Assembly: GCA_028875655.1 (NCBI GenBank)
Contig: JAPPCX010000070.1
Span: 1 to 61,440, forward strand
Direction of reading: 5' to 3'
Length of the DNA stretch: 61,440 bases
From: Chloroflexota bacterium
Lineage (GTDB): Bacteria; Chloroflexota; Dehalococcoidia; Lucifugimonadales; UBA3495
The translations under genes and the position numbers were made by a program. The notes under the pieces are model-generated. The model was not told the DNA's origin and ran no database searches. It saw only the letters and a program-made list of their open reading frames with translations. Shown in pieces: positions 1-61,440 of the stretch. Every line of letters begins with the position of its first letter. Positions within the stretch are counted from its first letter, which is position 1.

Positions 1-89
1 AACCGTTCGCCACATCGCGCCACACCCATCGCCTGTAAAGGAGCCAATCGCAACAACAACAAGCCGCTCATCCTGACAACTACCCACCG

Positions 90-112
90 CTCATCCTGAG
101 CCTGTCGAAGGG
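90..112. repeat. interspersed repeat, family E
   Basis: A 23-base unit of the type CTCATCCTGAGCCTGTCGAA followed by GG. A degenerate copy lies at 9981-10002. Positions 1-163 hold no supported gene. Confidence 0.5.
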
Positions 113-163
113 CGAGGCCCCGCCTGACGCCTCGCCGATTCACACTCCCAACGCCTGCTAATC

Positions 164-374
164 AAGGTTGCTATAATCATGCGCCATGTCAGTCAGCCTG
201 GACGTTGTCATCCCCTGCCTGAACGAGGAGCGGGCGCTGCCGGTGTGCATCCGCCGGCTGCATGCGTTCATGTCCGAGCGCATGGGGCGCTACGACTGGG
301 GCATCGTGGTGGCGGACAACGGCTCCACCGACGGCACGCTGGACGCGGCGGAGGCGTTGTCGCAGGAGTTCCCG
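164..374 (+). repeat. left copy of 211-bp direct duplication
   Basis: This segment matches 1217-1427 closely, with about a dozen scattered base differences. It runs from 22 bases upstream of the glycosyltransferase start codon, including a TATAAT box at 171-176, through codon 63. The match ends abruptly at 374/1427. The two copies flank a toxin-antitoxin pair. Confidence 0.9.
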
Positions 375-377
375 TAG
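186..377 (+). pseudogene. truncated glycosyltransferase family 2 fragment
   Basis: The 63 residues match the N-terminus of the intact glycosyltransferase at 1239-1982, with four substitutions (V3I, G34E, D53H and Q61H, written as fragment to intact). The fragment keeps the nucleotide-sugar-binding start (DVVIPCLNEE) and the ADNGSTDGT segment. It stops with TAG exactly where similarity to the full gene ends, so the DVD metal site and the acceptor half are missing. It keeps the same upstream TATAAT box and start codon as the full gene, so it could still be expressed, but it cannot be an active transferase. It is most likely the leftover of a partial duplication linked to arrival of the following toxin-antitoxin pair. 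Confidence 0.85.
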
Positions 378-392
378 CGGGCGGCTTAATTT

Positions 393-418
393 TGGTATGC
401 GATAATGGGATCATACCA
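393..418 (+). promoter_or_regulatory. candidate operator, inverted repeat before TA pair
   Basis: Perfect 7-base arms TGGTATG (393-399) and CATACCA (412-418) are separated by 12 bases that include GATAAT, a possible -10 box. It lies 41 bases before the antitoxin start. Type II toxin-antitoxin operons are commonly autorepressed through such palindromes. Binding is inferred. Confidence 0.45.
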
Positions 419-459
419 GTAATGATCAACCAACCTTGGCCAAACCGGAGGCGGGCACG

Positions 460-705
460 ATGATTCACGAGGTGAAAGCCAAATACTCCAATGGCGCTAT
501 CGTCCTGTTGGAGCCGCTGGACATCGAAATTGAAGAAGGGGCGGCATTGTCCATAAGCATCGCGGTGGAGCCGTCATCCAGCCCTGCGCCGCTGGTCGCC
601 AACGCTCATGCCGATGATGAGGTTGACGCCGCTGACGGGGATTGCGTCAACCGGACGCTGGACGCCTTGTATATCGAAGACTACCTTGAGAAGGCGAGGC
701 GGTGA
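460..705 (+). CDS. DUF104/AF2212-type antitoxin (VapB-like)
   Basis: An 81-residue protein. Its N-terminal half (about residues 1-35) has the DUF104 pattern: a short beta strand, then KYSNGAIVLLEPLDI and an acidic EEG turn. Known members of this family are antitoxins paired with PIN-domain toxins. The start at 460 is chosen over 436 because GGAGG at 448-452 sits 7 bases before this ATG. The C-terminal half is acidic and variable, as expected for a toxin-wrapping tail. The stop overlaps the GTG start of the PIN gene, so the two are probably translationally coupled. The antitoxin role is inferred from family and context. Confidence 0.75.
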   Translation: MIHEVKAKYSNGAIVLLEPLDIEIEEGAALSISIAVEPSSSPAPLVANAHADDEVDAADGDCVNRTLDALYIEDYLEKARR

Positions 706-1127
706 TAATCCCGGACCTCAACCTCGTCCTGTACGCTCACGTCTCCAGCGACCCCAGGCATTGCGCAGCGCGTCAATGGTGGGATGGATTGCTGACCGGC
801 TCAGAGACGGTAGGTATCCCGCTTGCGGTGTCCATCGGATTCGTCAGACTGGCAACCAGTCCCGTAGTAGTATCGCCGCCCATGACCAGCGCGGCCGCGA
901 TTGGCTTAGTGCAAGGATGGTTTGAGCATCCGCATTTCCTTCGGCTGGACTCAGGACCCGACCACTTCGCCCACATGGGGCAGTGTCTGGAGGCGGCGGG
1001 CAGAGCGGGCAAATTGGTGACCGACGCGCATCTCGCCGCTCTCGCTCTGGACCACGACGCCGAGATACATTCGGCTGACCGGGACTTCAGATTGTTTTCC
1101 AATGTTCGCCTCCGTAACCCGCTATAA
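702..1127 (+). CDS. vapC: PIN-domain ribonuclease toxin (VapC-like)
   Basis: A 141-residue single PIN domain. The acidic residues expected at the metal site are D5 (PDLNLVLYAH), D108 (TDAHLAALA) and D126/D128 (SADRDF). The usual second-position acidic residue, a glutamate in sequences with a TELGFLRV-type motif, appears to be serine here (VSIGFVRLAT, about residue 44), so activity may be altered. VapC toxins cut tRNA or rRNA and are neutralised by the partner antitoxin. The start is GTG at 702, overlapping the antitoxin stop by four bases. The pair sits between two copies of a glycosyltransferase 5' end, which suggests it was acquired. Confidence 0.85.
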   Translation: MIIPDLNLVLYAHVSSDPRHCAARQWWDGLLTGSETVGIPLAVSIGFVRLATSPVVVSPPMTSAAAIGLVQGWFEHPHFLRLDSGPDHFAHMGQCLEAAGRAGKLVTDAHLAALALDHDAEIHSADRDFRLFSNVRLRNPL

Positions 1128-1216
1128 ATGTCCGGCAACTCATGCCGCGCGGAGATGGCGACAACGACGTTCACGGCACCGTAGGGGGCGGGCTGTCATC
1201 CGCTACCTGCCGGCCG

Positions 1217-1427
1217 AAGGTTGCTATAATCATGCGCCATGTCAATCAGCCTGGACGTTGTCATCCCCTGCCTGAACGAGGAGCGGGCGCTGCCGGTGTG
1301 CATCCGCCGGCTGCACGCTTTCATGTCCGAGCGCATGGAGCGCTACGACTGGGGCATAGTGGTGGCGGACAACGGCTCCACCGACGGCACGCTGCACGCG
1401 GCGGAGGCGCTGTCGCACGAATTTCCG
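1217..1427 (+). repeat. right copy of 211-bp direct duplication
   Basis: Counterpart of 164-374, here continuing into the complete glycosyltransferase gene. It includes TATAAT at 1224-1229, nine bases before the start codon at 1239. Confidence 0.9.
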
Positions 1428-1982
1428 CAGGTTCGCTACATCCGGCTGGAGCAGCGGGGCCGGGGTCGCGCCTTGCGCCGGGCGTGGACGGAGAGCCGCG
1501 CCGACATCGTGGCGTATATGGACGTTGACCTGTCCACCGACCTGGGCAGCCTGCCCCCGATGGTCGCTGCCATCGCGGACGACGGGTACGACGTGGCGAC
1601 GGGTTCCCGGCTGCTGCCCGACTCGCAGGTGGTCGGGCGGACGCTGAAGCGCGAGATAACGTCCCGGGGGTACAGCCTGCTGTTCCGCATGATGTTCTTC
1701 ACCACGTTCCGCGACGCGCAGTGCGGGTTCAAGGCGGCCAGCCGGCGGGCGGCGGACGACCTGGCGCCGCTGGTGGAGGACAACGGGTGGTTCTTCGACT
1801 CGGAGTTGCTGATCCTGGCGCAGAAGTGCGGCTATCCAATCAAGGAGTTGCCGGTGCACTGGGAAGACGATCCGGACACGCGGGTGCGCATCCTGCGCAC
1901 GGCGTGGGAGGACGTGAAGGGACTGCTGCGCCTGAAATTCGGCGGCGTGGCCCGGGCGCGACGACAACTCGGGGCCGGGTAA
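1239..1982 (+). CDS. glycosyltransferase family 2 (polyprenyl-phosphate sugar type)
   Basis: A 247-residue GT-A-fold transferase resembling dolichyl/undecaprenyl-phosphate glycosyltransferases. Visible parts are the N-terminal strand VVIPCLNEE (residues 7-15), DNGSTDGT (44-51), the metal-binding DVDLST (95-100), and a later segment with CGFKAASR and WFFDSELL typical of this group. The family moves a sugar from a nucleotide carrier to a lipid phosphate at the inner membrane face. No C-terminal membrane helices are present, so it is the short soluble type. TATAAT at 1224-1229 lies so close to the ATG that the transcript may be nearly leaderless. The truncated copy is at 186-377. Confidence 0.85.
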   Translation: MSISLDVVIPCLNEERALPVCIRRLHAFMSERMERYDWGIVVADNGSTDGTLHAAEALSHEFPQVRYIRLEQRGRGRALRRAWTESRADIVAYMDVDLSTDLGSLPPMVAAIADDGYDVATGSRLLPDSQVVGRTLKREITSRGYSLLFRMMFFTTFRDAQCGFKAASRRAADDLAPLVEDNGWFFDSELLILAQKCGYPIKELPVHWEDDPDTRVRILRTAWEDVKGLLRLKFGGVARARRQLGAG

Positions 1983-2092
1983 AGTACCTGCCTCGGATTC
2001 GCGCCTCTGCGTTGACCGCTTGACCGTCGTAGGTTAGATTCAACATCGGACATCCGGTTAGCTTTACGACTCGCCAATGGAGGAAAATCGCC

Positions 2093-2857
2093 ATGCCGTT
2101 CTACGAAAGAGGCGCCACCCGTATCTACTACGAAGAGGTCGGTTCAGGATTTCCCCTGCTGATCGTTCCGGGAGGTGGGCTGAACTCCACCGTGGAAGGC
2201 TTGCGAACCTCGCATCCTTTCAATCCCCTGGAAACCTACGCCGGCGACTTCCGCTGCATCGCCGCCGACCTGCGGAATGCCCCCACTGGGCAATCCACCG
2301 GGCCGCTGGAGATTGACCGTCCCTGGGATGCCTTCACCGATGACCACCTCGGTCTGATGGACCATTTGGGAATCGACAAGTTCGGGGTGATTGGCTTCTG
2401 CATCGCCGGGCCGATGATCCTCAACCTGCTGAGCCGGGCCGGTGGGCGCGTGGTGGCCGCGGCGTTGATGCAGCCCAGCGGGTACCGGCCGGAGCTGCCG
2501 GACCTGTTCTACCAGAACAACATCAAGGGATGGGGGCCGCCGCTGTGCGAGAGCCGGTCAGACATCACCATGGACCTGGTGCACGACTTCTTGACCAACA
2601 TGTACACCAACCGGGCCGATTTTGTGTTCACCGTTTCCCGCGAGTTCGTCAGCTCGTTGCAGACGCCGCTGCTGATCGCGCCCGACGACGTGCCAGCGCA
2701 CCCATACGAGCGTGCAATGGAAGTCGCCAGCCTGGCCCCCAACTCCGAGGTGACCATTTACCCCTGGAAGGACACGCAGGAGCACATCGACGAAGTCGTC
2801 GCCCACGCCGGCCGCTTCCTGAAAGCCCACCAACCGGCAGCCGTCGCCGCGGGGTGA
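2093..2857 (+). CDS. alpha/beta hydrolase with cysteine at the nucleophile elbow
   Basis: A 254-residue alpha/beta hydrolase. An oxyanion-type PGGGL segment lies near residue 26. The nucleophile elbow reads GFCIAG, placing Cys103 where most relatives have serine. A likely acid is D198 or D199 and the likely histidine is H231. Cysteine nucleophiles are known in dienelactone hydrolases, but overall this protein looks like the epoxide hydrolase/esterase branch, so the substrate is unknown. GGAGG stands 9 bases before the ATG. It is a monocistronic gene between the glycosyltransferase and the hicAB pair. Confidence 0.75.
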   Translation: MPFYERGATRIYYEEVGSGFPLLIVPGGGLNSTVEGLRTSHPFNPLETYAGDFRCIAADLRNAPTGQSTGPLEIDRPWDAFTDDHLGLMDHLGIDKFGVIGFCIAGPMILNLLSRAGGRVVAAALMQPSGYRPELPDLFYQNNIKGWGPPLCESRSDITMDLVHDFLTNMYTNRADFVFTVSREFVSSLQTPLLIAPDDVPAHPYERAMEVASLAPNSEVTIYPWKDTQEHIDEVVAHAGRFLKAHQPAAVAAG

Positions 2858-2904
2858 CAGGGAAACCGTAAGCCAGATGTGTCTCGGCGCAGCGGCTACG
2901 CGAC

Positions 2905-3144
2905 TTATACCGTTGCGCCCAACCTGTTGGCCAGATCGCGCCCGGACGTAGCGGGCGGGAGGAGTTTGCCGTCGGCTCGGTAAAGCTCAACGGCTTCTTC
3001 TACGATTTGACAAAGCTCTTCGAATACCTGCCGCTCATCGTCGCCGTGACAGCCGCCGTAGATCAAACCCGGAGCGCTACCCACGTAGCATCCGTCCTCC
3101 TCGGACCATTCAACTATCTTGACGTACCGAGCGCTGTCCTTCAT
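2905..3144 (-). CDS. hicB: HicB-like antitoxin
   Basis: A 79-residue protein with the small HicB fold: RYVKIVEWSEEDGCYVGSAP followed by GLIYGGCHGDD and a helix rich in glutamate (VFEELCQIVEEAVELY). HicB antitoxins block the HicA mRNA-interferase and often repress their own operon. There is no recognisable C-terminal helix-turn-helix, so DNA binding is uncertain. The ATG overlaps the stop of the upstream HicA-like frame (ATGA), the usual hicAB arrangement. Confidence 0.75.
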   Translation of the reverse strand: MKDSARYVKIVEWSEEDGCYVGSAPGLIYGGCHGDDERQVFEELCQIVEEAVELYRADGKLLPPATSGRDLANRLGATV

Positions 3145-3367
3145 TTCCTGGATTCCTCGATCGCGGCTCGCACTGCGCGAACCTGATAGTGTCTGGCGTC
3201 GTTACCTAAGTTGCCTGATATGGCAACAGGCCTTACGACATTTGGATGGATGAAATTGCGGTGGTTCCCCCGCCCGCCGCGATTGGTAAATCCTGCGCGC
3301 TCCAATTCGGAGATTAACTCACGGATTTTAGGGGCAAATGCGAACTCCGACGGGATTACCCGCGCAT
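3141..3367 (-). pseudogene. hicA: HicA-like toxin frame with a broken or non-canonical 5' end
   Basis: Reading the reverse strand gives PKIRELISELERAGF, then NRGGRGNHRNFIHP with the HicA catalytic-type histidine region, and DARHYQVRAVRAAIEE, ending in TGA at 3143-3141 within the hicB start. This frame has no ATG, GTG or TTG before the conserved part. An ATG at 3367-3365 lies one base out of frame and meets TAA after three codons. One extra G in the GGG run just after it would restore a full frame. So this is a one-base deletion, a sequencing error, or an unusual start. It begins 15 bases past the 3' end of tRNA-Gln. Confidence 0.6.
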
Positions 3368-3381
3368 CCTGGCAAAATAAA

Positions 3382-3455
3382 TGGCTGGGGATACAGGATT
3401 CGAACCTGTGATACCTGATCCAGAGTCAGGCGTCTTACCACTAGACTAATCCCCA
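3382..3455 (-). tRNA. tRNA-Gln (anticodon CTG), CCA encoded
   Basis: The reverse strand folds as a cloverleaf. The acceptor stem is TGGGGAT with ATCCCCA, followed by discriminator G and an encoded CCA. The anticodon stem CCTGA/TCAGG holds loop CTCTGGA (anticodon CTG). The T arm contains GGTTCGAATCC. It is 74 nt long with CCA. Confidence 0.93.
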
Positions 3456-3511
3456 GCGTCGCCCTTCGATTCTAGCAGAGGGAGCGGCGGGTTTTCAACG
3501 CGGTGGGCTTG

Positions 3512-3994
3512 CTATTGCGCTACCTGCCACGCCTCCAGGTTCTGCTGCATGTATTCGACGTGCTCGCGGACGTGAGCCTCGTAGGTGTCCAGCCAGTCGC
3601 CGAGGGTAGTGTCGCCGTTCTCAGGATGGTAGGCGGTGTTGGCCCAGGCGGATTCGGGCAGCGACTTGATCAGCGTGTAGGACTTGCCGCGCAGCCACTT
3701 GAACAGGTTGAGCGTGTCGTCGATGTCCTGGGCGTGGTAGTCCAGGGCGGTGGCCCACTGGTTTTCGTCATAGTCCATCAGGGTGCGGCCCGGCTCGGCG
3801 ATGAGGCGGCGGGCGCGGATGTAGCTGTTGGCCTCGCTGTCGGTGATGTGGATGACGTGCTCGTGTATGCTCCAGCAGCCGTGCTCGTCGCGGAACTGCC
3901 ACATCTCTTGGGGGAACTGCTTGAGGGCATTGACGAGCACGGAGTAGGCGTTGCCGTAGGACTCGATTTTCTGTCGGCGGGTTTCGGGTGTCAT
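3512..3994 (-). CDS. DinB-like four-helix protein
   Basis: A 160-residue DinB/YfiT-type protein. These four-helix bundles usually bind a metal through three histidines. Here candidate ligands are H44/H46/H49 (WSIHEHVIHI) and a C-terminal pair in EAHVREHVEYM. A tryptophan-containing helix lies near residue 100. Some family members are thiol-dependent transferases, others have no known role, and nothing in the context narrows the choice. The gene is divergent from the LLM gene at 4131, sharing a 136-bp upstream region. Confidence 0.8.
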   Translation of the reverse strand: MTPETRRQKIESYGNAYSVLVNALKQFPQEMWQFRDEHGCWSIHEHVIHITDSEANSYIRARRLIAEPGRTLMDYDENQWATALDYHAQDIDDTLNLFKWLRGKSYTLIKSLPESAWANTAYHPENGDTTLGDWLDTYEAHVREHVEYMQQNLEAWQVAQ

Positions 3995-4130
3995 GGAAGA
4001 AACTCTCGACTCCGAGATGGGATGCTATCCAGCCTATCACGGATTGGCGTATGGGCAAATGGCGGATAGAATGGCGTGGCAATCTCTATGCAATCAGACT
4101 CTCTTTTTCCAACTCAAGGAGCGCTTACTC

Positions 4131-4997
4131 ATGCAACTAGGAGCTATTTTCCCGCAGACTGAGATCGGGGCCGACCCCGTGGCCGTGAAGGATTTCGCCC
4201 AGGCCGCCGAGGCGCTGGGCTACGAGCATCTGCTGGTGTTCGACCACGTGCTGGGCGCGGACCACACCCAGCGCGCCGAGTGGAACCGTCCCTACAACAA
4301 GGACGATATGTTCCACGAGCCGTTCGTAATGTTCGGCTACCTGGCCGCGCTGACCGAGAAGATCGAGTTCTGCACCGGCATCATCATCCTGCCGCAGCGT
4401 CAGACCGCGCTGGTGGCCAAGCAGACCGCCGAAGTGGACGTGCTCACCAACGGCCGGCTGCGCCTGGGCATTGGCGTGGGCTGGAACGAGGTTGAGTACG
4501 AAGCCCTGGGCGAGAACTGGGAGAACCGGGGACGCCGCTCCGCAGAGCAGATCGAGGTGATGCGGATGCTGTGGACGCAGGAGGTGGTCAACTACGAGGG
4601 CCGCTACCACAAGATCACCCACGCCGGAATCAACCCGCTGCCGGTGCAGCGTCCGATTCCCGTGTGGTTCGGCGGCGGCGCGCCCCAGGTGGTGCGGCGT
4701 CTCGCCCGCATGGGCGACGGCTGGTTCCCCCAGTTCAAGCCCGACGGCGAGGGACGGGAAAAGCTGGAGGAGATGCGCGAGCTGGCCCGGGGCTATGGTA
4801 GGGACCCTGCCGACATCGGCGTGGAGGGTCGCGTCGCGCTGATGGACAGCAACGACCCGGACGACTGGAACAAGCTGGCCTCGGAATGGAACGACGCCGG
4901 CGCGTCGCACCTCTCAGTCAACACCATGCGCGCCGGCCTCAGCGGCCCCGACCAGCACATCGAGGCGATCCGCCGGTTCAAGGAAGCGGTGGGCTAG
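4131..4997 (+). CDS. LLM-class flavin/F420-dependent oxidoreductase
   Basis: A 288-residue luciferase-like monooxygenase fold protein. Typical segments are QAAEALGYEHLLVFDHV, the strand TGIIILPQR, LTNGRLRLGIGVGWNEVEYEALG (the flavin/F420-contacting loop of the TIGR03619 type), and PVWFGGGAP. The start is ATG 4131, preceded by AAGGAG 10 bases away; the longer frame opening at 3993 runs back over the divergent gene's promoter and is rejected. These enzymes pass hydride between F420 or FMN and an organic substrate. The substrate is unknown. It is one of four such genes in the window. Confidence 0.85.
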   Translation: MQLGAIFPQTEIGADPVAVKDFAQAAEALGYEHLLVFDHVLGADHTQRAEWNRPYNKDDMFHEPFVMFGYLAALTEKIEFCTGIIILPQRQTALVAKQTAEVDVLTNGRLRLGIGVGWNEVEYEALGENWENRGRRSAEQIEVMRMLWTQEVVNYEGRYHKITHAGINPLPVQRPIPVWFGGGAPQVVRRLARMGDGWFPQFKPDGEGREKLEEMRELARGYGRDPADIGVEGRVALMDSNDPDDWNKLASEWNDAGASHLSVNTMRAGLSGPDQHIEAIRRFKEAVG

Positions 4998-5051
4998 GGA
5001 AAGCAGGCTCACTACGACAACACCGACCTACCGCCGGTTCGCACAGTTAAG

Positions 5052-5966
5052 ATGTCCGTTCAGGTTCCACATCCATTCCCTTACCAGGGTAGTAAGCGCA
5101 ACATCGCGCACCATATACTGCCCTACCTGCCGACGGACATCGACCGGCTGATTGAGCCGTTTTGTGGTTCGGCTGCGATTTCAATCGCCGCCGCTGCTTG
5201 TGGGTTCGCCGGGAAATTCGCGCTCAACGACATCAACTCGGCCCTGATGTCGTTGTGGGTCGAGATATTAGAGCGCCCCGCACAATTGACAAAAGAGTAC
5301 GAACGACTTTGGTACGAACAACAGACGGATAGAAAGGAGTACTTTTCCCGTGTCCGTGCCGAGTTCAACGCAACGCACGAACCGCATCACTTATTGTACT
5401 TGTTGGCGCGTATCGTCAAAGGCTCGGTCAGATACAGTTCTGATGGGCAATTCAATCAGGCCCCGGACAATCGGCGCTCCGGCATGAAGCCGGAGACGAT
5501 GAGACGGCAGATTTTAGGCGTTTCGGAGCTGTTGGCCGACAGGACATCCCTATCTGCAATGGACTTTAGAGAATCAATAATGACCGCTACAACCACGGAT
5601 GTAGTGTACCTGGATCCACCGTATCAGGGAGTTTCTTTTGCCAGAGATCACCGTTACTATCGCGGTCTTTCGTATAACGAATTGGTGGACGTACTTGCCT
5701 TGATGAATTTGAGAGGCATTTCTTATCTGGTCAGCTACGACGGCCGAACCGGGGAAAAGCACCATGGTCAGTCGCTTCCGAGTGATTTAGAACTGCGTCA
5801 TTTGGAAATTTACGCCGGCAAGTCGAGCCAAGCCACATTTCTCGGAAAGCACAGCGAGACGGTAGAATCTTTGTATTTGTCGCCGGCTCTCGTGAATCGG
5901 CTGGAATCAGGTCGTAGCGATTCTGCGGTACTGGCGGGCGGCATACAGGGAAGGTTACATGGATGA
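5052..5966 (+). CDS. D12-class DNA adenine N6-methyltransferase
   Basis: A 304-residue Dam/DpnII-type methylase. It has the N-terminal PYQGSKRNIAHHIL motif (SAM-binding motif X), EPFCGSAAISIAA (motif I, residues 35-47), and the catalytic DPPY at about 188-191. The central target-recognition part (RRSGMKPETMRR region) is variable, so the recognised site cannot be read from sequence. The C-terminus overlaps the start of the HNH nuclease gene by eight bases, so the two form a restriction-modification operon. Base composition looks less GC-biased than the neighbours, consistent with transfer. Confidence 0.9.
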   Translation: MSVQVPHPFPYQGSKRNIAHHILPYLPTDIDRLIEPFCGSAAISIAAAACGFAGKFALNDINSALMSLWVEILERPAQLTKEYERLWYEQQTDRKEYFSRVRAEFNATHEPHHLLYLLARIVKGSVRYSSDGQFNQAPDNRRSGMKPETMRRQILGVSELLADRTSLSAMDFRESIMTATTTDVVYLDPPYQGVSFARDHRYYRGLSYNELVDVLALMNLRGISYLVSYDGRTGEKHHGQSLPSDLELRHLEIYAGKSSQATFLGKHSETVESLYLSPALVNRLESGRSDSAVLAGGIQGRLHG

Positions 5967-6687
5967 AAAGAATTTGCCGCGTGAATTCATTGAGTTGTTG
6001 AATAGCGTGACAGCGCGACGTCCCAAGACCGTCATAGACCATATCCTCCAACACGGCTTTGTCACTACGGAAGAACTTAGGGACCTCTATGGATACAATC
6101 ATCCTCCACGAGGCGCGCGCGATGTTCGAGAGCTCGGCATCCCATTGGAAACATTTCGGGTTACCGGATCCGATGGTCGTTCAATCGGAGCTTACAGATT
6201 TGGAGATCCCACAGCACAGCGGTCGGCCATGCTGTCGGGCAGGACAGCGTTTTCGAATACCATCAAAAACGGACTGATCGCGCGATTCGGTTCACGCTGC
6301 AACATTTACCTTGAAGACTTCCCAGAACGAGAACTGCAAATCGACCATCGCGTACCGTTTGAAATCGCGGGCGACACGGGTTTGTCAGACGACCTGGACG
6401 ATTATATGTTGCTGTGCCCATCCGCAAACCGGGCTAAATCGTGGAGTTGCGAGCACTGCGATAATTGGGAAATTAGAGACGCCAACAACTGCGAATCCTG
6501 CTACTGGGCTTTCCCCGAAAGCTACACCCATGTTGCCATGCGTCAACTTCGGCGCTTGGACATTATCTGGTCAGGTGAAGAAATCTCAGAATACGACCGG
6601 CTCGCGGAAGCGGCAGATGATGACGGCCAAGAACTGCCCGAGTTCGTTAAAGCCGTCATACGCCGCCACTTGGAAGCTCACGAGTAG
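5959..6687 (+). CDS. HNH restriction endonuclease
   Basis: A 242-residue protein. Residues 1-75 hold a winged-helix-like region (FVTTEELRDLYGYNHPPR). Next comes an HNH core with C114, the LQIDHRVPFEI motif carrying D129/H130, and C153PSANRAK with N157. Four further cysteines, C164-x2-C167 and C178-x2-C181, make a structural zinc site. Overlap with the upstream adenine methylase and the lack of any other nuclease nearby make a type II restriction enzyme by far the best reading. It should cut the sequence that the partner methylates. The site is unknown. Confidence 0.85.
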   Translation: MDEKNLPREFIELLNSVTARRPKTVIDHILQHGFVTTEELRDLYGYNHPPRGARDVRELGIPLETFRVTGSDGRSIGAYRFGDPTAQRSAMLSGRTAFSNTIKNGLIARFGSRCNIYLEDFPERELQIDHRVPFEIAGDTGLSDDLDDYMLLCPSANRAKSWSCEHCDNWEIRDANNCESCYWAFPESYTHVAMRQLRRLDIIWSGEEISEYDRLAEAADDDGQELPEFVKAVIRRHLEAHE

Positions 6688-6736
6688 TTGTGTGGGGTTC
6701 CGGGTGAACTGATAGAGCACCCGCCGATAACAGTGC

Positions 6737-7669
6737 TTACACCCGCCCCACCAAATCCTTCAGCGCCGCGTAGGTGCGGGCGTTGGAGTCGGCGCCTTCA
6801 CCGGCCTCGAAGATGTTGGCGATGAAGTCGGTGGCGCCGGCTTCGGCGAATTGTTCCAGCTGGTTGCTCAGGGATGACTCGTTGCCGACCACCGCCACCT
6901 CGGACGGGCCTTCCACGTCCTCTACGTCGAGGATGCGGCGGTAGTTGACCAGGCGGCCATAGCGCTCGTAGGACTCGGCGGCGGCGCGGCGTCCGACGGC
7001 TTCGTCGTCGCACACGGTGGCGGGCAGCCCGACGCAGATGCGCGGTTCGGGTCGGCCGGCGGCTTCGGCAGCAGCGTTGATGCGAGGACGCACGTGCTCG
7101 CGGATGGCGCGGGGGCCGGCCATCCAGGTTATTGTCCCGTCGGCCTGCTGGCCGGCCAGTCGGAGCATACGGGGCGCGAGGGCCGAAATCACCACGGGAC
7201 AGGTCGGACGGTCGAGCACGTCCAGCTCGGCGTTGACGTTGTAGAACCGGCCGGAGAACTGCACCCGGCCCTCGTCGATGAGGGGTCGCAGGACGGAAAG
7301 GTACTCGCGGGTGTGCAGCGCGGGCCGGTCGTAGGACAGGCCGAAACTCTCCTCGATGCCGGGGCGATGGGACGGGCCGATGCCCAGGATGAACCGGCTG
7401 TCGGCGGCGGCAGCGGTGGTCAACGCCTGCTGCGCCAATGCCATCGGATGGCGAGGGTATGTCGGCACCACGCCGACGCCCAATTCGATGCGGCTGGTCT
7501 GCGTCCCGGCCAGTGCAAGCACAGTGAGGGCGTCGTAGCCCCGCGCCGAGATGTGTGGCACCCAGAAACTGTCGAACCCGTCGGCCTCGGCCTGCTTGAT
7601 GCGGCCGATGAGGTCGTCCAGGGTCATGAGGTCGGCGGCGGATGCTCCGACGAAGATTCCGATACGCAT
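6737..7669 (-). CDS. LLM-class flavin/F420-dependent oxidoreductase
   Basis: A 310-residue luciferase-like protein of the F420 type: MRIGIFVGASAADLMTLDDL at the N-terminus, DGFDSFWVPHISA, the ELGVGVVPTYPRHP strand, and FILGIGPSHRPGIEESFGL, which resembles the F420-binding part of mer/Fgd-like enzymes. ATG 7669 is chosen over an upstream extension to 7783 that would run into the prephenate dehydratase gene. The gene lies 28 bases downstream of that gene and probably shares its transcript. The substrate is unknown. Confidence 0.85.
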   Translation of the reverse strand: MRIGIFVGASAADLMTLDDLIGRIKQAEADGFDSFWVPHISARGYDALTVLALAGTQTSRIELGVGVVPTYPRHPMALAQQALTTAAAADSRFILGIGPSHRPGIEESFGLSYDRPALHTREYLSVLRPLIDEGRVQFSGRFYNVNAELDVLDRPTCPVVISALAPRMLRLAGQQADGTITWMAGPRAIREHVRPRINAAAEAAGRPEPRICVGLPATVCDDEAVGRRAAAESYERYGRLVNYRRILDVEDVEGPSEVAVVGNESSLSNQLEQFAEAGATDFIANIFEAGEGADSNARTYAALKDLVGRV

Positions 7670-7697
7670 TAGTTTGCTCCATGGTTGTTCAAGTCTG

Positions 7698-8258
7698 CTA
7701 CGGCATCGCCTCGGTTGCTCCAGACTGGGCAAGGACAATGAATCTGGTTGTATTGTCGGGTCGGTCCTGGATGCGGCTGGCAATAATCTCGGCCCTTCCT
7801 TCTGCCGCCCGTTGCGAGCAGATGGCCGCGGCCGGCTCCGTGCAGCGCTCCATGTCGTCCAGGGCCGCGGCGGTGCTTGCGGAAGCTGACTGCCTGGCCT
7901 GCGGCAAACAGCGCTCCAGGTAACCCCGACATTCGACGAGGGCCTGCGGGTGCGAGAATACCACCCGCACCTCTGACGCGCTTACGCCGCTCCGGGTAGC
8001 CAGGCAATGGTCGGTCGGCAGGTCTATCTCGCCGCGTGCCACTGCTCCGGTCTGCTGGGCGAGCAGATCCGCCGTAGCGGCAACCGGCCCGCCCAGCGTG
8101 CTTTCGAACGGTACCACGCCTCGTTCGGCGAGGCCGGACGATACCGCCTCGAACACCGCCGCGATGGTAGTTAGCGGCAGTAGTTCGGCGTTGCCGTCGT
8201 AACGCGCGGCCGCTTCTTCGCTGAACGTCCCCGGCGGGCCCAAGTACGCAATTCGCAT
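7698..8258 (-). CDS. pheA: prephenate dehydratase, catalytic domain only
   Basis: A 186-residue protein with the full catalytic fold: YLGPPGTFSEEAA at the start, GVVPFESTLGGPV (substrate-binding), AICSQRAAE, and the NTTRFIVL end that carries the conserved Thr-Arg-Phe. It converts prephenate to phenylpyruvate for phenylalanine synthesis. Usual enzymes are about 270-290 residues because an ACT domain follows and mediates feedback by phenylalanine. Here the frame stops a dozen residues after TRF, so the regulatory domain is absent. No ACT-coding sequence follows before the LLM gene 28 bases on. The gene follows the SulP gene by 21 bases. Confidence 0.88.
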   Translation of the reverse strand: MRIAYLGPPGTFSEEAAARYDGNAELLPLTTIAAVFEAVSSGLAERGVVPFESTLGGPVAATADLLAQQTGAVARGEIDLPTDHCLATRSGVSASEVRVVFSHPQALVECRGYLERCLPQARQSASASTAAALDDMERCTEPAAAICSQRAAEGRAEIIASRIQDRPDNTTRFIVLAQSGATEAMP

Positions 8259-8279
8259 ATTCTTCGCTCCGGCCCGGCG

Positions 8280-9944
8280 CTAGGCAGCATCTGCGGTCTG
8301 GGGTTCTACTCCGAGGATGTTGCGAGCCACTTCGCGGGCGCCGTCGAGGTCGGCTACGAAACGGTCTTCCGGGACTCTTGCCAGGATGTGCAGGGCGTTC
8401 AGGTTGCTTTCCACGGGGGAGCCGGCAAGTCCCATGACGATGGATTCGGTGTCTTCCTCGGTAGCGATGTCAATCATCTGCTCCACCACCATGGCCGCGC
8501 TGTCGTCCATGTACAGGGTTTCGGAGAAATCGAAGATCACCACCTCGTGGTCGCGGATGTCGCCGCCGATGGTGTTGACCAGGTTGCTGGAAGACGCTAC
8601 GGAGAAACGGCCGCGCATCCCCACCACTCCGCAACGGGCGGCAAACTCGTCGCCGTCGTTGGCGGCGGCTGCTTCCTCGGGCGAGTCATAGAGGAATGCC
8701 TGGTCCAGCAGAGGCGTGGAAACCACGCTGTCCAGTTCCTGCCGTTCCACCTGCCGCGCCGCGACCATTCCCGCCGCGATCAGGCCGATGGCGATTGCCG
8801 TGACCAGGTCCAGGAAGACCGTCAGCCCCAGCGTTATGACCATCACGACCAGGTGGTCGCGCTGGATGCGATGGGCGCGCTTGATGAGCCGCCAGTCGAT
8901 AATGTCCCAGCCGACTTTCATCAGGATGCCGGCGAGCACGGCGTGGGGAATCTCCGTAACGTACCGGCCGAGGCCCAGCACGAGGGCCAGGAGGACGCCC
9001 GCGCGCACCACGCCGGAGAACGGGGTGCGTCCGCCGGAACGGATGTTGATGACCGTGCCCAGGGTGGCGCCGGCGCCGGGCAAGCCACCGATCAGGCCGG
9101 CGATGGTGTTGCCGATGCCCTGGCCGACCAGCTCCCGGTTGGCGTTGTGGCGCGTGCGGGTCAGGGAGTCAGCGATGAGGGACGTGAGCAGGCTGTCGAT
9201 GGAACCGAGCAGGGCCAAAATCAACGCCGGGGTCAGCGAGCTGACGATGAAGCCCACGTCGAAAACCGGGATGCGCAGATCGGGAAGGCCGGTGGGCACG
9301 TCGCCGATGACTCTGAGATCGGTCAGCCAGAAGATGCCGATGGCCGAGCCGATGATCATGGCCGCGAGCGGCCCGGGTAGGTATCTGCTCAGCGGCGGCC
9401 GCCAAAGCACTCCCACCAAAAGGGTGATGGCGGCGACGATCAGGGCATGCACCTGGGCGTTGGATACGGCATCGGGGATGGCGCTGATTTTCGCCAACAC
9501 TCCGCCCGGTTGAGCCTCGGCGCCTACGAACGGGGCGACCTGCACCAGCATGACGATGATGCCGATGCCGGTCATAAAGCCGGAGATAACCGAGTAGGGA
9601 GTATAGGCGACGAATCTCCCGATTCTGATCGCGCCCAGCACGATCTGGATTACGCCGGCCAGCATCACGACGGTGAAAGCCTTGGCAAAGTCGCCCTCGG
9701 CGTGGACGGTCACGATCACCGCCATGGCGACGCTCATGGGGCCGGTTGGTCCCGAGATCTGGGAGCGGGTGCCGCCGAATACCGCGGCGAAGAAGCCCAC
9801 GGCGATGGCGCCGTACATGCCGGCGATGGGTCCGAGGCCGGAGGCGACGCCGAAGGCCAGGGCAACCGGCAAGCCCACGACAGACGCGGTGATCCCGCCA
9901 AAAAGGTCGCCGCGCAGCAAGCCGAGGGAGTAGTTCGGTCTCAT
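8280..9944 (-). CDS. SulP-family anion transporter with STAS domain
   Basis: A 554-residue membrane protein. The N-terminal region (LLRGDLFGGITASVVGLPVA) and about 10-14 hydrophobic helices to residue 400 are typical of SulP carriers of sulfate, bicarbonate or other anions. A cytosolic STAS domain follows (about 430-545), with VVIFDFSETLYMDDSAA and a SIVMGLAGSPV strand. The anion cannot be told from sequence. It is first in a possible SulP-pheA-LLM transcript with gaps of 21 and 28 bases. Confidence 0.9.
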   Translation of the reverse strand: MRPNYSLGLLRGDLFGGITASVVGLPVALAFGVASGLGPIAGMYGAIAVGFFAAVFGGTRSQISGPTGPMSVAMAVIVTVHAEGDFAKAFTVVMLAGVIQIVLGAIRIGRFVAYTPYSVISGFMTGIGIIVMLVQVAPFVGAEAQPGGVLAKISAIPDAVSNAQVHALIVAAITLLVGVLWRPPLSRYLPGPLAAMIIGSAIGIFWLTDLRVIGDVPTGLPDLRIPVFDVGFIVSSLTPALILALLGSIDSLLTSLIADSLTRTRHNANRELVGQGIGNTIAGLIGGLPGAGATLGTVINIRSGGRTPFSGVVRAGVLLALVLGLGRYVTEIPHAVLAGILMKVGWDIIDWRLIKRAHRIQRDHLVVMVITLGLTVFLDLVTAIAIGLIAAGMVAARQVERQELDSVVSTPLLDQAFLYDSPEEAAAANDGDEFAARCGVVGMRGRFSVASSSNLVNTIGGDIRDHEVVIFDFSETLYMDDSAAMVVEQMIDIATEEDTESIVMGLAGSPVESNLNALHILARVPEDRFVADLDGAREVARNILGVEPQTADAA

Positions 9945-9980
9945 ACGGTTCCTATGCCGCCAATCCAGCCTTCGGCCAAC

Positions 9981-10002
9981 TCATCCGGAGCTTGTTGAAG
10001 GA
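9981..10002. repeat. interspersed repeat, family E, degenerate
   Basis: TCATCCGGAGCTTGTTGAAG then GA, a mutated version of the unit at 90-112, lying between the SulP gene start and the coaBC stop. Confidence 0.4.
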
Positions 10003-10004
10003 CC

Positions 10005-11207
10005 TCATCCCCCCAGCAAGTCCACCACCCGGTCCAGTATGCGGTGCCCCACCTCGTATTTGGAGAGGAGCGGCAACCGTTCGGCTCGCAGTTCCCGGTC
10101 AATCAGGACCACGCGGTTGGTGTCCACGCCGAAGCCGCTGCCCTCTTCGGTAATGTCGTTGGCAACGATCAGGTCCAGTGACTTGCGGCGGACCTTGTCG
10201 GCGGCGTTGGCTTCCAGGTTTTCGCTTTCCGCCGAGAAACCCACCCTTACGAAATGGCCGGTGGCCGTGGCTAGTATGTCGGTGGTTTTCTCCAGGTCGA
10301 TGGACATTTCGTCCGCGGCCGTCTTCTTGATTTTCTGCTCGGCGGCGACGGCCGGACGGTAATCGGCCACGGCTGCCGCCATGATCAGCGCGTCGGCGTT
10401 GGACGTTTCGTGGAGCACCGCGTCGCACATGTCCTGGGCGGATTTGACCGACTCCACGCGAACCAGCGGCGGGTCGGGTAGAGCCGTCGGCGCCGTGACC
10501 AGCACCACGTCGGCGCCCCGGTCGCGGGCAGCCTCGGCGACGGCGTAGCCCATGCGCCCCGACGAGTGGTTGGTGATGACGCGCACCGGGTCAATGGCCT
10601 CCTGGGTGCCGCCGGCGCTGACGATCACCTTGCGCCCGGCCAGATCGCCGTGCTTGCCCAGCGCAGCGGCGATGTGTCCCAGCAGGTCGGCCGGCTCCAC
10701 CAGCCGGCCCATGCCCATCAGGCCGGAGGCCAGGCGTCCGGGGGCCGGTCCGGCGATGGATACGCCGCGGGCGCGCAGGCGCGCGACGTTTTCCTGAGTG
10801 GCCGGATGGTCGTACATGTTGGCGTCCATGGCCGGCGCAACCAGCAGGGGGGCCTCGGTGGCGATGACCGTGGTGGTCAGCGGATCATCGGCCAGGCCGG
10901 CGGCCAATTTGGCGATGCAGTGCACGGTGGCCGGCGCAATTACCACGATGTCGGCCCAACGGGCCAGGGCGACGTGCTCCACGCTCTGCTCGGAGTTGGG
11001 GTCGAAAGTGTCGGTAACGACGGCGCGGTGGGTGAGGCTGCGGAAGGCCAGCGGTGTGACGAACTGGGTTGCGCCATAGCTCAGGATGGTCTCCACGTTG
11101 GCGCCGACCTGCACCAGCTTGCTGGCCAGGTCCAGCGCCTTGTAACAGGCGATGCTGCCGGTTACACCTAGGACAATGTTCTTGCCGGCCAGTGCGCTTT
11201 CCATCAC
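10005..11207 (-). CDS. coaBC: bifunctional phosphopantothenoylcysteine decarboxylase/synthetase CoaBC
   Basis: A protein of about 400 residues. The N-terminal flavoprotein decarboxylase part (1-190) shows LGVTGSIACYKALDL, FVTPLAFRSLT, VIAPATVHCIAKLAAGLADD with the active-site histidine, and PAMDANMYDHPATQ. The C-terminal synthetase part shows VIVSAGGTQEAIDPVRVI and NHSSGRMGYAVA. Together they make 4'-phosphopantetheine from phosphopantothenate and cysteine, two steps of coenzyme A synthesis. The start is GTG 11207 or the adjoining ATG 11204, both overlapping the coaX stop. The CoaX-CoaBC pairing covers three consecutive pathway steps. Confidence 0.95.
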   Translation of the reverse strand: MMESALAGKNIVLGVTGSIACYKALDLASKLVQVGANVETILSYGATQFVTPLAFRSLTHRAVVTDTFDPNSEQSVEHVALARWADIVVIAPATVHCIAKLAAGLADDPLTTTVIATEAPLLVAPAMDANMYDHPATQENVARLRARGVSIAGPAPGRLASGLMGMGRLVEPADLLGHIAAALGKHGDLAGRKVIVSAGGTQEAIDPVRVITNHSSGRMGYAVAEAARDRGADVVLVTAPTALPDPPLVRVESVKSAQDMCDAVLHETSNADALIMAAAVADYRPAVAAEQKIKKTAADEMSIDLEKTTDILATATGHFVRVGFSAESENLEANAADKVRRKSLDLIVANDITEEGSGFGVDTNRVVLIDRELRAERLPLLSKYEVGHRILDRVVDLLGG

Positions 11208-12076
11208 CTATCCTTTGCACAAAGACATTCCGGATTCCCGCTTTCGCGGGAACGACGGTGTTGAACAGTGTTCATGCGGTAGATGAGGTACAGGCCCACC
11301 AGGGTCAGCTCCTGGTTGATGTCGTTGAACACCGGCGAGTGGTCGGCGATAACGGTCACCAGGCCGCCGGTGCCCACCACCTGGGCGTCGGACCCGATTT
11401 CGGCCTTGAATCGCTCCACCATGGTGGTAACGAGGCCGGCGTAGCCCAGCACCAGGCCCGACTGCAAGGCCGCGGTGGTATTGCGTCCCACAGCTTCCGC
11501 CGGCGCCACCAGTTCCACCCGGCGGAGCAGGGATGTATTGTCGTACAGCGCGTCGGCGGACAGGTTGATTCCCGGCGCGATCGCGCCCCCCAGGTACTCT
11601 CGATCCCTGGACACGGCGTCGAAAACGGTGGCCGTGCCCAGGTCAACTATGATCACCGGAGCGCCGTAAAGTTCCACCGCTGCCACCGCATCCACAATGC
11701 GGTCTGCGCCGACGTCCCGGGGATTGTCGTAGCGCACCGGCATCCCGAGGTCGATTTGTGAGTTGACCAGCAGGGGCGCCAAGCCGAAGTAGCGCCGGCA
11801 CAGGTCCTCGAACAGCCCGGTCAGGGGCGGCACCACGGAGCAAATGCTGGCCGCCGTGATGTCCGAAGACGAGATGCCGCGGAACTCCAGCAGGTTCTTG
11901 ACCAGGATGCCGTACTCGTCGGCGAGCCGACGGGAATCGGTGGCGACGCGGAGCGTGGTGACCAGCCGCTGCAAGGGGCTAGCCCCGCTGACGCCGGTTG
12001 CGGCGGCCGGCTCATCGTAGAACACGCCCATGGTAACGGCGGTATTGCCGATGTCGATGGTCAGCAGCATCTTCAC
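11204..12076 (-). CDS. coaX: type III pantothenate kinase with repeat-derived tail
   Basis: About 290 residues, longer than the usual 255-265. The ASKHA-type ATP site LTIDIGNTAVTMGVF opens the protein. Other conserved parts are VRYDNPRDVGADRIVDAVAA, VDLGTATVFDAVSRD and GGAIAPGINLSADAL. It phosphorylates pantothenate, the first step of CoA synthesis. The last ~20 residues (from about TVQHRRSRESGNPE) are encoded by an interspersed palindromic repeat (11232-11258) and do not look like kinase sequence. The start is GTG 12076 or ATG 12070; a TATACT box lies 13 bases before the GTG. The stop overlaps the coaBC start. Confidence 0.93.
   Translation of the reverse strand: MKMLLTIDIGNTAVTMGVFYDEPAAATGVSGASPLQRLVTTLRVATDSRRLADEYGILVKNLLEFRGISSSDITAASICSVVPPLTGLFEDLCRRYFGLAPLLVNSQIDLGMPVRYDNPRDVGADRIVDAVAAVELYGAPVIIVDLGTATVFDAVSRDREYLGGAIAPGINLSADALYDNTSLLRRVELVAPAEAVGRNTTAALQSGLVLGYAGLVTTMVERFKAEIGSDAQVVGTGGLVTVIADHSPVFNDINQELTLVGLYLIYRMNTVQHRRSRESGNPECLCAKDR
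11232..11258 (-). repeat. interspersed palindromic repeat, family A, inside coaX
   Basis: On the reverse strand this reads as a 27-base unit with the palindrome TTCCCGCGAAAGCGGGAA. It differs at one position from the copy at 56267-56293. It is translated as part of the CoaX C-terminus. Confidence 0.85.
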
Positions 12077-12144
12077 AAACCCGGCTAACAGTATAATTTT
12101 CGCCGAGCATTGTCAAAAACGTCGCGGCGTCAAAACCGCCCGGG

Positions 12145-12618
12145 TCAGCGCCGGTCGAAGCCCACCTGGACTATGCGTGGCTGGTCCACCCCGGCGACGC
12201 CGACGTATTGGAACAGAGCGCCGTCGGTATCGCGCGGCTGTGCTTCCTGGACGACCACGGTTTCTCCTCCCAACAAGAGGTCGGCGAAGGGCGCCGCCTG
12301 GGAATCGGCGTCCGGGTCGGCGGGAAACGCGAAGTCGATGCCGGTAACGTTGGTGAACTCCACCTGCCCGTCCTCGTCGCTGATCCAGAACTCGGATATG
12401 GCCGTGCCGCCGGCGACCCGGCTCAGTGTATAGTTGATTTCCTGCGTGGTCATGCCGGCCTTGAGGGCGGCGTCGATGTAGTAGGCGGTTAGAGTTGCCT
12501 GGGCGATCATGTGATCCGTTTCCGGCGTCTCGACGGCTACCACATCGTCCTTTCCTCCGCAGGCGATGGAGAGGACGAGTAGGATCGAGAGGGTTGTCAA
12601 CGTCATGGTTTTGGTCAT
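12145..12618 (-). CDS. lipoprotein with Cache-like domain
   Basis: A 157-residue secreted lipoprotein. A lipobox ends at C20 (LSILLVLSIACGG) and is followed by an acidic linker. The rest resembles small Cache-type sensory domains: a helix with YYIDAALKAGMT, ISEFWISDEDGQVEFTN, an FAFPADPDADSQAAPFA stretch, and a final strand pattern YVGVAGVDQPRIVQVG. Such domains bind small ligands outside the membrane, usually fused to a kinase or chemoreceptor; here the domain is free. The ATG at 12618 has GGAGG 8 bases before it, so the longer frame to 12651 is rejected. Confidence 0.65.
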   Translation of the reverse strand: MTKTMTLTTLSILLVLSIACGGKDDVVAVETPETDHMIAQATLTAYYIDAALKAGMTTQEINYTLSRVAGGTAISEFWISDEDGQVEFTNVTGIDFAFPADPDADSQAAPFADLLLGGETVVVQEAQPRDTDGALFQYVGVAGVDQPRIVQVGFDRR

Positions 12619-12722
12619 TGGAGCGCCTCCGTAGCGATGTATGGCGGCCATTTTACACCGCGCGGGTACGGGTATGATTTATGCTAAAATCGACGCCGAC
12701 AACCCCTTTTGGAGACTTGCTG

Positions 12723-14006
12723 ATGGCCAACATGGAACTGGTCCAGATAGTGAAACGAGGACGCGATGCGGTGGCGGCGTGGCGGGAGGAGAACCCCAAC
12801 ACGCCCATGGACCTGAACGAGTGCTACATGAGCCACTCCCGCATCCCCATGGTGAACCTGCGCGGCGCGGACCTGCGCAACGGCGACTTCATGGGCGCGA
12901 TGGTGCGCCGCGCCGACCTTTCCAACAGCTACATGAACAACGTCCACTTTTACCGGGCGGACCTCCGGGAAGCCGACATGAGCCGCGCCATCGCGCCGGG
13001 AGCGAACCTGCGGGGCGCGGACCTGCGCAACGCCAACCTGGCTGGTATCAACCTGGACGGCGCCACCCTTTCGGAAGCGAATCTTTCCGGCGCGGATCTG
13101 ACCAATGCCAACCTGGACCGCAGCAATCTTGACCGGGTCAACTTCACCGGGGCCAACCTTAGCGGCGCCAGCTTCAACGGAGCGAACCTGTCCAGGACGA
13201 ATCTGTCGGAAGCCACGCTGAACGCGGCCGACTTCTACGAGGCTGTGCTGAATGACGTGGTCACCGAGGACGCAGATTTCAACAACTGCATCATCGGCTA
13301 CACGGTTTTCCAGAACTGCGCCATGGACGCCGCGCTGGGACTGGACAGCGTTCGCCATGACGCGCCGAGCACCATTGGGCTGGACACGCTGCTGCGCTCC
13401 CGGGGCGCTTTGCCTCAGTCCTTTATACTGGGCTCCGGCATTCCCGTCGCTGTCGCCCGCATCCAGGACTCGGTGGCGGACGCTCCGGTCACCACGCTGG
13501 AAGTGCATATCTCCTGCGCCGACGGCGACATCGAGTTTGCGCGACAACTGGAAGCTAACCTGCGGGGTCAGGGGGTGCGCAGTTGGGTGTTCGCCGAAGG
13601 ATTCCGGGGCAATCCGCTGGTGGACCGGCGCGCCTCTTCCGGTGAAGAAGAGATCGAGCGGTGGGTGCGGCACTATGATCGCATTATCGTGGTTTGCACC
13701 GCCGCCGGCCTGGACAGCGAAACCGTGCGCAACGACATTACGGCTGCCCAGGAAGCGGAAAACACGGGCGACCGCTGGACGATGTTCCTGGTGGACGCCG
13801 ACGGTGTCATGGGGGCCGGTCGGAACCGTGCCGCCCGGCTCCTGAAGGAAGACCATCGCGTGTTTGACCTCACCGGCCAGGCGGCAGGATCGGACGAATA
13901 TCAGGCGGCCTTGGTCAACCTGATCGAAAACCTGCGAGAAGAGCAGCCGGCCAGCGCCGCCAAGCCTCCGCGTCAAGCCGTTGACCCGAGGACGCTGCAA
14001 CTGTAA
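12723..14006 (+). CDS. pentapeptide-repeat protein fused to a TIR-like domain
   Basis: A 427-residue protein. Residues about 32-200 are tandem pentapeptide repeats of the A(D/N)Lxx form (NLRGADLRN, NLSGADLTN and others), which fold as a right-handed square helix. After a linker (200-255), residues about 258-345 look like a TIR domain: LEVHISCADGDIEFARQLEANL strand and helix, a WVFAEGF strand, IIVVCTAAGLDSETVRND. At the position where NAD-cleaving TIRs have the catalytic glutamate, D338 is the nearest match, so activity is uncertain. The start at 12723 is favoured by GGAG 8 bases upstream; 12681 is an alternative. TIR effectors commonly act in signalling or antiphage defence; this role is inference. 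Confidence 0.75.
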   Translation: MANMELVQIVKRGRDAVAAWREENPNTPMDLNECYMSHSRIPMVNLRGADLRNGDFMGAMVRRADLSNSYMNNVHFYRADLREADMSRAIAPGANLRGADLRNANLAGINLDGATLSEANLSGADLTNANLDRSNLDRVNFTGANLSGASFNGANLSRTNLSEATLNAADFYEAVLNDVVTEDADFNNCIIGYTVFQNCAMDAALGLDSVRHDAPSTIGLDTLLRSRGALPQSFILGSGIPVAVARIQDSVADAPVTTLEVHISCADGDIEFARQLEANLRGQGVRSWVFAEGFRGNPLVDRRASSGEEEIERWVRHYDRIIVVCTAAGLDSETVRNDITAAQEAENTGDRWTMFLVDADGVMGAGRNRAARLLKEDHRVFDLTGQAAGSDEYQAALVNLIENLREEQPASAAKPPRQAVDPRTLQL

Positions 14007-14031
14007 CGGCCTGAGGCCATACCAAAACGTC

Positions 14032-14062
14032 AGCGGGGGCAGGTTTCAAACCTGCCCCCGCT
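14032..14062. terminator. bidirectional hairpin between convergent genes
   Basis: A near-perfect 15-base inverted repeat, AGCGGGGGCAGGTTT with AAACCTGCCCCCGCT, around a one-base centre. It lies between the convergent genes at 12723 and 14108 and probably stops transcription from both. No long T run follows. Its core resembles the elements at 21810 and 33433. Confidence 0.55.
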
Positions 14063-14107
14063 ATTTGTCCGTTCCGGAGAACCGACGGATTCGGCTGGCT
14101 ACACCGT

Positions 14108-15382
14108 TTAGATGTAGTCTTCCTCCTCGTACATCATGTCGACGTTATCGGTGCTCTGGCCGAGGCCGCGGGTGACCTCGACGCGGAAGGCTTCGAGCAT
14201 CTCGTCGGTGATCTCGTTGCCGTTGGCGCGGGCGGAGTCCTTCAACAGGTCGAAGGCCCACTCTGAGGTGTCGCCGTGGGGCATGTCGAAGAAGCCGGGC
14301 TCGAAGATGGGGAGTTCACCGGGGCCGAAGTAGCCCTTGCCCTCGATGTTGTAACCTTCGAGGTCGTGGGTGCCCTTGCCGAGGACCTGACCGGTGGCAG
14401 CGTAGTGCTCCATGGTAGCCTTCATGCCGTACTTCTGGATCGGGCAGACCTTCATGCAGACGCCGCAGCCGAGGTAGCGGGCCATGACGGGGCGGCAGCG
14501 CTTGAAGTAGAGCTTGTTCTTCTCGATGCCACGCCACCAGATCTTGTCGCGCATCAGGGCGCGGCCGGGGCAGCGGTTCACGCAGACCTGGCACACCTGG
14601 CAGAAGGCGTGGACGCCGTAGTCCACCGGCTCGTCATAGGTGACGCTGGCATCGGTGGTAATCATCATGATGCGGCAGCGGGAGCCGACATGGGGGGTCA
14701 GCAGGTAGCCGCAGGCACCGAGCTGGCCGAGGCCGGCAGCGACGAACATCGGGATATAGGGGCCGGTGTTGTCGTTGGGGCTGTGAACCTGGGCGCGATA
14801 GCCGAGGCTGCGAATGAAGTTGCCGAGTTCCAGACCAGCGGCGCCTTCCGTGCGGTAGGTGCTGGAGTGGACGATCTCAGCGTCAACGCTGGGGATGGTC
14901 TGGGTGGGCTCGAAGTCCTGCTCGTAGGCGAGGCAGACGACGTGAGGGAAGCGGACCCAGTCCTTCTTGCTCTGGTACACGTATCGGATGTCGAAAGCGG
15001 TGATGCCGACTTCGACAAAGCCGAGCTCGCGGGCCTTCTGCTTGATGGCCTCGGTGATGTCCTCACCGGTGGCTTCGGCAGTGGGCTCCAGGTCGCCGGT
15101 GAGGCGGGCGGCCATTACGAGGTTGCGGTTGAGCTTGTCGTGTTCCTTGCGGATTTCGCGCATTTCGGCGTGCTGGTCGCGGAGGGTGTTGGCCCAGTCG
15201 CGGGAAGCGCGCTCGGTGATATTCATGGTCTCGATGGGGTATTCCCGGGAGTACCAGTCAACCTCGCGCTGTTCCATGGGGATGCCGGGAGTCGTCTCGA
15301 GCTCCTCAGGCACCGGGATAGTTACGGGCGCGTCGCCCAGATACTTGCCGGGGCGTCGTACCTCATGACCGATGGTTAGCAT
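14108..15382 (-). CDS. reductive dehalogenase-like (RdhA/QueG-type) ferredoxin-domain protein, copy 1
   Basis: A 424-residue protein. The centre (about 105-250) resembles the corrinoid-binding part of RdhA/QueG (EAIKQKARELGFVEVGIT, SVDAEIVHSSTYRT, MFVAAGLGQLGACGYLLTP). Two 4Fe-4S motifs follow: C261-x2-C264-x2-C267-x3-C271P, and C296 with C306-x2-C309-x3-C313P. Respiratory RdhA proteins start with a twin-arginine signal and pair with an RdhB anchor; this one has neither, so it is probably cytosolic. AGGAGG precedes the ATG and a TTGACA/TATCTT promoter lies upstream. A paralogue is at 16769-18046. The substrate is unknown; dechlorination, demethylation or epoxide reduction are possible. Confidence 0.8.
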   Translation of the reverse strand: MLTIGHEVRRPGKYLGDAPVTIPVPEELETTPGIPMEQREVDWYSREYPIETMNITERASRDWANTLRDQHAEMREIRKEHDKLNRNLVMAARLTGDLEPTAEATGEDITEAIKQKARELGFVEVGITAFDIRYVYQSKKDWVRFPHVVCLAYEQDFEPTQTIPSVDAEIVHSSTYRTEGAAGLELGNFIRSLGYRAQVHSPNDNTGPYIPMFVAAGLGQLGACGYLLTPHVGSRCRIMMITTDASVTYDEPVDYGVHAFCQVCQVCVNRCPGRALMRDKIWWRGIEKNKLYFKRCRPVMARYLGCGVCMKVCPIQKYGMKATMEHYAATGQVLGKGTHDLEGYNIEGKGYFGPGELPIFEPGFFDMPHGDTSEWAFDLLKDSARANGNEITDEMLEAFRVEVTRGLGQSTDNVDMMYEEEDYI

Positions 15383-15430
15383 ATCCTCCTCCTATAGTTG
15401 GACTGCCTAGAATAGGCCGAATTTGCGCTC

Positions 15431-15459
15431 AAGATACTGCCGTCATAGTCGAATGTCAA
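15431..15459 (-). promoter_or_regulatory. sigma-70 type promoter of reductive dehalogenase-like gene 1
   Basis: On the reverse strand, TTGACA (15459-15454), a 17-base spacer and TATCTT (15436-15431) stand 48 bases before the ATG. The remaining part of 15383-15518 is AT-rich. Confidence 0.7.
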
Positions 15460-15518
15460 TACTTCACCTGCTGAATAATCATATTTCGTAACATGATGTT
15501 GATTATTTTCGCTATGCG

Positions 15519-16688
15519 TCAGTGCAGGCCGCTCCGTGTCGCCCTGCCCAGCCTGCGTATCCCCTCCGCTAGTTCGTCAGTCTCGTAAAGCGAAATGCTG
15601 ATGCGCAGGGCGTCGGCGAATCCGCCCGATGCGGAGAACGCGGCGCCGGGACGGTAAGAGACCCCGGATTCGCGAGCCGCCGGCAGCAGCGCGTCAGTGT
15701 TGAGGCCGTCGGAAAAAGTGAGCCAGTAGAAGTACCCGCCTCCCGGCGGTGTGAAATGGACCGTCTCGCCGAATTCCGCGCGCAGCAGGCCGGCAACGTC
15801 GTCATGTCGTTGGCCATAAACCCGGCGCAGCGTTTCGATATTCTGCCGGAGCAGCCCCATTTCCAAAGTAGCGTGGGCCAACGTGGCGGCAAAGTGGCTC
15901 AGCCCGCCCCCGCTGGCGGCAACCCCGGATTCGACGAACCGTCGCACGATTTCGGGAGCGGCGTGAACCCAACCCAGGCGCAGGCCGGGCGACAGAACCT
16001 TGGAGAACGAACCCAGGGATACGACGCAGCCGCCGGGCGAGTCGTCCAGCATTGCCATGGGTGGTGGCGGCGGCGCGCCGTAGTGCAAAAGCTGGTACAC
16101 CTCGTCGGCGATGATGGTGAAGCCGTAGCGCTGGGCCAATTCAATGAGCTGCCGGCGTCGGTGCAGTGGCAGCACGGAGCCGTTGGGGTTCTGGTACGTG
16201 GGAATGGTGTAGAGCAGCTCGGGCCTGGGAGATTCGGCAGATGCTAGCAGGTCAGCCAGCGCGTTGGTGTCGAGCCCGTCGCCGTCCGTGGGGACGCCCA
16301 CGACGTTCAGGCCATGGTCGATGAAAATCTGGCCGATAAGGTAGTAAGTGGGTTCCTCGACGATTACGGTATCGCCGGCGGTGGCGTAAAGAGTGGTGGC
16401 CAAATCGATGGCGGCGGACGCGCCGGCGGTAAGAAACATCGAATCAGGAGCTACCGGTCCGCCGTAGGAATCCTGCGTGGAAAGGTACGCGGCCAGGGAT
16501 TCCAGCAGAGGGCCGAATCCCTGCACGGCGCCGTATTGGAGCGGCACGGCAGACTGTTGGCCCAGCACCGACTGCGCGGCGGCGGCGAGGGCATCGGTGG
16601 GATGCAGCCGGGGTGACGGATGCCCCCAGCCGAGGTCGATCACGCCGTCGGAGATGGAGATGAGGAGGGAGGGGAGGGATGTGGTCAT
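15519..16688 (-). CDS. PLP-dependent aminotransferase class I/II (MocR/LysN-like)
   Basis: A 389-residue fold-type I aminotransferase. Visible features are DLGWGHPSPRLHP, LQYGAVQGFGPLLE, FLTAGASAAIDLATTLY, VEEPTYYL, TIPTYQNPNGSVLP, IIADEVYQLLHY and SLGSFSKVLSPGLRLGW with the PLP lysine. C-terminal arginine is in ALRISISLY. The pattern is that of 2-aminoadipate/aromatic aminotransferases; the amino donor is unknown. The frame extends upstream to 17258, but that part is the antisense-strand-frame shadow of the Fe-S gene, so ATG 16688 is used. It sits between the two reductive-dehalogenase-like genes in the same orientation. Confidence 0.85.
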   Translation of the reverse strand: MTTSLPSLLISISDGVIDLGWGHPSPRLHPTDALAAAAQSVLGQQSAVPLQYGAVQGFGPLLESLAAYLSTQDSYGGPVAPDSMFLTAGASAAIDLATTLYATAGDTVIVEEPTYYLIGQIFIDHGLNVVGVPTDGDGLDTNALADLLASAESPRPELLYTIPTYQNPNGSVLPLHRRRQLIELAQRYGFTIIADEVYQLLHYGAPPPPPMAMLDDSPGGCVVSLGSFSKVLSPGLRLGWVHAAPEIVRRFVESGVAASGGGLSHFAATLAHATLEMGLLRQNIETLRRVYGQRHDDVAGLLRAEFGETVHFTPPGGGYFYWLTFSDGLNTDALLPAARESGVSYRPGAAFSASGGFADALRISISLYETDELAEGIRRLGRATRSGLH

Positions 16689-16702
16689 AATGGCGCGGGC
16701 GT

Positions 16703-16736
16703 GAAAAGGGCCGGCGGGAACACTCCCGCCGGCCCT
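16703..16736 (-). terminator. rho-independent terminator after reductive dehalogenase-like gene 2
   Basis: On the reverse strand, AGGGCCGGCGGGA and TCCCGCCGGCCCT form a 13-base stem with a 4-base loop, followed by TTTT. It lies 33 bases past the stop of the gene at 16769 and before the aminotransferase start. Confidence 0.8.
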
Positions 16737-16768
16737 GGTTGCCGGTGTGGCGAGATGTGGACGGGCTA

Positions 16769-18046
16769 CTAGATGTAGTCCTGGTCCTCGGCCATCATCG
16801 CGAGAACGTCGCCGCTCTGCAACGCGATGGCGCGCTGGATCTGGAGTTTGAGGTCGTCGACCATGGCGTCGGGGATCTCGCCGTCGTTGTCCTTGGCGGC
16901 TTCCTTCATGCTCTCGAAGGCCCACTCGTCGGAGTTGCCGTGGGGCATGTCGAAGAAGTCGCGCTCGAAGACGGGGAGTTCGCCGGGGCCGAAGTAGCCC
17001 TTGCCTTCCAAGTTGTAACCTTCGAGGTCGTGGGTACCCTTGCCGAGGACCTGACCGGTGGCGGCATAGTGCTCCATGACGTTCTTGAGGCCGTACTTCT
17101 GGATCGGGCAGACCTTCATGCAGACGCCGCAGCCGAGGTAGCGGGCCATGACGGGGCGACAGCGCTTGAAGTAGAGCTTGTTCTTCTCGATTCCGCGCCA
17201 CCAGATCTTGTCGCGCATGAGGGCGCGGCCGGGGCAGCGGTTCACGCAGACCTGGCAAACCTGGCAGAAAGCGTGGATGCCGTAGTCCACCGGCTCGTCA
17301 TTGGTGACGTTGGCGTCGGTGGTGATCATCATCAGCCGCATCCGGTTGCCGGTGTGCGGGGACAGCAGGTAGCCGCAGGCACCCAGGGAGCCGAGGCCAG
17401 CCGCCACGAACATGGGGATCACGGGGCCGGTGGCGTCGCTGGAGTGGACGACGTGAGCCTTGTAACCCAGGGAGCGGATGAAGTTGCCCAGTTCCAAGCC
17501 GGCCGCTGCCTGCGTCCGGTAGGTGCTGGAGTGGACGATCTCAGCGTCAACGCTGGGGATGGTCTGGGTGGGCTCGAAGTCCTGCTCGTAAGCCAGGCAG
17601 ATGGCCTTGGGCAGAACGGTGAAGCCGCGCTTGCTCTTGTAGTCGTACCGGGGGTCGTAGTTGGTGATTCCAACTTCCAGGTAACCCAACTGACGAGCCT
17701 TGTCCTTGATGAGCTGGGAGACGTCCTCGCCGGTGGGTTCGGCGGTGGGCTCCATCTCAGCGGTGGAACGGGCGGCCATGATCAGGTTGCTGTTGAGCTT
17801 GTCGTGCTCCTTGCGGATCTCACGCATCTCGGCGTGGAGGTCGCGCAGGGTGTTGGACCAGTCCCGGGACGCGCGCTCGGTGATGTTCATGGTTTCCAGC
17901 GGGTACTCGCGGGCGTACCAGTCAACTTCACGGTCGGTCTTCGGAATACCGGGAACGGTTTCCAGCTCTTCCGGAACCGGAATCGTGATATCGGCGTCCC
18001 CCCAGTGCCTTCCGGGACGGACTACCTCGTGCCCAATGGTAAGCAT
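16769..18046 (-). CDS. reductive dehalogenase-like (RdhA/QueG-type) ferredoxin-domain protein, copy 2
   Basis: A 425-residue paralogue of the protein at 14108, alignable end to end. The cluster motifs are identical: C261-x2-C-x2-C-x3-CP (CQVCQVCVNRCP) and the CGVCMKVCP motif. It likewise lacks a twin-arginine signal and an RdhB partner. Differences concentrate in residues 90-160 and 195-245, the likely substrate/corrinoid side, and in the C-terminal tail, while the cluster region is nearly identical even in DNA. It has its own promoter (TTGACA at 18128-18123), GAGGAGG ribosome site and terminator, so it is an independent transcription unit. Substrate unknown. Confidence 0.8.
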   Translation of the reverse strand: MLTIGHEVVRPGRHWGDADITIPVPEELETVPGIPKTDREVDWYAREYPLETMNITERASRDWSNTLRDLHAEMREIRKEHDKLNSNLIMAARSTAEMEPTAEPTGEDVSQLIKDKARQLGYLEVGITNYDPRYDYKSKRGFTVLPKAICLAYEQDFEPTQTIPSVDAEIVHSSTYRTQAAAGLELGNFIRSLGYKAHVVHSSDATGPVIPMFVAAGLGSLGACGYLLSPHTGNRMRLMMITTDANVTNDEPVDYGIHAFCQVCQVCVNRCPGRALMRDKIWWRGIEKNKLYFKRCRPVMARYLGCGVCMKVCPIQKYGLKNVMEHYAATGQVLGKGTHDLEGYNLEGKGYFGPGELPVFERDFFDMPHGNSDEWAFESMKEAAKDNDGEIPDAMVDDLKLQIQRAIALQSGDVLAMMAEDQDYI

Positions 18047-18099
18047 ATTAGCCTCCTCACAGTTGGCTTTCGCCGCTCAAAGGCGGTTGCATTTCGCGC

Positions 18100-18128
18100 A
18101 ATTTATACCCTTGCAGCATCTTTGTCAA
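18100..18128 (-). promoter_or_regulatory. sigma-70 type promoter of reductive dehalogenase-like gene 2
   Basis: TTGACA (18128-18123 on the reverse strand) followed by TATAAA/TAAATT around 18107-18100, giving a spacer of 15 or 17 bases depending on the hexamer chosen. It resembles the promoter of copy 1. Confidence 0.6.
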
Positions 18129-18249
18129 CAATAATGCACAACTGCCGGGGCGAATTTCAGTAAATTGCGGATTGCGTCGCAAAAACGTCAAATCTAGCCG
18201 GTTTGCGCCGGACAAATCCCGGCCTCGGGACGCCCGCCCCGGATTACGG

Positions 18250-19917
18250 CTACCCTCCCGTCCGGCGCGCGATCATCGCGTCGGCCAACGGACTCGCCCC
18301 GGACTTCACCGTGATGTTGACCAGTGACGGCCGCCCGGAGTTGATGGCGCGTTCCACCGCCGGGGCTACGTCGTCGGGATGTTCCACCAGCTCGGCATAG
18401 CCTCCGATGCCCGCCACCACCTGGTCGTAGCGGACGCCGGGGCGCAGGGCGGTTCCCACATCACGCCCGAAGTAGGCCAGTTGGAAGGTGCGGTCAATGC
18501 CCCAGTTGCCGTCGTTGCCCATGATGCCGGTGATGGGCAGGTTGTGGCGGATGCAGGTGTCGTATTCCATTGAATAGAACCCGAAGGAACCGTCGCCCAT
18601 GAAGGCGAGCACCTTGCTGTCCGGGTAGGCCAGCTTGGCGGCCATGGCGTAGGGTATCGCACCGCCCAGGTGACTCAGCGGCCCCAGGCGCATGAAGTGT
18701 CCGGGAGAGCGAGCCGGCAGGTAGCAGCGTCCCCACTGCACGTAGTCGCCGCCGTCCAGCACGATGAAGGTGTTCTCGTCCACCAGGTGCTCGATGCGGG
18801 TGTACACGTCCAGCGGGTGCATGGGCGCCTGGTTGGTGGCGTTGCTGCGCAGGCTGTCCAGCCAGGCGTCCTGCTCCGCTTTGAGCGCGTCGATCCACGG
18901 GCCGACGTTGCGGTTCAGGCTGCCCGCCGCCGCAAGTTGGTCCACGATGGCCCCCAGGTCGCCCAGCAGCCCGACGGCGACGCCCCGGTTGCGCCCGATC
19001 TCAGCCGGCGACGGGTCGGCCTGGATCAGCTTGGCGTCGGCGTCGAAGATGCCGCCGTAGCGGTAGCGGTGGTCCAGGCGCTTGCCCAGCAGCAGCGCCA
19101 CGTCGGCCTCCCGGAACTTGCGGGCCGTGCGGTTCAGCGCGCCGTCGGCATAGCCGAAGCAGAGGGGATGCAGGTCGTCGATGAGGCCGCGGGCCTGCTC
19201 CACGGTGAAGATGGGTATGCTGTAAGCCTCGGCGAGAGCCTCAAGCTGGGCCGGCTCCACGGAGTAGCGGGCCGGGTTGCCCACGATGATGACGGGACGC
19301 TGGGCGTTGGCCAGCAGGTTGGCGGCCTGCTCGATGAGCGCCGGGTCGCCCTGAGGCCGTCCCATGTTGCGGTACTCCTGGGGCAGGTAGGGCGGCAGGT
19401 CCTCCTCGCTGATGGGAGCCTCCTGTAAGTCGATGGGCAGGGTCAGGTGCACAGGGCCGGGGCGTCCGCTCATAGCGGTGCGGAAAGCTGTCGCCACGAA
19501 TTCCGGGATGCGGTTCTTTTCGTGGATCAGCCACGACCCCTTGGACACCGGGGCGGCCATGGCCACCTGGTCGATTTCCTGGAAGGTGGCCTGGCCCTTT
19601 TCGGGCAGTTCGGCGCAGCCGGCGACGAAGATGACGGGACTTTCAGAGGTGTAGATGGCGGGCAGGCCGGAAATGGCGTTGGCGAAACCGGGGCCGCCGG
19701 TGAACATGGCGACCGCGGGCTGGCCGGTGATGCGGGCGTACCCGTCGGCCATGTGCATGGCCGCGCCCTCGTGGCGGGCGTCGATGAACTCGATGCCCTC
19801 ATCGGCGGCGGCGTCCACTAGCGGCAGAATGGTGTCGCCCACGATGGTGAAGACTTTCTGCACGCCCTCCTGTTTCAAGCATCGGATAAAAAGGTGGCCC
19901 CCGTTCAGCTCCGGCAT
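18250..19917 (-). CDS. thiamine diphosphate-dependent enzyme (acetolactate synthase-like)
   Basis: A 555-residue three-domain ThDP enzyme. The N-terminal pyrimidine domain has the catalytic glutamate E50 (DARHEGAAMHMADGYAR). The middle domain shows VIIVGNPARYSVEPAQLEAL. The C-terminal pyrophosphate domain shows GDGSFGFYSMEYDTCIRHN with the downstream NDGNWGI. Length and order match acetolactate synthase, oxalyl-CoA decarboxylase, benzaldehyde lyase and relatives. No regulatory ilvN or other ilv gene is adjacent, so valine/isoleucine synthesis is not the likely role; a catabolic lyase or decarboxylase is preferred. ATG 19917 follows AAGGAG; the open frame continues to 20607 but that part overlaps rsmI and is rejected. 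Confidence 0.85.
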   Translation of the reverse strand: MPELNGGHLFIRCLKQEGVQKVFTIVGDTILPLVDAAADEGIEFIDARHEGAAMHMADGYARITGQPAVAMFTGGPGFANAISGLPAIYTSESPVIFVAGCAELPEKGQATFQEIDQVAMAAPVSKGSWLIHEKNRIPEFVATAFRTAMSGRPGPVHLTLPIDLQEAPISEEDLPPYLPQEYRNMGRPQGDPALIEQAANLLANAQRPVIIVGNPARYSVEPAQLEALAEAYSIPIFTVEQARGLIDDLHPLCFGYADGALNRTARKFREADVALLLGKRLDHRYRYGGIFDADAKLIQADPSPAEIGRNRGVAVGLLGDLGAIVDQLAAAGSLNRNVGPWIDALKAEQDAWLDSLRSNATNQAPMHPLDVYTRIEHLVDENTFIVLDGGDYVQWGRCYLPARSPGHFMRLGPLSHLGGAIPYAMAAKLAYPDSKVLAFMGDGSFGFYSMEYDTCIRHNLPITGIMGNDGNWGIDRTFQLAYFGRDVGTALRPGVRYDQVVAGIGGYAELVEHPDDVAPAVERAINSGRPSLVNITVKSGASPLADAMIARRTGG

Positions 19918-20037
19918 GGATGCAACTCCTTGATAAGGGTATGGTTTCTGCAAATGAACGGCCCGAACGAACGGGCCAAACAATCTTATCACAGCGGCTG
20001 TGGAGCAATACTGCCACTCTAGGGTTATACTCCCCGC

Positions 20038-20874
20038 GTGGGCACCTTCTACGTGATCGGCACTCCCATCGGTAACCTGGAGGACATCACCGTCCGGGCG
20101 GCGCGCATCCTGTCGTCCGTGCCGCTGGTGGCGGCTGAGGATACCCGCGTAACCCGCCGCCTGCTGGCCCACCTGGACGCCAGGCCGCGCCTCATCAGCT
20201 GCAACGAGCATAACTGGAGGCGACGGCTGCCCGCTCTGCTGGAGGCCCTGGAATCGGGCGACGCCGCTCTCGTTACGGACGCCGGTTCCCCCGGCATCAG
20301 CGACCCGGGCGACGGCGTGGTAGCGGCGGTTGCGGATGCCAGCTATCCGGTGGTCAGCGTGCCGGGCGTGTCGGCGGTATCGGCGGCCTTGTCCGTCGCC
20401 GGCTTTCCTGCCGACCGGTTCATGTTCCTGGGGTTTCTGCCCCGCCGCCGGTCGGAACGCAGGGTGACCCTTACTGACGCCGCGCGATCGGGTCACACGC
20501 TGGTCATCTTCGAGGCGCCTCACCGCTTGAGGGCGACATTGACCGACATCTCCGACGCGCTCAACGACCCGCTGCTGACAGTGTGCCGTGAGCTGACCAA
20601 GTTGCACGAGGAAGTGTGGCGCGGATTGTCATCCGATGCGCTGGAGCGCTTTGAGGAACCACGCGGCGAGTTCACCATCGTCGTCGGGCCAACGTTGTTA
20701 GAGGAAACGGCAACTGCTGGCGAACCCGCCATTACCGTAGAGGCGGCACGGGATACGTTGATGCAGCGGCGCGCTGCCGGAGTGCGCGGGCGCGAGGCGG
20801 TGGCCGAGGTCGTGGTAGCCACCGGACTCCCGCGCCGGGTTGTGTACGCGCTGTGGGTGGAAACCGGACGGTAA
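20038..20874 (+). CDS. rsmI: 16S rRNA (cytidine1402-2'-O)-methyltransferase RsmI
   Basis: A 278-residue SAM methyltransferase of the tetrapyrrole-methylase fold. Diagnostic parts are YVIGTPIGNLEDIT at the start, AAEDTRVTRRLLAHL, LVTDAGSPGISDPG, VPGVSAVSAAL and FLGFLPRR. RsmI methylates the ribose of C1402 in the decoding centre. The start is GTG 20038, and a TATACT box at 20026-20031 ends only six bases before it, so the transcript is probably leaderless. The gene is divergent from the ThDP enzyme gene. Confidence 0.95.
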   Translation: MGTFYVIGTPIGNLEDITVRAARILSSVPLVAAEDTRVTRRLLAHLDARPRLISCNEHNWRRRLPALLEALESGDAALVTDAGSPGISDPGDGVVAAVADASYPVVSVPGVSAVSAALSVAGFPADRFMFLGFLPRRRSERRVTLTDAARSGHTLVIFEAPHRLRATLTDISDALNDPLLTVCRELTKLHEEVWRGLSSDALERFEEPRGEFTIVVGPTLLEETATAGEPAITVEAARDTLMQRRAAGVRGREAVAEVVVATGLPRRVVYALWVETGR

Positions 20875-20912
20875 CCCCCTCACCCTGGCCCTCTCCCGCA
20901 AAGGGGAGAGGG
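20875..20912. repeat. interspersed repeat, family D
   Basis: CCCCCTCACCCTGGCCCTCTCCC with a facing GGGGAGAGGG arm, directly after the rsmI stop. A related element in the opposite direction is at 48838-48874. Confidence 0.6.
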
Positions 20913-20927
20913 AGCTCTTGGTGGTGG

Positions 20928-21728
20928 CTAAGCACAGACCACGACGGCCTCGCCCAGGCCCTCGATGGAGATGCGGCCCTCGGAGGCGAAGCTCAGCGGC
21001 GTGGGCGGCACCAGGCTGCCGGTGATGACCGTGTCGCCGGCCTTCAGCGGGTGGTTGCGCCGGGACAGCTCGTTGGCCAGCCAGACCAACGGCTCGAACG
21101 GGTGGCCCATGACGTCGCGCCCATAGCCCTCGCCCACTTGCTCGTGGTTGATCTGCATTGTGCCGTGGCAGTTCACCAGGTCCAAGTTCTGCCAGTCGGT
21201 TACCGGATCGCCCAGCACTACGCCGGAGTTGAGGATATTGACGGCCACACTCATCAGCGTGCGCTCTTCGGTGGTGAGATCGTCGGGCGTGCGGATGTCC
21301 ACAATCTCGAACGCCGTGGCGATCTCGGACACCGCCTCGGCGACGGTTTCCCGGGTGTAGGGCGCGCCCGACGCCGTCAGATCCTTGCCGAGGGTTACGC
21401 CGACCTCCAGCTCGATGCCCAGGTTCACGTACTCGGTGAAGTTGAGCACCACCGGCGAACGCAGGATAGTCTTCTCGAACACGCCGCCCAGCACCGGATG
21501 GTCCAGGCCGGCCCGTTCCTGCATGATGGGCGTGGTGTAGGCCAGCTTGTAGCCGGCCAGCGGCCCCCACAGGCTGGACAGCATGCAGTGGAGTTCCTTC
21601 TGGATTGAGTAGGCGTCTTCCAGGGTTTTGGGGAAAAGGCTGTCGGGCAGCCGGTCGAAAGGCTGTACCGCCTGGTACTTTTCAAAGATCAACTCTGCGG
21701 CCTCGCGGGCCGGCGTGGTGGTGACCAT
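20928..21728 (-). CDS. 2-keto-4-pentenoate hydratase / 4-oxalocrotonate decarboxylase-like protein
   Basis: A 266-residue member of the fumarylacetoacetase-fold hydratase/decarboxylase family. Typical segments are AYSIQKELH, GYKLAYTT, PVLGGVFEKTIL, the metal-ligand strand GIELEVGVTLGKDL, FEIVDIRT, and LKAGDTVITGSLVPP near the end. These enzymes act in meta-cleavage pathways, hydrating 2-oxopent-4-enoate or decarboxylating 4-oxalocrotonate. No other meta-cleavage gene is in the neighbourhood, so which reaction is catalysed is open. The ATG has GGAGGCGC just upstream. Confidence 0.85.
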   Translation of the reverse strand: MVTTTPAREAAELIFEKYQAVQPFDRLPDSLFPKTLEDAYSIQKELHCMLSSLWGPLAGYKLAYTTPIMQERAGLDHPVLGGVFEKTILRSPVVLNFTEYVNLGIELEVGVTLGKDLTASGAPYTRETVAEAVSEIATAFEIVDIRTPDDLTTEERTLMSVAVNILNSGVVLGDPVTDWQNLDLVNCHGTMQINHEQVGEGYGRDVMGHPFEPLVWLANELSRRNHPLKAGDTVITGSLVPPTPLSFASEGRISIEGLGEAVVVCA

Positions 21729-21809
21729 GGAGCGCCTCCTGGGTGTCGGATCGCGTTGGATTATAACCGTTTTCGTATAGCGAGTTTATCGGGGTTGCAA
21801 TGATCGCAG

Positions 21810-21837
21810 TAAGGGCGGGTACAAGACCCGCCCCTAC
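21810..21837. repeat. interspersed palindrome, family C
   Basis: GGGCGGGT (21813-21820) and ACCCGCCC (21826-21833) around ACAAG, followed by CTAC. Lies between the hydratase and CDGSH genes. Confidence 0.55.
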
Positions 21838-21865
21838 GTGACGTCGTGGTTGGAGCGGGTTGCGA

Positions 21866-22072
21866 TTAGCGGGCTTCGCTGGCCCCCTCGAACCCACAGT
21901 CGCGGTGGGTGCCGTCGCAGAACGGCTTGTTGTCGGACTGTCCGCAGCGGCAGAAGGAAACCCACTGCCCTTCGGGAATGGTGTAGTTGTTGCCGCTCTG
22001 GTCAACAATGTCGATCTCGCCGATGACCCGCAGGGGTCCGTTGGCACGAATTTCTACCTTGACGTCCGCCAT
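21866..22072 (-). CDS. CDGSH-type 2Fe-2S protein
   Basis: A 68-residue protein consisting of one CDGSH iron-sulfur domain. The binding motif C-x-C-x2-(S/D)-x3-P-x-C-D-G-x-H is complete as CRCGQSDNKPFCDGTH. The family binds a 2Fe-2S cluster through three cysteines and one histidine and takes part in electron transfer or cluster storage. An N-terminal strand region (VEIRANGPLRVIGEIDIV) is shared with many bacterial members. The start has a GAGGAAT ribosome site. Partner proteins are not evident; the cupin gene upstream is 102 bases away. Confidence 0.92.
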   Translation of the reverse strand: MADVKVEIRANGPLRVIGEIDIVDQSGNNYTIPEGQWVSFCRCGQSDNKPFCDGTHRDCGFEGASEAR

Positions 22073-22174
22073 CTTGATTCCTCCTCAGTTTTGACTGTCA
22101 GTGCGCCCGGTACCGCAGTTAGGGGCTTCGGCAATGGGCGCGGTGATTATTCACCATATTGCGGTGTGGGTCAA

Positions 22175-22570
22175 TTACAGGTTCACCACCAGGTTGTCCG
22201 GCGCGCGGCAAAGGATGCCTTCCTGCTCCTCGTCGTAGGGGTTCTCCTCGATGTGCGGCGTGTTGGCCGGCACGAAGATGAAGTCGCCGGGGCCGGCTTC
22301 GATCCATTCCTCAAAGTTCTCGCCGAAATAGACGCGGACGTGTCCGCGCAGCACGTAGGCCGCGGTTTCGGCCTCCAGGTGGGTGTGCGGCGGGCCCTTT
22401 TCGCGGGGCGCGGCAGTCACCTTGCCCATCCAGATCTTGGTGGTGTCACCCTTGCCGGGCACGATGGCCGGCTGGCGCACCATGCCGGGGGTCTGAATGG
22501 TCTCGGAGGCGTCGCCCACGGTATGCACCACGTAGGGCTTGAGGCCAGTCTGCTGTTCGGTGGTGGTCAT
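22175..22570 (-). CDS. cupin-domain protein
   Basis: A 131-residue single-domain cupin. Motif 1 is GPPHTHLEAETAAYVLRGHVRVYFG (the histidines and glutamate likely bind a metal), and motif 2 is AGPGDFIFVPANTPHIEEN. The protein carries a conserved tail GILCRAPDNLVVNL. Small cupins may be isomerases, dioxygenases or sensors, and sequence does not decide. The ATG overlaps the end of the unknown gene at 22567 by four bases, so it is the last gene of a three-gene operon that begins with the DUF4268 protein. Confidence 0.85.
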   Translation of the reverse strand: MTTTEQQTGLKPYVVHTVGDASETIQTPGMVRQPAIVPGKGDTTKIWMGKVTAAPREKGPPHTHLEAETAAYVLRGHVRVYFGENFEEWIEAGPGDFIFVPANTPHIEENPYDEEQEGILCRAPDNLVVNL

Positions 22571-22986
22571 GGTTGTTGCTCCTTCGTGTCGTCGGTGTCG
22601 TTTTGCTGCATCCAGTAAGGCGGAGCGGGATAGTCTTCGCGCATACCGGTGTCGCCATACTGGATGTAGAAATCCCGGCGGTCATGATACAGCCGGGCGC
22701 GGTTGAGCACCACCTCTTTGTCGTGGTCTTCGTCTTCCAGCATGGTGTCGATGGTGTCCAATGATGACATGAACCAGTATTTGTAGTCGCCAATGAAGAG
22801 GTAGATGGTGGGGCGGCTGAAGAAGTAGCCGTTGAAAGCTTCGCCGTCGTGCATCCGCTGCCACACGGCGCGCATGAGCTGTCGCTCGCCGTCCTTTTGG
22901 AGCAGGACGTATTCGTGGGGCCAGGTATCGCGGTAGGTTTTGGCTTCGCGCCAGGGTGCGGCGGTGATGAGGTCGGTGAGTTTCAT
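22567..22986 (-). CDS. protein of unknown function, middle of DUF4268-cupin operon
   Basis: A 139-residue protein I do not recognise. It is rich in aromatic and charged residues: WPHEYVLLQKDGERQLM near residue 22, then YFFSRPTIYLFIGDYKYWFM, a highly acidic stretch LEDEDHDKEVVLN, and a tail ending in DDTKEQQP. No signal peptide or membrane helix. It overlaps the DUF4268 gene before it and the cupin gene after it by four bases each, so the three proteins are probably made together. The pattern of short strands and a KDG turn would fit a small nucleic-acid-associated fold, but nothing proves it. Confidence 0.65.
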   Translation of the reverse strand: MKLTDLITAAPWREAKTYRDTWPHEYVLLQKDGERQLMRAVWQRMHDGEAFNGYFFSRPTIYLFIGDYKYWFMSSLDTIDTMLEDEDHDKEVVLNRARLYHDRRDFYIQYGDTGMREDYPAPPYWMQQNDTDDTKEQQP

Positions 22987-23978
22987 TGCGTCGTCTCCTG
23001 TTCATCATTAGTCGTTGGCGAATCAACGTCATCGCCTGTTGCCGGAGGCTGCAATTCGGCCATTATCTGGTCCAGGCGGGGTTGGATGACGTTTCTGAGT
23101 TTGAGCAGATTACTGGCCATCCACTCTCTGGTTTCTTCATGCTTTTCCTCAGGGTCGTCCAGGGATGCTTTCGTTTTCAGGGCGATCCACCGGTGTCCGT
23201 CTTGCCACTCAATGGTCGCACCGCTCAACTCACTATCAATCTCTGCGCGACGTTCGCGCAGCGCATCATAGACAACTTGAGCATCTTCGCCGCGAGCCTC
23301 GAAGTACGCACGAGCCTCGCCTACGTCTTCAAGCCCTAGCGAATAGAAATGCGGCGGATGCCCCGTCTGGAATGACCGCCACTTGCCGCGCCATCCTCCC
23401 CTGCCCACAGGAGGCAACTCAGATCTCCGAAGCTTTTCTGCCACTTGTCTGTAAAAGTTGGCGTAGCGCTGATTCCTGTTCGGCGAATCACTGGAACTAC
23501 GCCTCGTTCCCGATTCGGATTGAGGGCTCTCGACCAAGTGAAAACGCGCGGCTCTGGATTCGCCGATGCGCCAAGATTCAACCGTAACAGCGTAGATATT
23601 GATACTGTCTGTGTTGTTGATCCACTTCACGATGCTGCGATGGTACTCTGTGAACCCCCTCGCTACCCAGACCAAAATGTCCGCGCCTATGCTCGCCGCG
23701 TAACCCAGCAACCTCAAACAGTGCCCATCATCGGAAACCTCAAGTTGGTTCTCAATGACGACAGTGGCGCCACTACCCACTTGCTTGGCCAAGATATCGA
23801 CTCGCCCCGCTCCGCCGGGAAGAGTGACTTCCTGCCTATCCAGCTCCAATTCCATGCCCAATTCTGCACCGAGCAAGTCCAGGTTCTGTGCCAACCAAGG
23901 AGTGAAATCCCTCGCTTCGTCGGGCCAAATTGATCGCAAGCCCACGGGTTCCAGCTTTCCAATTTCTGGTGTCGTCAT
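22983..23978 (-). CDS. DUF4268-domain protein with nuclease-like N-terminus
   Basis: A 331-residue protein. Residues about 25-140 look like a PD-(D/E)XK-type fold of the NucS/DUF4268 kind: GRVDILAKQVGSGATVVIENQLE (D, then the ExQ/ExK-like position) and ADILVWVARGFTEYHRSIVKW. The C-terminal half (about 180-310) is the DUF4268 domain with FYRQVAEKLR and RAYFEARGEDAQVVYDALRE. Family members are often found near restriction or defence genes and are thought to bind DNA, but function is unproven. ATG 23978 has AAGGAG 8 bases before it. It heads the operon with the unknown and cupin genes. Confidence 0.75.
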   Translation of the reverse strand: MTTPEIGKLEPVGLRSIWPDEARDFTPWLAQNLDLLGAELGMELELDRQEVTLPGGAGRVDILAKQVGSGATVVIENQLEVSDDGHCLRLLGYAASIGADILVWVARGFTEYHRSIVKWINNTDSINIYAVTVESWRIGESRAARFHLVESPQSESGTRRSSSDSPNRNQRYANFYRQVAEKLRRSELPPVGRGGWRGKWRSFQTGHPPHFYSLGLEDVGEARAYFEARGEDAQVVYDALRERRAEIDSELSGATIEWQDGHRWIALKTKASLDDPEEKHEETREWMASNLLKLRNVIQPRLDQIMAELQPPATGDDVDSPTTNDEQETTQ

Positions 23979-23996
23979 TTTCAATCTCCTTCCATG

Positions 23997-24347
23997 TTAG
24001 GCCAACAGCGCGTCCAGCAGTCGCTGGCAGCGTCGAAAACTGTTCCTTACTTGGTGGTCGGCGAAGTGGACACGGTAGAAATACCGATGCAATGCTTCTG
24101 CGTTACCGAACTCCTCCCGCAAATCTACCCCGGACAGATTAAGGTCTAACACGGGCACAGCCTGTTTAACCTCACGATGAGAGTTGAGACGGGCCGACGT
24201 AAATCGTGGGGCGATATGCTTGATGGCATGTACAACAGCGCCCCACATCATTTCGGCAGCGGTCAGAAGGTCGTTTAATTCAAGCTCCTGTTCCGCTTTG
24301 AGACGGCAGCGCAGCGAAAGGGCGTAATGGTCGGGTGCGCGCGCCAT
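23997..24347 (-). CDS. PaREP1/HEPN-like small helical protein
   Basis: A 116-residue all-helical protein. It shares the pattern (A/S)E-x2-WGA ... LHxxFY with the proteins at 44179 and 48406: here TAAEMMWGAVVHAIKHIA and ALHRYFYRVHFADHQV. This arrangement is typical of PaREP1-like HEPN proteins. There is no RX4-6H ribonuclease motif, so it may be a non-catalytic partner. The ATG shares one base with the stop of the gene at 24347-24700, so the two are coupled. The role is unknown. Confidence 0.6.
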   Translation of the reverse strand: MARAPDHYALSLRCRLKAEQELELNDLLTAAEMMWGAVVHAIKHIAPRFTSARLNSHREVKQAVPVLDLNLSGVDLREEFGNAEALHRYFYRVHFADHQVRNSFRRCQRLLDALLA

Positions 24348-24700
24348 CAAGCTGCCAGCAAACGGGATATAAATGAACGAATGACCGGCTCGTAAAACAC
24401 TACATCCTCAAGGTCCATCAGGTCGCCGTCGCCGTTCCGCTCAAACTCCAGCGCATTCAGGTAGCCTGAGACCAGGGGCACGCCGGTTTTTCGCTCCATG
24501 CCGTCTATGAAGGGTTCCACGTCGTCGTACTCCAGCGAACGGAGTTTGTGGCCGCGGGCAGCCGCCGCCTGCTGGATCGCCGCTTCCGTGGCCTTCCAGA
24601 ACAGCGTTGACGCCTCGCCGTGCTTGCCGCGCAGCAGGCTCAGGTCGGCCCGGTCGAGCAGCGTTTGGATGTTTTCTGGGATGACGTCTTTGGTGGTCAT
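24347..24700 (-). CDS. small helical protein coupled to PaREP1-like gene
   Basis: A 117-residue, mostly helical protein. LLRGKHGEASTLFWKATEAAIQQAAAARGH resembles the first two helices of PaREP1/HEPN-like proteins, followed by an acidic loop (YDDVEPFIDGMERKTG) and a C-terminal helix. ATG 24700 is preferred to the frame start at 24715 because AGAGGAACG precedes it. It overlaps the next gene by one base (TGATG), so the two products probably act as a pair. A toxin-antitoxin or nucleotide-related pair is possible but unproven. Confidence 0.55.
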   Translation of the reverse strand: MTTKDVIPENIQTLLDRADLSLLRGKHGEASTLFWKATEAAIQQAAAARGHKLRSLEYDDVEPFIDGMERKTGVPLVSGYLNALEFERNGDGDLMDLEDVVFYEPVIRSFISRLLAA

Positions 24701-24723
24701 CGTTCCTCTCCCCAATTAACGGC

Positions 24724-24751
24724 GTAGGGGCGAATTTTTATTCGCCCCTAC
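24724..24751. repeat. interspersed 28-bp palindrome, family B
   Basis: Twelve-base arms GTAGGGGCGAAT and ATTCGCCCCTAC around TTTT. The same element with AATT in the centre is at 58420-58447. Confidence 0.85.
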
Positions 24752-24778
24752 ATTTTATCAGCCGCGTTTGCAGCGAGA

Positions 24779-27115
24779 TCAGCCGCCGTTTTGCTCCCAG
24801 AGAGCTTCCAGCACTGCGCCGGGGTTCATGGGGAGGTTGAGCATGCGGACGCCGGTGGCGTTGTGGATGGCGTTGGCGATTGCAGCCATGGGCGGAACGA
24901 TGGGCACCTCGCCCACGCCGCGCACGCCGTAGGGATGCCCGGGGTTGGGCACTTCCACCACCACCGTGTCGATCATGGGCAGGTCCAGCGCCGTGGGCAT
25001 GCGGTAGTCCAGGAAGCTGGAGTTCTGCATGTGGGCGTCGTCGTTGAAGAAGTATTCCTCGTTGAGCGCCCAGCCGATGCCCTGCACGGCGCCGCCCTGG
25101 ATCTGACCCTCCACGTAGGACGGATGGATCGCCGTGCCGGCGTCCTGGATGGCGGTGTAGCGGAGGATGTCCACCTTGCCGGTGTCCTCGTCCACCGCCA
25201 CGTCGGCGATGTGCAGCGCGTAGGCTCCGCCGACGCCGGTGGGCGACACGTTGGCCCGACCGACGATGGGGCCGCCGGTTCCGTTGAGACGCGACGCCAG
25301 CTGTTGGAAGGTGAAGCGCAGTTCCGGCTCCGACTTGTGCTGTATGACGCCGGCGTCGTATTCCACGTTTTCGGGGTCGATGTCCCAGATGCGGGCGGCG
25401 CGGTTGATCATCTGCTGCTTCACGTCCTGGGCGGCCTCGTAGGATGCCCAGCCGGTCTTGAAGGCCACGCCGCTGCCGCCGGTCATGGAGGTCCAGCCGA
25501 TGGAGTTGGTGTCACCCACGGCGGGGGCCACGTCCTCGGCGGCGAGACCCAGCACCTCGGCCACGTGCATGGCGGCGACGGCGCGGCTGCCGCCGATGTC
25601 GGGGGATCCCTCCACCAGGCTCACCGTGCCGTCGGCCAGCACGCTGACGATCGCGCTGGCGGGGCCGGTGCCGTTGAACCAGAAGCCGCCGGCGACGCCG
25701 CGACCGACCTTCTTGCCATCGGCCTCGGGCGAGTGGTCGATGGGCGAGTTCCAGTGGTCGTGCTCACGGCCGGCCTGCACGGTTTCCAGCCAGCCGATGC
25801 TGCCGAACTGCGGGCCGGTGACGCGGCGGTCGCCCTGCTTGGCGCCGTTCTGGGTGCGGAAGTCCAGCTTGTCCATGCCGATGGCATCGCAGATTTCGTC
25901 CACCACCGACTCCACGGCGAAGGCCGCGGCGGGCGAACCGGGGGCACGGTAGGCCGCCGTCTTGGGGTGGTTCAGCACCACGTCAGCCGCCTCGATGCGG
26001 CCGTTCTCGATGTTGTAGCAGGACAGGGCGCACTGCGCGCCGGGGTTCACCGGCGAGCCGGGGAAGGCGCCGGCCTCGTAGTACAGGGCCACGTCGGCGG
26101 CGGTGATCTTTCCGTCGTTGGTGGTGCCCATCTTCACGCGCAGGTAGCCGCCGGAGGTGGGGCCGGTGCCTTCGAACACTTCGGTGCGGGACATCTGGAT
26201 CTTCACCGGCCGGCCGGTCTTCTTGGACAGCACCGCCGCCACCGGCTCCAGGTACACCAGCGTCTTGCCGCCGAATCCGCCGCCGATCTCCAGTTGGGTC
26301 ACCAGCACCTTGGACACGGGGATGCCCAGGATGGTGGAGGTCTGGTCGCGCACGTTGAAGTGTCCCTGGCTGCTGCACCAGAGGTGCAGAGAGTCGTCGG
26401 CGTTCCACAGGGCGGTGGCCGCGTGGGGTTCGATGTAGCCCTGGTGGACGGCCTTGGTGCGGAACTCGCGCTCGATCACAACGTCGGCGGCGGCGAATCC
26501 CGCTTCCAGGTCGCCCAATTCGTAGAAGTAGCGGTTGGGGATGTTGCCCACCTTGCCGTCGTCGCCCTCGTCCAGCAGTCCGCCGGGGCGCACGTTGGGG
26601 TCGTTAAGGTTCGCCAAGCGCTCGTGAACCAGCGGGGCGTCGTCGCGCATGGCTTCCAGCACATCCTGCACCGGCGTTAGCACCTCGTACTCGACGTCGA
26701 TGAGAGCCAGCGCCAGCTCGGCTTCGTGGGCGCTGTCGGCGGCCACGGCGGCGATGGCGTGGCCCTTGTACAAGGCTTTCTCGGCGGCTAGGCAGTTGTT
26801 GCTCAGGAACTTGGGGTTGATCATCGCGCCTTCGCCCAAGTCCAGCACGCGCCCGCCCGGTTGTGGCAGGTCGGCGGCGGTGGCGACGGCGTGGACGCCG
26901 GGCATGGCCTCGGCTTTGCTGGTGTCGATGCTCTTGATGCGGGCGTGGGCGTGGGGGCTGCGCAGGACCTTGGCGTAGAGCATACCGGGCAGGCTGATGT
27001 CGGCGCCGTACTGCGCACGCCCGGTCACCTTGTCGGTCCCGTCGTGGCGGATGGGACGGCTGCCGATTACGCTGTAGCCGTTGGTAGCGGCGGATTGCTG
27101 AGTGGTGGTGGTCAT
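24779..27115 (-). CDS. xanthine dehydrogenase/CoxL-family molybdopterin subunit
   Basis: A 778-residue large subunit of the xanthine oxidase family. Segments seen are GSRPIRHDGTDKVTGRAQYG, MLYAKVLRSPHAHARI, GHAIAAVAAD, GYIEPHAATA, GGGFGGKT, AYRAPGSPAAAFAVES and, near the C-terminus, RGVGEVPIVPP with the catalytic glutamate. The family hydroxylates aldehydes, purines, aromatic acids or CO using a molybdenum cofactor. It normally works with FAD (CoxM) and 2Fe-2S (CoxS) subunits; neither is next to it, so they must be encoded elsewhere. Substrate unknown; the CoxL-specific AYXCSFR loop is not present, so CO is unlikely. Confidence 0.88.
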   Translation of the reverse strand: MTTTTQQSAATNGYSVIGSRPIRHDGTDKVTGRAQYGADISLPGMLYAKVLRSPHAHARIKSIDTSKAEAMPGVHAVATAADLPQPGGRVLDLGEGAMINPKFLSNNCLAAEKALYKGHAIAAVAADSAHEAELALALIDVEYEVLTPVQDVLEAMRDDAPLVHERLANLNDPNVRPGGLLDEGDDGKVGNIPNRYFYELGDLEAGFAAADVVIEREFRTKAVHQGYIEPHAATALWNADDSLHLWCSSQGHFNVRDQTSTILGIPVSKVLVTQLEIGGGFGGKTLVYLEPVAAVLSKKTGRPVKIQMSRTEVFEGTGPTSGGYLRVKMGTTNDGKITAADVALYYEAGAFPGSPVNPGAQCALSCYNIENGRIEAADVVLNHPKTAAYRAPGSPAAAFAVESVVDEICDAIGMDKLDFRTQNGAKQGDRRVTGPQFGSIGWLETVQAGREHDHWNSPIDHSPEADGKKVGRGVAGGFWFNGTGPASAIVSVLADGTVSLVEGSPDIGGSRAVAAMHVAEVLGLAAEDVAPAVGDTNSIGWTSMTGGSGVAFKTGWASYEAAQDVKQQMINRAARIWDIDPENVEYDAGVIQHKSEPELRFTFQQLASRLNGTGGPIVGRANVSPTGVGGAYALHIADVAVDEDTGKVDILRYTAIQDAGTAIHPSYVEGQIQGGAVQGIGWALNEEYFFNDDAHMQNSSFLDYRMPTALDLPMIDTVVVEVPNPGHPYGVRGVGEVPIVPPMAAIANAIHNATGVRMLNLPMNPGAVLEALWEQNGG

Positions 27116-27276
27116 GGATTCTCCTCCCAGGGGCGTCGGGTGGCATCATGCAGTAGCGGCATATTACCATTTATGACAGCGGGTTGCGTTGCATTGTGCG
27201 AACGTGCGCTATAATGTCGCCGCCGTGCGCTGCCTGCCGGTCCGCGCGGCGTTATCGGCGGAGGTATTGCTGGATT

Positions 27277-28470
27277 ATGAAACCACTGGAAGGCATCAAA
27301 GTGCTCGACCTGACCCGCGCCCTGGCGGGTCCTTTCTGCGCGCTCATGCTGGGCGACTACGGCGCCGATGTCATCAAGATCGAGCGCCCCGGAGTTGGCG
27401 ACGACACCCGCAAGTGGGGCCCGCCCTTCATCGGTGAAGAGTCCGCCTACTTCCTTAACGTCAACCGCAACAAGCGCAGCCTGACGCTAAACCTGCGCGA
27501 CGAGAAGGCCCAGCAGGTGTTCCTGAAACTGGCCGCCGACGCCGACATTATTGTTGAAAACTTCACGCCCGACGTGATGCCCAACTTCAACCTGGCCTAC
27601 GAGGATGTGAAAAAGGTAAACTCGGCCATCATCTACTGCTCCATCTCCGGTTTCGGCGCCACCGGCCCCTACCGGAACCGCCCCGCCTACGACCAGATCA
27701 TGCAGGGCATCAGCGGCCTGATGAGCATCACCGGCGACCTCGGCGGCGACCCGCAGAAGGTTGGCATCGCCGTTTCCGACATCGGCGCCGGCATGTGGGC
27801 CGCCTTCGCCGTCATGGCGGCGCTGCACCACCGCAGCACTGCCGGCAACGGGCAGGGCCAGTACATCGACCTCTCCATGCTCGACTCGCAGGTGGCGTGG
27901 ATGACCTACCAGGCCGGTTACTACTTCGCCACCGGCGAAGCCCCCAAGCGGCTGGGCGCGGCGCATCCCACCCTGGTTCCCTACCAGGCATTCATGGGCA
28001 AGGACGGCAAGTACTTCAACGTCGCCGTCGGCTCCGACCGCCTGTGGGACCGCTTCTGCGAGGGCATTAACCGCATGGACCTGCACGAAAATCCCGACTA
28101 CGCCAGCAACGGAGTGAGGGTCAACAACCGCTCCACGCTGGTGCCCCTGCTCCAGGAATACTTCCTGACTAAGGATGCCGACGATTGGGTTGCTGACCTC
28201 CAGGCCGTCAGTGTGCCGGCCGGCCCCATCAACGACCTGGCCGACGTTTTCAACGACGAGCAAGTGCTGCACCGGGAAATGCTGCTGGAAATGCCGCACC
28301 CCACGCTGGGCAGCATCAAGCAGACCGGTCTGCCCATCAAGTTCTCTGAGACCCCCGGCGGCCTGGACCAACCCCCGCCGCTGCTCGGCGAGCATAATCA
28401 CCAGATCCTGACCGGGTTGGGTTATTCGGATGCGGATGTGGATCAGATGGCCTCGTCCGGCGTAATCTAA
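27277..28470 (+). CDS. CaiB/BaiF family III CoA-transferase
   Basis: A 397-residue CoA-transferase. Typical parts are PLEGIKVLDLTRALAGPFCALMLGDYGADVIKIE at the N-terminus, NRNKRSLTLNLRD, GATGPYRNRPAYDQIMQGISG, and IDLSMLDSQVAW with the aspartate that forms the acyl anhydride. It moves CoA between organic acids such as formate, carnitine, succinate or 2-hydroxyacids. The substrate cannot be told. The start at 27277 follows GGAGG; the earlier frame opening at 27184 is upstream region. It stands divergent from the XDH-like gene and 32 bases before the SDR-like gene. Confidence 0.92.
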   Translation: MKPLEGIKVLDLTRALAGPFCALMLGDYGADVIKIERPGVGDDTRKWGPPFIGEESAYFLNVNRNKRSLTLNLRDEKAQQVFLKLAADADIIVENFTPDVMPNFNLAYEDVKKVNSAIIYCSISGFGATGPYRNRPAYDQIMQGISGLMSITGDLGGDPQKVGIAVSDIGAGMWAAFAVMAALHHRSTAGNGQGQYIDLSMLDSQVAWMTYQAGYYFATGEAPKRLGAAHPTLVPYQAFMGKDGKYFNVAVGSDRLWDRFCEGINRMDLHENPDYASNGVRVNNRSTLVPLLQEYFLTKDADDWVADLQAVSVPAGPINDLADVFNDEQVLHREMLLEMPHPTLGSIKQTGLPIKFSETPGGLDQPPPLLGEHNHQILTGLGYSDADVDQMASSGVI

Positions 28471-28502
28471 CGCCGGCCATCGCGATCAGGGAGGGAGGTT
28501 AG

Positions 28503-29330
28503 ATGGACTTGGGATTGCAGGATACCGTGGCCCTGGTGGTGGATTCCCACCTTGGGATCGCCACCGCCGCCGCCGCTTCCCTCGCCAATGAGGGCGCTAT
28601 TCTCTCGTTGACGGCGCCCGACAACTACCACATGCGCCACGTTGAGCTTGAACTGGCGCGGTCGAATATCCCGCAGGAGCGTTTCCGCGCCGTCATCGCC
28701 GACCTCAACCGTACCCGGGACATCCACCGCCTGGTCCGCGAAACCCTGCACCGGCAGAACAACATCGGCGTCCTCGTCAACACGGTGCAGGAATTGGAGC
28801 CTTCATCAGCCGTCGATCTAGAGGAAGAGACCATCGAGCCCGCCCTAGCGCGAAACTTCTTCTCCGCCGTTCAGCTCACCCACGAAGTAGTGCCCCACAT
28901 GAAACGTCTGGGTATGGGCCGCATCATCAACCTGATCCCGTACTCCGCCATCGAAGTGTCCTCCGGCGGCACGCTTTCATCCTTGAGCCTGGCGCCTCTG
29001 CTGGCCTACTTCAAGGGTCTGGCTTTCGAGCTCGCGTCCGAAAACATAACCGTGAACAACATCATTTATTTCGGCGTGGAGAGCGACGAACCCGAAAACA
29101 ACCACTCGGCGCTGGACGGCGACGAAGCAAGCGGGGAAAACCCCGCGCCGGACCCCGAGCAAAAGGGAAAACACCGGAACGGTCTCGAAGACGATTCCCC
29201 GATGCACCGGATGGCGGATCCTCATGAGATTGGCGATGTCGTCGCCATGGTCGCCTCATCGCGGGCGTCGTATTTGACCGGCGCCAACATCATCCTCGAC
29301 GGCGGTCGGCACCGGCAATACTACGCCTGA
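28503..29330 (+). CDS. SDR-fold protein with degenerate active site
   Basis: A 275-residue protein with short-chain dehydrogenase architecture: N-terminal strand VALVVDSHLGIATAAA in place of TGxxxGIG, VLVNTVQ in place of NNAG, GRIINLIPYSAIE, FELASENITVN and a C-terminal ASYLTGANIILDGGRH. The catalytic YxxxK is not recognisable: the aligned stretch reads SLSLAPLLAYFKGL, where the Tyr and Lys positions hold Leu and Pro. A polar insertion (about 200-235) precedes the last helix. It is probably a non-catalytic relative or has a changed chemistry. It follows the CaiB gene and precedes the M24 gene by 28 bases, in one likely transcript. Confidence 0.7.
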   Translation: MDLGLQDTVALVVDSHLGIATAAAASLANEGAILSLTAPDNYHMRHVELELARSNIPQERFRAVIADLNRTRDIHRLVRETLHRQNNIGVLVNTVQELEPSSAVDLEEETIEPALARNFFSAVQLTHEVVPHMKRLGMGRIINLIPYSAIEVSSGGTLSSLSLAPLLAYFKGLAFELASENITVNNIIYFGVESDEPENNHSALDGDEASGENPAPDPEQKGKHRNGLEDDSPMHRMADPHEIGDVVAMVASSRASYLTGANIILDGGRHRQYYA

Positions 29331-29358
29331 CCTGCCGGCACATGCCAGGAGGAACCCC

Positions 29359-30537
29359 ATGGCCAACGCGCAGATGATTCACGACGCCCAGGAATTCCTC
29401 GCCAGCGAGGCGGTCCCGGGCTGGCTCATCTACGACTACCTCGGTTGCAACCCAGTGCTAGCCCAGATCGCACCGAGTTCCGGCCATGTAACCCGGCCAG
29501 TTTTCCTCTACGTGCCCGCGTCCGGCTCGCCCACCCTGCTAACGCACCACGTGGACGCCGGCAAGTTCGCAGAGGCTGGCGTGGACACTATTGTGTACAG
29601 CAGCCGCGCCACTCTCGAAACGGCCTTGCGGGACACGTTGACCGGAGCTGCCAGCGTAGCCATGGAATATTCGCCCCGCAACGGCCTGCCCCGCGTCTCT
29701 CGCGTGGATGCCGGTACGGTGGAACTGGTGCGGAGCATGGGGCCGGACGTGATTTCGTCGGCAGACTTGATGCAGTACGCAACCCAACGCTGGTCCCCGG
29801 AACAGTTGGCCAGCCACCGACGCGCCGCCGACGCTCTGGGCCGCATTGTCAACGAGGCCTTCGCGCGCATCGGTCAACGCCTGGCCGACGGTGTCACGGA
29901 GTTTGAAGTCGCCGAGTTCATCCGCCAGCGTTTCAAGGAGGAAGGGCTGACCACCGCCGACGGCCCCATAGTGTCCACTAACGCCCACTGCTCCGACCCG
30001 CATTACGAGCCCGCCGCCGAAGGCAGCAGCGTCGTCGCCCCCGGCGACTGGGTACTCATCGACCTCTGGGCGCGTGAAGATACTCCCGGCAGCGTGTACG
30101 CCGACATCACCTGGACCGCTTACGTCGGGGACAACCCGCCGAAGCGTTGCCGCGACGTATTTGACATCGTGCTCGGTGCCCGCGACGCCGCGTTGTCATT
30201 CCTGCAAGATTCCCATGCCGCCGGCGACCCGATCCAGGGTTGGCAGGCCGACGACGTTGCCCGCCGTTACATCACCGATCGCGGTTACGGGGAATACTTC
30301 ACTCATCGCTTGGGCCACAGCATCTACCATACCGTTCACGGTGAGGGGGTCAATCTCGACAATTTCGAGACCCACGACACCCGGCGCATCATCCCCGGCG
30401 TGGGCTTCTCCATCGAGCCGGGCATCTACCTGCCCGAGTTCGGCGTCCGGTCCGAAATCGACGCCTACATGAGCGAGGACGGGCCCTACGCCTCGTCCCC
30501 CGTGCAGCGCGACATCGTCCTGATTACTGGGCCGTAA
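29359..30537 (+). CDS. M24-family metallopeptidase (Xaa-Pro aminopeptidase-like)
   Basis: A 392-residue protein. The N-terminal creatinase-type domain (1-150) is followed by the pita-bread catalytic domain. Metal ligands are visible as the aspartates in VLIDLWAREDTPGSVYADITW, the histidine in THRLGHSIYHTVHGEG, and the glutamates in SIEPGIYLPEFGVRSEID. The family cleaves Xaa-Pro bonds, but relatives act on creatine or other small amides. It is the third gene in the CaiB-SDR-M24 run. Its 3' end overlaps the converging YceI gene by 14 bases. Confidence 0.9.
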   Translation: MANAQMIHDAQEFLASEAVPGWLIYDYLGCNPVLAQIAPSSGHVTRPVFLYVPASGSPTLLTHHVDAGKFAEAGVDTIVYSSRATLETALRDTLTGAASVAMEYSPRNGLPRVSRVDAGTVELVRSMGPDVISSADLMQYATQRWSPEQLASHRRAADALGRIVNEAFARIGQRLADGVTEFEVAEFIRQRFKEEGLTTADGPIVSTNAHCSDPHYEPAAEGSSVVAPGDWVLIDLWAREDTPGSVYADITWTAYVGDNPPKRCRDVFDIVLGARDAALSFLQDSHAAGDPIQGWQADDVARRYITDRGYGEYFTHRLGHSIYHTVHGEGVNLDNFETHDTRRIIPGVGFSIEPGIYLPEFGVRSEIDAYMSEDGPYASSPVQRDIVLITGP

Positions 30538-31360
30538 TCGCGCCGACGAAGTCCAGCTCCAGCCGGATGGTGTCCTCCACGCTGAGGACGATGGCCACCC
30601 GTGGCTTGTTCATCCCGAAATCGTCAAAGGTGAACTCAACCGCTACGGAGCCGGTGGCGGCGCCATCACCAGCGAAGTCGATTTCACCGTCCCATGTGAC
30701 CTCGCGCGTCTGGTCCTTGACCGTCAGGTCTCCGATGATTTGAACGTGCACTTGGCCGCTGGTATCGGCCAGGGACTCCGGCAACCCCTCAATCGATGTT
30801 GGCACAAACACCACCTCGGGATAGGTGTCCGTTTCCAGCGTCCGGTTGCGCACGTACCCATCGCGCCGGCCGCTGTCCGTCCGCAGCGTCGCCGCCTGCA
30901 CCACGATGCGACTGTCCTCCGCGACCACCTCGCCACTCTCGTCGAACGTGATGCTGCCAGCCACGTCCTGGGTTTCGCCCACCGCCACGAAGAAACCGGT
31001 GTTGGCCAGCTCCTCTTCAACCCTGTACCGGGCGATGGTGCCCTCGCCCAGCGTGAACACCGCCGCCGCGCCGGATGACATGGCCTCGGCAGTGGGCGGT
31101 GGTTCCGTCGGAGCTTCCGTGGGAGTCTCCGTCGCCGGCGTGGCTTCGGCCGGAGCTAACGTTTCGGTCGGAGCCGGCGCTGCGGTGGGGTCTGGAGCGG
31201 TCGTGGCAGCAGCCGGCGCCGCGGTGGCGGGCATGGATTCGGCGGTTGGTTGCGGCGCGGCGGTCGGAACCTCCGGCTCACCGGCGCAGGCGACCAGGAA
31301 CGCCGCCAGCAGCGCGCCGGCAATCAAGGTGGCCAGGCCGGCACTTCGATTCAAAGTCAT
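30524..31360 (-). CDS. YceI-domain lipoprotein
   Basis: A 278-residue secreted lipoprotein. A signal with lipobox ends at C25 (LLAAFLVACAGEP), then a long low-complexity linker of Ala, Pro, Thr and Glu (about 26-95), then a YceI-type lipocalin-like beta barrel. The barrel holds ARYRVEEELANTGFFVAVGET at its start, the typical VGxITFDESG strand and a GDLTVKDQTREVTWDGEI segment. The family binds isoprenoid or other hydrophobic molecules outside the cytoplasmic membrane. The ATG has GGAGATAACC upstream. It converges on and overlaps the M24 gene. Confidence 0.9.
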   Translation of the reverse strand: MTLNRSAGLATLIAGALLAAFLVACAGEPEVPTAAPQPTAESMPATAAPAAATTAPDPTAAPAPTETLAPAEATPATETPTEAPTEPPPTAEAMSSGAAAVFTLGEGTIARYRVEEELANTGFFVAVGETQDVAGSITFDESGEVVAEDSRIVVQAATLRTDSGRRDGYVRNRTLETDTYPEVVFVPTSIEGLPESLADTSGQVHVQIIGDLTVKDQTREVTWDGEIDFAGDGAATGSVAVEFTFDDFGMNKPRVAIVLSVEDTIRLELDFVGAITAQ

Positions 31361-31471
31361 GGGTTATCTCCAGGTGGGTTCCACTGATACCGGCGATCCA
31401 TTCTATCATTGCCCCTATTCCCGCACGGCAGTACAATCCCGCTATCACCTTCAAACAATGGAGTAACCGCC

Positions 31472-32635
31472 ATGAAATTCGGCCTGGCCTACGAAATGCA
31501 GCGTCCCGAGCTGGACGACCACGCCGTAATCGAAGAAACCATCGAGCAGGTCTGCCTGGCCGACGAGATGGGCTTCGATTACGTCTGGTTCGTCGAGCAC
31601 CACTTCCTCACCACCTTCAGCATGTCGCCATGCCCGGAGGTAATCTTCGGCGCGTTGAGCAAGCTGACCAAGCGCATCCGCCTGGGTTTCGGCGTCATTA
31701 TCCTGCCCTACCATCACCCGGTGCGCGTCGCCGAGCGTGTCGCCATGGTGGACCACCTCACCAACGGCCGCGTGGATATGGGCACGGGACGCAGCGCCGC
31801 CTACGAGCAGACCGGCATGGGAATCGACCCCCGCGATACCCGCGAAATGTGGGAAGAGTCGCTGAAGATGATTCCTGAAATCTGGAAGTCTGACTACTTC
31901 GAGTGGGAGGGCAGGTTCTGGAACGTGCCGCCCCGCCAGGTTCTGCCCAAGCCCTACCAGCAGCCGCACCCGCCCATTTGGGTAGCCGCGTTGCAGCCGG
32001 CCACCTACGAGTTGGCCGCCGAGCGCGGCATCGGCGTGATGGCCCTGGGCGTCAGCGCGCCGTCGGTATTGGAACCCCACATCGCCGCCTACCGCGAGAA
32101 CATCAAGAAAGCGAAGCCCGTCGGCCAGTTCGTCAACAACCAGTGGCTCAGCTCAATCTTCGGACTCTGCGGCCCTGACAACACTGCCACCCGCCAGCTC
32201 TGCACGGACTCGCTCAAGACTTTCTTCGGACCCGGACGCCCCTACGTCCAGGACCAGAAGGACGTGTACGCCCGACTGCTCGACCAGTGGGGTGGAATTC
32301 CCGAGCACTTGCAGCAGAATTTCTCCCGCTACATCGACGTTCCCCAAGACTCTGCGGAAAGCGATGGATCGGCGGAACCCGACGGCTCCGTTGACCTGTC
32401 CGGCGGCACCGCCCTGGCCCAGAAGATCTGGGAGGAATTTGACGCCGACACCCTGGCCGACCGTGGCGTCATTGTCGCCGGCGACCCCGACAGCTGCATC
32501 AAGGCCGCCAAGCTCCACGAGGCCACCGGCGTTGATCAGCTCCAGTTCCTCATGGCCACCGAAACCGTCGCCCACGACAAGGTGATGGAGTCCATCGAAA
32601 TGTTCGGCAAGCACGTCTTCCCGGCTTTCAAGTAG
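31472..32635 (+). CDS. LLM-class flavin-dependent monooxygenase (luciferase alpha-like)
   Basis: A 387-residue luciferase-like enzyme: MKFGLAYEMQRPELDDH start, ADEMGFDYVWFVEHHFLTTF, RLGFGVIILPYHHPVRVAE, and LTNGRVDMGTGRSAAYEQTG, a pattern close to bacterial luciferase-type FMN monooxygenases acting on long-chain or sulfur-containing compounds. An insertion of about 80 residues (240-320) includes an acidic SAESDGSAEPDGS stretch. ATG 31472 follows GGAG; the longer open frame from 31409 has no ribosome site. The substrate is unknown. Confidence 0.85.
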   Translation: MKFGLAYEMQRPELDDHAVIEETIEQVCLADEMGFDYVWFVEHHFLTTFSMSPCPEVIFGALSKLTKRIRLGFGVIILPYHHPVRVAERVAMVDHLTNGRVDMGTGRSAAYEQTGMGIDPRDTREMWEESLKMIPEIWKSDYFEWEGRFWNVPPRQVLPKPYQQPHPPIWVAALQPATYELAAERGIGVMALGVSAPSVLEPHIAAYRENIKKAKPVGQFVNNQWLSSIFGLCGPDNTATRQLCTDSLKTFFGPGRPYVQDQKDVYARLLDQWGGIPEHLQQNFSRYIDVPQDSAESDGSAEPDGSVDLSGGTALAQKIWEEFDADTLADRGVIVAGDPDSCIKAAKLHEATGVDQLQFLMATETVAHDKVMESIEMFGKHVFPAFK

Positions 32636-32717
32636 CGAGCAATGCGGTTCCGGACGGTGGGTGTGGTAACCTGAAACATGGGCCATGCGCGCCGACTGAA
32701 CTCGTAAGGACCGAGCA

Positions 32718-33434
32718 TTGACTTCCCCCATCCTGACACTCGACCTGCCACCGGATCACCCGCTGCGGATGATACTTGATGTCATCGAAACGCATCCGGA
32801 GGTGCGCGAACCTCTGCTGCGTGTCCTGCTCACCGAGAGACTCCTGGCGCTTCCGGACCAGGTTGACAAGTTGCAGAGCGACTTTGAGGAATTTCGGGAT
32901 GAAACCCATGCCCGCTTCGATAGGATTGACCAACGGTTCGATGTGATCGAGCAGCGGCTGGACGAAAATACCGGCGCGATTCGCCGGCTGGAAGGACATG
33001 TCAGGCGATTGGTGGGCGCGTCTTACGAAGACTTGTGCCGCGCCGAGATCGCCGGAATCCTGGATGGGCAACTTGACCAACCGGTGCTGGCTGATCGCGA
33101 ACCAATCAACGAACGCTTCCTGGCAGAGCGTCATGCCCGTCGAATCAGCCGAGACGAATATCTTGATGGGCTGCGACCGGACATCATCGCACGCTCCAAG
33201 AATGACGACACTCAGGCAGGGCCGTACGCTGTCATCGAAGCGTCCGTTACCTTCAACCAAACCGACCTGCGCAACGCTGCCCGTCGTGCCGAGGTAATTG
33301 GTCGCGTCATGGGTGTAGAAACCGCGGGGTTTGTCGTCACCAACAGCGATTGGCCTATGGATGTTGACGAGCTGGCGCTACAACTGGGTGTCACGATCAT
33401 CCGCCATGTGTCCCCCGACCACGCCGAAACGTAA
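32718..33434 (+). CDS. coiled-coil protein with PD-(D/E)XK nuclease-like C-terminus (DUF3782-like)
   Basis: A 238-residue protein starting at TTG 32718 with AAGGA nearby; ATG 32769 is an alternative. Residues about 50-95 form a charged coiled coil with repeated FDRIDQRFDVIEQRLDEN-like heptads. The C-terminal half resembles the DUF3782 nuclease fold: GLRPDIIARSKND then YAVIEASVTFNQTD, where the catalytic-type ExK lysine is replaced by serine (EAS), and a final strand TAGFVVTNSDW. Such proteins are abundant in cyanobacteria and Chloroflexi, and most may bind DNA without cutting it. The gene is monocistronic with a terminator just after it. Confidence 0.6.
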   Translation: MTSPILTLDLPPDHPLRMILDVIETHPEVREPLLRVLLTERLLALPDQVDKLQSDFEEFRDETHARFDRIDQRFDVIEQRLDENTGAIRRLEGHVRRLVGASYEDLCRAEIAGILDGQLDQPVLADREPINERFLAERHARRISRDEYLDGLRPDIIARSKNDDTQAGPYAVIEASVTFNQTDLRNAARRAEVIGRVMGVETAGFVVTNSDWPMDVDELALQLGVTIIRHVSPDHAET

Positions 33435-33459
33435 GGGCAGGTCAGAAACCCGCCCTTTT
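33433..33459 (+). terminator. rho-independent terminator
   Basis: AAGGGCAGGT and ACCCGCCCTT form a 10-base stem with one mismatch, overlapping the stop codon of the preceding gene and followed by TTTT. Confidence 0.65.
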
Positions 33460-33485
33460 CACTTCCCTAGTGCTTGTTAGAGACG

Positions 33486-34580
33486 TTAGACAGAATCCCC
33501 TGTCAAATCGCTCACCCGCGGAGCAACCTCCTCGGCAATCAGGCGCAGGCAGTCCATCTCCCACTGGTGGTCGTCCGGGTCCTGGGTGATGCACAGCATG
33601 TGACCGAACCCGCCGGTTTCGTCATACAGTTGCCGGATGCGCTGGGCGCATTCGTCCGGGTCGCCCACGATCCAGATGTTGTCCATCATGTAGTCAACGG
33701 TCAACTCGTCGTCGCTCATATTGGGATCGATCTTGGTGGCCTGGATCAGCCCCGATCCCAGGCGGTTGGGCAGTTGGTGTTGCAGATAGTTGCGTCCCAA
33801 TACGGCGTAGGCACGTTCCCTAGCTTCCTCGCTGGTCTCGGCCACGAAGACGTCCCGGCCGATGCGCCAGTCTGAGCGTTTGGCCTCCCGGCCCGCCTCC
33901 GCTGCCGCGTCCTCAACGGTCGTCCAGTGGTCGGCCAGGTACTTGGGCGCCAGGTTGCTGCTGCTCATGGGGATGTACCCTTCGCGCCCGGCCACGCGGA
34001 TGCTGCTGCTGCCGATGGACGTGGCAGCCACGCCGATGGGCGGGTGCGGCTGCTGCAACGGCTTCATGTGCAGCCCACGCTCCAGCACCGGGTCAAGCTC
34101 CGGCGCCTCGATGTCAAAGAACTCGCCGTGATACTCGAACTTGCCTTCCGACGCCCACAGGCTCAACACCACGTCCAGCACCTCGGCGGCGCGCCGGCGC
34201 ACGTCGTCGCCCTGGCCGGGGTCCATGCCGAACAGTTGCAGGTCGGTGGGGATGGCCCGGTGGCCGATGCCCCAGTACAGCCGGCCCCGCGTCAGGTGGT
34301 CCAGCATGGCAATACGGTGCGCCAACTCGATGGGGTTGTGGATGGGCAGCAGCGTAACGCCGGTGGCCAGCCGGATGTTCTCCGTCATCGCCGACGCCTT
34401 GGCGATCATCAAGTCGGGGTACGGCGCGTTCTCCCACCGCTCGGTGAGGTGCTCACCGATCCAGGCTTCGTGGAATCCCAGCCTGTCGGCGGCCTGCAGC
34501 AGGTCAAGGTCACGGTCGTAAGAGTCGGCATAAGAACGGTGCGGCGGATGCAGCGGCATCATAAACAGGCCGAATTGCAT
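33486..34580 (-). CDS. LLM-class flavin-dependent oxidoreductase
   Basis: A 364-residue luciferase-like protein: MQFGLFMMPLHPPHRSYADSYDRDL start, ADRLGFHEAWIGEHLT, RLATGVTLLPIHNPIELAHR, LTRGRLYWGIGHRAIPTDLQLFG, and later REGYIPMSSSNLAPKYLADHW. The long form with LIAEEVAP-type tail is typical of FMN-dependent monooxygenases such as limonene or nitrilotriacetate types. Substrate unknown. It is the fourth such gene in the window. The ATG is preceded by AAGGAGAAACGCC. Confidence 0.85.
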   Translation of the reverse strand: MQFGLFMMPLHPPHRSYADSYDRDLDLLQAADRLGFHEAWIGEHLTERWENAPYPDLMIAKASAMTENIRLATGVTLLPIHNPIELAHRIAMLDHLTRGRLYWGIGHRAIPTDLQLFGMDPGQGDDVRRRAAEVLDVVLSLWASEGKFEYHGEFFDIEAPELDPVLERGLHMKPLQQPHPPIGVAATSIGSSSIRVAGREGYIPMSSSNLAPKYLADHWTTVEDAAAEAGREAKRSDWRIGRDVFVAETSEEARERAYAVLGRNYLQHQLPNRLGSGLIQATKIDPNMSDDELTVDYMMDNIWIVGDPDECAQRIRQLYDETGGFGHMLCITQDPDDHQWEMDCLRLIAEEVAPRVSDLTGDSV

Positions 34581-34648
34581 GGCGTTTCTCCTTGGGAGTA
34601 TTCAGATGCGGTCAGAATAACGCGGGAAGCGTTCGGCGGCAATGCGCG

Positions 34649-35152
34649 CTACGGCAGGCGACGGACGGGATGGTCGGGAAAAGTCCGGTTCCACGAATCT
34701 ATGTTGAATACCGCGCAATTTCTTACAATGGGGCGCGGCCACGGTTGACTATTCGGACCGAGCGCGGGCACACTGCGTTGCAACATTTTGCTGACAACCA
34801 GCAGGTCTGGGTCTGTCAGTTGAGACAAGCCGATCAGAACAGAATAATCCACCGGTTTATCCGCCCTTCCCGATGCCCATTCGTACAATAAAGAATCTCT
34901 ATACTTGTTCATTAACTCATCGGTGATTCTGCCACTGAGTAGCCTTTGAGCATAGTTGCCAGCGGTCGTAGCCGGAGCATAGGGATCTTGCGGATCTTTG
35001 ACTTCGACAAATAAGTATCTGTCAGAGAACTCCACCACGAAATCTACGGCGCGCATGCAGTGGCTCAGTCCGTGATTGGGGCCATCAAACTTGCGAGCGT
35101 TAATTTCGTTATTGATCGTGATTTCCAAATTCCCTTCCGTGAGTATCATCAT
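34649..35152 (-). CDS. PD-(D/E)XK nuclease-like protein, partner of AAA ATPase
   Basis: A 167-residue protein I cannot assign to a named family. The motif GLSHCMRAVDFVVEFSDRYLFVEVKDP gives D37 and E50-x-K52, spaced as in PD-(D/E)XK nucleases (strand with D, turn, strand with ExK). The C-terminal half (LLYEWASG, VDYSVLIGLSQLTDPDLLVV, VRNCAVFNIDSWN) looks like an alpha/beta continuation of the same domain. The ATG overlaps the ATPase stop by four bases, so the two are made together. It is probably a DNA-cleaving effector governed by the ATPase; this is inference. Confidence 0.6.
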   Translation of the reverse strand: MMILTEGNLEITINNEINARKFDGPNHGLSHCMRAVDFVVEFSDRYLFVEVKDPQDPYAPATTAGNYAQRLLSGRITDELMNKYRDSLLYEWASGRADKPVDYSVLIGLSQLTDPDLLVVSKMLQRSVPALGPNSQPWPRPIVRNCAVFNIDSWNRTFPDHPVRRLP

Positions 35153-36156
35153 CGCAGTCCGCCTCCGAAGCTGCGCATGATTTCCCGGTCGTACAGGTCG
35201 GTGAATTTTTCATCAATCGCATTGGGGCGAATGTCGAGATAATGGTGTGTAGTGCGGCAGGCGATTTCGCCGTCGCCATCGCGGAAGAGGGAATGGAATG
35301 CCACGTCGTCCTCTTCCTTCATTTGCAGGTCAAGCTCTTTGAGAGTAACGTAGTCGTGGGTAGCGAAGAAAACCTGCACACCGGCCCGGTGTAATTCCAG
35401 CAGTACCTTGATTACGATGCCGTACAGCCCGGGGTTAAGGTTGGTTTCGGGTTCGTCCCAGAACAGGACGGAACCATCAGCCAGGGAGCCGTTGCGTATC
35501 AGGAGCCAGAGCAGGCCCAACTTGCGAAATCCCTCGGCTAGCAATGTGAACTCAATCTTGCCCTGCTCGCCGCTAAGAAAGAACTCCTCGCCCTCGACGA
35601 CTATCTCGCCTCCGATGGCCTTTTGCAGGTTATCGAGCAGCCGCTGTTGGGAGGGAGGCAGCGGACCGCGCAGCGGCGGGAGGTAGGCGCGGTGCAGGAT
35701 GTCCCGGTACACCTCTTCAAAGTGAACCTCACGGGCGGCGTAGAGGGACAGAAAGCCGGGGGCGTTGGACAACATTTCTTTCGGCGGGATGTACGCACTG
35801 CGTATGGAGGGCGTTGGTAGGTCAGTCTGCGTGCGCGTCACCCTTTCGTTTGAACCACGGAATGAGCACTGCGCATACCATTCTCCTATGTGTACCTCAG
35901 CCAAGCCTTCGGTCGCTTGATGACCTCTCTGTATCAATCGACTGCCAACCCTCCCGGAAGGTAGAAACACTCTGACAATCTTGTCTGCCAAAGATCTGTC
36001 CGACTCGTCGAAGACGCACGCGGCGTAGCAGACCTTCATTAGATGGGTTTTGCCGGTGCCGTTGGCGCCGATGAAGGCGTTGATGCCGGGCGAAAACTTG
36101 ACCGTCAAATCCTTAAAAGCGGTGAAATGTTGCAGCTTTACACTGGTTAGCGTCAT
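35149..36156 (-). CDS. AAA-family (ABC/SMC-like) ATPase of a two-gene operon
   Basis: A 335-residue ATPase. N-terminal TSVKLQHFTAFKDLTVKF leads to Walker A GANGTGKTHLMK (30-41), Walker B LFWDEPETNLNP (D234/E235 region), and an H-loop FFATHDYVTLKELD. The signature region reads LLAEGFRKLGLLWLL. This matches AAA_21/OLD-like ATPases, which regulate nucleases in defence systems such as Septu or PARIS; here the coupled partner is a PD-(D/E)XK-like protein. The 495-bp region upstream lacks genes. The type of system does not match a named one that I can recall. Confidence 0.8.
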   Translation of the reverse strand: MTLTSVKLQHFTAFKDLTVKFSPGINAFIGANGTGKTHLMKVCYAACVFDESDRSLADKIVRVFLPSGRVGSRLIQRGHQATEGLAEVHIGEWYAQCSFRGSNERVTRTQTDLPTPSIRSAYIPPKEMLSNAPGFLSLYAAREVHFEEVYRDILHRAYLPPLRGPLPPSQQRLLDNLQKAIGGEIVVEGEEFFLSGEQGKIEFTLLAEGFRKLGLLWLLIRNGSLADGSVLFWDEPETNLNPGLYGIVIKVLLELHRAGVQVFFATHDYVTLKELDLQMKEEDDVAFHSLFRDGDGEIACRTTHHYLDIRPNAIDEKFTDLYDREIMRSFGGGLR

Positions 36157-36651
36157 GGCGCCCCTCGCGACGGGTTACCGGCGTTCATTGATGGATGCTA
36201 GACGGTAGGGCCGGCACTGTCAAACCGGCGGGAGTTCATGCGTACTCATTTTCGGGGATCGTGAACGTCAGAATTTTCCGGTTTCCCTATCATTTCCGTT
36301 CATTTTCTCTCATTTGAGTAGGGCTTGAGCCAGGTTGTGGGGGCGAAATGGGGGCGGATTGGGCGGGTGCTGGGGGTGATATAGGTACTTTTGGGGCCAG
36401 TGAGAGGATTTGGGAGAGCGATGTATGCGCTGTTTGGACGTGGGCATAGGATGGTTCGCGGCTTGGGTGTCGGGATGGATTTGGGTTACCGCTTTATATG
36501 GTACTGATGTGCGAAGTGTGGTGGCAAGAGGGAAGTGTCACCGGATTGTGGTCCGCGGGAGGCGAGCGGGCTGTCAAAGCGGAATAATCGGGAGGCTATG
36601 ACCTCAGGCGCAAGTGGCTGGTGTTATACTCTCGGTTAGGGGGTAACCAGT
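36157..36651. other. 495-bp intergenic region with G-rich tract
   Basis: No supported gene lies here between the divergent ATPase and HEPN genes; the small frame at 36410-36601 has no ribosome site or similarity. The first part has TCATTT-type pyrimidine-rich motifs around 36284-36318, followed by the G tract at 36339. TATACT at 36635-36640 lies just before the HEPN gene's GGGGGTAACC ribosome site and may be its -10 box. Confidence 0.5.
36339..36376 (+). other. candidate G-quadruplex
   Basis: Five G runs of 5, 5, 3, 3 and 5 with loops of 6, 6, 1 and 4 bases lie on the plus strand, satisfying the usual G3+N1-7 rule. It sits in the shared regulatory region of the ATPase and HEPN genes. Confidence 0.6.
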
Positions 36652-37353
36652 ATGATTTCGGATAGCGTTGCTGAAGGGCTGAGTGCTGCGGCGCTGGAAG
36701 CGAAATGGAAAAGCAAATTCCGGTGGCAGGAGCGGAATCCGTTTAACAACCGGATACGTCGTGCCCTCAGCTGGCTGGCCAGGGCCGAGGGGGAGCGGGA
36801 ACGTGATGACCTTGATGCCGCGTTCATCTTCTGCTGGATTGCTTTCAACGCGGTCTATGCCGACGACAGTCCTGAGACGTATGACTTGAGGGAAGACGAA
36901 AAATTTGCGGATTATTTCTCCAGAATTGCTGAGCTGGACGCCAACAGGGATGTCTTCAATGCCATCTGGAGAGAACACAATCGGTCAATCCGGGATCTGT
37001 TGGCTAACAATTTCGTGTACAAGCCATTTTGGAAGGGTATACAGGACTGGAGAACTCGTTTCGACGACGCCCCGAACCGGCTAGAAGATGCTATTACAAG
37101 CAAGCAAACCGACACCGTTTTGGACCTGATCTTCGCGCGCCTCTATGTGCTTCGTAATCAGCTATTGCACGGAGCAGCAACCTGGCGTGGCGAGACGAAT
37201 CGAGATCAGGTTGAAGACGGTGCGGCGATAATGGCCTTTCTCCTCCCTCACTTCATCAATTTGATGCTGGACAATCCAGGTAAAGATTGGGGCCACCCCC
37301 CTTATTCACCGGAATGGGCCTGGGAACGGCTCGGGATCCAGCAGAAAGCCTGA
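36652..37353 (+). CDS. HEPN-domain protein with RX4H motif
   Basis: A 233-residue protein, mainly helical. It has RIRRALSWLARAE and FIFCWIAFNAVYADDS near the middle, and YVLRNQLLHGAATWRGE near residue 168, giving R168-N-x3-H173, the RX4H metal-independent RNase motif of HEPN proteins. Such proteins act as RNA-cleaving toxins or effectors in toxin-antitoxin, abortive-infection and CRISPR systems. The gene is divergent from the ATPase/nuclease operon across a G-rich gap, so it could belong to the same defence island, but independence is equally possible. The start follows GGGGGTAACC. Confidence 0.7.
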   Translation: MISDSVAEGLSAAALEAKWKSKFRWQERNPFNNRIRRALSWLARAEGERERDDLDAAFIFCWIAFNAVYADDSPETYDLREDEKFADYFSRIAELDANRDVFNAIWREHNRSIRDLLANNFVYKPFWKGIQDWRTRFDDAPNRLEDAITSKQTDTVLDLIFARLYVLRNQLLHGAATWRGETNRDQVEDGAAIMAFLLPHFINLMLDNPGKDWGHPPYSPEWAWERLGIQQKA

Positions 37354-37369
37354 CGTAGAGTTTCACACT

Positions 37370-38200
37370 ATGATTTTTTTCAAACGCAAGCCCGGCATTG
37401 CCGTCATCGAGATGCACGGCGTTATCGGCACCGCCATCAAGGAACCCGAGTATTCCAAGCTACTGGAAAACGTCCGGAACAACCGGAAGATCGGCGCGCT
37501 GGTGCTGGACATCGACTCTCCCGGCGGCTCCGCCACCGCCAGCGACCTGATCTACGAAAACGTGCGCGAGGTTGCCCGACGCAAGCCCGTGGTCGCCTAT
37601 GTGCGCGGCCTGGGTGCGTCCGGCGGGTACTATATCGCGTGCGGCGCCGGCACCATCATGGCCTCGCGCGCCGCGCTGGTGGGGTCCATCGGCGTGATAT
37701 ATTTGCGACCCATTCTACAGCAGCTTTTCGGCAAGCTGGGCGTCGAGTTCTCCGTGTTCAAAGCAGGGCGTCTCAAGGATATGTCGGGCTTCTGGCGGAT
37801 GCCCACCGACGAGGAATCGGACAAGTTCCAGAGCCTGATCAGCGAAATGTACGACCTGTTCGTATCCGTGGTCACAGACAGCCGCCGGATGACCGACGAG
37901 CAGGTTCGGGAGATCGCCACGGGTGAGCTGTACACGGCGCGGCAGGCTCAGGAGTCAGGACTCATCGACCGGCTGGGCGGCTTCGACGACGCCATCGCCG
38001 AGGCCATGCGACTCAGCGGCGCCCGGCGCAAGACCCGCCATTATCGCCCCAAACGCCCGCTCTTCAGCCGTATGGGACTGCCGGGACGTGCCACAAGTCC
38101 ATACCTACCTGCCTTGGATAATCTAGCCACCCTGGCGGCCGGCGGCATCTACTTCCTGGAACCGGGGATGCTGGGCGGTCTGTATTCGCGCGACACGTAG
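37370..38200 (+). CDS. sppA: signal peptide peptidase SppA (S49 family)
   Basis: A 276-residue S49 protease. After a short N-terminus, the fold shows VIEMHGVIG, LDIDSPGGSATASD, and the nucleophile S84 in LGASGGYYIACG. K136 in KAGRLKDMSG is the general base. An ELYTARQAQESGLIDRLGG segment is typical of the SppA C-terminal strand. The family degrades cleaved signal peptides at the membrane. Short single-domain SppA lacks an obvious N-terminal transmembrane helix here, so membrane attachment is unclear. A hydrophobic stretch in the last 30 residues may help. Confidence 0.9.
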   Translation: MIFFKRKPGIAVIEMHGVIGTAIKEPEYSKLLENVRNNRKIGALVLDIDSPGGSATASDLIYENVREVARRKPVVAYVRGLGASGGYYIACGAGTIMASRAALVGSIGVIYLRPILQQLFGKLGVEFSVFKAGRLKDMSGFWRMPTDEESDKFQSLISEMYDLFVSVVTDSRRMTDEQVREIATGELYTARQAQESGLIDRLGGFDDAIAEAMRLSGARRKTRHYRPKRPLFSRMGLPGRATSPYLPALDNLATLAAGGIYFLEPGMLGGLYSRDT

Positions 38201-38234
38201 GGCCGAGACACGCCTCGCACCTACCAGCGTTTAC

Positions 38235-39059
38235 CTACATCCCCTTCGCTTCCTGCCAGAGCGCTTCCTTCTCGTCCAGCGGCAGCGTGGCGAAATCCTG
38301 CCCGCGCTCCGACGCCAGCCGTTCCATCAGCCGGTAACGGTTGCGGAACTTGGCGTTGGCCTGCCTGAGCGCGTCCTCGGCCTGGATGCCCGACCAGCGG
38401 GCCACGTTCACCAGCGCGAACAGCACATCGCCAAACTCGTCCAGCCGCTCCGCTTCTGTTGTAGCGTCCCGAAACTCGCCAATCTCTTCCACCAGCTTGT
38501 CCAGCACGCCGCCGGCATCATCCCAATCGAACCCGAAGCGCGCCGCCCGGTCCTGAATCAGCTGGGCCGCGGATAGCGCGGGAAGCGCGGCCGGGACGCT
38601 GTCCATCGCCGACGGTTCCGGCTTGCCGGCCTGCCGCCGTTCCTCGGCTTTCAATTGCTCCCAGTTGCGTTCCACCTGCCGCGCATTGATTGTTCCGGGG
38701 CTACCGGACGCGCTGCCATCGCCGAACACGTGCGGATGCCGTCGGATCAGCTTACGGTTGATTGCGGCCAGCACGTCGGCAATGTCGAACTCGCCGGCGG
38801 CGCGTGCGATGTCGGCGTGAAACGCCACCTGCACCAGTATGTCGCCCAGCTCATCGGCCAGTTCCGCAGGCTCGCCGTCGTCGATGGCCTCCAGCGTCTC
38901 GTAACACTCCTCCAGCAGGTTCCGCTTCAGCGATTCGTGGGTCTGCTCTGCGTCCCAAGGGCAACCGCCCGGCCCGCGCAGCCGCGCCACAATGTCAATC
39001 AGCGACTGGAACTCGCCGATGCGCTCCTCAGAAATGGGGGAAACAAGGTTGGTACTCAT
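38235..39059 (-). CDS. mazG: nucleoside triphosphate pyrophosphohydrolase MazG
   Basis: A 274-residue tandem MazG. The first all-alpha NTP-PPase domain shows LRGPGGCPWDAEQTHESLKR, the metal-binding ExxE...ExxD pattern NLLEECYE and ELADELGDILVQV, and a FGDG connection. The second, shorter copy contains KLVEEIGEFRD and LDEFGDVLFAL. It removes pyrophosphate from NTPs, including damaged ones. ATG 39059 is preceded at nine bases by a TATATT box (39074-39069), so translation is probably leaderless. The longer frame to 39248 overlaps the next gene and is rejected. Confidence 0.93.
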   Translation of the reverse strand: MSTNLVSPISEERIGEFQSLIDIVARLRGPGGCPWDAEQTHESLKRNLLEECYETLEAIDDGEPAELADELGDILVQVAFHADIARAAGEFDIADVLAAINRKLIRRHPHVFGDGSASGSPGTINARQVERNWEQLKAEERRQAGKPEPSAMDSVPAALPALSAAQLIQDRAARFGFDWDDAGGVLDKLVEEIGEFRDATTEAERLDEFGDVLFALVNVARWSGIQAEDALRQANAKFRNRYRLMERLASERGQDFATLPLDEKEALWQEAKGM

Positions 39060-39129
39060 GGCCCGCGCAATATAACATACTGGTACAGCCGCCTCTCGCC
39101 TCCACTCGTCCGTACCCACCCCCGCCCTC

Positions 39130-39891
39130 ATGCCGCAACTTAGCGCATACGCCAGAACCGCGCCGCGACTCCTCAAGTTCGCCGGCATACTGTGTGTCCC
39201 CGCTTGCCTGCTTTTCCTGGTGGGCGGCTCGGTGGCTTGGGCGGTCAACGACCCCGGCCTCTACCGTAACGGATTCCAGCGGTACAACACGGCGACCCGC
39301 TCCGGCATCACCGACGCCGACCTCATCGCCATCGGCGCCGAGTTGCGTCGCTATTTCAACACGTCAACCGAACCCCTGTCCGTCCGCGCCCCCATCTACG
39401 GCATCGAGCAGGACGTTTTCAACGCCCGCGAGATCGCCCACATGTACGACGTCAAGCGCCTGGTGCGCGGCACGTACTGGGTAGCCTTCGGTTCGGGCCT
39501 GTGGATACTAGCCACACTAGTCGTGGGGTTTGCAATGCAGCGGCGAGGGTACATTGGACCGGCGGCGCGGCTGGCAGTATGGGGTGGCGCGATAACGCTG
39601 CTGGCCGTGGTAGGCGTGGGGCTGGCCTCAATCGCCGCCTTTGACCGATTGTTCCTGTTGTTCCACCAACTCAGCTTCGCCAACGACCTGTGGATCCTCA
39701 ACCCTTACACCGACTACCTACTAATCCTGTTCCCCGGTGGCTTCTGGTTCGACGCCACCATGCGGGTCGCCCTGACGTCGGTGCTGGGAGCGGTGTTGCT
39801 GCTATCCGCCGGCGTAGCCGTGCTATCCTACCTGCGTTGGCAATCACGCCGCCAACCCGGAGCGCAAAATGACGCGGCCGCTGGAAATTAA
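39130..39891 (+). CDS. DUF1461/TIGR01906 integral membrane protein
   Basis: A 253-residue membrane protein of the TIGR01906 family. Four hydrophobic segments lie near residues 15-38, 118-136, 148-170 and 210-230. A periplasmic loop carries the family's conserved FNAREIAHMYDVKRL, and the later loop FLLFHQLSFANDLWILNPYTD matches the signature FHxxSFxNdxW. Function is unknown; some members are linked with the cell envelope. The 3' end overlaps the next gene by 23 bases. Confidence 0.85.
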   Translation: MPQLSAYARTAPRLLKFAGILCVPACLLFLVGGSVAWAVNDPGLYRNGFQRYNTATRSGITDADLIAIGAELRRYFNTSTEPLSVRAPIYGIEQDVFNAREIAHMYDVKRLVRGTYWVAFGSGLWILATLVVGFAMQRRGYIGPAARLAVWGGAITLLAVVGVGLASIAAFDRLFLLFHQLSFANDLWILNPYTDYLLILFPGGFWFDATMRVALTSVLGAVLLLSAGVAVLSYLRWQSRRQPGAQNDAAAGN

Positions 39892-40969
39892 GCAGCCTTT
39901 CAACCTGGAACTCAGCCTGATGATGGGCCAAGCGTTCCGCTGGCGTAAACTGCCCATGGATTTCTACGGCGATGGCCACCAATGGTTCTCCGGCGTGCTG
40001 GGTGACAATCTCATCCACATTCACCAAGTCGGTGGCCTCAACGGCCCGGTTGAGTACCGTATAGGCGGCCCGCGGGGTAAGTGCGATGCCGATGACAAGC
40101 ACGACGAAATGCTGCGGCGTTACTTCCGGGAGGATGATGACGTTGAGGCCATGCAACAAGATTTGATGTGCAAAGATGCGCACATCGCCGCCGTGATAAA
40201 TCAGCATCGAGGACTGCGTCTGATACGTCAGGACCCTTGGGTGTGCTTGGTTACTTATATTTTGTCTGCCGTTGCTCAGGTCGAACGGATGGATTCAAAT
40301 GTTGAGAGTATTGCCACATTGAACCCGCAGATGCTACGGCTTGGTTGCGACCAGAGGCATGTATTTCCTACCGCTACACAGGTGGTGGCTGCCGGCGAGG
40401 AACGGTTAAGCAAATTAGGGCTGATTGGATTGCCGGCGTTCCCCAGTCGGATATATGCGGCGGCAAGCCGTATCGAATCAGGAATACTCAAACTGAACGA
40501 TCTTCAACACGCGGATTACGCCCGAGCTAGGAATGAGTTGAAAGAGTGCGATGGCATCGGCGACAAAATTGCCGACTGCATCGCGCTCTTTTCGTTGGAT
40601 AAACTGGAGGCTTTCCCAGTTGATACTCATATCAGAAAAGCGTTGGCTGCTTGGCCTGATTGTCCTACGAGGTCGTATCAGGCAACCGCGAATTGGGCAC
40701 GGGATTATTTCGGTCCGTACGCCGGATATGCTGGCCAATTCCTTTTTCGAGACCAACGAACAGGCAAAGGTGATGACGTAAATACGCAGAGGCTGCGGGA
40801 GCAAGAAAATCAGCCAGTCGGCGAACGACAACCGGCAGAATCAGTATCTCGTTACCCTAACCGTGCCTACGCCTGCCCTACTTGTGGAGCAACAGTCGGC
40901 ATTTCTTGTCGTTATCCTAGCGGATATTATTACTCGAAAGGCCATAGCGCACGCGGCCCACGGGCGTAA
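39869..40969 (+). CDS. OGG-like DNA glycosylase with a C-terminal zinc-ribbon-like tail
   Basis: A 366-residue protein. The first ~290 residues follow the 8-oxoguanine/3-methyladenine glycosylase layout: MMGQAFRWRK, FREDDDVEAMQQDL, an HhH motif ECDGIGDKIADCIAL with the catalytic lysine K233, and FPVDTHIRK with D252. It removes damaged bases and can nick DNA. The usual asparagine-rich motif of OGG1 is replaced by SAVAQVERM, so base preference may differ. The last 75 residues add a charged linker and a CPTCGATVGISC...GH pattern (C335, C338, C346, H358), a zinc-binding-like module not usual in this family. GC is lower in the second half. Confidence 0.8.
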   Translation: MTRPLEIKQPFNLELSLMMGQAFRWRKLPMDFYGDGHQWFSGVLGDNLIHIHQVGGLNGPVEYRIGGPRGKCDADDKHDEMLRRYFREDDDVEAMQQDLMCKDAHIAAVINQHRGLRLIRQDPWVCLVTYILSAVAQVERMDSNVESIATLNPQMLRLGCDQRHVFPTATQVVAAGEERLSKLGLIGLPAFPSRIYAAASRIESGILKLNDLQHADYARARNELKECDGIGDKIADCIALFSLDKLEAFPVDTHIRKALAAWPDCPTRSYQATANWARDYFGPYAGYAGQFLFRDQRTGKGDDVNTQRLREQENQPVGERQPAESVSRYPNRAYACPTCGATVGISCRYPSGYYYSKGHSARGPRA

Positions 40970-40983
40970 AGTAGCATCGATCC

Positions 40984-41910
40984 CTACCGTACTCCCCCAC
41001 CTATCATCCTAAAATGCTGCACGCTCTCCGCGTCGGCGAACGCCTCCAACGCACGACGATACACCGGCTTGCTGCGCCGCTCCCGCGCGTCCAGCAGGAT
41101 GCCTACCACCGTCCCGCTGTGCGCCACGTTGATCCCTGCCACGCCCTGTTCGTCAGCGAACGCCGCCGCTCGCTCGACCCAGTCGGCCATTTGCGGCAGA
41201 TGCCCGGCCCTTGCGCTGATGGTTGCGCCCCGGCCCACCAGTTCAGGATCGTCTTTTCGGATACCCTCACGCACCAACTCCAGCGCCTCGTCGGTACGTG
41301 ATGCTACTTCTTGCCACAGCGCCGTCCGGTCGGTTCGGTTGAACTCCAGCGTGTCCACAGTGCCGCCCGTGTCGATAACGATGACCTCCAGCGGTGGCGG
41401 CGCGCCCAACGACTCCGAGATGCTGCCGCAGCGGTGGTCGATCAGCGCGATTCCGGGAAACATCACGCCGTCCGTTGGCTCCACCGACAGCGCGATGCGG
41501 GCGATGGATTCGGGCGAAAACGGTTGACCGGCCGCCGTCCCAACGGCTCCCAACGCGGCGGTTATATCCGCGCTGCTGCTGCCCATCCCCTTGCCGGCGG
41601 GAATCGGGTTGGCGATGGCAACCTCGGCAGTCAGATCAGCGATTCCCAGATGTGGAGCAAGTTTCTCCAGCGCGGTTGCCACAGCCTGCCTGGCTTTGGG
41701 CAGGTGGTCAATTCCCTTGACGACTGCAACTGATTCTGCGAGGTCAGCGACCCGCAGCGTCACCGTCGCCCGCGAGAACTGATTGATGGGACAGGTGACC
41801 AGGAAATGAGTGCCGCCGGTCATACCCTGCACCAGTTCGCCGCAGGTTCCCGGCGCTGACGCCGTGGCAGTTCCAATCACATCGCCCGACATATTACTCA
41901 GCATTGTCAC
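40984..41910 (-). CDS. pduX: GHMP kinase, L-threonine kinase PduX-like
   Basis: A 308-residue GHMP kinase. It shows ASAPGTCGELVQGM (motif 1 start), the ATP loop PIPAGKGMGSSSADITAAL, and a late GVAGINVAHSGTVVGILLD strand. PduX makes L-threonine O-3-phosphate for the aminopropanol arm of cobalamin. The start is GTG 41910, overlapping the cobU stop; ATG 41904 is an alternative. It is the last gene in the cobQ-cobU-pduX operon, which fits corrinoid salvage and nucleotide-loop assembly. Confidence 0.88.
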   Translation of the reverse strand: MTMLSNMSGDVIGTATASAPGTCGELVQGMTGGTHFLVTCPINQFSRATVTLRVADLAESVAVVKGIDHLPKARQAVATALEKLAPHLGIADLTAEVAIANPIPAGKGMGSSSADITAALGAVGTAAGQPFSPESIARIALSVEPTDGVMFPGIALIDHRCGSISESLGAPPPLEVIVIDTGGTVDTLEFNRTDRTALWQEVASRTDEALELVREGIRKDDPELVGRGATISARAGHLPQMADWVERAAAFADEQGVAGINVAHSGTVVGILLDARERRSKPVYRRALEAFADAESVQHFRMIGGGVR

Positions 41911-42467
41911 GCGGTCGGCTTGACCCGCATCCCGATCCCCGCTACCACCAGCGTCACTGCATCCGCATCCGCCGCCATTGCCTGGTTCACCGTGCCCAGC
42001 AGATCCTGAAACTGCCGACCCAGCGATGACGTCGCCACCAACGAGTGCCCCACCTCGCTGCTAACCACCACCGCGTCGGCGTCCAGTTCGCCCACGTAGG
42101 ACGCAAACCGACGCACGGCTCCAACCGTCCGGCCCTCCAGCTCCCCCGGCGACATGCCCTCATGCTCGATCAGCAGGTTCGACACCCAGCCGTCCAGCGA
42201 GTCCAGCAGTAGCACGGGCGCGCTCCCACCTTGGATCCCCGATTCCCGCAGCGCCCCTACCGGATTCAGCGGCGCCTCCACCGTTTGCCACTCGGACGGC
42301 CGACGTTCCTGGTGGCGTCGGACACGCTCCGCCATCTCGTCATCGGTCACCGTGCCGGTGGCAACGTAGATTACCGTCCGGCCCGCGCTCAGTTCCGCCG
42401 CCAATTCCTCTGCGTAGGCGCTCTTGCCCGACCGGATGCCGCCCAGGACCAGGTGGATGCTGCTCAT
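41907..42467 (-). CDS. cobU: adenosylcobinamide kinase/phosphate guanylyltransferase CobU
   Basis: A 186-residue bifunctional kinase. The P-loop GGIRSGKSAYAEELAAEL, VIYVATGTVTDDEMAERV with RRHQERRPSEWQTVEAP (guanylyl-accepting histidine region), and LLLDSLDGWVSNLL followed by VVVSSEVGHSLVATSSLGR define CobU/CobP. It phosphorylates adenosylcobinamide and attaches GMP, the step before the lower ligand is joined. It overlaps cobQ upstream and pduX downstream by four bases each, so the operon is tightly coupled. Confidence 0.93.
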   Translation of the reverse strand: MSSIHLVLGGIRSGKSAYAEELAAELSAGRTVIYVATGTVTDDEMAERVRRHQERRPSEWQTVEAPLNPVGALRESGIQGGSAPVLLLDSLDGWVSNLLIEHEGMSPGELEGRTVGAVRRFASYVGELDADAVVVSSEVGHSLVATSSLGRQFQDLLGTVNQAMAADADAVTLVVAGIGMRVKPTA

Positions 42468-44038
42468 GGCGACGGGGATACGCCCACCATGTCGTACACC
42501 AGGTCCATTCGCAGGCTGCTGCGCACCCAGTCGGCCAGTCGGTCGTACTCCCGGTCGCGGGCCACGTCCACGCCGTCGGGCAGCGTAACTCCCTTGCGCC
42601 GCGCCAGTTCACCCAGCATCGCGCGACGGACGCCGGCGTTGTGGAACAGACCGTGGATGTACGTCCCCATCACCCGTCCCGACTCGTCCAGCGCGCCGTC
42701 CAGCGCGGTGGCGGCGGTCACCGGCGCGTCGGCCCGGTCGTTCACCGCGAACGGCGGGATGAATCCCTCGCCGACGGTGCGGCCCATGTGGATCTCGTAG
42801 CCCACCACGCTTTCGCCGGCCGCGCCCGACAGTAACCCGCTGCTCGCGCTCGCTTCCAACCGCACGGTCGCCTGCACCCGGTGGGTCTCCTTGGAGCCGG
42901 CGAACGTGGTGGACAGCGGCAGCAGGCCGAGTCCGTTGGCCTGCCCGATGGTGGACTCAATGCCTTCCGGGTCGTACAGCGTATCGCCCAGCATCTGATA
43001 CCCGCCGCAGATGCCCACGATAGCCGACCCACGCTCGTGGGCCGATGACACTGCCTGCGACAACCCCTGCTGCTCCATCCACAACAGGTCAGGGATGGTG
43101 GTCTTGCTGCCCGGCAGAATCACCAGGTCAGGGTCTCCGAGGCGGTCCCCGTGCTGCACGTAACGCAGATTCACCCCCGGCTCCCGGGCCAGCGGGTCGA
43201 AGTCGTCGAAGTTGGAGATGTGCGGTACCTGCACCACCGCCACGTCCAATACGGCTGCGGCGCTTGACGACGGCGGCGTGATCTCCAGCGCCACCGAGTC
43301 CTCTTCCGGTATGTGAATGTCCCGGTAGTGGTGGATGACACCGACGACGGGCTTGCCGGTGTAGGCCTCCAGCCACGTCAGCCCGTCGGTGAGCAGGCTC
43401 ACGTCGCCCCTGAACTTGTTGATGAGTATTCCCTTGACCGCTGCCCTTTCTGCGTCGTCCAGCAGTTGCAGCGTGCCCACCAGTGAGGCGAACACGCCGC
43501 CCCGGTCGATGTCGCCGCACAGCAACACCGGCGCGTCGGCGTGCAGCGCGACCCGCATGTTGACGATCTCGGTGGCCTTGAGGTTGATCTCGGCAGGGCT
43601 GCCCGCGCCCTCGATGACAACCACGTCATACTCCCGGCGCAGCGTGTCCAGCGATTTCGCCACCGAATCCCACAGCGTGGCCTTCATCTCGAAGTAGTCA
43701 CGGGCGCGCGCCGAGGCCCACGGGCGTCCCATCAGCACCACCTGGGCATGGCTGTCGGCCTCCGGTTTGAGCAGCACCGGATTCATCTCGACCCGTGCCT
43801 CCACGCCGGCCGCCTCGGCCTGCACCGCCTGCGCCCGCCCGATCTCCGCGCCGTCTGGAGTGACATACGAGTTGTTGGACATATTCTGCGCCTTGAACGG
43901 CGCGACGCGCAGCCCATCCTGACGCAGGATGCGGCACAGCGCGGACACCAGCACGCTCTTGCCCACGTGGGACGCCGTCCCCTGCACCATCAGCACGCGC
44001 CCCAACGGCGGATTCAGTTCATTACCAGCAGAAACCAT
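42464..44038 (-). CDS. cobQ: cobyric acid synthase CobQ
   Basis: A 524-residue amidotransferase. The N-terminal ATP-binding part shows VLMVQGTASHVGKSVLVSALCRIL, PFKAQNMSNNSY and DIDRGGVFASLVGTL. The C-terminal triad-type glutaminase domain shows GSKTTIPDLLWM, GICGGYQMLG with the nucleophilic cysteine, VGYEIHMGRT and GTYIHGLFHN. It amidates four carboxyls of adenosylcobyrinic acid diamide. ATG 44038 follows GGAGG; the earlier TTG at 44044 is too close to it. No B12 riboswitch is seen upstream. Confidence 0.95.
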   Translation of the reverse strand: MVSAGNELNPPLGRVLMVQGTASHVGKSVLVSALCRILRQDGLRVAPFKAQNMSNNSYVTPDGAEIGRAQAVQAEAAGVEARVEMNPVLLKPEADSHAQVVLMGRPWASARARDYFEMKATLWDSVAKSLDTLRREYDVVVIEGAGSPAEINLKATEIVNMRVALHADAPVLLCGDIDRGGVFASLVGTLQLLDDAERAAVKGILINKFRGDVSLLTDGLTWLEAYTGKPVVGVIHHYRDIHIPEEDSVALEITPPSSSAAAVLDVAVVQVPHISNFDDFDPLAREPGVNLRYVQHGDRLGDPDLVILPGSKTTIPDLLWMEQQGLSQAVSSAHERGSAIVGICGGYQMLGDTLYDPEGIESTIGQANGLGLLPLSTTFAGSKETHRVQATVRLEASASSGLLSGAAGESVVGYEIHMGRTVGEGFIPPFAVNDRADAPVTAATALDGALDESGRVMGTYIHGLFHNAGVRRAMLGELARRKGVTLPDGVDVARDREYDRLADWVRSSLRMDLVYDMVGVSPSP

Positions 44039-44178
44039 CGGCAACCTCCGCCGAGATGATACCCCATTTGGCGAATTGTCGGACGACTCTGATCGGTATT
44101 GATTCTCTATCAGGCAGATTCACCTGGTGACGAGGGAACCCCTTTGCTATACTGAAATGACGGACAAGGAGCGTCAAG

Positions 44179-44538
44179 ATGTCCACTGATTCATACCGAG
44201 AGAGTGCCCACGAACTGCTCCAAAAAGCTCGTGAGGAGATGGCAATGGGAGATGTGAGTCAGGCTTCTGAAAAAGGCTGGGGCGCCACGGCGCAAATGCT
44301 CAAGGCCATCGCCCAGCGGGACAATATCCCGCACCATAGCCACGCGGCCCTCGCCCGGATCGCCAGCGACGTGCACCAAAAAACCGGAGAGGAAACCATC
44401 GCCACTTGGTTCGCCATAGCCCAGAACCTACATATCAATTTTTACGAGGACAACCTGTCGCCGGAGTTCGTCCAAATCTATCTCAATCAGATCAGTCTGA
44501 TGGTCAGCCGCCTGGAGCGCTACCTCGCCGAGACTTGA
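44179..44538 (+). CDS. PaREP1/HEPN-like small helical protein
   Basis: A 119-residue helical protein with the PaREP1-type layout: HELLQKAREEMAMGDVSQASEKGWGATAQMLKAIA, HHSHAALARIAS and the motif NLHINFYEDNL. It shares these with 48406 (DATQASEKGWGAAALMLKAVA ... LLHENFYEDEF) and, less closely, 23997. There is no clear RX4-6H motif, so RNase activity is doubtful. AAGGAG precedes the ATG and TATACT at 44148-44153 may be the -10 box. No partner gene is adjacent. Confidence 0.7.
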   Translation: MSTDSYRESAHELLQKAREEMAMGDVSQASEKGWGATAQMLKAIAQRDNIPHHSHAALARIASDVHQKTGEETIATWFAIAQNLHINFYEDNLSPEFVQIYLNQISLMVSRLERYLAET

Positions 44539-44667
44539 AGCGAAAAACTCTGGTCGCTAAGCCGATGCTTGCCGCCCGGCGCTAACGGTTAACGGCGTCT
44601 CGGCCGGGCAGCTGCCTGGTAACACTAGCGTAGTGCTGCCCAAGTTGGTCGGCTCCGGGTCGCAAGC

Positions 44668-45963
44668 TTATTCAGGCTGGAATATCAGCGCGCCGCCGTC
44701 TGATGTGATAATCACCAACCGTTCTCCGAAGACCGTGTACCGCTCCGCAGTCGGCAGGACATCCAGATACCACTGCTGCTTGGGCGAGACGCTGACCCCA
44801 TCGTCGCACGATTCTGTTACCGAGGCAGTGGCGATGGAGATCGTTTGATCCGCCCTCACCAATGGCGTCCCGTCCTGCCCGACTGCGCGGTACACGCACG
44901 AAGCGCGCCCGAGCGAGCCTTCGATGGACTCCTCATCGAACGTGGCGGTGATATTCTCGCTGACGCTTACGTCGGTGTTATCCGGCCACCGCATGCCCGA
45001 ACCGTCCGAACGGCTCTCCAGGAGACGGATCAGGCGCCAGGACCCGCTGAATATATCGCTGGCTCTCTGGGGCAGGAGTTCAAACGTCAGCGTCTTGCCC
45101 CGGCTGGTGCGCACCACCAATCGTTTAGACTCTTCGGCTTGTTGCATCGAGTATTCGTCCGCCCACCCGAAGTCCTCGATGTATTGGTGTTCCTGCCGGG
45201 AGACATCGTTTGAGCACCGCTCCCCGGAGCCGGACATACCCATGGACGGTATCCGGATGCGCCCATCGGACGCCGTGTAGCCAATGTAGTAATCGCGACA
45301 GATCGTCGTTCCGGTGGCCGCCCACGAGTTCAAAAACAGGAGGGTCGCGGCTTCCCCGCCGCCGTAGATGGCCTCGTCGTTTACCAGCCGCCAACTGGTG
45401 CCCACCAGATCTCTGGGCTGCCCAACCAATGGCTGTTCTCGGGCGAACACCAACACAACCTCACCGGAACCGTCGAGGATATGCAGGTGGTCACCTACTA
45501 CGCGGGCCCTGGCATCCTGTTTCATAGCATCCAAATAGCGGTCTGCCTGATCGAGTATTCCGGGTGGAGTCACGCAGCCTTGCAAGGTTCTGACCGTCGG
45601 TGGCAACGAGATAGTTCCATCTCGTTCGATGACCGGTTGGCCCGACTCGTGCCGGCCGCCGAAATCATTGCAACCGTCGAACCCGCCAAACCATGTTTCG
45701 TTCACCGTCAGCGTGAGGTGTGTGCCTTTGATGGGCGGTTGCCCGTCGATGGACTCCAAAATCCAGGTTGCGCCGTCAATTGGCAGTTTGGTTGGGGTTG
45801 GCTCCGGAACGGCGGTGGCGGTGGCAAGTGGCAATGCGGTGGCTGTCGGTTCCAGAGCCACGGTCTCCGTCGGTGTTGGCGGCGTGGGCACCGGCGCGCC
45901 GGTACAGGCGATGATGATCAGCAACATGACCGCCATGATGAGCATTACCTTACGAAAAAGCAT
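44668..45963 (-). CDS. lipoprotein with META/HslJ-like domains
   Basis: A 431-residue lipoprotein. The lipobox is at C20 (MLLIIIACTG), followed by a Pro/Thr/Ala linker to about residue 60. Three META-type repeats follow: ATWILESIDGQPP ... FDGCNDFGG; GTSWRLVNDEAIYGG with CRDYYIGY; and SGSWRLIRLLES. META (HslJ) domains form small beta-rich modules in envelope stress proteins. The role is unknown. It lies six bases downstream of the MFS exporter gene in the same direction, so the two probably share a transcript. Confidence 0.75.
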   Translation of the reverse strand: MLFRKVMLIMAVMLLIIIACTGAPVPTPPTPTETVALEPTATALPLATATAVPEPTPTKLPIDGATWILESIDGQPPIKGTHLTLTVNETWFGGFDGCNDFGGRHESGQPVIERDGTISLPPTVRTLQGCVTPPGILDQADRYLDAMKQDARARVVGDHLHILDGSGEVVLVFAREQPLVGQPRDLVGTSWRLVNDEAIYGGGEAATLLFLNSWAATGTTICRDYYIGYTASDGRIRIPSMGMSGSGERCSNDVSRQEHQYIEDFGWADEYSMQQAEESKRLVVRTSRGKTLTFELLPQRASDIFSGSWRLIRLLESRSDGSGMRWPDNTDVSVSENITATFDEESIEGSLGRASCVYRAVGQDGTPLVRADQTISIATASVTESCDDGVSVSPKQQWYLDVLPTAERYTVFGERLVIITSDGGALIFQPE

Positions 45964-45969
45964 CCCATC

Positions 45970-47214
45970 TCACTCCATCCGTCGGATGCGCGGCAGCCCT
46001 AGCACGGTGGCTACGTTGATGCCGGCCAGCACCGCCCCGTTGATCAGCAGCGCTCCCGGCGCGCCCACGACGCCGGCCATGGCACCCACGCCAACGTGGC
46101 CCACCGGCGCGAATCCGATGCTCAACACCCACGTGCCCATGGCGCGGCCCCGTTCCTCGTCGGGCACCAGCTCCTGCATCAGCGCCTTGTACAGCGTGTC
46201 CACCGCCATGGCGCAGGCGTTCACAAAAAGCAGTACCACCAGGAACGTGTAGATGTTCGTCGTCAGTGAAAACGCCATCAGGCCCACGCCGAACCCGATG
46301 GCCGTGGCGAACGTCAACAGTCCTTTCCTCCGCGTCGCGCCCAACCCGGCCAGCAGCCACAACCCTAGTAGTCCGCCGGCCTGCCGGCCGGCCGTCATCA
46401 CGCCCAACCCGGTGGGGCCTACGTGCAACACCTCCTTGGCGAAAACGGGCAGCAGCGTCATGTGAGTGAAACCCAGCACCTCGGTCGTCGCCGTCAGCGC
46501 CATCAGCACTATCATAAGCCGGTGCTCTCGCATCAGCCGGGCGTAACCGACCAGGTTCTGTAGCACCGACTCTGCCGACGTGCGTAGCGACCGGCCCGGA
46601 TTGGCGATTGCCAGTGTCGCGGCGGCGGACAGCAGGTAAGCCCCCGCCGACGCCAGGAACTGCCAGCCCGGGCCCACGAACTCGATTACCGCGCCGGAAA
46701 CCAGCGACCCCACGATGCCGCCGCCTTGCATCGCCATAGCGCCCAGCGCCAGCCCGTTCAGCGCGTGTCCCGACCCCACGATGTCGTAGGTGAAGGTTTG
46801 CCGCACCGTGATAGTGAAGGCCATCGCGCTGCCCAGCGCCAGCACCAGCGCGATAATCGTCCAGACGGTGGCAACCCCCCAGAGCAGCAACAATGCCATC
46901 ACCAGCGCCGCCGCCGACGCGCCCAGCGTGCCGATCCGCAGCAGCGTCCTGCGATCCCACCGATCCGCGATGGCCCCCGACAGCATCCCCAGCACGAAAA
47001 AGGGCACCATCCGGGCCGCCGCGCCCACGCCCACCATGAACTCCGAGCCGGTCAGCTCAAAAATCAGCCACCCGACCGACACCTGCTCCATCCCCGTCGC
47101 CAGGGAGTAAAAGAGCGTGGATAGCCAGAGCAGGCGGAAGTCCTTGAAGCGCAGCGAGGCCGCCCAATTCCCGATAACCGTCACGATTGGCGGATGATAC
47201 ACCCGCTCCCCCAT
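45970..47214 (-). CDS. MFS exporter (EntS/MFS_3-like)
   Basis: A 414-residue membrane protein with about 12 helices. The family start FRLLWLSTLFYSLATGMEQVSVGW, the loop SGAIADRWDRRTLLRIG (motif A) and TLYKALMQELVPDEERGRAMG belong to the MFS_3 group that includes enterobactin and drug exporters. Substrate unknown. It precedes the META lipoprotein gene by six bases. The start lies about 130 bases from the divergent amidohydrolase gene. Confidence 0.87.
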   Translation of the reverse strand: MGERVYHPPIVTVIGNWAASLRFKDFRLLWLSTLFYSLATGMEQVSVGWLIFELTGSEFMVGVGAAARMVPFFVLGMLSGAIADRWDRRTLLRIGTLGASAAALVMALLLLWGVATVWTIIALVLALGSAMAFTITVRQTFTYDIVGSGHALNGLALGAMAMQGGGIVGSLVSGAVIEFVGPGWQFLASAGAYLLSAAATLAIANPGRSLRTSAESVLQNLVGYARLMREHRLMIVLMALTATTEVLGFTHMTLLPVFAKEVLHVGPTGLGVMTAGRQAGGLLGLWLLAGLGATRRKGLLTFATAIGFGVGLMAFSLTTNIYTFLVVLLFVNACAMAVDTLYKALMQELVPDEERGRAMGTWVLSIGFAPVGHVGVGAMAGVVGAPGALLINGAVLAGINVATVLGLPRIRRME

Positions 47215-47284
47215 TTCGCGCCGCGCAGGGAACGCCGGGTTTCAGTGGTATCATTGCGCCACCGCAACCCGCCCCCACACCACC

Positions 47285-47313
47285 CGTCATTGCGAGCGAA
47301 GCGTGGCAATCTC
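47285..47313. repeat. interspersed repeat, family F
   Basis: CGTCATTGCGAGCGAAGCGT followed by GGCAATCTC, 32 bases before the amidohydrolase start codon. Arms are imperfectly palindromic (GATTGCC against GGCAATC-type ends). Confidence 0.6.
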
Positions 47314-47344
47314 GTTGCAATGGCAAGCCAAGGGAGGAATCGAA

Positions 47345-48361
47345 ATGCCCTTCGGAGACAACGACTGGCTGGCCTTAACCCAGGAAGACCCCATCGAACC
47401 AGAAATCCCCCTGTGCGACCCGCACCACCACTTCTGGGATGGCCGGTTGGGGAGCGTCCCCTACCAGCGCTACCTGCTGCACGAGCTGATGGCCGACCTC
47501 GATTCCGGCCACAACGTCCGCTCCACCGTGTTCGTGGAGGCCCGCTCAATGTACCGCGCCGATGGGCCGGAGGAGCTGAAACCCGTGGGCGAGGTTGAGT
47601 TCGTGCAGGGTCTCGCCGCTGCCAGCGCCAGCGGAACCTACGGGGATGCTCGCGCCGCCGCCGCCATCGTCGGCCACGCCGACCTCAAACTGGGCGACAA
47701 CGTCGCGCCCGTGCTGGAGGCTTTGCAGGCCGCCAGCCCCAACCGGTTCAAAGGCATACGCCACAACGTCACCTGGAGTCCCGACCCGTCCATCGAGAAC
47801 CGCGAGACCCAGGGCATCCTCGCCAACGAGACCTTCCGCGCCGGCGCTCACGTCCTGGCGCGCATGGGCCTGTCGCTGGACATTATGCAGTCCTTTCCGC
47901 AGTTGCCGGAGATCGCCGAGTTCGCTCGCGCCGTACCCGAGGTGACCATCATCCTCAACCACGTCGGCGGAGTCTCACGCACCGGCATCTACGCTGGCAA
48001 GGACGACGAGGTCATTCCCGCGTGGCGCGAGGGCATCGCCGCCGTTGCCGCGTGTCCGAACGTGGTCTGCAAGCTGGGCGGCCTGGGGATGCCGCGCTGG
48101 GGGTTCGGCTGGCACGCCCGCGACATCCCCATCGGCTCCGAGGAGCTGGCCGAGGCCATGGCCCCGTGGCTGAACTACTGCATCGAGCAGTTCGGCCCCG
48201 ACCGCTGCATGTTCGAGAGCAATTTCCCGCCCGACAAGGTTTCCTTTTCCTACAACGTGATGTACAACGCCTTCAAGCGCCTGTCGAACCAGTACAGCCC
48301 GTCGGAGCGGGCCGGCCTGCTTCACGATACGGCAGTGCGGGCGTACCGCATCCAGACGTAA
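47345..48361 (+). CDS. amidohydrolase family 2 metal-dependent hydrolase
   Basis: A 338-residue TIM-barrel amidohydrolase of the amidohydrolase-2 group. Metal ligands are suggested by DPHHHFWDG (HxH, about 25-29), the histidine in GIRHNVTW, the later histidine in ILNHVGG and the aspartate in ESNFPPDK. Members hydrolyse or decarboxylate lactones and aromatic acids (for example 2-pyrone-4,6-dicarboxylate or L-fuconolactone). The substrate is not evident. ATG 47345 has GGGAGGAATC before it; the longer frame from 47303 reads through the repeat at 47285 and is rejected. Confidence 0.88.
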   Translation: MPFGDNDWLALTQEDPIEPEIPLCDPHHHFWDGRLGSVPYQRYLLHELMADLDSGHNVRSTVFVEARSMYRADGPEELKPVGEVEFVQGLAAASASGTYGDARAAAAIVGHADLKLGDNVAPVLEALQAASPNRFKGIRHNVTWSPDPSIENRETQGILANETFRAGAHVLARMGLSLDIMQSFPQLPEIAEFARAVPEVTIILNHVGGVSRTGIYAGKDDEVIPAWREGIAAVAACPNVVCKLGGLGMPRWGFGWHARDIPIGSEELAEAMAPWLNYCIEQFGPDRCMFESNFPPDKVSFSYNVMYNAFKRLSNQYSPSERAGLLHDTAVRAYRIQT

Positions 48362-48405
48362 CCGCAAGGCTGCCATCGAGGGTGCGGTGGTAGAATGGGT
48401 TGGTT

Positions 48406-48762
48406 ATGACTACGCAAAAGTACCGAGACTCAAGCCGCCATCTTCTCGCCCAGGCCCGGGCCGAACTCGCCGCCGGCGACGCAACGCAGGCCTCGGAAAA
48501 AGGCTGGGGAGCCGCGGCCCTCATGCTGAAGGCCGTCGCCGAGGAGCGGGGCTGGGAGCATGAGCGGCATCGCCATCACTTCCGCACTGTCGGACGCCTC
48601 CGTTCGGAGTTGGGCGACGGGACCATCACGGCCGATTTCGGAGTGGCCAACCTGCTCCACGAAAATTTCTACGAGGACGAATTCACCTCCGACCATGTCG
48701 CCGAAAGCCTGGACCACGTGGAAGCGCTCCTGAACAAACTGGAGCCGCTGCTGCCGCAGTGA
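48406..48762 (+). CDS. PaREP1/HEPN-like small helical protein
   Basis: A 118-residue close relative of the protein at 44179: RHLLAQARAELAAGDATQASEKGWGAAALMLKAVAEERG, HERHRHHFRTVGRLRSE, and LLHENFYEDEFTSDHVAESL. The first helix pair and the LHxNFYED motif are nearly the same. There is no ribosome site; TAGAAT at 48391-48396 ends nine bases before the ATG, so a near-leaderless transcript is likely. It lies downstream of the amidohydrolase gene. Function unknown. Confidence 0.68.
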   Translation: MTTQKYRDSSRHLLAQARAELAAGDATQASEKGWGAAALMLKAVAEERGWEHERHRHHFRTVGRLRSELGDGTITADFGVANLLHENFYEDEFTSDHVAESLDHVEALLNKLEPLLPQ

Positions 48763-48837
48763 TTAACGCGCGGTGCGCCCCGCATCTGCAAGGACGGTAA
48801 ATCGCCCGGCGCTGTCGAATAGCGATGGTATCAATTT

Positions 48838-48874
48838 CTCTCTCCCCTGGAGGGAGAGAGCTGGGGTGAGGGGG
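48838..48874. repeat. interspersed repeat, family D
   Basis: CTCTCTCCCCTGGAGGGAGAGAG with CTGGGGTGAGGGGG after it, the complement type of the unit at 20875-20912. It ends ten bases before the GMC oxidoreductase start. Confidence 0.6.
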
Positions 48875-48883
48875 AACATTCCC

Positions 48884-50410
48884 ATGAAATATGACGTCAT
48901 CATCATCGGTGCCGGCTCCGCCGGCTGCGTGCTCGCCAACCGCCTGTCGGAAGACCCAGACCGCTCCGTGCTGCTGCTGGAGGCCGGGCCGGACTACACC
49001 TTCGACCAACTGCCCGCAGAACTCAAACACGACATGAACCAGGCTGCCTCCGAAGAGGGCGCAGCGCACAACTGGTCCTTCGTCGGCCAGTCCACGCCGC
49101 AAAATCCGCGGCCCATCCACGTCGCGCGGGGCAAGGTGACGGGTGGCAGCAGCGCCATCAACCACCAGATTGTGATACGCGGGGCGCTGGAGGATTTTGA
49201 CGCCTGGGCCGCGGCCGGCAACGACGAGTGGAGCTACCAAAAGACCCTGCCCTACTTCCGCCGCCTGGAATCCGACGCTGACATCCACGATGACTTTCAC
49301 GGCGCCGACGGCCCCATCCCCGTGTGGCGACACGCCCGCGAGGACTGGCTGCCCCTGCACGCCGCCTTCTACCAGGCCTGCCGCGACGCCGGCTTCCCCG
49401 ACGACCCCGACATGAACCATCCCGACGCCACCGGCGTCGGTCAGGTGCCCCTGAACAACCCCGGCGGCGTCCGCATGAGCACCGCCATCACTTACCTGGA
49501 CGCCTGCCGTCACCGCCTCAACATCACCATCCGCGCCAACGTGACGGTCCGCCGCGTTGTATTCGACAGCAACCGGGCTACCGGCGTTGAAGTCGAGAGC
49601 AACGGCGAGTCATTCACTGTTGATGGCGACCAGATCATCCTCGCCGCCGGCGCCGTCGCCTCTCCGCAACTGCTGATGCTGTCCGGCGTCGGGCCGGCCG
49701 ACCATCTGCGATCCGTAGGCATCGAACCAGTCCACGACCTGCCGGGCGTGGGGCAAAGCATGAAGAATCACCCGTCGGTGTCCATAGTGTATCGCTCCCA
49801 GCCCGACCACCATCTGGCGCCCGACGCGCCGCGCAACCAGGTGGGCCTCCGCTTCACCGCCAACGGTTCCACCGAGCGCAACGACATCCAGGTGCAGCCC
49901 ACCACGTCCTACCCTGAGAGCCGCGAGGCTCCCAACATCCGCGTCGGCTGCCGTTTGGAATACCCCTACAGCGAGGGCCTGCTGACCCTTACGTCGCCCG
50001 ACGTCGATGTGCAGCCTCACCTGGACTTCCGGTTCCTGACCGACCCGCGCGACACCGAGCGGTTCCGCGACGCCGTGCGCCGCACCTGCGCCATCTTCGA
50101 GCATCCGGCCTTCGCCGACCTGCTGGCCGAGCGTCTGTCGCCCACGGACGCCGACCTGGCCGATGACGACTCGCTGGACGCCTGGCTGCAGCAGAACGCC
50201 GGCATCGCCGGCCATACCTCCGTAACCTGCAAAATGGGGCCGTCTTCAGACCCGCTGGCCGTAGTGGACCAGCACTGCAACGTCCACGGCCTGCGCAACC
50301 TGCGCGTCATCGACGCCGCCGTGATGCCCGACATCGTCCGCGCCAACACCAACGCCACCATCGTCATGATGGCCGAGCGCGCCGCCGACTTCATCCGTGA
50401 AGGCCCCTAA
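48884..50410 (+). CDS. GMC-family FAD oxidoreductase
   Basis: A 508-residue flavoprotein. The FAD-binding GAGSAGCVLANRLSED starts it, followed by the GMC signature RGKVTGGSSAINHQIVIRG (residues ~84-102) and GAVASPQLLMLSGVGP (signature 2). Catalytic H in GHTSVTCKMG and N in NTNATIVMMAE lie near the C-terminus. The family oxidises alcohols such as choline, long-chain alcohols or polyethylene glycol. The substrate is not visible. ATG 48884 is chosen; the extension to 48773 crosses the repeat. Confidence 0.92.
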   Translation: MKYDVIIIGAGSAGCVLANRLSEDPDRSVLLLEAGPDYTFDQLPAELKHDMNQAASEEGAAHNWSFVGQSTPQNPRPIHVARGKVTGGSSAINHQIVIRGALEDFDAWAAAGNDEWSYQKTLPYFRRLESDADIHDDFHGADGPIPVWRHAREDWLPLHAAFYQACRDAGFPDDPDMNHPDATGVGQVPLNNPGGVRMSTAITYLDACRHRLNITIRANVTVRRVVFDSNRATGVEVESNGESFTVDGDQIILAAGAVASPQLLMLSGVGPADHLRSVGIEPVHDLPGVGQSMKNHPSVSIVYRSQPDHHLAPDAPRNQVGLRFTANGSTERNDIQVQPTTSYPESREAPNIRVGCRLEYPYSEGLLTLTSPDVDVQPHLDFRFLTDPRDTERFRDAVRRTCAIFEHPAFADLLAERLSPTDADLADDDSLDAWLQQNAGIAGHTSVTCKMGPSSDPLAVVDQHCNVHGLRNLRVIDAAVMPDIVRANTNATIVMMAERAADFIREGP

Positions 50411-50450
50411 CCGCGACTCCATGAGCCGGAATACACGACAAGGAGGGGAG

Positions 50451-50696
50451 ATGAACACCTACCGTTGGACCAAACGCATCGGAATCGCCGGCATCGTCTT
50501 CCTAGCGGCCATCGCCCTATTCGTAACCGTGGTGAGTATCCTGGGCATCCGCGTAGCCGGCATATACCCCGAGGCCTTCCGCCTGGCCGCCATGATGACG
50601 GCACCCTTCACGCTGGGCCTGGTGGCGGTGTCAACGCTGGGCGCTGCGCTGGTTGAGACGGTGTTGCGCCTCAAACGTCGCCCTGCCGGCGCTTGA
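50451..50696 (+). CDS. small two-helix membrane protein
   Basis: An 81-residue protein with two predicted transmembrane segments (about residues 10-32 and 45-70) separated by a short IRVAGIYPEAF loop. The ends are basic (WTKRIG, RLKRRPAGA). The ATG follows a strong GGAGGGGAG ribosome site, 40 bases after the GMC gene stop, so it may be cotranscribed. Not recognised; function unknown. Confidence 0.6.
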   Translation: MNTYRWTKRIGIAGIVFLAAIALFVTVVSILGIRVAGIYPEAFRLAAMMTAPFTLGLVAVSTLGAALVETVLRLKRRPAGA

Positions 50697-50806
50697 CGAC
50701 GGGCGGCGGATGGCCGCTGAACGGTAAAGCAATGGGCAGGCTCCAATGGAGCTTGCCGCGAGTTGCCCAGTTTCACAGTGCGCTCCGTCCTGATGCATTG
50801 GTTCGG

Positions 50807-50835
50807 TTGACCGTCATCAAGGGCTGGTGTAATCT
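50807..50835 (+). promoter_or_regulatory. sigma-70 type promoter of PLD-like gene
   Basis: TTGACC (50807-50812), a 17-base spacer and TAATCT (50830-50835) stand 47 bases before the ATG at 50883. Confidence 0.6.
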
Positions 50836-50882
50836 TACTGAAATCCGATTTGGGCATTGCCTGTCGTTCGAGGACACATTAA

Positions 50883-51785
50883 ATGGCGGAATTCCTTACC
50901 ACGGCCGATATCTCTGCCCGGCTGCAAAAAATGATCAGAGAGTCAAGTGAGTATATTGTACTCATCAGCCCGTACTTGCAATTGAACCCTCGTATCAGGG
51001 AACTCTTGGAACAAAAGGCTCGTACGGAAACTCACATCCGCATCATCTATGGTAAAAGGGAGCTGCAACCGGAGGAACGTGAGTGGATTGATTCCGTGCC
51101 TGCAATTGACCTTTGCTTTCGACAATCTCTTCACGCAAAGTGCTATCTGAACGAGAAAGAAGCCATCCTGACCTCGATGAATCTTTATGAGTTCTCCGAA
51201 CAGCACAACGACGAAATGGGGATTGTCGTATCTTCTACAAGCCGAGACTTTGAGCGTGATCGTGATCTCTATAGGAAAATCTATCAAGAGGCCGAGCAGA
51301 TTGCGGAGTTAAGCGAAAAAATTCGCGAAGTCCCAAGACCGGAACGTACCAAGGGCCTAGGAGGGCTAATCCGTAGAGTTGCGAAAGATGCGCTCTCCAT
51401 AACCGATAGGAACGCTGCCGCCAGTGGGAGGACCTATACGGTAGAGGCCGCTGCCCGCAGCATGAGGGAATCCGATGATGCTCCGGAGTATGGTGCATCG
51501 GCGCTTTCGGTTGGGAATCAGTCTGTGTCTCCAATGCAGGCCGATGTGCAAATACCAACACCAGGCGTTTGCATTCGGTGCAAAGAGGCAATCTCAGCCG
51601 ATCCATTGCTTCCATATTGCGACTATCATTGGCAGATATGGAAGCGATTCGAAAACGACGACTATCCAGAAAATTATTGCCACATTTGCGGCTGTGAATG
51701 GCAGACAAGCCGTCGCAAGCCGTTGTGTTGGGACTGCTTCCAAAACTACAAGGATGTTTTCAACTTCGCGACTCGAACCGATTAA
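50883..51785 (+). CDS. phospholipase D-like protein with C-terminal zinc-ribbon motifs
   Basis: A 300-residue protein. Residues 1-160 are a single PLD-like domain: YIVLISPYLQLNPRIRELL and HAKCYLNEKEAILTSMN with H84, K86 and N100 (HKD motif form HxKx4...N). A variable charged linker (about 150-225) leads to two cysteine pairs: C230-x2-C233 with a later C/H pair, and CHICGCEW with CWDC. Single-HKD proteins dimerise to make one active site and often act as nucleases (Nuc/BfiI type). The zinc part suggests nucleic-acid or protein binding. Lower GC than the surroundings suggests recent transfer. Confidence 0.7.
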   Translation: MAEFLTTADISARLQKMIRESSEYIVLISPYLQLNPRIRELLEQKARTETHIRIIYGKRELQPEEREWIDSVPAIDLCFRQSLHAKCYLNEKEAILTSMNLYEFSEQHNDEMGIVVSSTSRDFERDRDLYRKIYQEAEQIAELSEKIREVPRPERTKGLGGLIRRVAKDALSITDRNAAASGRTYTVEAAARSMRESDDAPEYGASALSVGNQSVSPMQADVQIPTPGVCIRCKEAISADPLLPYCDYHWQIWKRFENDDYPENYCHICGCEWQTSRRKPLCWDCFQNYKDVFNFATRTD

Positions 51786-51832
51786 ACAGCCCAACTCAAC
51801 GGAATCATCCGACCGACTTCCTCGCATTCCAC

Positions 51833-51871
51833 CATCCTGTCCATCCCACAGATCCTGTCCATCCTGTGAAT
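51833..51871. repeat. interspersed repeat, family G
   Basis: Two copies of a CATCCTGTCCATC-like unit (51833 onward, and GATCCTGTCCATCCTGTGAA at 51851) in tandem, 48 bases after the PLD-like stop. Confidence 0.5.
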
Positions 51872-51977
51872 TAGACCCTACGCCCCTTCATCCCGCCCGT
51901 TCCTGATCAACTGCCCGCAACCATTCACTCGTACCTAACCCTTGAGACCCGTCGCTGCGATCCGAGCAGCGCCCACC

Positions 51978-52895
51978 CTACCCCCGCCAGTGCGCCGGCA
52001 AACTCGCCTCCGCCATGCCGAAACGACGCGATAGCCATTCCTCGCTGTGGCGGCCGTCCTTGTAGCCTGAATGTTCCGCCTTGTGGACCTCGACCTCGCC
52101 CGGCATGGCCTGGATCAGTGGGGCCAGCGCCGCCGCGTCCAGCGCCGATCCGTCCGCTCCGGCCATCAGCAGCGTCGTGGCGTTGACGCGGGACGCGAAC
52201 CGGCGCAGGTCGAAATGGGACAGCGTATGTCGTACCGCATCCTCCCGTTCGGGATGCAGGCGCAGGTAGTCGGTGATCTCTTCCAGCGGGTACGCGCTGG
52301 TGCGTCTCGCCAGGTTGGCGGTGTCGTACAGCAGGGCCGGCGTACACACCAGATGCGTCACCTGCGCGCACAACGCCGCCGTCGTGTACGCGAGGTCGTT
52401 GCCGATGGCCGCGATGCGCGCCCCGTCAACCTCCGGGCGACTTGCCAGATACTCCACGCCGCGCACGCAGTCGGCCACGATGCCCCGGTACACGTAGCCC
52501 ATCGGGTCGTCGATGCCGTCGGTGAGCAGGCCCGGGAACGCGGCGGCGTAGGGTTGGTCCGCCAGCCGCTGCCCACGCACGCAGATGGCAAAGGTGACGT
52601 GTTCCCGTCGCTGGCTGTTGGACGTGCCCTGCGGTACCAGGTCCGTCACGCTGCCGTAGCGCGGCAGGTAGTAGCGAGCCGGAAACGGCCCCTCTCCTCG
52701 CGGGATGCTCAGGTAAGCGTAGAGCCGGTACGGTCCGATTGACGTCAGCGATACGCCGTAAGCCGTGGCAAAATCCGTCGAGCGCAGCGGTATCGCCTGC
52801 ACCTCCGGCGCGGGTGGCAGCGCCGTCAGTTCGTCCAGAGTATCCTGCCAGTAGCTGTCGAAATTGATGGATGCTTCGCCGCTCAACGTAGTCAT
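51978..52895 (-). CDS. acetyl xylan esterase-like protein lacking the catalytic serine
   Basis: A 305-residue alpha/beta hydrolase of the AXE1/cephalosporin-C-deacetylase type. It aligns with the neighbour at 52929 along much of its length, for example in the FWEDTL/YWQDTL start, the GLLT...YRG..DxCRGVE block and the AYPxxEIxDYLRxxP stretch. The nucleophile elbow is GNDLAYT where the paralogue has GHSQGGG, so serine is replaced by D167 and the glycines are lost. Hydrolysis by the standard mechanism is therefore unlikely. The final DGRHSEEW keeps a histidine. It lies 33 bases downstream of the intact copy. Confidence 0.75.
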   Translation of the reverse strand: MTTLSGEASINFDSYWQDTLDELTALPPAPEVQAIPLRSTDFATAYGVSLTSIGPYRLYAYLSIPRGEGPFPARYYLPRYGSVTDLVPQGTSNSQRREHVTFAICVRGQRLADQPYAAAFPGLLTDGIDDPMGYVYRGIVADCVRGVEYLASRPEVDGARIAAIGNDLAYTTAALCAQVTHLVCTPALLYDTANLARRTSAYPLEEITDYLRLHPEREDAVRHTLSHFDLRRFASRVNATTLLMAGADGSALDAAALAPLIQAMPGEVEVHKAEHSGYKDGRHSEEWLSRRFGMAEASLPAHWRG

Positions 52896-52928
52896 AGTGT
52901 CAGGTCCTGTGCTGCTCCCAAAAAGCGA

Positions 52929-53855
52929 TCAGGGTCGCAGGTGCTTGGCCAAAAAGTCGTCCACAATCGCCCCGTGCTCGTGGTTGTTGGCGTCGTGGCC
53001 GTGGCCGTCGTAAGCGTACATCCGCTTGTCCGCGCTGGCGATGGCGTCGAACATCGCAAAGCCCGTCTCCGGCGGGCAGGTGCTGTCCTGCAACCCCACG
53101 CTGACGATGATCGGGCAGGTGATGCGGTGGGCCAGGTTGATGCCGTCGAAGTAGGCCAGCGTGTTTTCCACCTGCTCGCGGCTGTCCGGGTTCATCCGGA
53201 GGTAGTCGGCGATCTCCTGGTAGGGATAGGCGTCGGTCAGCTCGATAGCATCCATGTAGCCACACAGGTAGGGAGCGCCGGCCGCCGCCGCTCTGATCTC
53301 GGGGCGTAGCGCCGCCGTGGACACGGTCAGTCCGCCGCCCTGGCTGTGGCCGGTAACGCCGATCCGCTCGCCGTCCACTTCGTCGCGGGACAGCAGAAAC
53401 TCCACCCCGCGACAGGTGTCCATGTAGAACCCGCGGTAGGAGTAGGTGTTGCGGTCAACCATGCTGTAGGTGAGCAGGCCGGGATAGCCGGGGTTGAACT
53501 GCCGGTTGCTGCGCAGCTTGCCCCGCGGCGCCACGCTGAACGCGGCGTAGCCCTTGTTCGCCCACGCCTTGGGCACCGGCGGTTCCATGTTGTAGCCCGG
53601 AACCTGCAACAGCCCCGGCAGCTTGCCCTCCCGGTCTCGCGGCGTCGCGTACCAGCCGGCAATCCTCACTCGGTCCAGGCTGGTGAAGAAGACCTCGTAC
53701 ACGTCGATCCGCTCGGTGGACCGCAACGGGTCATGCACCACCTCAGGCTCCAATGGAATCTTCGCCGTTTCCGCCAGCGTGTCCTCCCAGAACCGGTCAA
53801 TGTCCTCCGGCATCCGCACTTTGGAAACGTACTGGTCAGCCGCTACCCTGGGCAT
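52929..53855 (-). CDS. acetyl xylan esterase / cephalosporin-C deacetylase-like hydrolase
   Basis: A 308-residue AXE1-family hydrolase. The nucleophile is S171 in VTGHSQGGGLT. Catalytic aspartate and histidine likely lie in SVGLQDSTCPP and HGHDANNHEHG. An RGKLRSNRQF loop and YRGFYMDTCRGVEFLL are typical of the family. Members deacetylate xylan or sugars and cephalosporin; the actual substrate is unknown. The enzyme has no signal peptide, so it acts in the cytosol. It is upstream of and probably cotranscribed with the degenerate copy. Confidence 0.88.
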   Translation of the reverse strand: MPRVAADQYVSKVRMPEDIDRFWEDTLAETAKIPLEPEVVHDPLRSTERIDVYEVFFTSLDRVRIAGWYATPRDREGKLPGLLQVPGYNMEPPVPKAWANKGYAAFSVAPRGKLRSNRQFNPGYPGLLTYSMVDRNTYSYRGFYMDTCRGVEFLLSRDEVDGERIGVTGHSQGGGLTVSTAALRPEIRAAAAGAPYLCGYMDAIELTDAYPYQEIADYLRMNPDSREQVENTLAYFDGINLAHRITCPIIVSVGLQDSTCPPETGFAMFDAIASADKRMYAYDGHGHDANNHEHGAIVDDFLAKHLRP

Positions 53856-54072
53856 TACTACCTCCGTATCACATTGCGAGGCCGGTGAACCAACTCGCCG
53901 AAACTGCCGACGGCGGTAGATTGCTTCGCTCCGAATTGACGCCGCAATCTAACACGCCCAATCCGCGCCGGTCTATGCCCTGCCTTATCCGGGTAGCGTT
54001 GACACTACCCAGCCCCCTCCGTACACTGCGGCGTGCTACCCATTCGTATCACTCCGCTGGAGGACGCCGGCC

Positions 54073-55437
54073 ATGCCAACGCCCGACCTTGCCGACCTCT
54101 TTGCCCAGGTTGACGCCGCCCAGGACGACATCATAGCCCTGGAGCAGGACCTTGTCAGGATCCCCTCCGTCAACACCGGCTTCATGCCCACCGGCAACGA
54201 GACCCCCGTCTGCGAACTCGCCCGCGATTTCCTGACTCGGGACGGCATACCGTCCGACATCATCGAGTCGTCTCCCAACCGCGGCAACCTCATCGCCCGC
54301 GTCGAAGGACGCTCCGGCAACACCGGCCTCATGTTCATGTCACACACCGACGTCGTGCCGGTGGAGGACCCCAACGAGTGGCGGTTCGATCCCTTCAGCG
54401 CCACCGTCGCCGATGGCCGCATCTTCGGGCGCGGCGCCTCCGACTGCAAGGGTTTGCTCGCCGTCCAACTCATGGCCATCCGCATCCTGCGCCGCAACGA
54501 CATACCCCTGCGCGACAGCCTCATCCTGGCCGCCGGCGCCGACGAGGAGCACGGCGGACGCTACGGCTTCGGCTGGCTCGCCGACAACCATCCCGGACAG
54601 TTGGCCGCGCCCTATGCCGTCAACGAGGGTGGCGGCGTCCCCATTCCCGCCGCCGGCGCGCTCACCTACATCCTAGGCGTCGGCGAGAAGGGCCGCCTCC
54701 AGATCGAAATCGACGTCAAGGGGACCAGCGCCCACGCCTCATTGCCGTGGCAGGGCACCAACGCGCTGTACCGCTTGAACCGCGCCCTCTCCTCCATCGA
54801 GGAGTACGAACCCGACCGTGACACGTCCACCGGCATCTTCGACTACCTCTCCACCTTCGCCATCGAGCACAAAGCGTCGCCGGAGAACGTGGACCAAATC
54901 ATCGCCGAAGTCCAGCCGGAAAACCCCCGCTTCGCCTCCATGCTCCGCGCCCTCTCCCGCATGACCCTCACCCCCACCATGGTGCGCGGCGGCATTAAGT
55001 CCAACAGCGTCCCCGAGTCCATCCGCCTCACCTGCGACGTGCGTACTCTGCCGCACCAGGACGAGGAGTACGTCCGCGCCCAGATTGACGCGGTGCTGGC
55101 CGACATCCCCGGCGTAACCTACGAGGTGGACTACATGGCCCGCCCCAACTCGTCGCCCTTCGAGTCGCCCCTGGCCTCCAGTATCCGCGGCGTCACCTCA
55201 CAGGCGCTCCAGCGCGGCGACATCCAGTGGGTGCCCGCCATCAGCAACGGCTTCACCGATTCCCGGTTCACGCGGCCCCTGGGCACAGTGACCTACGGCT
55301 TCTCCGGCTCCCACCCCGACGACGACCCCATGCTTAATTTCGTACACGGCGCCAATGAGTCCGTGGGCATCAAGAGCCTGGTCAGCGGCACCAAGATCAT
55401 GCTCGGCCTGATCGTCGATATGCTGGCGGAAAAGTAG
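54073..55437 (+). CDS. M20-family metallopeptidase (ArgE/DapE-like)
   Basis: A 454-residue zinc peptidase of the ArgE/DapE/CPG2 group. Zinc ligands are seen in FMSHTDVVP (H), GRGASDCKG (D), the ADEEHGG catalytic glutamate pair, and the late FVHGANESVG histidine. A dimerisation insert occupies about residues 195-320. These enzymes deacylate amino acids or split dipeptides. The substrate is unknown. GGAGG stands about 10 bases before the ATG. The gene is one base away from the crotonase gene, so the two are coupled. Confidence 0.9.
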   Translation: MPTPDLADLFAQVDAAQDDIIALEQDLVRIPSVNTGFMPTGNETPVCELARDFLTRDGIPSDIIESSPNRGNLIARVEGRSGNTGLMFMSHTDVVPVEDPNEWRFDPFSATVADGRIFGRGASDCKGLLAVQLMAIRILRRNDIPLRDSLILAAGADEEHGGRYGFGWLADNHPGQLAAPYAVNEGGGVPIPAAGALTYILGVGEKGRLQIEIDVKGTSAHASLPWQGTNALYRLNRALSSIEEYEPDRDTSTGIFDYLSTFAIEHKASPENVDQIIAEVQPENPRFASMLRALSRMTLTPTMVRGGIKSNSVPESIRLTCDVRTLPHQDEEYVRAQIDAVLADIPGVTYEVDYMARPNSSPFESPLASSIRGVTSQALQRGDIQWVPAISNGFTDSRFTRPLGTVTYGFSGSHPDDDPMLNFVHGANESVGIKSLVSGTKIMLGLIVDMLAEK

Positions 55438-55438
55438 G

Positions 55439-56236
55439 ATGGCATACGAGAACCTTACCGTCGAACGCGACGGCCAGATCGCCGTCGTAGCCCTCAACCG
55501 ACCTGAAAAGCTCAACGCCATCGACCGCAACCTCCACCTGGAGATGATGGACGCCTGCGCCGAACTGCGCGATGACGATGGCATCCGCGTGGTCATCTTC
55601 ACCGGAGCCGGCCGGGGATTCTGCTCCGGCGCAGACCTCACTGCCGACCGCTCCCGTCCCGACAACCCCAGCCGCGCCGAGCGTCTCGACGAGTACAACT
55701 GGGTCGGCCGCCAAGCCCAAATGATCTACCGCGACCTGGACAAGCCCACCATCGCCGCCGTGAACGGCGTGGCCGCCGGCGCCGGCATGGGCCTGGCCCT
55801 GGCCTGCGACATGCGCGTGGGCTGCGAGAACACCCGCTTCAAGACCGTGTTCATCGAGCGCAGCCTCAGCCCCGACTCCGGCCTGTCCTGGTTCCTGCCC
55901 CGCATCGTGGGCGTCAGCCGCGCCATGGATTTGGTGTACACCAGCCGCAACGTGGACGCCGACGAGGCGTACCGTCTGGGCCTGCTCGACCGCATGAGCA
56001 CGGCGGAAAACCTGCTGGCCGACGCGAAAGAACTGGCCCGCCAGATCGCCTTCTGGCCGCCCGTCGCCATGCAGATGTCCCGCCGCGCCATGCACCGCAG
56101 CCTGGACGTTGACCTGGACGACCAGCTGCGCTACGAGACCCACAGCATCGTCTTCGCCCGCCGCGCGCCCCACGACGTTGAAGAGGCCGCAGCGTCCTTC
56201 CGTGAACGCCGCCCGCCCAACTTCACCGGCGAATAG
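55439..56236 (+). CDS. enoyl-CoA hydratase/isomerase (crotonase, PaaG-like)
   Basis: A 265-residue crotonase. It has GRGFCSGADLT (oxyanion hole strand 1), AAVNGVAAGAGMGLALACDM (oxyanion hole 2), and SLSPDSGLSWFLPRIVG, where the aspartate sits at the position typical of PaaG-type isomerases and dehalogenase-like crotonases rather than the classic hydratase glutamate pair. It thus may be an isomerase. The start at 55439 follows the M20 stop by one base. The product acts on CoA thioesters; the substrate is unknown. Confidence 0.88.
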   Translation: MAYENLTVERDGQIAVVALNRPEKLNAIDRNLHLEMMDACAELRDDDGIRVVIFTGAGRGFCSGADLTADRSRPDNPSRAERLDEYNWVGRQAQMIYRDLDKPTIAAVNGVAAGAGMGLALACDMRVGCENTRFKTVFIERSLSPDSGLSWFLPRIVGVSRAMDLVYTSRNVDADEAYRLGLLDRMSTAENLLADAKELARQIAFWPPVAMQMSRRAMHRSLDVDLDDQLRYETHSIVFARRAPHDVEEAAASFRERRPPNFTGE

Positions 56237-56245
56237 AATCAACTA

Positions 56246-56293
56246 CCGTCATTCCCGCTCCCCCAACCGTCATTCCCGCGAAAGCGGGAATCC
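56246..56293 (+). repeat. interspersed palindromic repeat, family A, one and a half copies
   Basis: A partial unit CCGTCATTCCCGCT (56246-56259) is followed by a full 27-base unit at 56267-56293 with the palindrome TTCCCGCGAAAGCGGGAA. The full unit matches the copy in coaX at 26 of 27 bases. Confidence 0.85.
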
Positions 56294-56332
56294 ACAATGC
56301 TCTGCCGCGAGCTGTGCTGATAGAATAACCGC

Positions 56333-57217
56333 ATGACCACCCAAGTCACTGACATAGCGCAACCCGTACCCGCCCGGACCGGCCCCGGACCGGATCCCCG
56401 GGCCTTGCACGTCGCCAAAGCCCTCCGCGATGCCACCGACGTCGAGTGCGTCATCCTCTTCGGCTCCCGCGCCCGCGGCAATTGGACGGAGCGGTCGGAC
56501 ATCGACTTGATGATTATTGAGTCTGACACGTCCGAACTGATACCGCGGATGGGGGAGATTCAGCAGACCGCTGCCGAACTGGCCAGCCTGGTCTACCAGA
56601 ATTACGTCGACATCGACTTCGTTTATTTGTCACGGGCCGAATACGAACGGAAAAGCGTCCACACCCTGAACCACGTCGCCCGGTTTGCCCGCCGTGACGG
56701 GGCAATCATCCCCAGAGACCCGGCAGATTTCCCCGGCAACGACGCAACCGCAGACCCCAACCACAGCGACGAGCCTATGGAACGCCAACTCCGCATCGCC
56801 CACGCAAACATGTACTACGACGCCATGCACGTAATGCTGGACAGCGGTACGCGCAACAGAATTACCGTATCTAATGCGCAGCAAGCGCTGGAACACGCTA
56901 TGAAAGCCCTGATTTCAGCGCAAGGGCACGAATACCTCCACGTTCACGAACTTGAACGGCTGCTGGCCCAGATACGCGCCAACGACCCAAACCTGAACTG
57001 GCGGCCAAACAGCGATCTTGAACAACTCAACAACTTCGCCGGCGTCAACCGCTACGGCTCGCTGATAACCCCTGTCTCTGACTACACCGACCTGGCCAAC
57101 CGCGTCACCGACGACCTGAATCTCATCTACGACGAAATCACCCGTCTGACCGACGAAAATCCCTGGGGCGTGCCGCCCGAAGGCAGCAACGACCCAATCC
57201 AACCGCGCCATCGCTAG
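56333..57217 (+). CDS. MNT nucleotidyltransferase-HEPN fusion protein
   Basis: A 294-residue fusion. The minimal nucleotidyltransferase (about 25-130) has GS-x10-D-x-D with G44, S45, D56 and D58 and a third carboxylate in YVDIDFVYLS. After a linker, the HEPN domain (about 150-280) shows AQQALEHAMKALISAQGHEYLHVHELERLL, the nucleotide/dimer face typical of MNT-HEPN partners. Separate MNT and HEPN genes form type VII toxin-antitoxin systems in which MNT adenylylates the HEPN toxin; here both lie in one chain. TAGAAT at 56321-56326 ends six bases before the ATG, suggesting a leaderless transcript. Confidence 0.83.
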   Translation: MTTQVTDIAQPVPARTGPGPDPRALHVAKALRDATDVECVILFGSRARGNWTERSDIDLMIIESDTSELIPRMGEIQQTAAELASLVYQNYVDIDFVYLSRAEYERKSVHTLNHVARFARRDGAIIPRDPADFPGNDATADPNHSDEPMERQLRIAHANMYYDAMHVMLDSGTRNRITVSNAQQALEHAMKALISAQGHEYLHVHELERLLAQIRANDPNLNWRPNSDLEQLNNFAGVNRYGSLITPVSDYTDLANRVTDDLNLIYDEITRLTDENPWGVPPEGSNDPIQPRHR

Positions 57218-57244
57218 CCAGCGTACACCCAAAGGAGCCCAACC

Positions 57245-58390
57245 ATGACCACCGCCGATTGGGGAGACATCTACAAGGAACTCGGCGCAAAGCCCGTCAT
57301 CAACGCCACCGGCAGCGTCACCATGCTGGGCGGCTCCACGCCCATCCCCGAAGTGCGCGAGGCCATGGCCCAGGCCGACGGCGCGTACATTCCCCTCATG
57401 GAGTTGCAGGAAGCCGCCGGCAACGCCATCGCCCGCATGGTCAACGTGCCCGCCGCCTACATCACCTCCGGCGCCGGCTCCGCCCTGATGCTCGCCACCG
57501 CCGCCGCCATGGCCGGCGATGATGACGACCATATCCAGCAGCTGCCCAACACCACCGGCATGAAGAACGAAGTCCTGATCCAGACCCGTCAGCGCTACTG
57601 GTACGACCGCTGCCTGGAACTGGCCGGCGCCAAGCTGGTCATGTTTGGCTCGGAGGAGCGCACCACGCCGGAGGATCTGGAGAACGCCATCGGTCCCAAC
57701 ACCGCCGCCGTCCACTACTACGCCGTGGAGCAGGAATACGACCCCAACGCCCTGTCCCTGGAGGACACCATCGCCATCGCCCACGCCCATGACGTGCTGG
57801 TGACCGTGGACGCCGCCGGCCAGATCTACCCGCTGGAAAACTTCGGCAAGTACATCCGCATGGGCGCGGACTTCCAGTGCATCGCCGCCAAGTACATGGG
57901 CTCGCCCCAGTCCACCGGCCTGGCCCTGGGTTCGGAGGACATGATCCGCAAGATCGGCCTGCAAGCCTTCGCCAGCTACGAGGGCCGGCGGGTGCGCGGC
58001 GTCGGCCGCCCCCAGAAGGTTGACCGCCAGGAGATGATCGGCGCGGTGGCCGCCGTCCGCCACTGGATGACCATGAACCACGAGGATCGCCTCGCTGACT
58101 CAGAACGCCGCAGCCGCGCCATCCTCGGTGCCGTCGTCGGCATCCCCGGCCTCCGCGCCGAACTAATCGACAACGTCATCGGCCACCAACCCTACGGCTT
58201 GAAACTCTGGGTCGATCCTACTGTCGCCGGCTTCGACATCTACGACCTGCGCGACCGCCTCAAGGATGGCGACCCGCCCGTCTGGACCCGCGTCCGCGAC
58301 GAGGATGACTTCATCGCCATCCACATGTTCGGGCTGAATCCCGGCGAGGAAACCACCGTCGGCGAACGCATCGCCGCCCTGTTCAAGTAA
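57245..58390 (+). CDS. SelA-like PLP enzyme (DgaE-type aminotransferase-fold lyase)
   Basis: A 381-residue fold-type I PLP protein resembling SelA and D-glucosaminate-6-phosphate ammonia-lyase. It starts YKELGAKPVINATGSVTMLGG, the family's hallmark, then YIPLMELQEAAGNAIARM, AAYITSGAGSALMLATAA, VDAAGQIYP and the PLP lysine K216 in CIAAKYMGSPQSTGL. True SelA needs selenocysteine partners, none of which are here, so a catabolic lyase is more likely. GGAG lies before the ATG. It follows the MNT-HEPN gene by 27 bases. Confidence 0.85.
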   Translation: MTTADWGDIYKELGAKPVINATGSVTMLGGSTPIPEVREAMAQADGAYIPLMELQEAAGNAIARMVNVPAAYITSGAGSALMLATAAAMAGDDDDHIQQLPNTTGMKNEVLIQTRQRYWYDRCLELAGAKLVMFGSEERTTPEDLENAIGPNTAAVHYYAVEQEYDPNALSLEDTIAIAHAHDVLVTVDAAGQIYPLENFGKYIRMGADFQCIAAKYMGSPQSTGLALGSEDMIRKIGLQAFASYEGRRVRGVGRPQKVDRQEMIGAVAAVRHWMTMNHEDRLADSERRSRAILGAVVGIPGLRAELIDNVIGHQPYGLKLWVDPTVAGFDIYDLRDRLKDGDPPVWTRVRDEDDFIAIHMFGLNPGEETTVGERIAALFK

Positions 58391-58419
58391 AAAGCGCCAG
58401 TGCAGCGGCAATTCACCGT

Positions 58420-58447
58420 GTAGGGGCGAATAATTATTCGCCCCTAC
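58420..58447. repeat. interspersed 28-bp palindrome, family B
   Basis: Perfect 28-base palindrome with arms GTAGGGGCGAAT and ATTCGCCCCTAC around AATT. It matches 24724-24751 except for the central four bases. It could also stop transcription after the PLP gene. Confidence 0.85.
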
Positions 58448-58519
58448 GTGCTATGCTGGTGTCTATCCGATCATCCCAAACGAGAGTATCCGCCTCTCCC
58501 CCACCTAATGAGAAGCGCC

Positions 58520-58708
58520 ATGACTATGCTCCCGCCCCCGCATCATCCCGACGAACACCTCATGCACGCCAGAACCCAGCGCAAGTTGCAGGACGCCAAG
58601 GGAAACAAGGGAAGCCGAGGGGTAACAAAAGGCGATGTAGTGCTGGTGTCGGGACTGGCGTTTGCGGCGATATTGTTCCTTGCTTTCCTGGTCTTCCTGC
58701 TGTTCTGA
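58520..58708 (+). CDS. small single-helix membrane protein
   Basis: A 62-residue protein with a proline/histidine-rich N-terminus, a basic middle (RTQRKLQDAKGNKGSRGV) and one C-terminal hydrophobic helix of about 20 residues ending in LVFLLF. ATG 58520 and the upstream ATG 58508 are both possible. No similarity is recognised and no ribosome site is strong. It converges on the SDR gene with a 7-base gap. Function unknown. Confidence 0.45.
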   Translation: MTMLPPPHHPDEHLMHARTQRKLQDAKGNKGSRGVTKGDVVLVSGLAFAAILFLAFLVFLLF

Positions 58709-58715
58709 TTCTTCT

Positions 58716-59492
58716 CTACCGCCGCGGCGACGGCCCCAGGTGCGAGCCGGCGTCCACCAGGATGGTCTCGCCGGTGACGTGCTCCGCGCCTTCGATGAGC
58801 CACACCACCGGGTCGGCTACCGCCTCCGTGGTGCCGGCGGTTTGCAGTGGCGCGGATGCCGCGTACCGCTCGATGAACCCCTGGTAGCCGTCGCCCAGGC
58901 CGTCCCGCCACCAGCGGGTCTGCATCACGCCGGGGCACACGGCGTTGACCCGTATCTCCGGGGCGAGGGCACGGGCCAATGAGAACGTCATCACGTTCAG
59001 CGCCGCCTTGGACGCCGCGTAGGCGATGGAACTGCCCGACCCGCTGAACCCGGAGCCGGACGAGACGTTGACGATGGCCCCCTTGCCCTGCTCCTGCATG
59101 GCCGGCGCAACCGCCCGCGCCATCTGGAACGCTCCGATCACGTTCACGTCCAGGACGCGCCGGAAATCGTCCGAGGCCAGGCCCTCCAGGTCGTAGTGCG
59201 GCACGATCACCGACGTGGCGGCGTTGTTCACCAGACCGTCGATTCTGCCCCACTGCTCCAGCGCCGCCGCCGCCATCCGTCGGCAGTCCTCATCTACGGA
59301 CACGTCGGCCTGGCACAGGATGGCCTCGCCGCCGGCGGCCCGGCACGCCTCCGCCGATTCCCTGGCCTCGGCCTCGCTCCGGGTGTAGTTGATAACGACC
59401 CGCCCGCCCTTGGCCGCCAACTGCCGCGCCACCTCTGCGCCCAGTCCCGTCGCCGATCCCGTGATTATGAACACCCCGCCTTGAACTTCCAT
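58716..59492 (-). CDS. short-chain dehydrogenase/reductase
   Basis: A 258-residue classical SDR. It has the cofactor motif TGSATGLG (about 11-18), NNAATS, VNVSSGSG with the catalytic serine, and YAASKAALN with Tyr and Lys, then a WWRDGLGDGYQGFIERY substrate loop and VTGETILVDAGSHL. It is an NAD(P)-dependent alcohol/ketone oxidoreductase of unknown substrate. ATG 59492 is preferred to 59498 because GGAGG then sits 6 bases upstream. It is the last gene of the run below the betaine methyltransferases, 15 bases after the previous stop. Confidence 0.9.
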   Translation of the reverse strand: MEVQGGVFIITGSATGLGAEVARQLAAKGGRVVINYTRSEAEARESAEACRAAGGEAILCQADVSVDEDCRRMAAAALEQWGRIDGLVNNAATSVIVPHYDLEGLASDDFRRVLDVNVIGAFQMARAVAPAMQEQGKGAIVNVSSGSGFSGSGSSIAYAASKAALNVMTFSLARALAPEIRVNAVCPGVMQTRWWRDGLGDGYQGFIERYAASAPLQTAGTTEAVADPVVWLIEGAEHVTGETILVDAGSHLGPSPRR

Positions 59493-59507
59493 TATCATCC
59501 TCCGGGA

Positions 59508-60278
59508 TTACTTCTTCGCAACCTGGATTACGAAGTCCGGCTCGTAGAAATCGTAGCCGGGTACGAAGTCGCCGTAGCGTTCCACGCTGCTGAAGCCGGC
59601 GTCCTTCAAAAGGGCGGTGACGTAGTTTTGCCGGATGGGGCACAGCGTCAGGAAGTGGACGTCCCCGTCGGCGTATTCGTAGCGCATCTTCAGGATTTCC
59701 TCGGTCAGTTCTTCGGGGTTGACCTCCACCATTTCGCCCATGTAGTAGGACTGGTGCTTGCTGTGGAAACCGTTGTCGAGGATGGCGTCGTAGTTGCGCT
59801 GGTCAATGATGGCGATGCCGTCCTCGTTGAGGAGACTGTACACCTGGTTGAGGGCCCGCACCCGGTCGGATTCCTCGAACAGGTGGGTGAAAGCGTTGCC
59901 CAGGCAGATGACCGCGTCGAACCGCTCCCCGGCAAAGGCGTCGGTGAGTCGAGTCCACTCGGCCTCGACCAGACGAACGTCATCCATGCCGAACCGTTCG
60001 GCGTTCTCCCTGGCCTGGACCAGCATGTTGGGCGCGCCGTCGGCGCCGGTGACCTCAAAGCCGTCAGCGGCCAGCGTTACTACGTGGAAGCCCGTGCCGC
60101 AGGCGATGTCCAGCACGGTCTCGGCCCCGTGCTCTTTCAGGATGTTCTGGAAGAAATTGTTTTCGGCATCGGCCCGGCGTTGCCAGTCGATCAGTTCGTC
60201 CCAGCGTCCCACAAACTCCGTAGAGTACTGCTCTTTGTAGAGGTCCTTGGGGACGATGATCTCGTCGTTTTGACGCAT
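59508..60278 (-). CDS. glycine/sarcosine N-methyltransferase (betaine synthesis)
   Basis: A 256-residue SAM methyltransferase. Residues YSTEFVGRWDELIDWQRRAD, VLDIACGTGFHVVTL (SAM motif I), FDAVICLGNAFTHLFEE, IIDQRNYDAILDNG and a YGDFVPGY...DPDF-like tail match the glycine-sarcosine methyltransferases of halophiles, which make sarcosine and dimethylglycine from glycine. The dimethylglycine-methylating partner is just upstream at 60359. ATG 60278 follows AAAGGAG; the longer frame to 60731 overlaps that gene and is rejected. The product is made in the cytosol and used as an osmolyte. Confidence 0.88.
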   Translation of the reverse strand: MRQNDEIIVPKDLYKEQYSTEFVGRWDELIDWQRRADAENNFFQNILKEHGAETVLDIACGTGFHVVTLAADGFEVTGADGAPNMLVQARENAERFGMDDVRLVEAEWTRLTDAFAGERFDAVICLGNAFTHLFEESDRVRALNQVYSLLNEDGIAIIDQRNYDAILDNGFHSKHQSYYMGEMVEVNPEELTEEILKMRYEYADGDVHFLTLCPIRQNYVTALLKDAGFSSVERYGDFVPGYDFYEPDFVIQVAKK

Positions 60279-60358
60279 ATATTCTTTACTCCTTTGGTTT
60301 TTATCGGACGCCGGGCGCAGGACCGGGTCCGATGCTTTAGTTGCTTTGGTCCGATTTG

Positions 60359-61192
60359 CTAGGCGGAGGGCTTGGCCACCAGCAGGCCCCAGCCGATGTA
60401 CCCGGCGTTGCCCGAGTCCACCCAGAACGAGAGCGCGGCGACGGTGTTGTCGATGGTCTCGGCGCCGATGCGCGGCAGCAGAGCTTCCCGCTGCTCTTGC
60501 AACCGATCCCGGACCCATCCGTAGGAACGGGCCACGTGCTGCGACCAGTCCTCCTCCCGCGTGACCGTGAGTTCCAGCGCGGAGAGCGCGTTGCGGTAGT
60601 CGGGCAGGTCCCACATGTCCGGCGATTTTACCCGGTCGTAAATCCTGGCCCGGTCGGCATCCGGCGTATCGCGGCGCACCAGGATGTCGGTGAAGATGAG
60701 GACGCCGTCGGGCTTCAGGACGCGCCGGCACTCGGACAGAACGGCATTCTTGTCCGCCGCGTGCAGGAACGCTTCCTGGCTCCAGACCACGTCGTATGAA
60801 TCGTCGGGGTAGGGCAGGCTGTGGAAGTCGCCATACTCAAAAGACAGTAACCGGTCCAGGCCGGCTTCCAGTCCGCGGGATCGGGCCAGTTCCAACTCTT
60901 TCTCGCTGATGTTGGTGCCGGTCACGTGGCAGCCGAAGTTGGCCGCCAGGTAGCGCGCCGTGGAGCCGTAGCCGCAACCCAGGTCCAGGACGCGGGTCTG
61001 GGGGGTCAGCGCGACGGCCTCGGCCATGATGGCGTTGGTGTTTTCCATAGCTTCAGGGTGGGGGCAATCGTCGCAGCAAGGCACTCCCAGGTGCAGGTTG
61101 TCGCCCCAGATGGTGCGGTAGATTTCGTCCGCCGGCCCGTCGTAATAGGCCTGGGTGGTGGCAACGATGGCTTCGACGTCTTGGTGGCTCAT
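60359..61192 (-). CDS. sarcosine/dimethylglycine N-methyltransferase (betaine synthesis)
   Basis: A 277-residue SAM methyltransferase. It has QAYYDGPADEIYRTIWGDNLHLGV at the start, VLDLGCGYGSTARYLA (motif I), TGTNISEKELELARSRGL, YDVVWSQEAFLHAADKNAVL, and the tail SFWVDSGNAGYIGWGLL. These match the dimethylglycine methyltransferases that finish betaine synthesis. AGGAG lies before the ATG. Gaps to the next gene (GSMT, 80 bases) and to the MetE-like gene upstream (48 bases) suggest an operon. Confidence 0.88.
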   Translation of the reverse strand: MSHQDVEAIVATTQAYYDGPADEIYRTIWGDNLHLGVPCCDDCPHPEAMENTNAIMAEAVALTPQTRVLDLGCGYGSTARYLAANFGCHVTGTNISEKELELARSRGLEAGLDRLLSFEYGDFHSLPYPDDSYDVVWSQEAFLHAADKNAVLSECRRVLKPDGVLIFTDILVRRDTPDADRARIYDRVKSPDMWDLPDYRNALSALELTVTREEDWSQHVARSYGWVRDRLQEQREALLPRIGAETIDNTVAALSFWVDSGNAGYIGWGLLVAKPSA

Positions 61193-61240
61193 TAGCGAAA
61201 TCTCCTCATGGGGTTTTGTAGCGGCGGGCGTGCAATCGCC

Positions 61241-61440
61241 TCACCCATTGATCAGGTAGTCAACCGCCAGCCGGTGGCTCACCAGCAGGCCCGGCACCCG
61301 GTTCGGGTCCGTGCGACCCCAACCGCACTCGGTGGCCACGCTGAACGACGGCAGGAACCGCCGCGCCGTATCCATGCGGGCGCAATCACCCTCCTCGTCG
61401 TCATAGTGAATCAGGCCCAGGATGACCTCCGTATCGTCAG
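61241..61440 (-). CDS. MetE-like (cobalamin-independent methionine synthase family) protein, C-terminal part only
   Basis: Only the last 66 residues are inside the window; the gene runs off the right edge. They read EVILGLIHYDDEEGDCARMD, FLPSFSVATECGWGRTDP and VPGLLVSHRLAVDYLING. The ATECGxGR motif, with a cysteine that would bind zinc, and the late histidine are typical of short MetE-like methyltransferases. Methionine synthesis would supply SAM for the two betaine methyltransferases next to it. The identification rests on a short stretch; uroporphyrinogen-decarboxylase-like relatives are an alternative. Confidence 0.5.
   Translation of the reverse strand, partial: DDTEVILGLIHYDDEEGDCARMDTARRFLPSFSVATECGWGRTDPNRVPGLLVSHRLAVDYLING

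Follow-up and report, generated by a model that had tools for sequence, protein, structure and literature searches.

When a gene resembling a methionine synthase stands beside two genes whose products would methylate glycine to betaine, does it supply their methyl donor, S-adenosylmethionine (SAM), or does it belong to some other business of the cell? The question is raised by the end of the DNA stretch analyzed here, a window of 61,440 bases that is an entire contig (C82) of the source genome, G000. A first-pass annotation, made from the sequence alone, had described a glycine-to-betaine operon led by a MetE-like gene, with local SAM supply, in a Chloroflexota-type genome of saline habitat.

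Gene layout at the contig end

Four genes follow one another on the minus strand up to the contig end, where the first of them, encoding the MetE-like protein, is cut off; the gaps between it, the two methyltransferase genes (SDMT, then GSMT) and the SDR gene measure 48, 80 and 9 nt (Table 1). The annotated series of one-direction genes with short gaps was thus recovered, all four reading frames being found. GSMT starts with ATG, preceded by the ribosome-binding-like sequence AAAGGAG. Since C82 ends where the window does, it offers no further sequence for the MetE-like gene; the sister genome G008 carries the locus intact, in the same gene order and with a MetE-like protein of 351 aa (its locus L054 is identical in sequence to L074, JAJDWF010000010.1). 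The DgaE/SelA-like gene convergent with SDR belongs to an M20-ECH-DgaE block that is common to G002, G006, G008 and G011 as well. No riboswitch scored above the Rfam gathering thresholds in the window or in L054; a single tRNA was the only match.

Table 1. Genes at and next to the end of the contig, in window coordinates
Feature	Position	Strand	Basis and remarks
MetE-like protein, C-terminal 65 aa	61241..61438	-	Cut by contig end; full-length homologue in G008; profile comparison and fold search
Sarcosine/dimethylglycine N-methyltransferase (SDMT), 277 aa	60359..61192	-	NF041675, PDB 2o57, adjacency to GSMT
Glycine/sarcosine N-methyltransferase (GSMT), 256 aa	59508..60278	-	PDB 5gwx, NF051855, active-site residues
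SDR-family oxidoreductase, 260 aa	58716..59498	-	PF13561 (E=4.1e-54); 9 nt past GSMT
DgaE/SelA-like PLP enzyme	57245..58390	+	Convergent with SDR; TIGR01437 (E=2.8e-49), under model cut-off

Identity of the two methyltransferases

The GSMT matches the crystallized Methanohalophilus enzyme (PDB 5gwx) over residues 10-256 with E=3.8e-74, is identical to M. portucalensis GSMT (MpGSMT) at 117 of 247 positions (47%), and matches NCBIfam NF051855 with E=1.7e-88. Its 296.6 bits against that model lie under the equivalog cut-off of 350, a threshold that we read as strict (the Fodinicurvata GSMT scored 279.6, that of an f76 Chloroflexota 487.1), and we based the assignment instead on the structure match and on the residues. 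With substrate, SAM and catalytic roles taken from the available portions of the MpGSMT paper (PMC5146677), nine of the ten listed active-site residues are matched (Y26, W34, R43, L132, N134, H138, R167, Y185 and Y206), the sole change being M218 to Leu, and five of the six residues of the betaine pocket are kept (D35, I38, D39, W40 and N100), H104 being replaced by Phe.

The SDMT matches NCBIfam NF041675 over residues 1-271 (E=2e-57), with 195.2 bits as compared with 94.1 for the next best family. This is below the equivalog cut-off of 550, which is also missed by its homologues in Fodinicurvata (200.8) and in the Dehalococcoidia MAG L087 (185.6). The closest structure, PDB 2o57, is matched with E=2e-37.

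Might these enzymes have different substrates, such as beta-alanine, or use glycine merely as a SAM sink in the manner of animal glycine N-methyltransferase (GNMT)? Both scores under the equivalog cut-offs, an SDMT whose structural match carries the word 'putative' in its own title, and a match of GSMT to the animal enzyme with E=2.2e-25 all speak for such a reading; we consider it unlikely, since most of the substrate-contacting and betaine-pocket residues of the characterized GSMT are retained, among them Asp35, Trp40 and Asn100, which the same portions of PMC5146677 describe as highly conserved among GSMTs and not in GNMTs, and since the gene is tightly linked to SDMT. The sequence matches and the GSMT residues support the assignment of the pair as glycine/sarcosine and sarcosine/dimethylglycine methyltransferases, in agreement with the first-pass annotation.

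The pair across the family and its marine setting

SDMT adjoins GSMT in 15 of the 17 GSMT-bearing genomes of this SAR202-type family, the exceptions being G038, which has SDMT fragments only, and G047, which has no SDMT beside GSMT. SDMT usually comes before GSMT; G001 and G005 have the opposite order. The pair occurs in four genera, and the gene trees of the two enzymes have their main subgroups in common; the deep forks of both are without resolution, and a single family origin is therefore not established. The family appears to have had the pair for a long time and to have kept it in patches.

SAR202 is an abundant marine group. Fifteen of the 18 named loci that carry an SDMT relative come from Chloroflexi, Dehalococcoidia or SAR202 MAGs, so that the Chloroflexota-type label was well placed; relatives of this kind fit a marine, saline setting, and the predicted saline habitat gains from the marine habitat given for SAR202 in the portions of the SAR202 papers available. 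In the same portions betaine is imported or derived from choline, and choline and sarcosine serve as food; an OpuAC-type binding protein is present in G000 too. Within our partial coverage of the literature we found no report of glycine methylation in SAR202. Patchy glycine methylation in four genera would make some SAR202 bacteria producers of a major nitrogen-carrying osmolyte of the sea.

What kind of protein is the MetE-like neighbor?

At the thresholds used, the 65-aa fragment has no match in Pfam, NCBIfam or PDB. No Pfam methionine-synthase model, PF01717 included, matches any of 19 family members, no NCBIfam model matches either of the two members scanned, and PDB sequence and profile searches with the MetE-like protein returned nothing relevant. 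The family nonetheless holds the HXCXnC zinc motif, with H224, C226 and C323 conserved without exception in the 19 members and in a wider set of 19; the window fragment contains the distal Cys (ATECGWGR). In the available text of PMC7005905, HxC...C is the zinc motif of methionine synthases.

For profile comparison we built two yardsticks from the PF01717 matches of relatives and E. coli MetE: g1, comprising eight high-scoring sequences of MetE or core-MetE type, and g2, comprising 20 PF01717 relatives of lower score. Excluded were three rows with stops, the partial match L113 and matches that had no stored locus. When the MetE-like profile was aligned locally to g1 and g2 with hhalign, the probabilities were 26% and 44% and the scores 34.4 and 38.4; 100 column shuffles reached at most 24.8 and 26.0, and reversing the profile gave 14.8 and 14.4. 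As reference points, MetE-like against GSMT gave a probability of 0.25% and g1 against g2 100%. A global alignment to g2 (probability 78.9%) brings VGS, DGE, HxC and the distal Cys into register, and one to g1 failed. A single-sequence structure model of poor quality (pLDDT 44.6) had the putative MetE 1ypx as its best Foldseek match (E=2.4e-3), a hint to be read with other enzymes close behind and none at E <= 0.001. Profile, motif and weak fold thus give signals of the MetE superfamily, and to that extent the label in the first-pass annotation is apt; it does not extend to the curated methionine-synthase models searched, outside which the family falls.

In other relatives the MetE-like gene has as neighbors an M19 dipeptidase with a PNPOx-fold protein, a DAO-type amine oxidase with a transporter, or a luciferase-like oxidase, which suggests N- or S-methylated small molecules as substrates. 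We would tentatively entertain, as a rather doubtful proposal, that these proteins are uncatalogued single-domain zinc methyltransferases of SAR202-type Chloroflexota, serving methyl transfer in the breakdown of marine DOM and not methionine synthesis.

Is the MetE-like gene a partner of the pair?

The arrangement invites the view of a dedicated betaine operon in which the MetE-like protein, as a methionine synthase, would locally remake methionine for SAM, a view that can draw on the single strand, the 48-nt gap, the gene order common to two species, and the zinc motif and superfamily signals described above. Its distribution argues otherwise: the MetE-like gene is next to the pair in only two of the 17 GSMT-bearing family genomes (G000 and G008), and it occurs together with GSMT in 6 of 50 family genomes, which is not above chance (Fisher p = 1, and p = 1 as well within the 14 genomes of the genus). 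These counts come from a search with the 65-aa fragment alone as query, and in G044 and G041, whose contigs end 42 nt and 786 nt past SDMT, such a gene upstream may have escaped it. In addition, the methyl cycle is encoded elsewhere in G000: contigs C119 and C19 carry MetH, whose activation protein is separate (the gap at MetH is 6 nt), and AhcY next to MetK. The S-adenosylhomocysteine hydrolase (AhcY), for which the first-pass annotation had proposed to look nearby, is present in the genome on another contig. Together with the different neighbors in relatives and the missing matches to Pfam (19 members) and NCBIfam (two members) methionine-synthase models, these observations make a dedicated operon quite improbable, and neither a leading role of the MetE-like gene nor local SAM supply by it could be upheld. 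Use of the product by a betaine-homocysteine methyltransferase was likewise considered and rejected: no separate enzyme of the PF02574 family was found, the sole PF02574 match in the genome being MetH itself.

In G002 and G006 the MetE-like gene lies side by side with the SDR gene, some 55-60 nt apart and without the pair. G093 and G114 have divergent MetE-like genes, and there too the next gene downstream encodes an SDR (33-34%). In G011 the SDR adjoins the pair and the fragment search found no MetE-like gene, which leaves the link between SDR and pair less clearly accidental. That the MetE-like and SDR genes were recruited, in the G000/G008 lineage alone, to some side step of betaine metabolism is the least probable reading, very unlikely in our estimate: it is favored by the short gaps in both genomes, by the SDR of G011 and by another SDR (29-31% identical) located upstream of either the pair or GSMT in six of the seven GSMT-bearing genomes of genus g4, and it is opposed by the MetE-like/SDR pairings that occur without GSMT-SDMT, by the arrangement in G093 and G114, and by the fact that the window SDR and the g4 SDR have different best NCBIfam models and flank the pair on opposite sides.

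Proposed reading: a betaine-making pair with bystanders

The reading that we prefer, with a probability of about 0.8, is that of a betaine-making GSMT-SDMT pair flanked by bystanders from another module and drawing its methyl groups from the general cycle. GSMT, with some overlap from SDMT, would convert glycine to sarcosine and on to dimethylglycine, and SDMT would carry out the third SAM-dependent methylation, from dimethylglycine to betaine; the product would serve the cell as a compatible solute, whether in sea water or in host tissue, and might feed back on GSMT through the largely conserved betaine pocket. MetH, MetK and AhcY would sustain the supply of methyl groups. The MetE-like and SDR genes would form a different module, probably catabolic, and the former looks like a chance neighbor of the pair, outside the betaine pathway. 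Lying between these two genes in G000 and G008, the pair may share their transcript, as the short gaps permit, and a functional link may exist in just these two species. A neighbor resembling methionine synthase does not, in this case, amount to local SAM supply, and a tempting inference is hereby corrected.

Comparison with known systems

The GSMT-SDMT pathway of Methanohalophilus portucalensis, Halorhodospira halochloris and Thioalkalivibrio versutus likewise comprises two adjacent class I methyltransferase genes, and the kinship of the window GSMT with the M. portucalensis enzyme extends to its mostly retained active site. The present pair differs in its host, a SAR202-type Chloroflexota, in its usual order of SDMT before GSMT (G001 and G005 apart), and, in G000 and G008 only, in its MetE-like and SDR flanks. 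The alphaproteobacterium Fodinicurvata fenggangensis (L090) has an SDMT and a GSMT that are 54% and 42% identical to those of the window, with similar NCBIfam scores; its GSMT lies upstream of SDMT, opposite to the window, and its 11-kb locus holds no MetE-like homologue. The MetE-like protein itself compares best with the core-MetE of Dehalococcoides, a single-domain protein of 343 aa (as against 351 aa) that, in the available text of PMC7005905, carries HXCXnC as well; unlike core-MetE, the MetE-like family matches neither PF01717 nor any NCBIfam model tried, resembles it at the profile-profile level only, and keeps catabolic-type neighbors in relatives.

Identity and setting of the methyltransferases

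The glycine-to-betaine methyltransferases claimed in the first-pass annotation are upheld by closer comparison, and the glycine betaine pathway that they would constitute is real and, judging from sequence, probably functional. The sarcosine/dimethylglycine N-methyltransferase (SDMT) has the NCBIfam family of that name as its top family (E = 2e-57), and its top PDB match is 2o57 (E = 2e-37), entitled 'putative sarcosine dimethylglycine methyltransferase' and presumably from Galdieria. The glycine/sarcosine N-methyltransferase (GSMT) aligns with the crystallised GSMT of M. portucalensis at E = 3.8e-74, with identity at 117 of 247 positions; it keeps nine of the ten SAM-binding, substrate-binding or catalytic residues listed in the accessible text of PMC5146677 (Met218 is replaced by Leu) and five of the six betaine-pocket residues (His104 is replaced by Phe). 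The reaction sequence is established for such pairs, according to the available portions of PMC7824335 and PMC9062515.

The window spans one entire contig of a 3.45 Mb draft genome that is split into 123 contigs. Four genes occupy the window's final 2.7 kb on the minus strand: MetE-like, SDMT, GSMT and SDR, in that order and separated by 48, 80 and 9 nt, with ribosome-binding-like sequences ahead of the latter three. The MetE-like gene is reduced to its 65 C-terminal codons, the rest being cut off by the contig end; a sister species (G008) has the same run with a complete MetE-like gene of 351 aa, counted from the ATG chosen, and upstream of that a CoA-transferase III gene accompanied by another gene related to it.

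Elsewhere in the window, a nucleotidyltransferase-HEPN fusion gene stands between the ECH and DgaE-like genes, as it does in genome G006, and has no match in the G008, G002 or G011 loci; its GC3 of 74.6%, versus about 89% in its neighbours, suggests that it is perhaps a recent insertion. A tRNA gene was the sole Rfam match above gathering score when the window and the G008 locus (L054) were scanned.

Positions of the features discussed
Feature	Sequence	Positions	Strand
tRNA gene	window	3385-3455	-
Nucleotidyltransferase-HEPN fusion gene	window	56333-57217	+
SDR	window	58716-59498	-
GSMT	window	59508-60278	-
SDMT	window	60359-61192	-
MetE-like gene (partial)	window	61241-61438	-
Split MetH (871-aa protein and separate activation-domain protein)	L103, contig C119 of the window's genome	4773-8309	
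SDMT fragments (query residues 20-103 and 233-275)	L058, genome G038	8814-9200	

The MetE-like gene and the SDR

The four-gene order on one strand and its short spacing stand as first described, but membership of the MetE-like gene in the pathway is not supported, and its role was over-read. Of 50 family genomes, 19 contain this gene, 17 contain GSMT and six contain both (Fisher p = 1); the MetE-like gene adjoins the pair in the window's genome and the sister species only. The further suggestion of a local SAM supply fails on this chance-level co-occurrence and on the location of the methyl cycle, whose genes lie on other contigs: a split MetH on C119 (871 aa, four domains, without the activation domain, which follows 6 nt later as a separate protein), and AhcY followed after 15 nt by MetK on C19. 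An S-adenosylhomocysteine hydrolase beside the betaine genes is absent, since across the whole genome PF05221 matches only two stretches of that AhcY gene. A search of the genome also found an ABC binding protein of the OpuAC type, scoring 143.6 bits, so betaine uptake and synthesis may coexist.

Two genomes without the pair, G006 and G002, have the window's SDR (at 95% and 92% identity, respectively) immediately after the MetE-like gene, and beyond it the convergent DgaE-like, ECH and M20 genes that the window also has. A tree of these shared genes, covering five genomes and rooted at the midpoint only, joined the window's genome to the sister species and gave G011 the longest branch. Since the pair stands next to the SDR in G011 as well as in those two, it would either be ancestral, with losses in G002 and G006, or have arrived twice, neither scenario being favoured over the other.

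Neighbours of the MetE-like gene were surveyed at 20 loci of close relatives, the window itself left out, and at five more divergent loci. An M19 dipeptidase upstream together with a PNPOx-fold protein downstream was found at six of the 20, a luciferase-like oxidase upstream at another six and a DAO-type oxidase upstream at two; the remaining six comprise G008 (CoA-transferase III upstream, pair run), G006 (SDR downstream) and four without match to the neighbour-gene probes. At two of the five divergent loci the next gene downstream is an SDR with 33-34% identity. None of these neighbour families is known for methionine or betaine synthesis.

In genus g4 (loci L063, L064, L065, L066, L068 and L069), six of seven GSMT-bearing genomes have another SDR, with 29-31% identity to that of the window; it lies upstream of SDMT, except in G047, where it precedes GSMT. 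For the copy in G042 the best NCBIfam model, below cut-off, is a mycofactocin-coupled SDR.

The MetE-like protein matched no curated family at the thresholds used, and most likely belongs to the MetE superfamily. H224-x-C226 and C323, invariant in a 19-sequence alignment, correspond to the HXCXnC motif described for methionine synthases in the accessible part of PMC7005905. Against MetE-type alignments its profile scored higher than any of 100 shuffled profiles or a reversed one, with local probabilities of only 26% and 44%; a poor single-sequence model (pLDDT 44.6) had a putative MetE as top PDB fold match (E = 2.4e-3), other enzymes following closely. PF01717 (MetE-like) matches number 15 to 22 per genome in G014, G017, G031, G052 and G055, drawn from the family and order.

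Distribution of the pair

Scanning 147 genomes, the window's included, at a threshold of >340 bits found GSMT in 17, all from the window's own family, where they span four genera and include five of 14 genomes of the window's genus. SDMT adjoins GSMT in 15 of the 17, the exceptions being G038 (SDMT fragments only) and G047 (no SDMT beside GSMT); SDMT precedes GSMT in 13 of these, whereas G001 and G005 have the reverse arrangement. The G038 fragments lie beside a stop-free GSMT frame, a pathway that appears to be decaying or misassembled. SDMT relatives occur at 18 named loci. Fifteen of these belong to Chloroflexi, Dehalococcoidia or SAR202 MAGs, several of them from sponges; two are Alphaproteobacteria and one is a weak Bacilli match (26%).

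Phylum-wide, the GSMT model matched four of 400 genomes (E <= 1e-40): the window's, two of family f104 and one of family f76. The trees of the two genes both recover the group of the window's genome, G008 and G011, a group of genus g7 and the two Alphaproteobacteria, and disagree on pairing G001 with G005; neither tree settles its deeper forks or confidently sets the f104 and f76 sequences apart from the family. The f76 locus (L151, genome G494) has a clearly different GSMT, which scores 487 bits to NF051855, above cut-off, and shares 48% identity with the GSMT of the window; its SDMT-like gene shares 34% with the window SDMT. This hints at a separate acquisition.

Comparison with known systems

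Among the open-licence papers listed, none was found to describe, in title, abstract or accessible text, the methylation of glycine by SAR202 or by Chloroflexota of sponges; this coverage mostly excludes subscription journals, so reports may exist. Within the text available for each source, SAR202 betaine is ascribed to uptake or choline breakdown (PMC9416657), choline and sarcosine are degraded (PMC6306507, PMC5395668), betaine breakdown is the subject of PMC8547467, and betaine in sponges figures only as a choline-derived methyl donor and transport substrate (PMC12879404, PMC9531527). The portions at hand likewise report that betaine synthesis genes were not found in Chloroflexus and Roseiflexus (PMC7824335), list glycine-based synthesis in a salt lake for other phyla (PMC8581802) and describe horizontal transfer of GSMT between phyla (PMC10742547, whose section 3.1 names no Chloroflexi GSMT in its text, as distinct from its 317-sequence tree). 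The pathway sits in a lineage for which these open-licence texts carry no description of glycine betaine synthesis from glycine. The enzymes themselves are ordinary and it is the host that is modestly new. GSMT and SDMT of the window both score below the NCBIfam equivalog cut-offs, as does the Fodinicurvata GSMT/SDMT pair, with similar scores.
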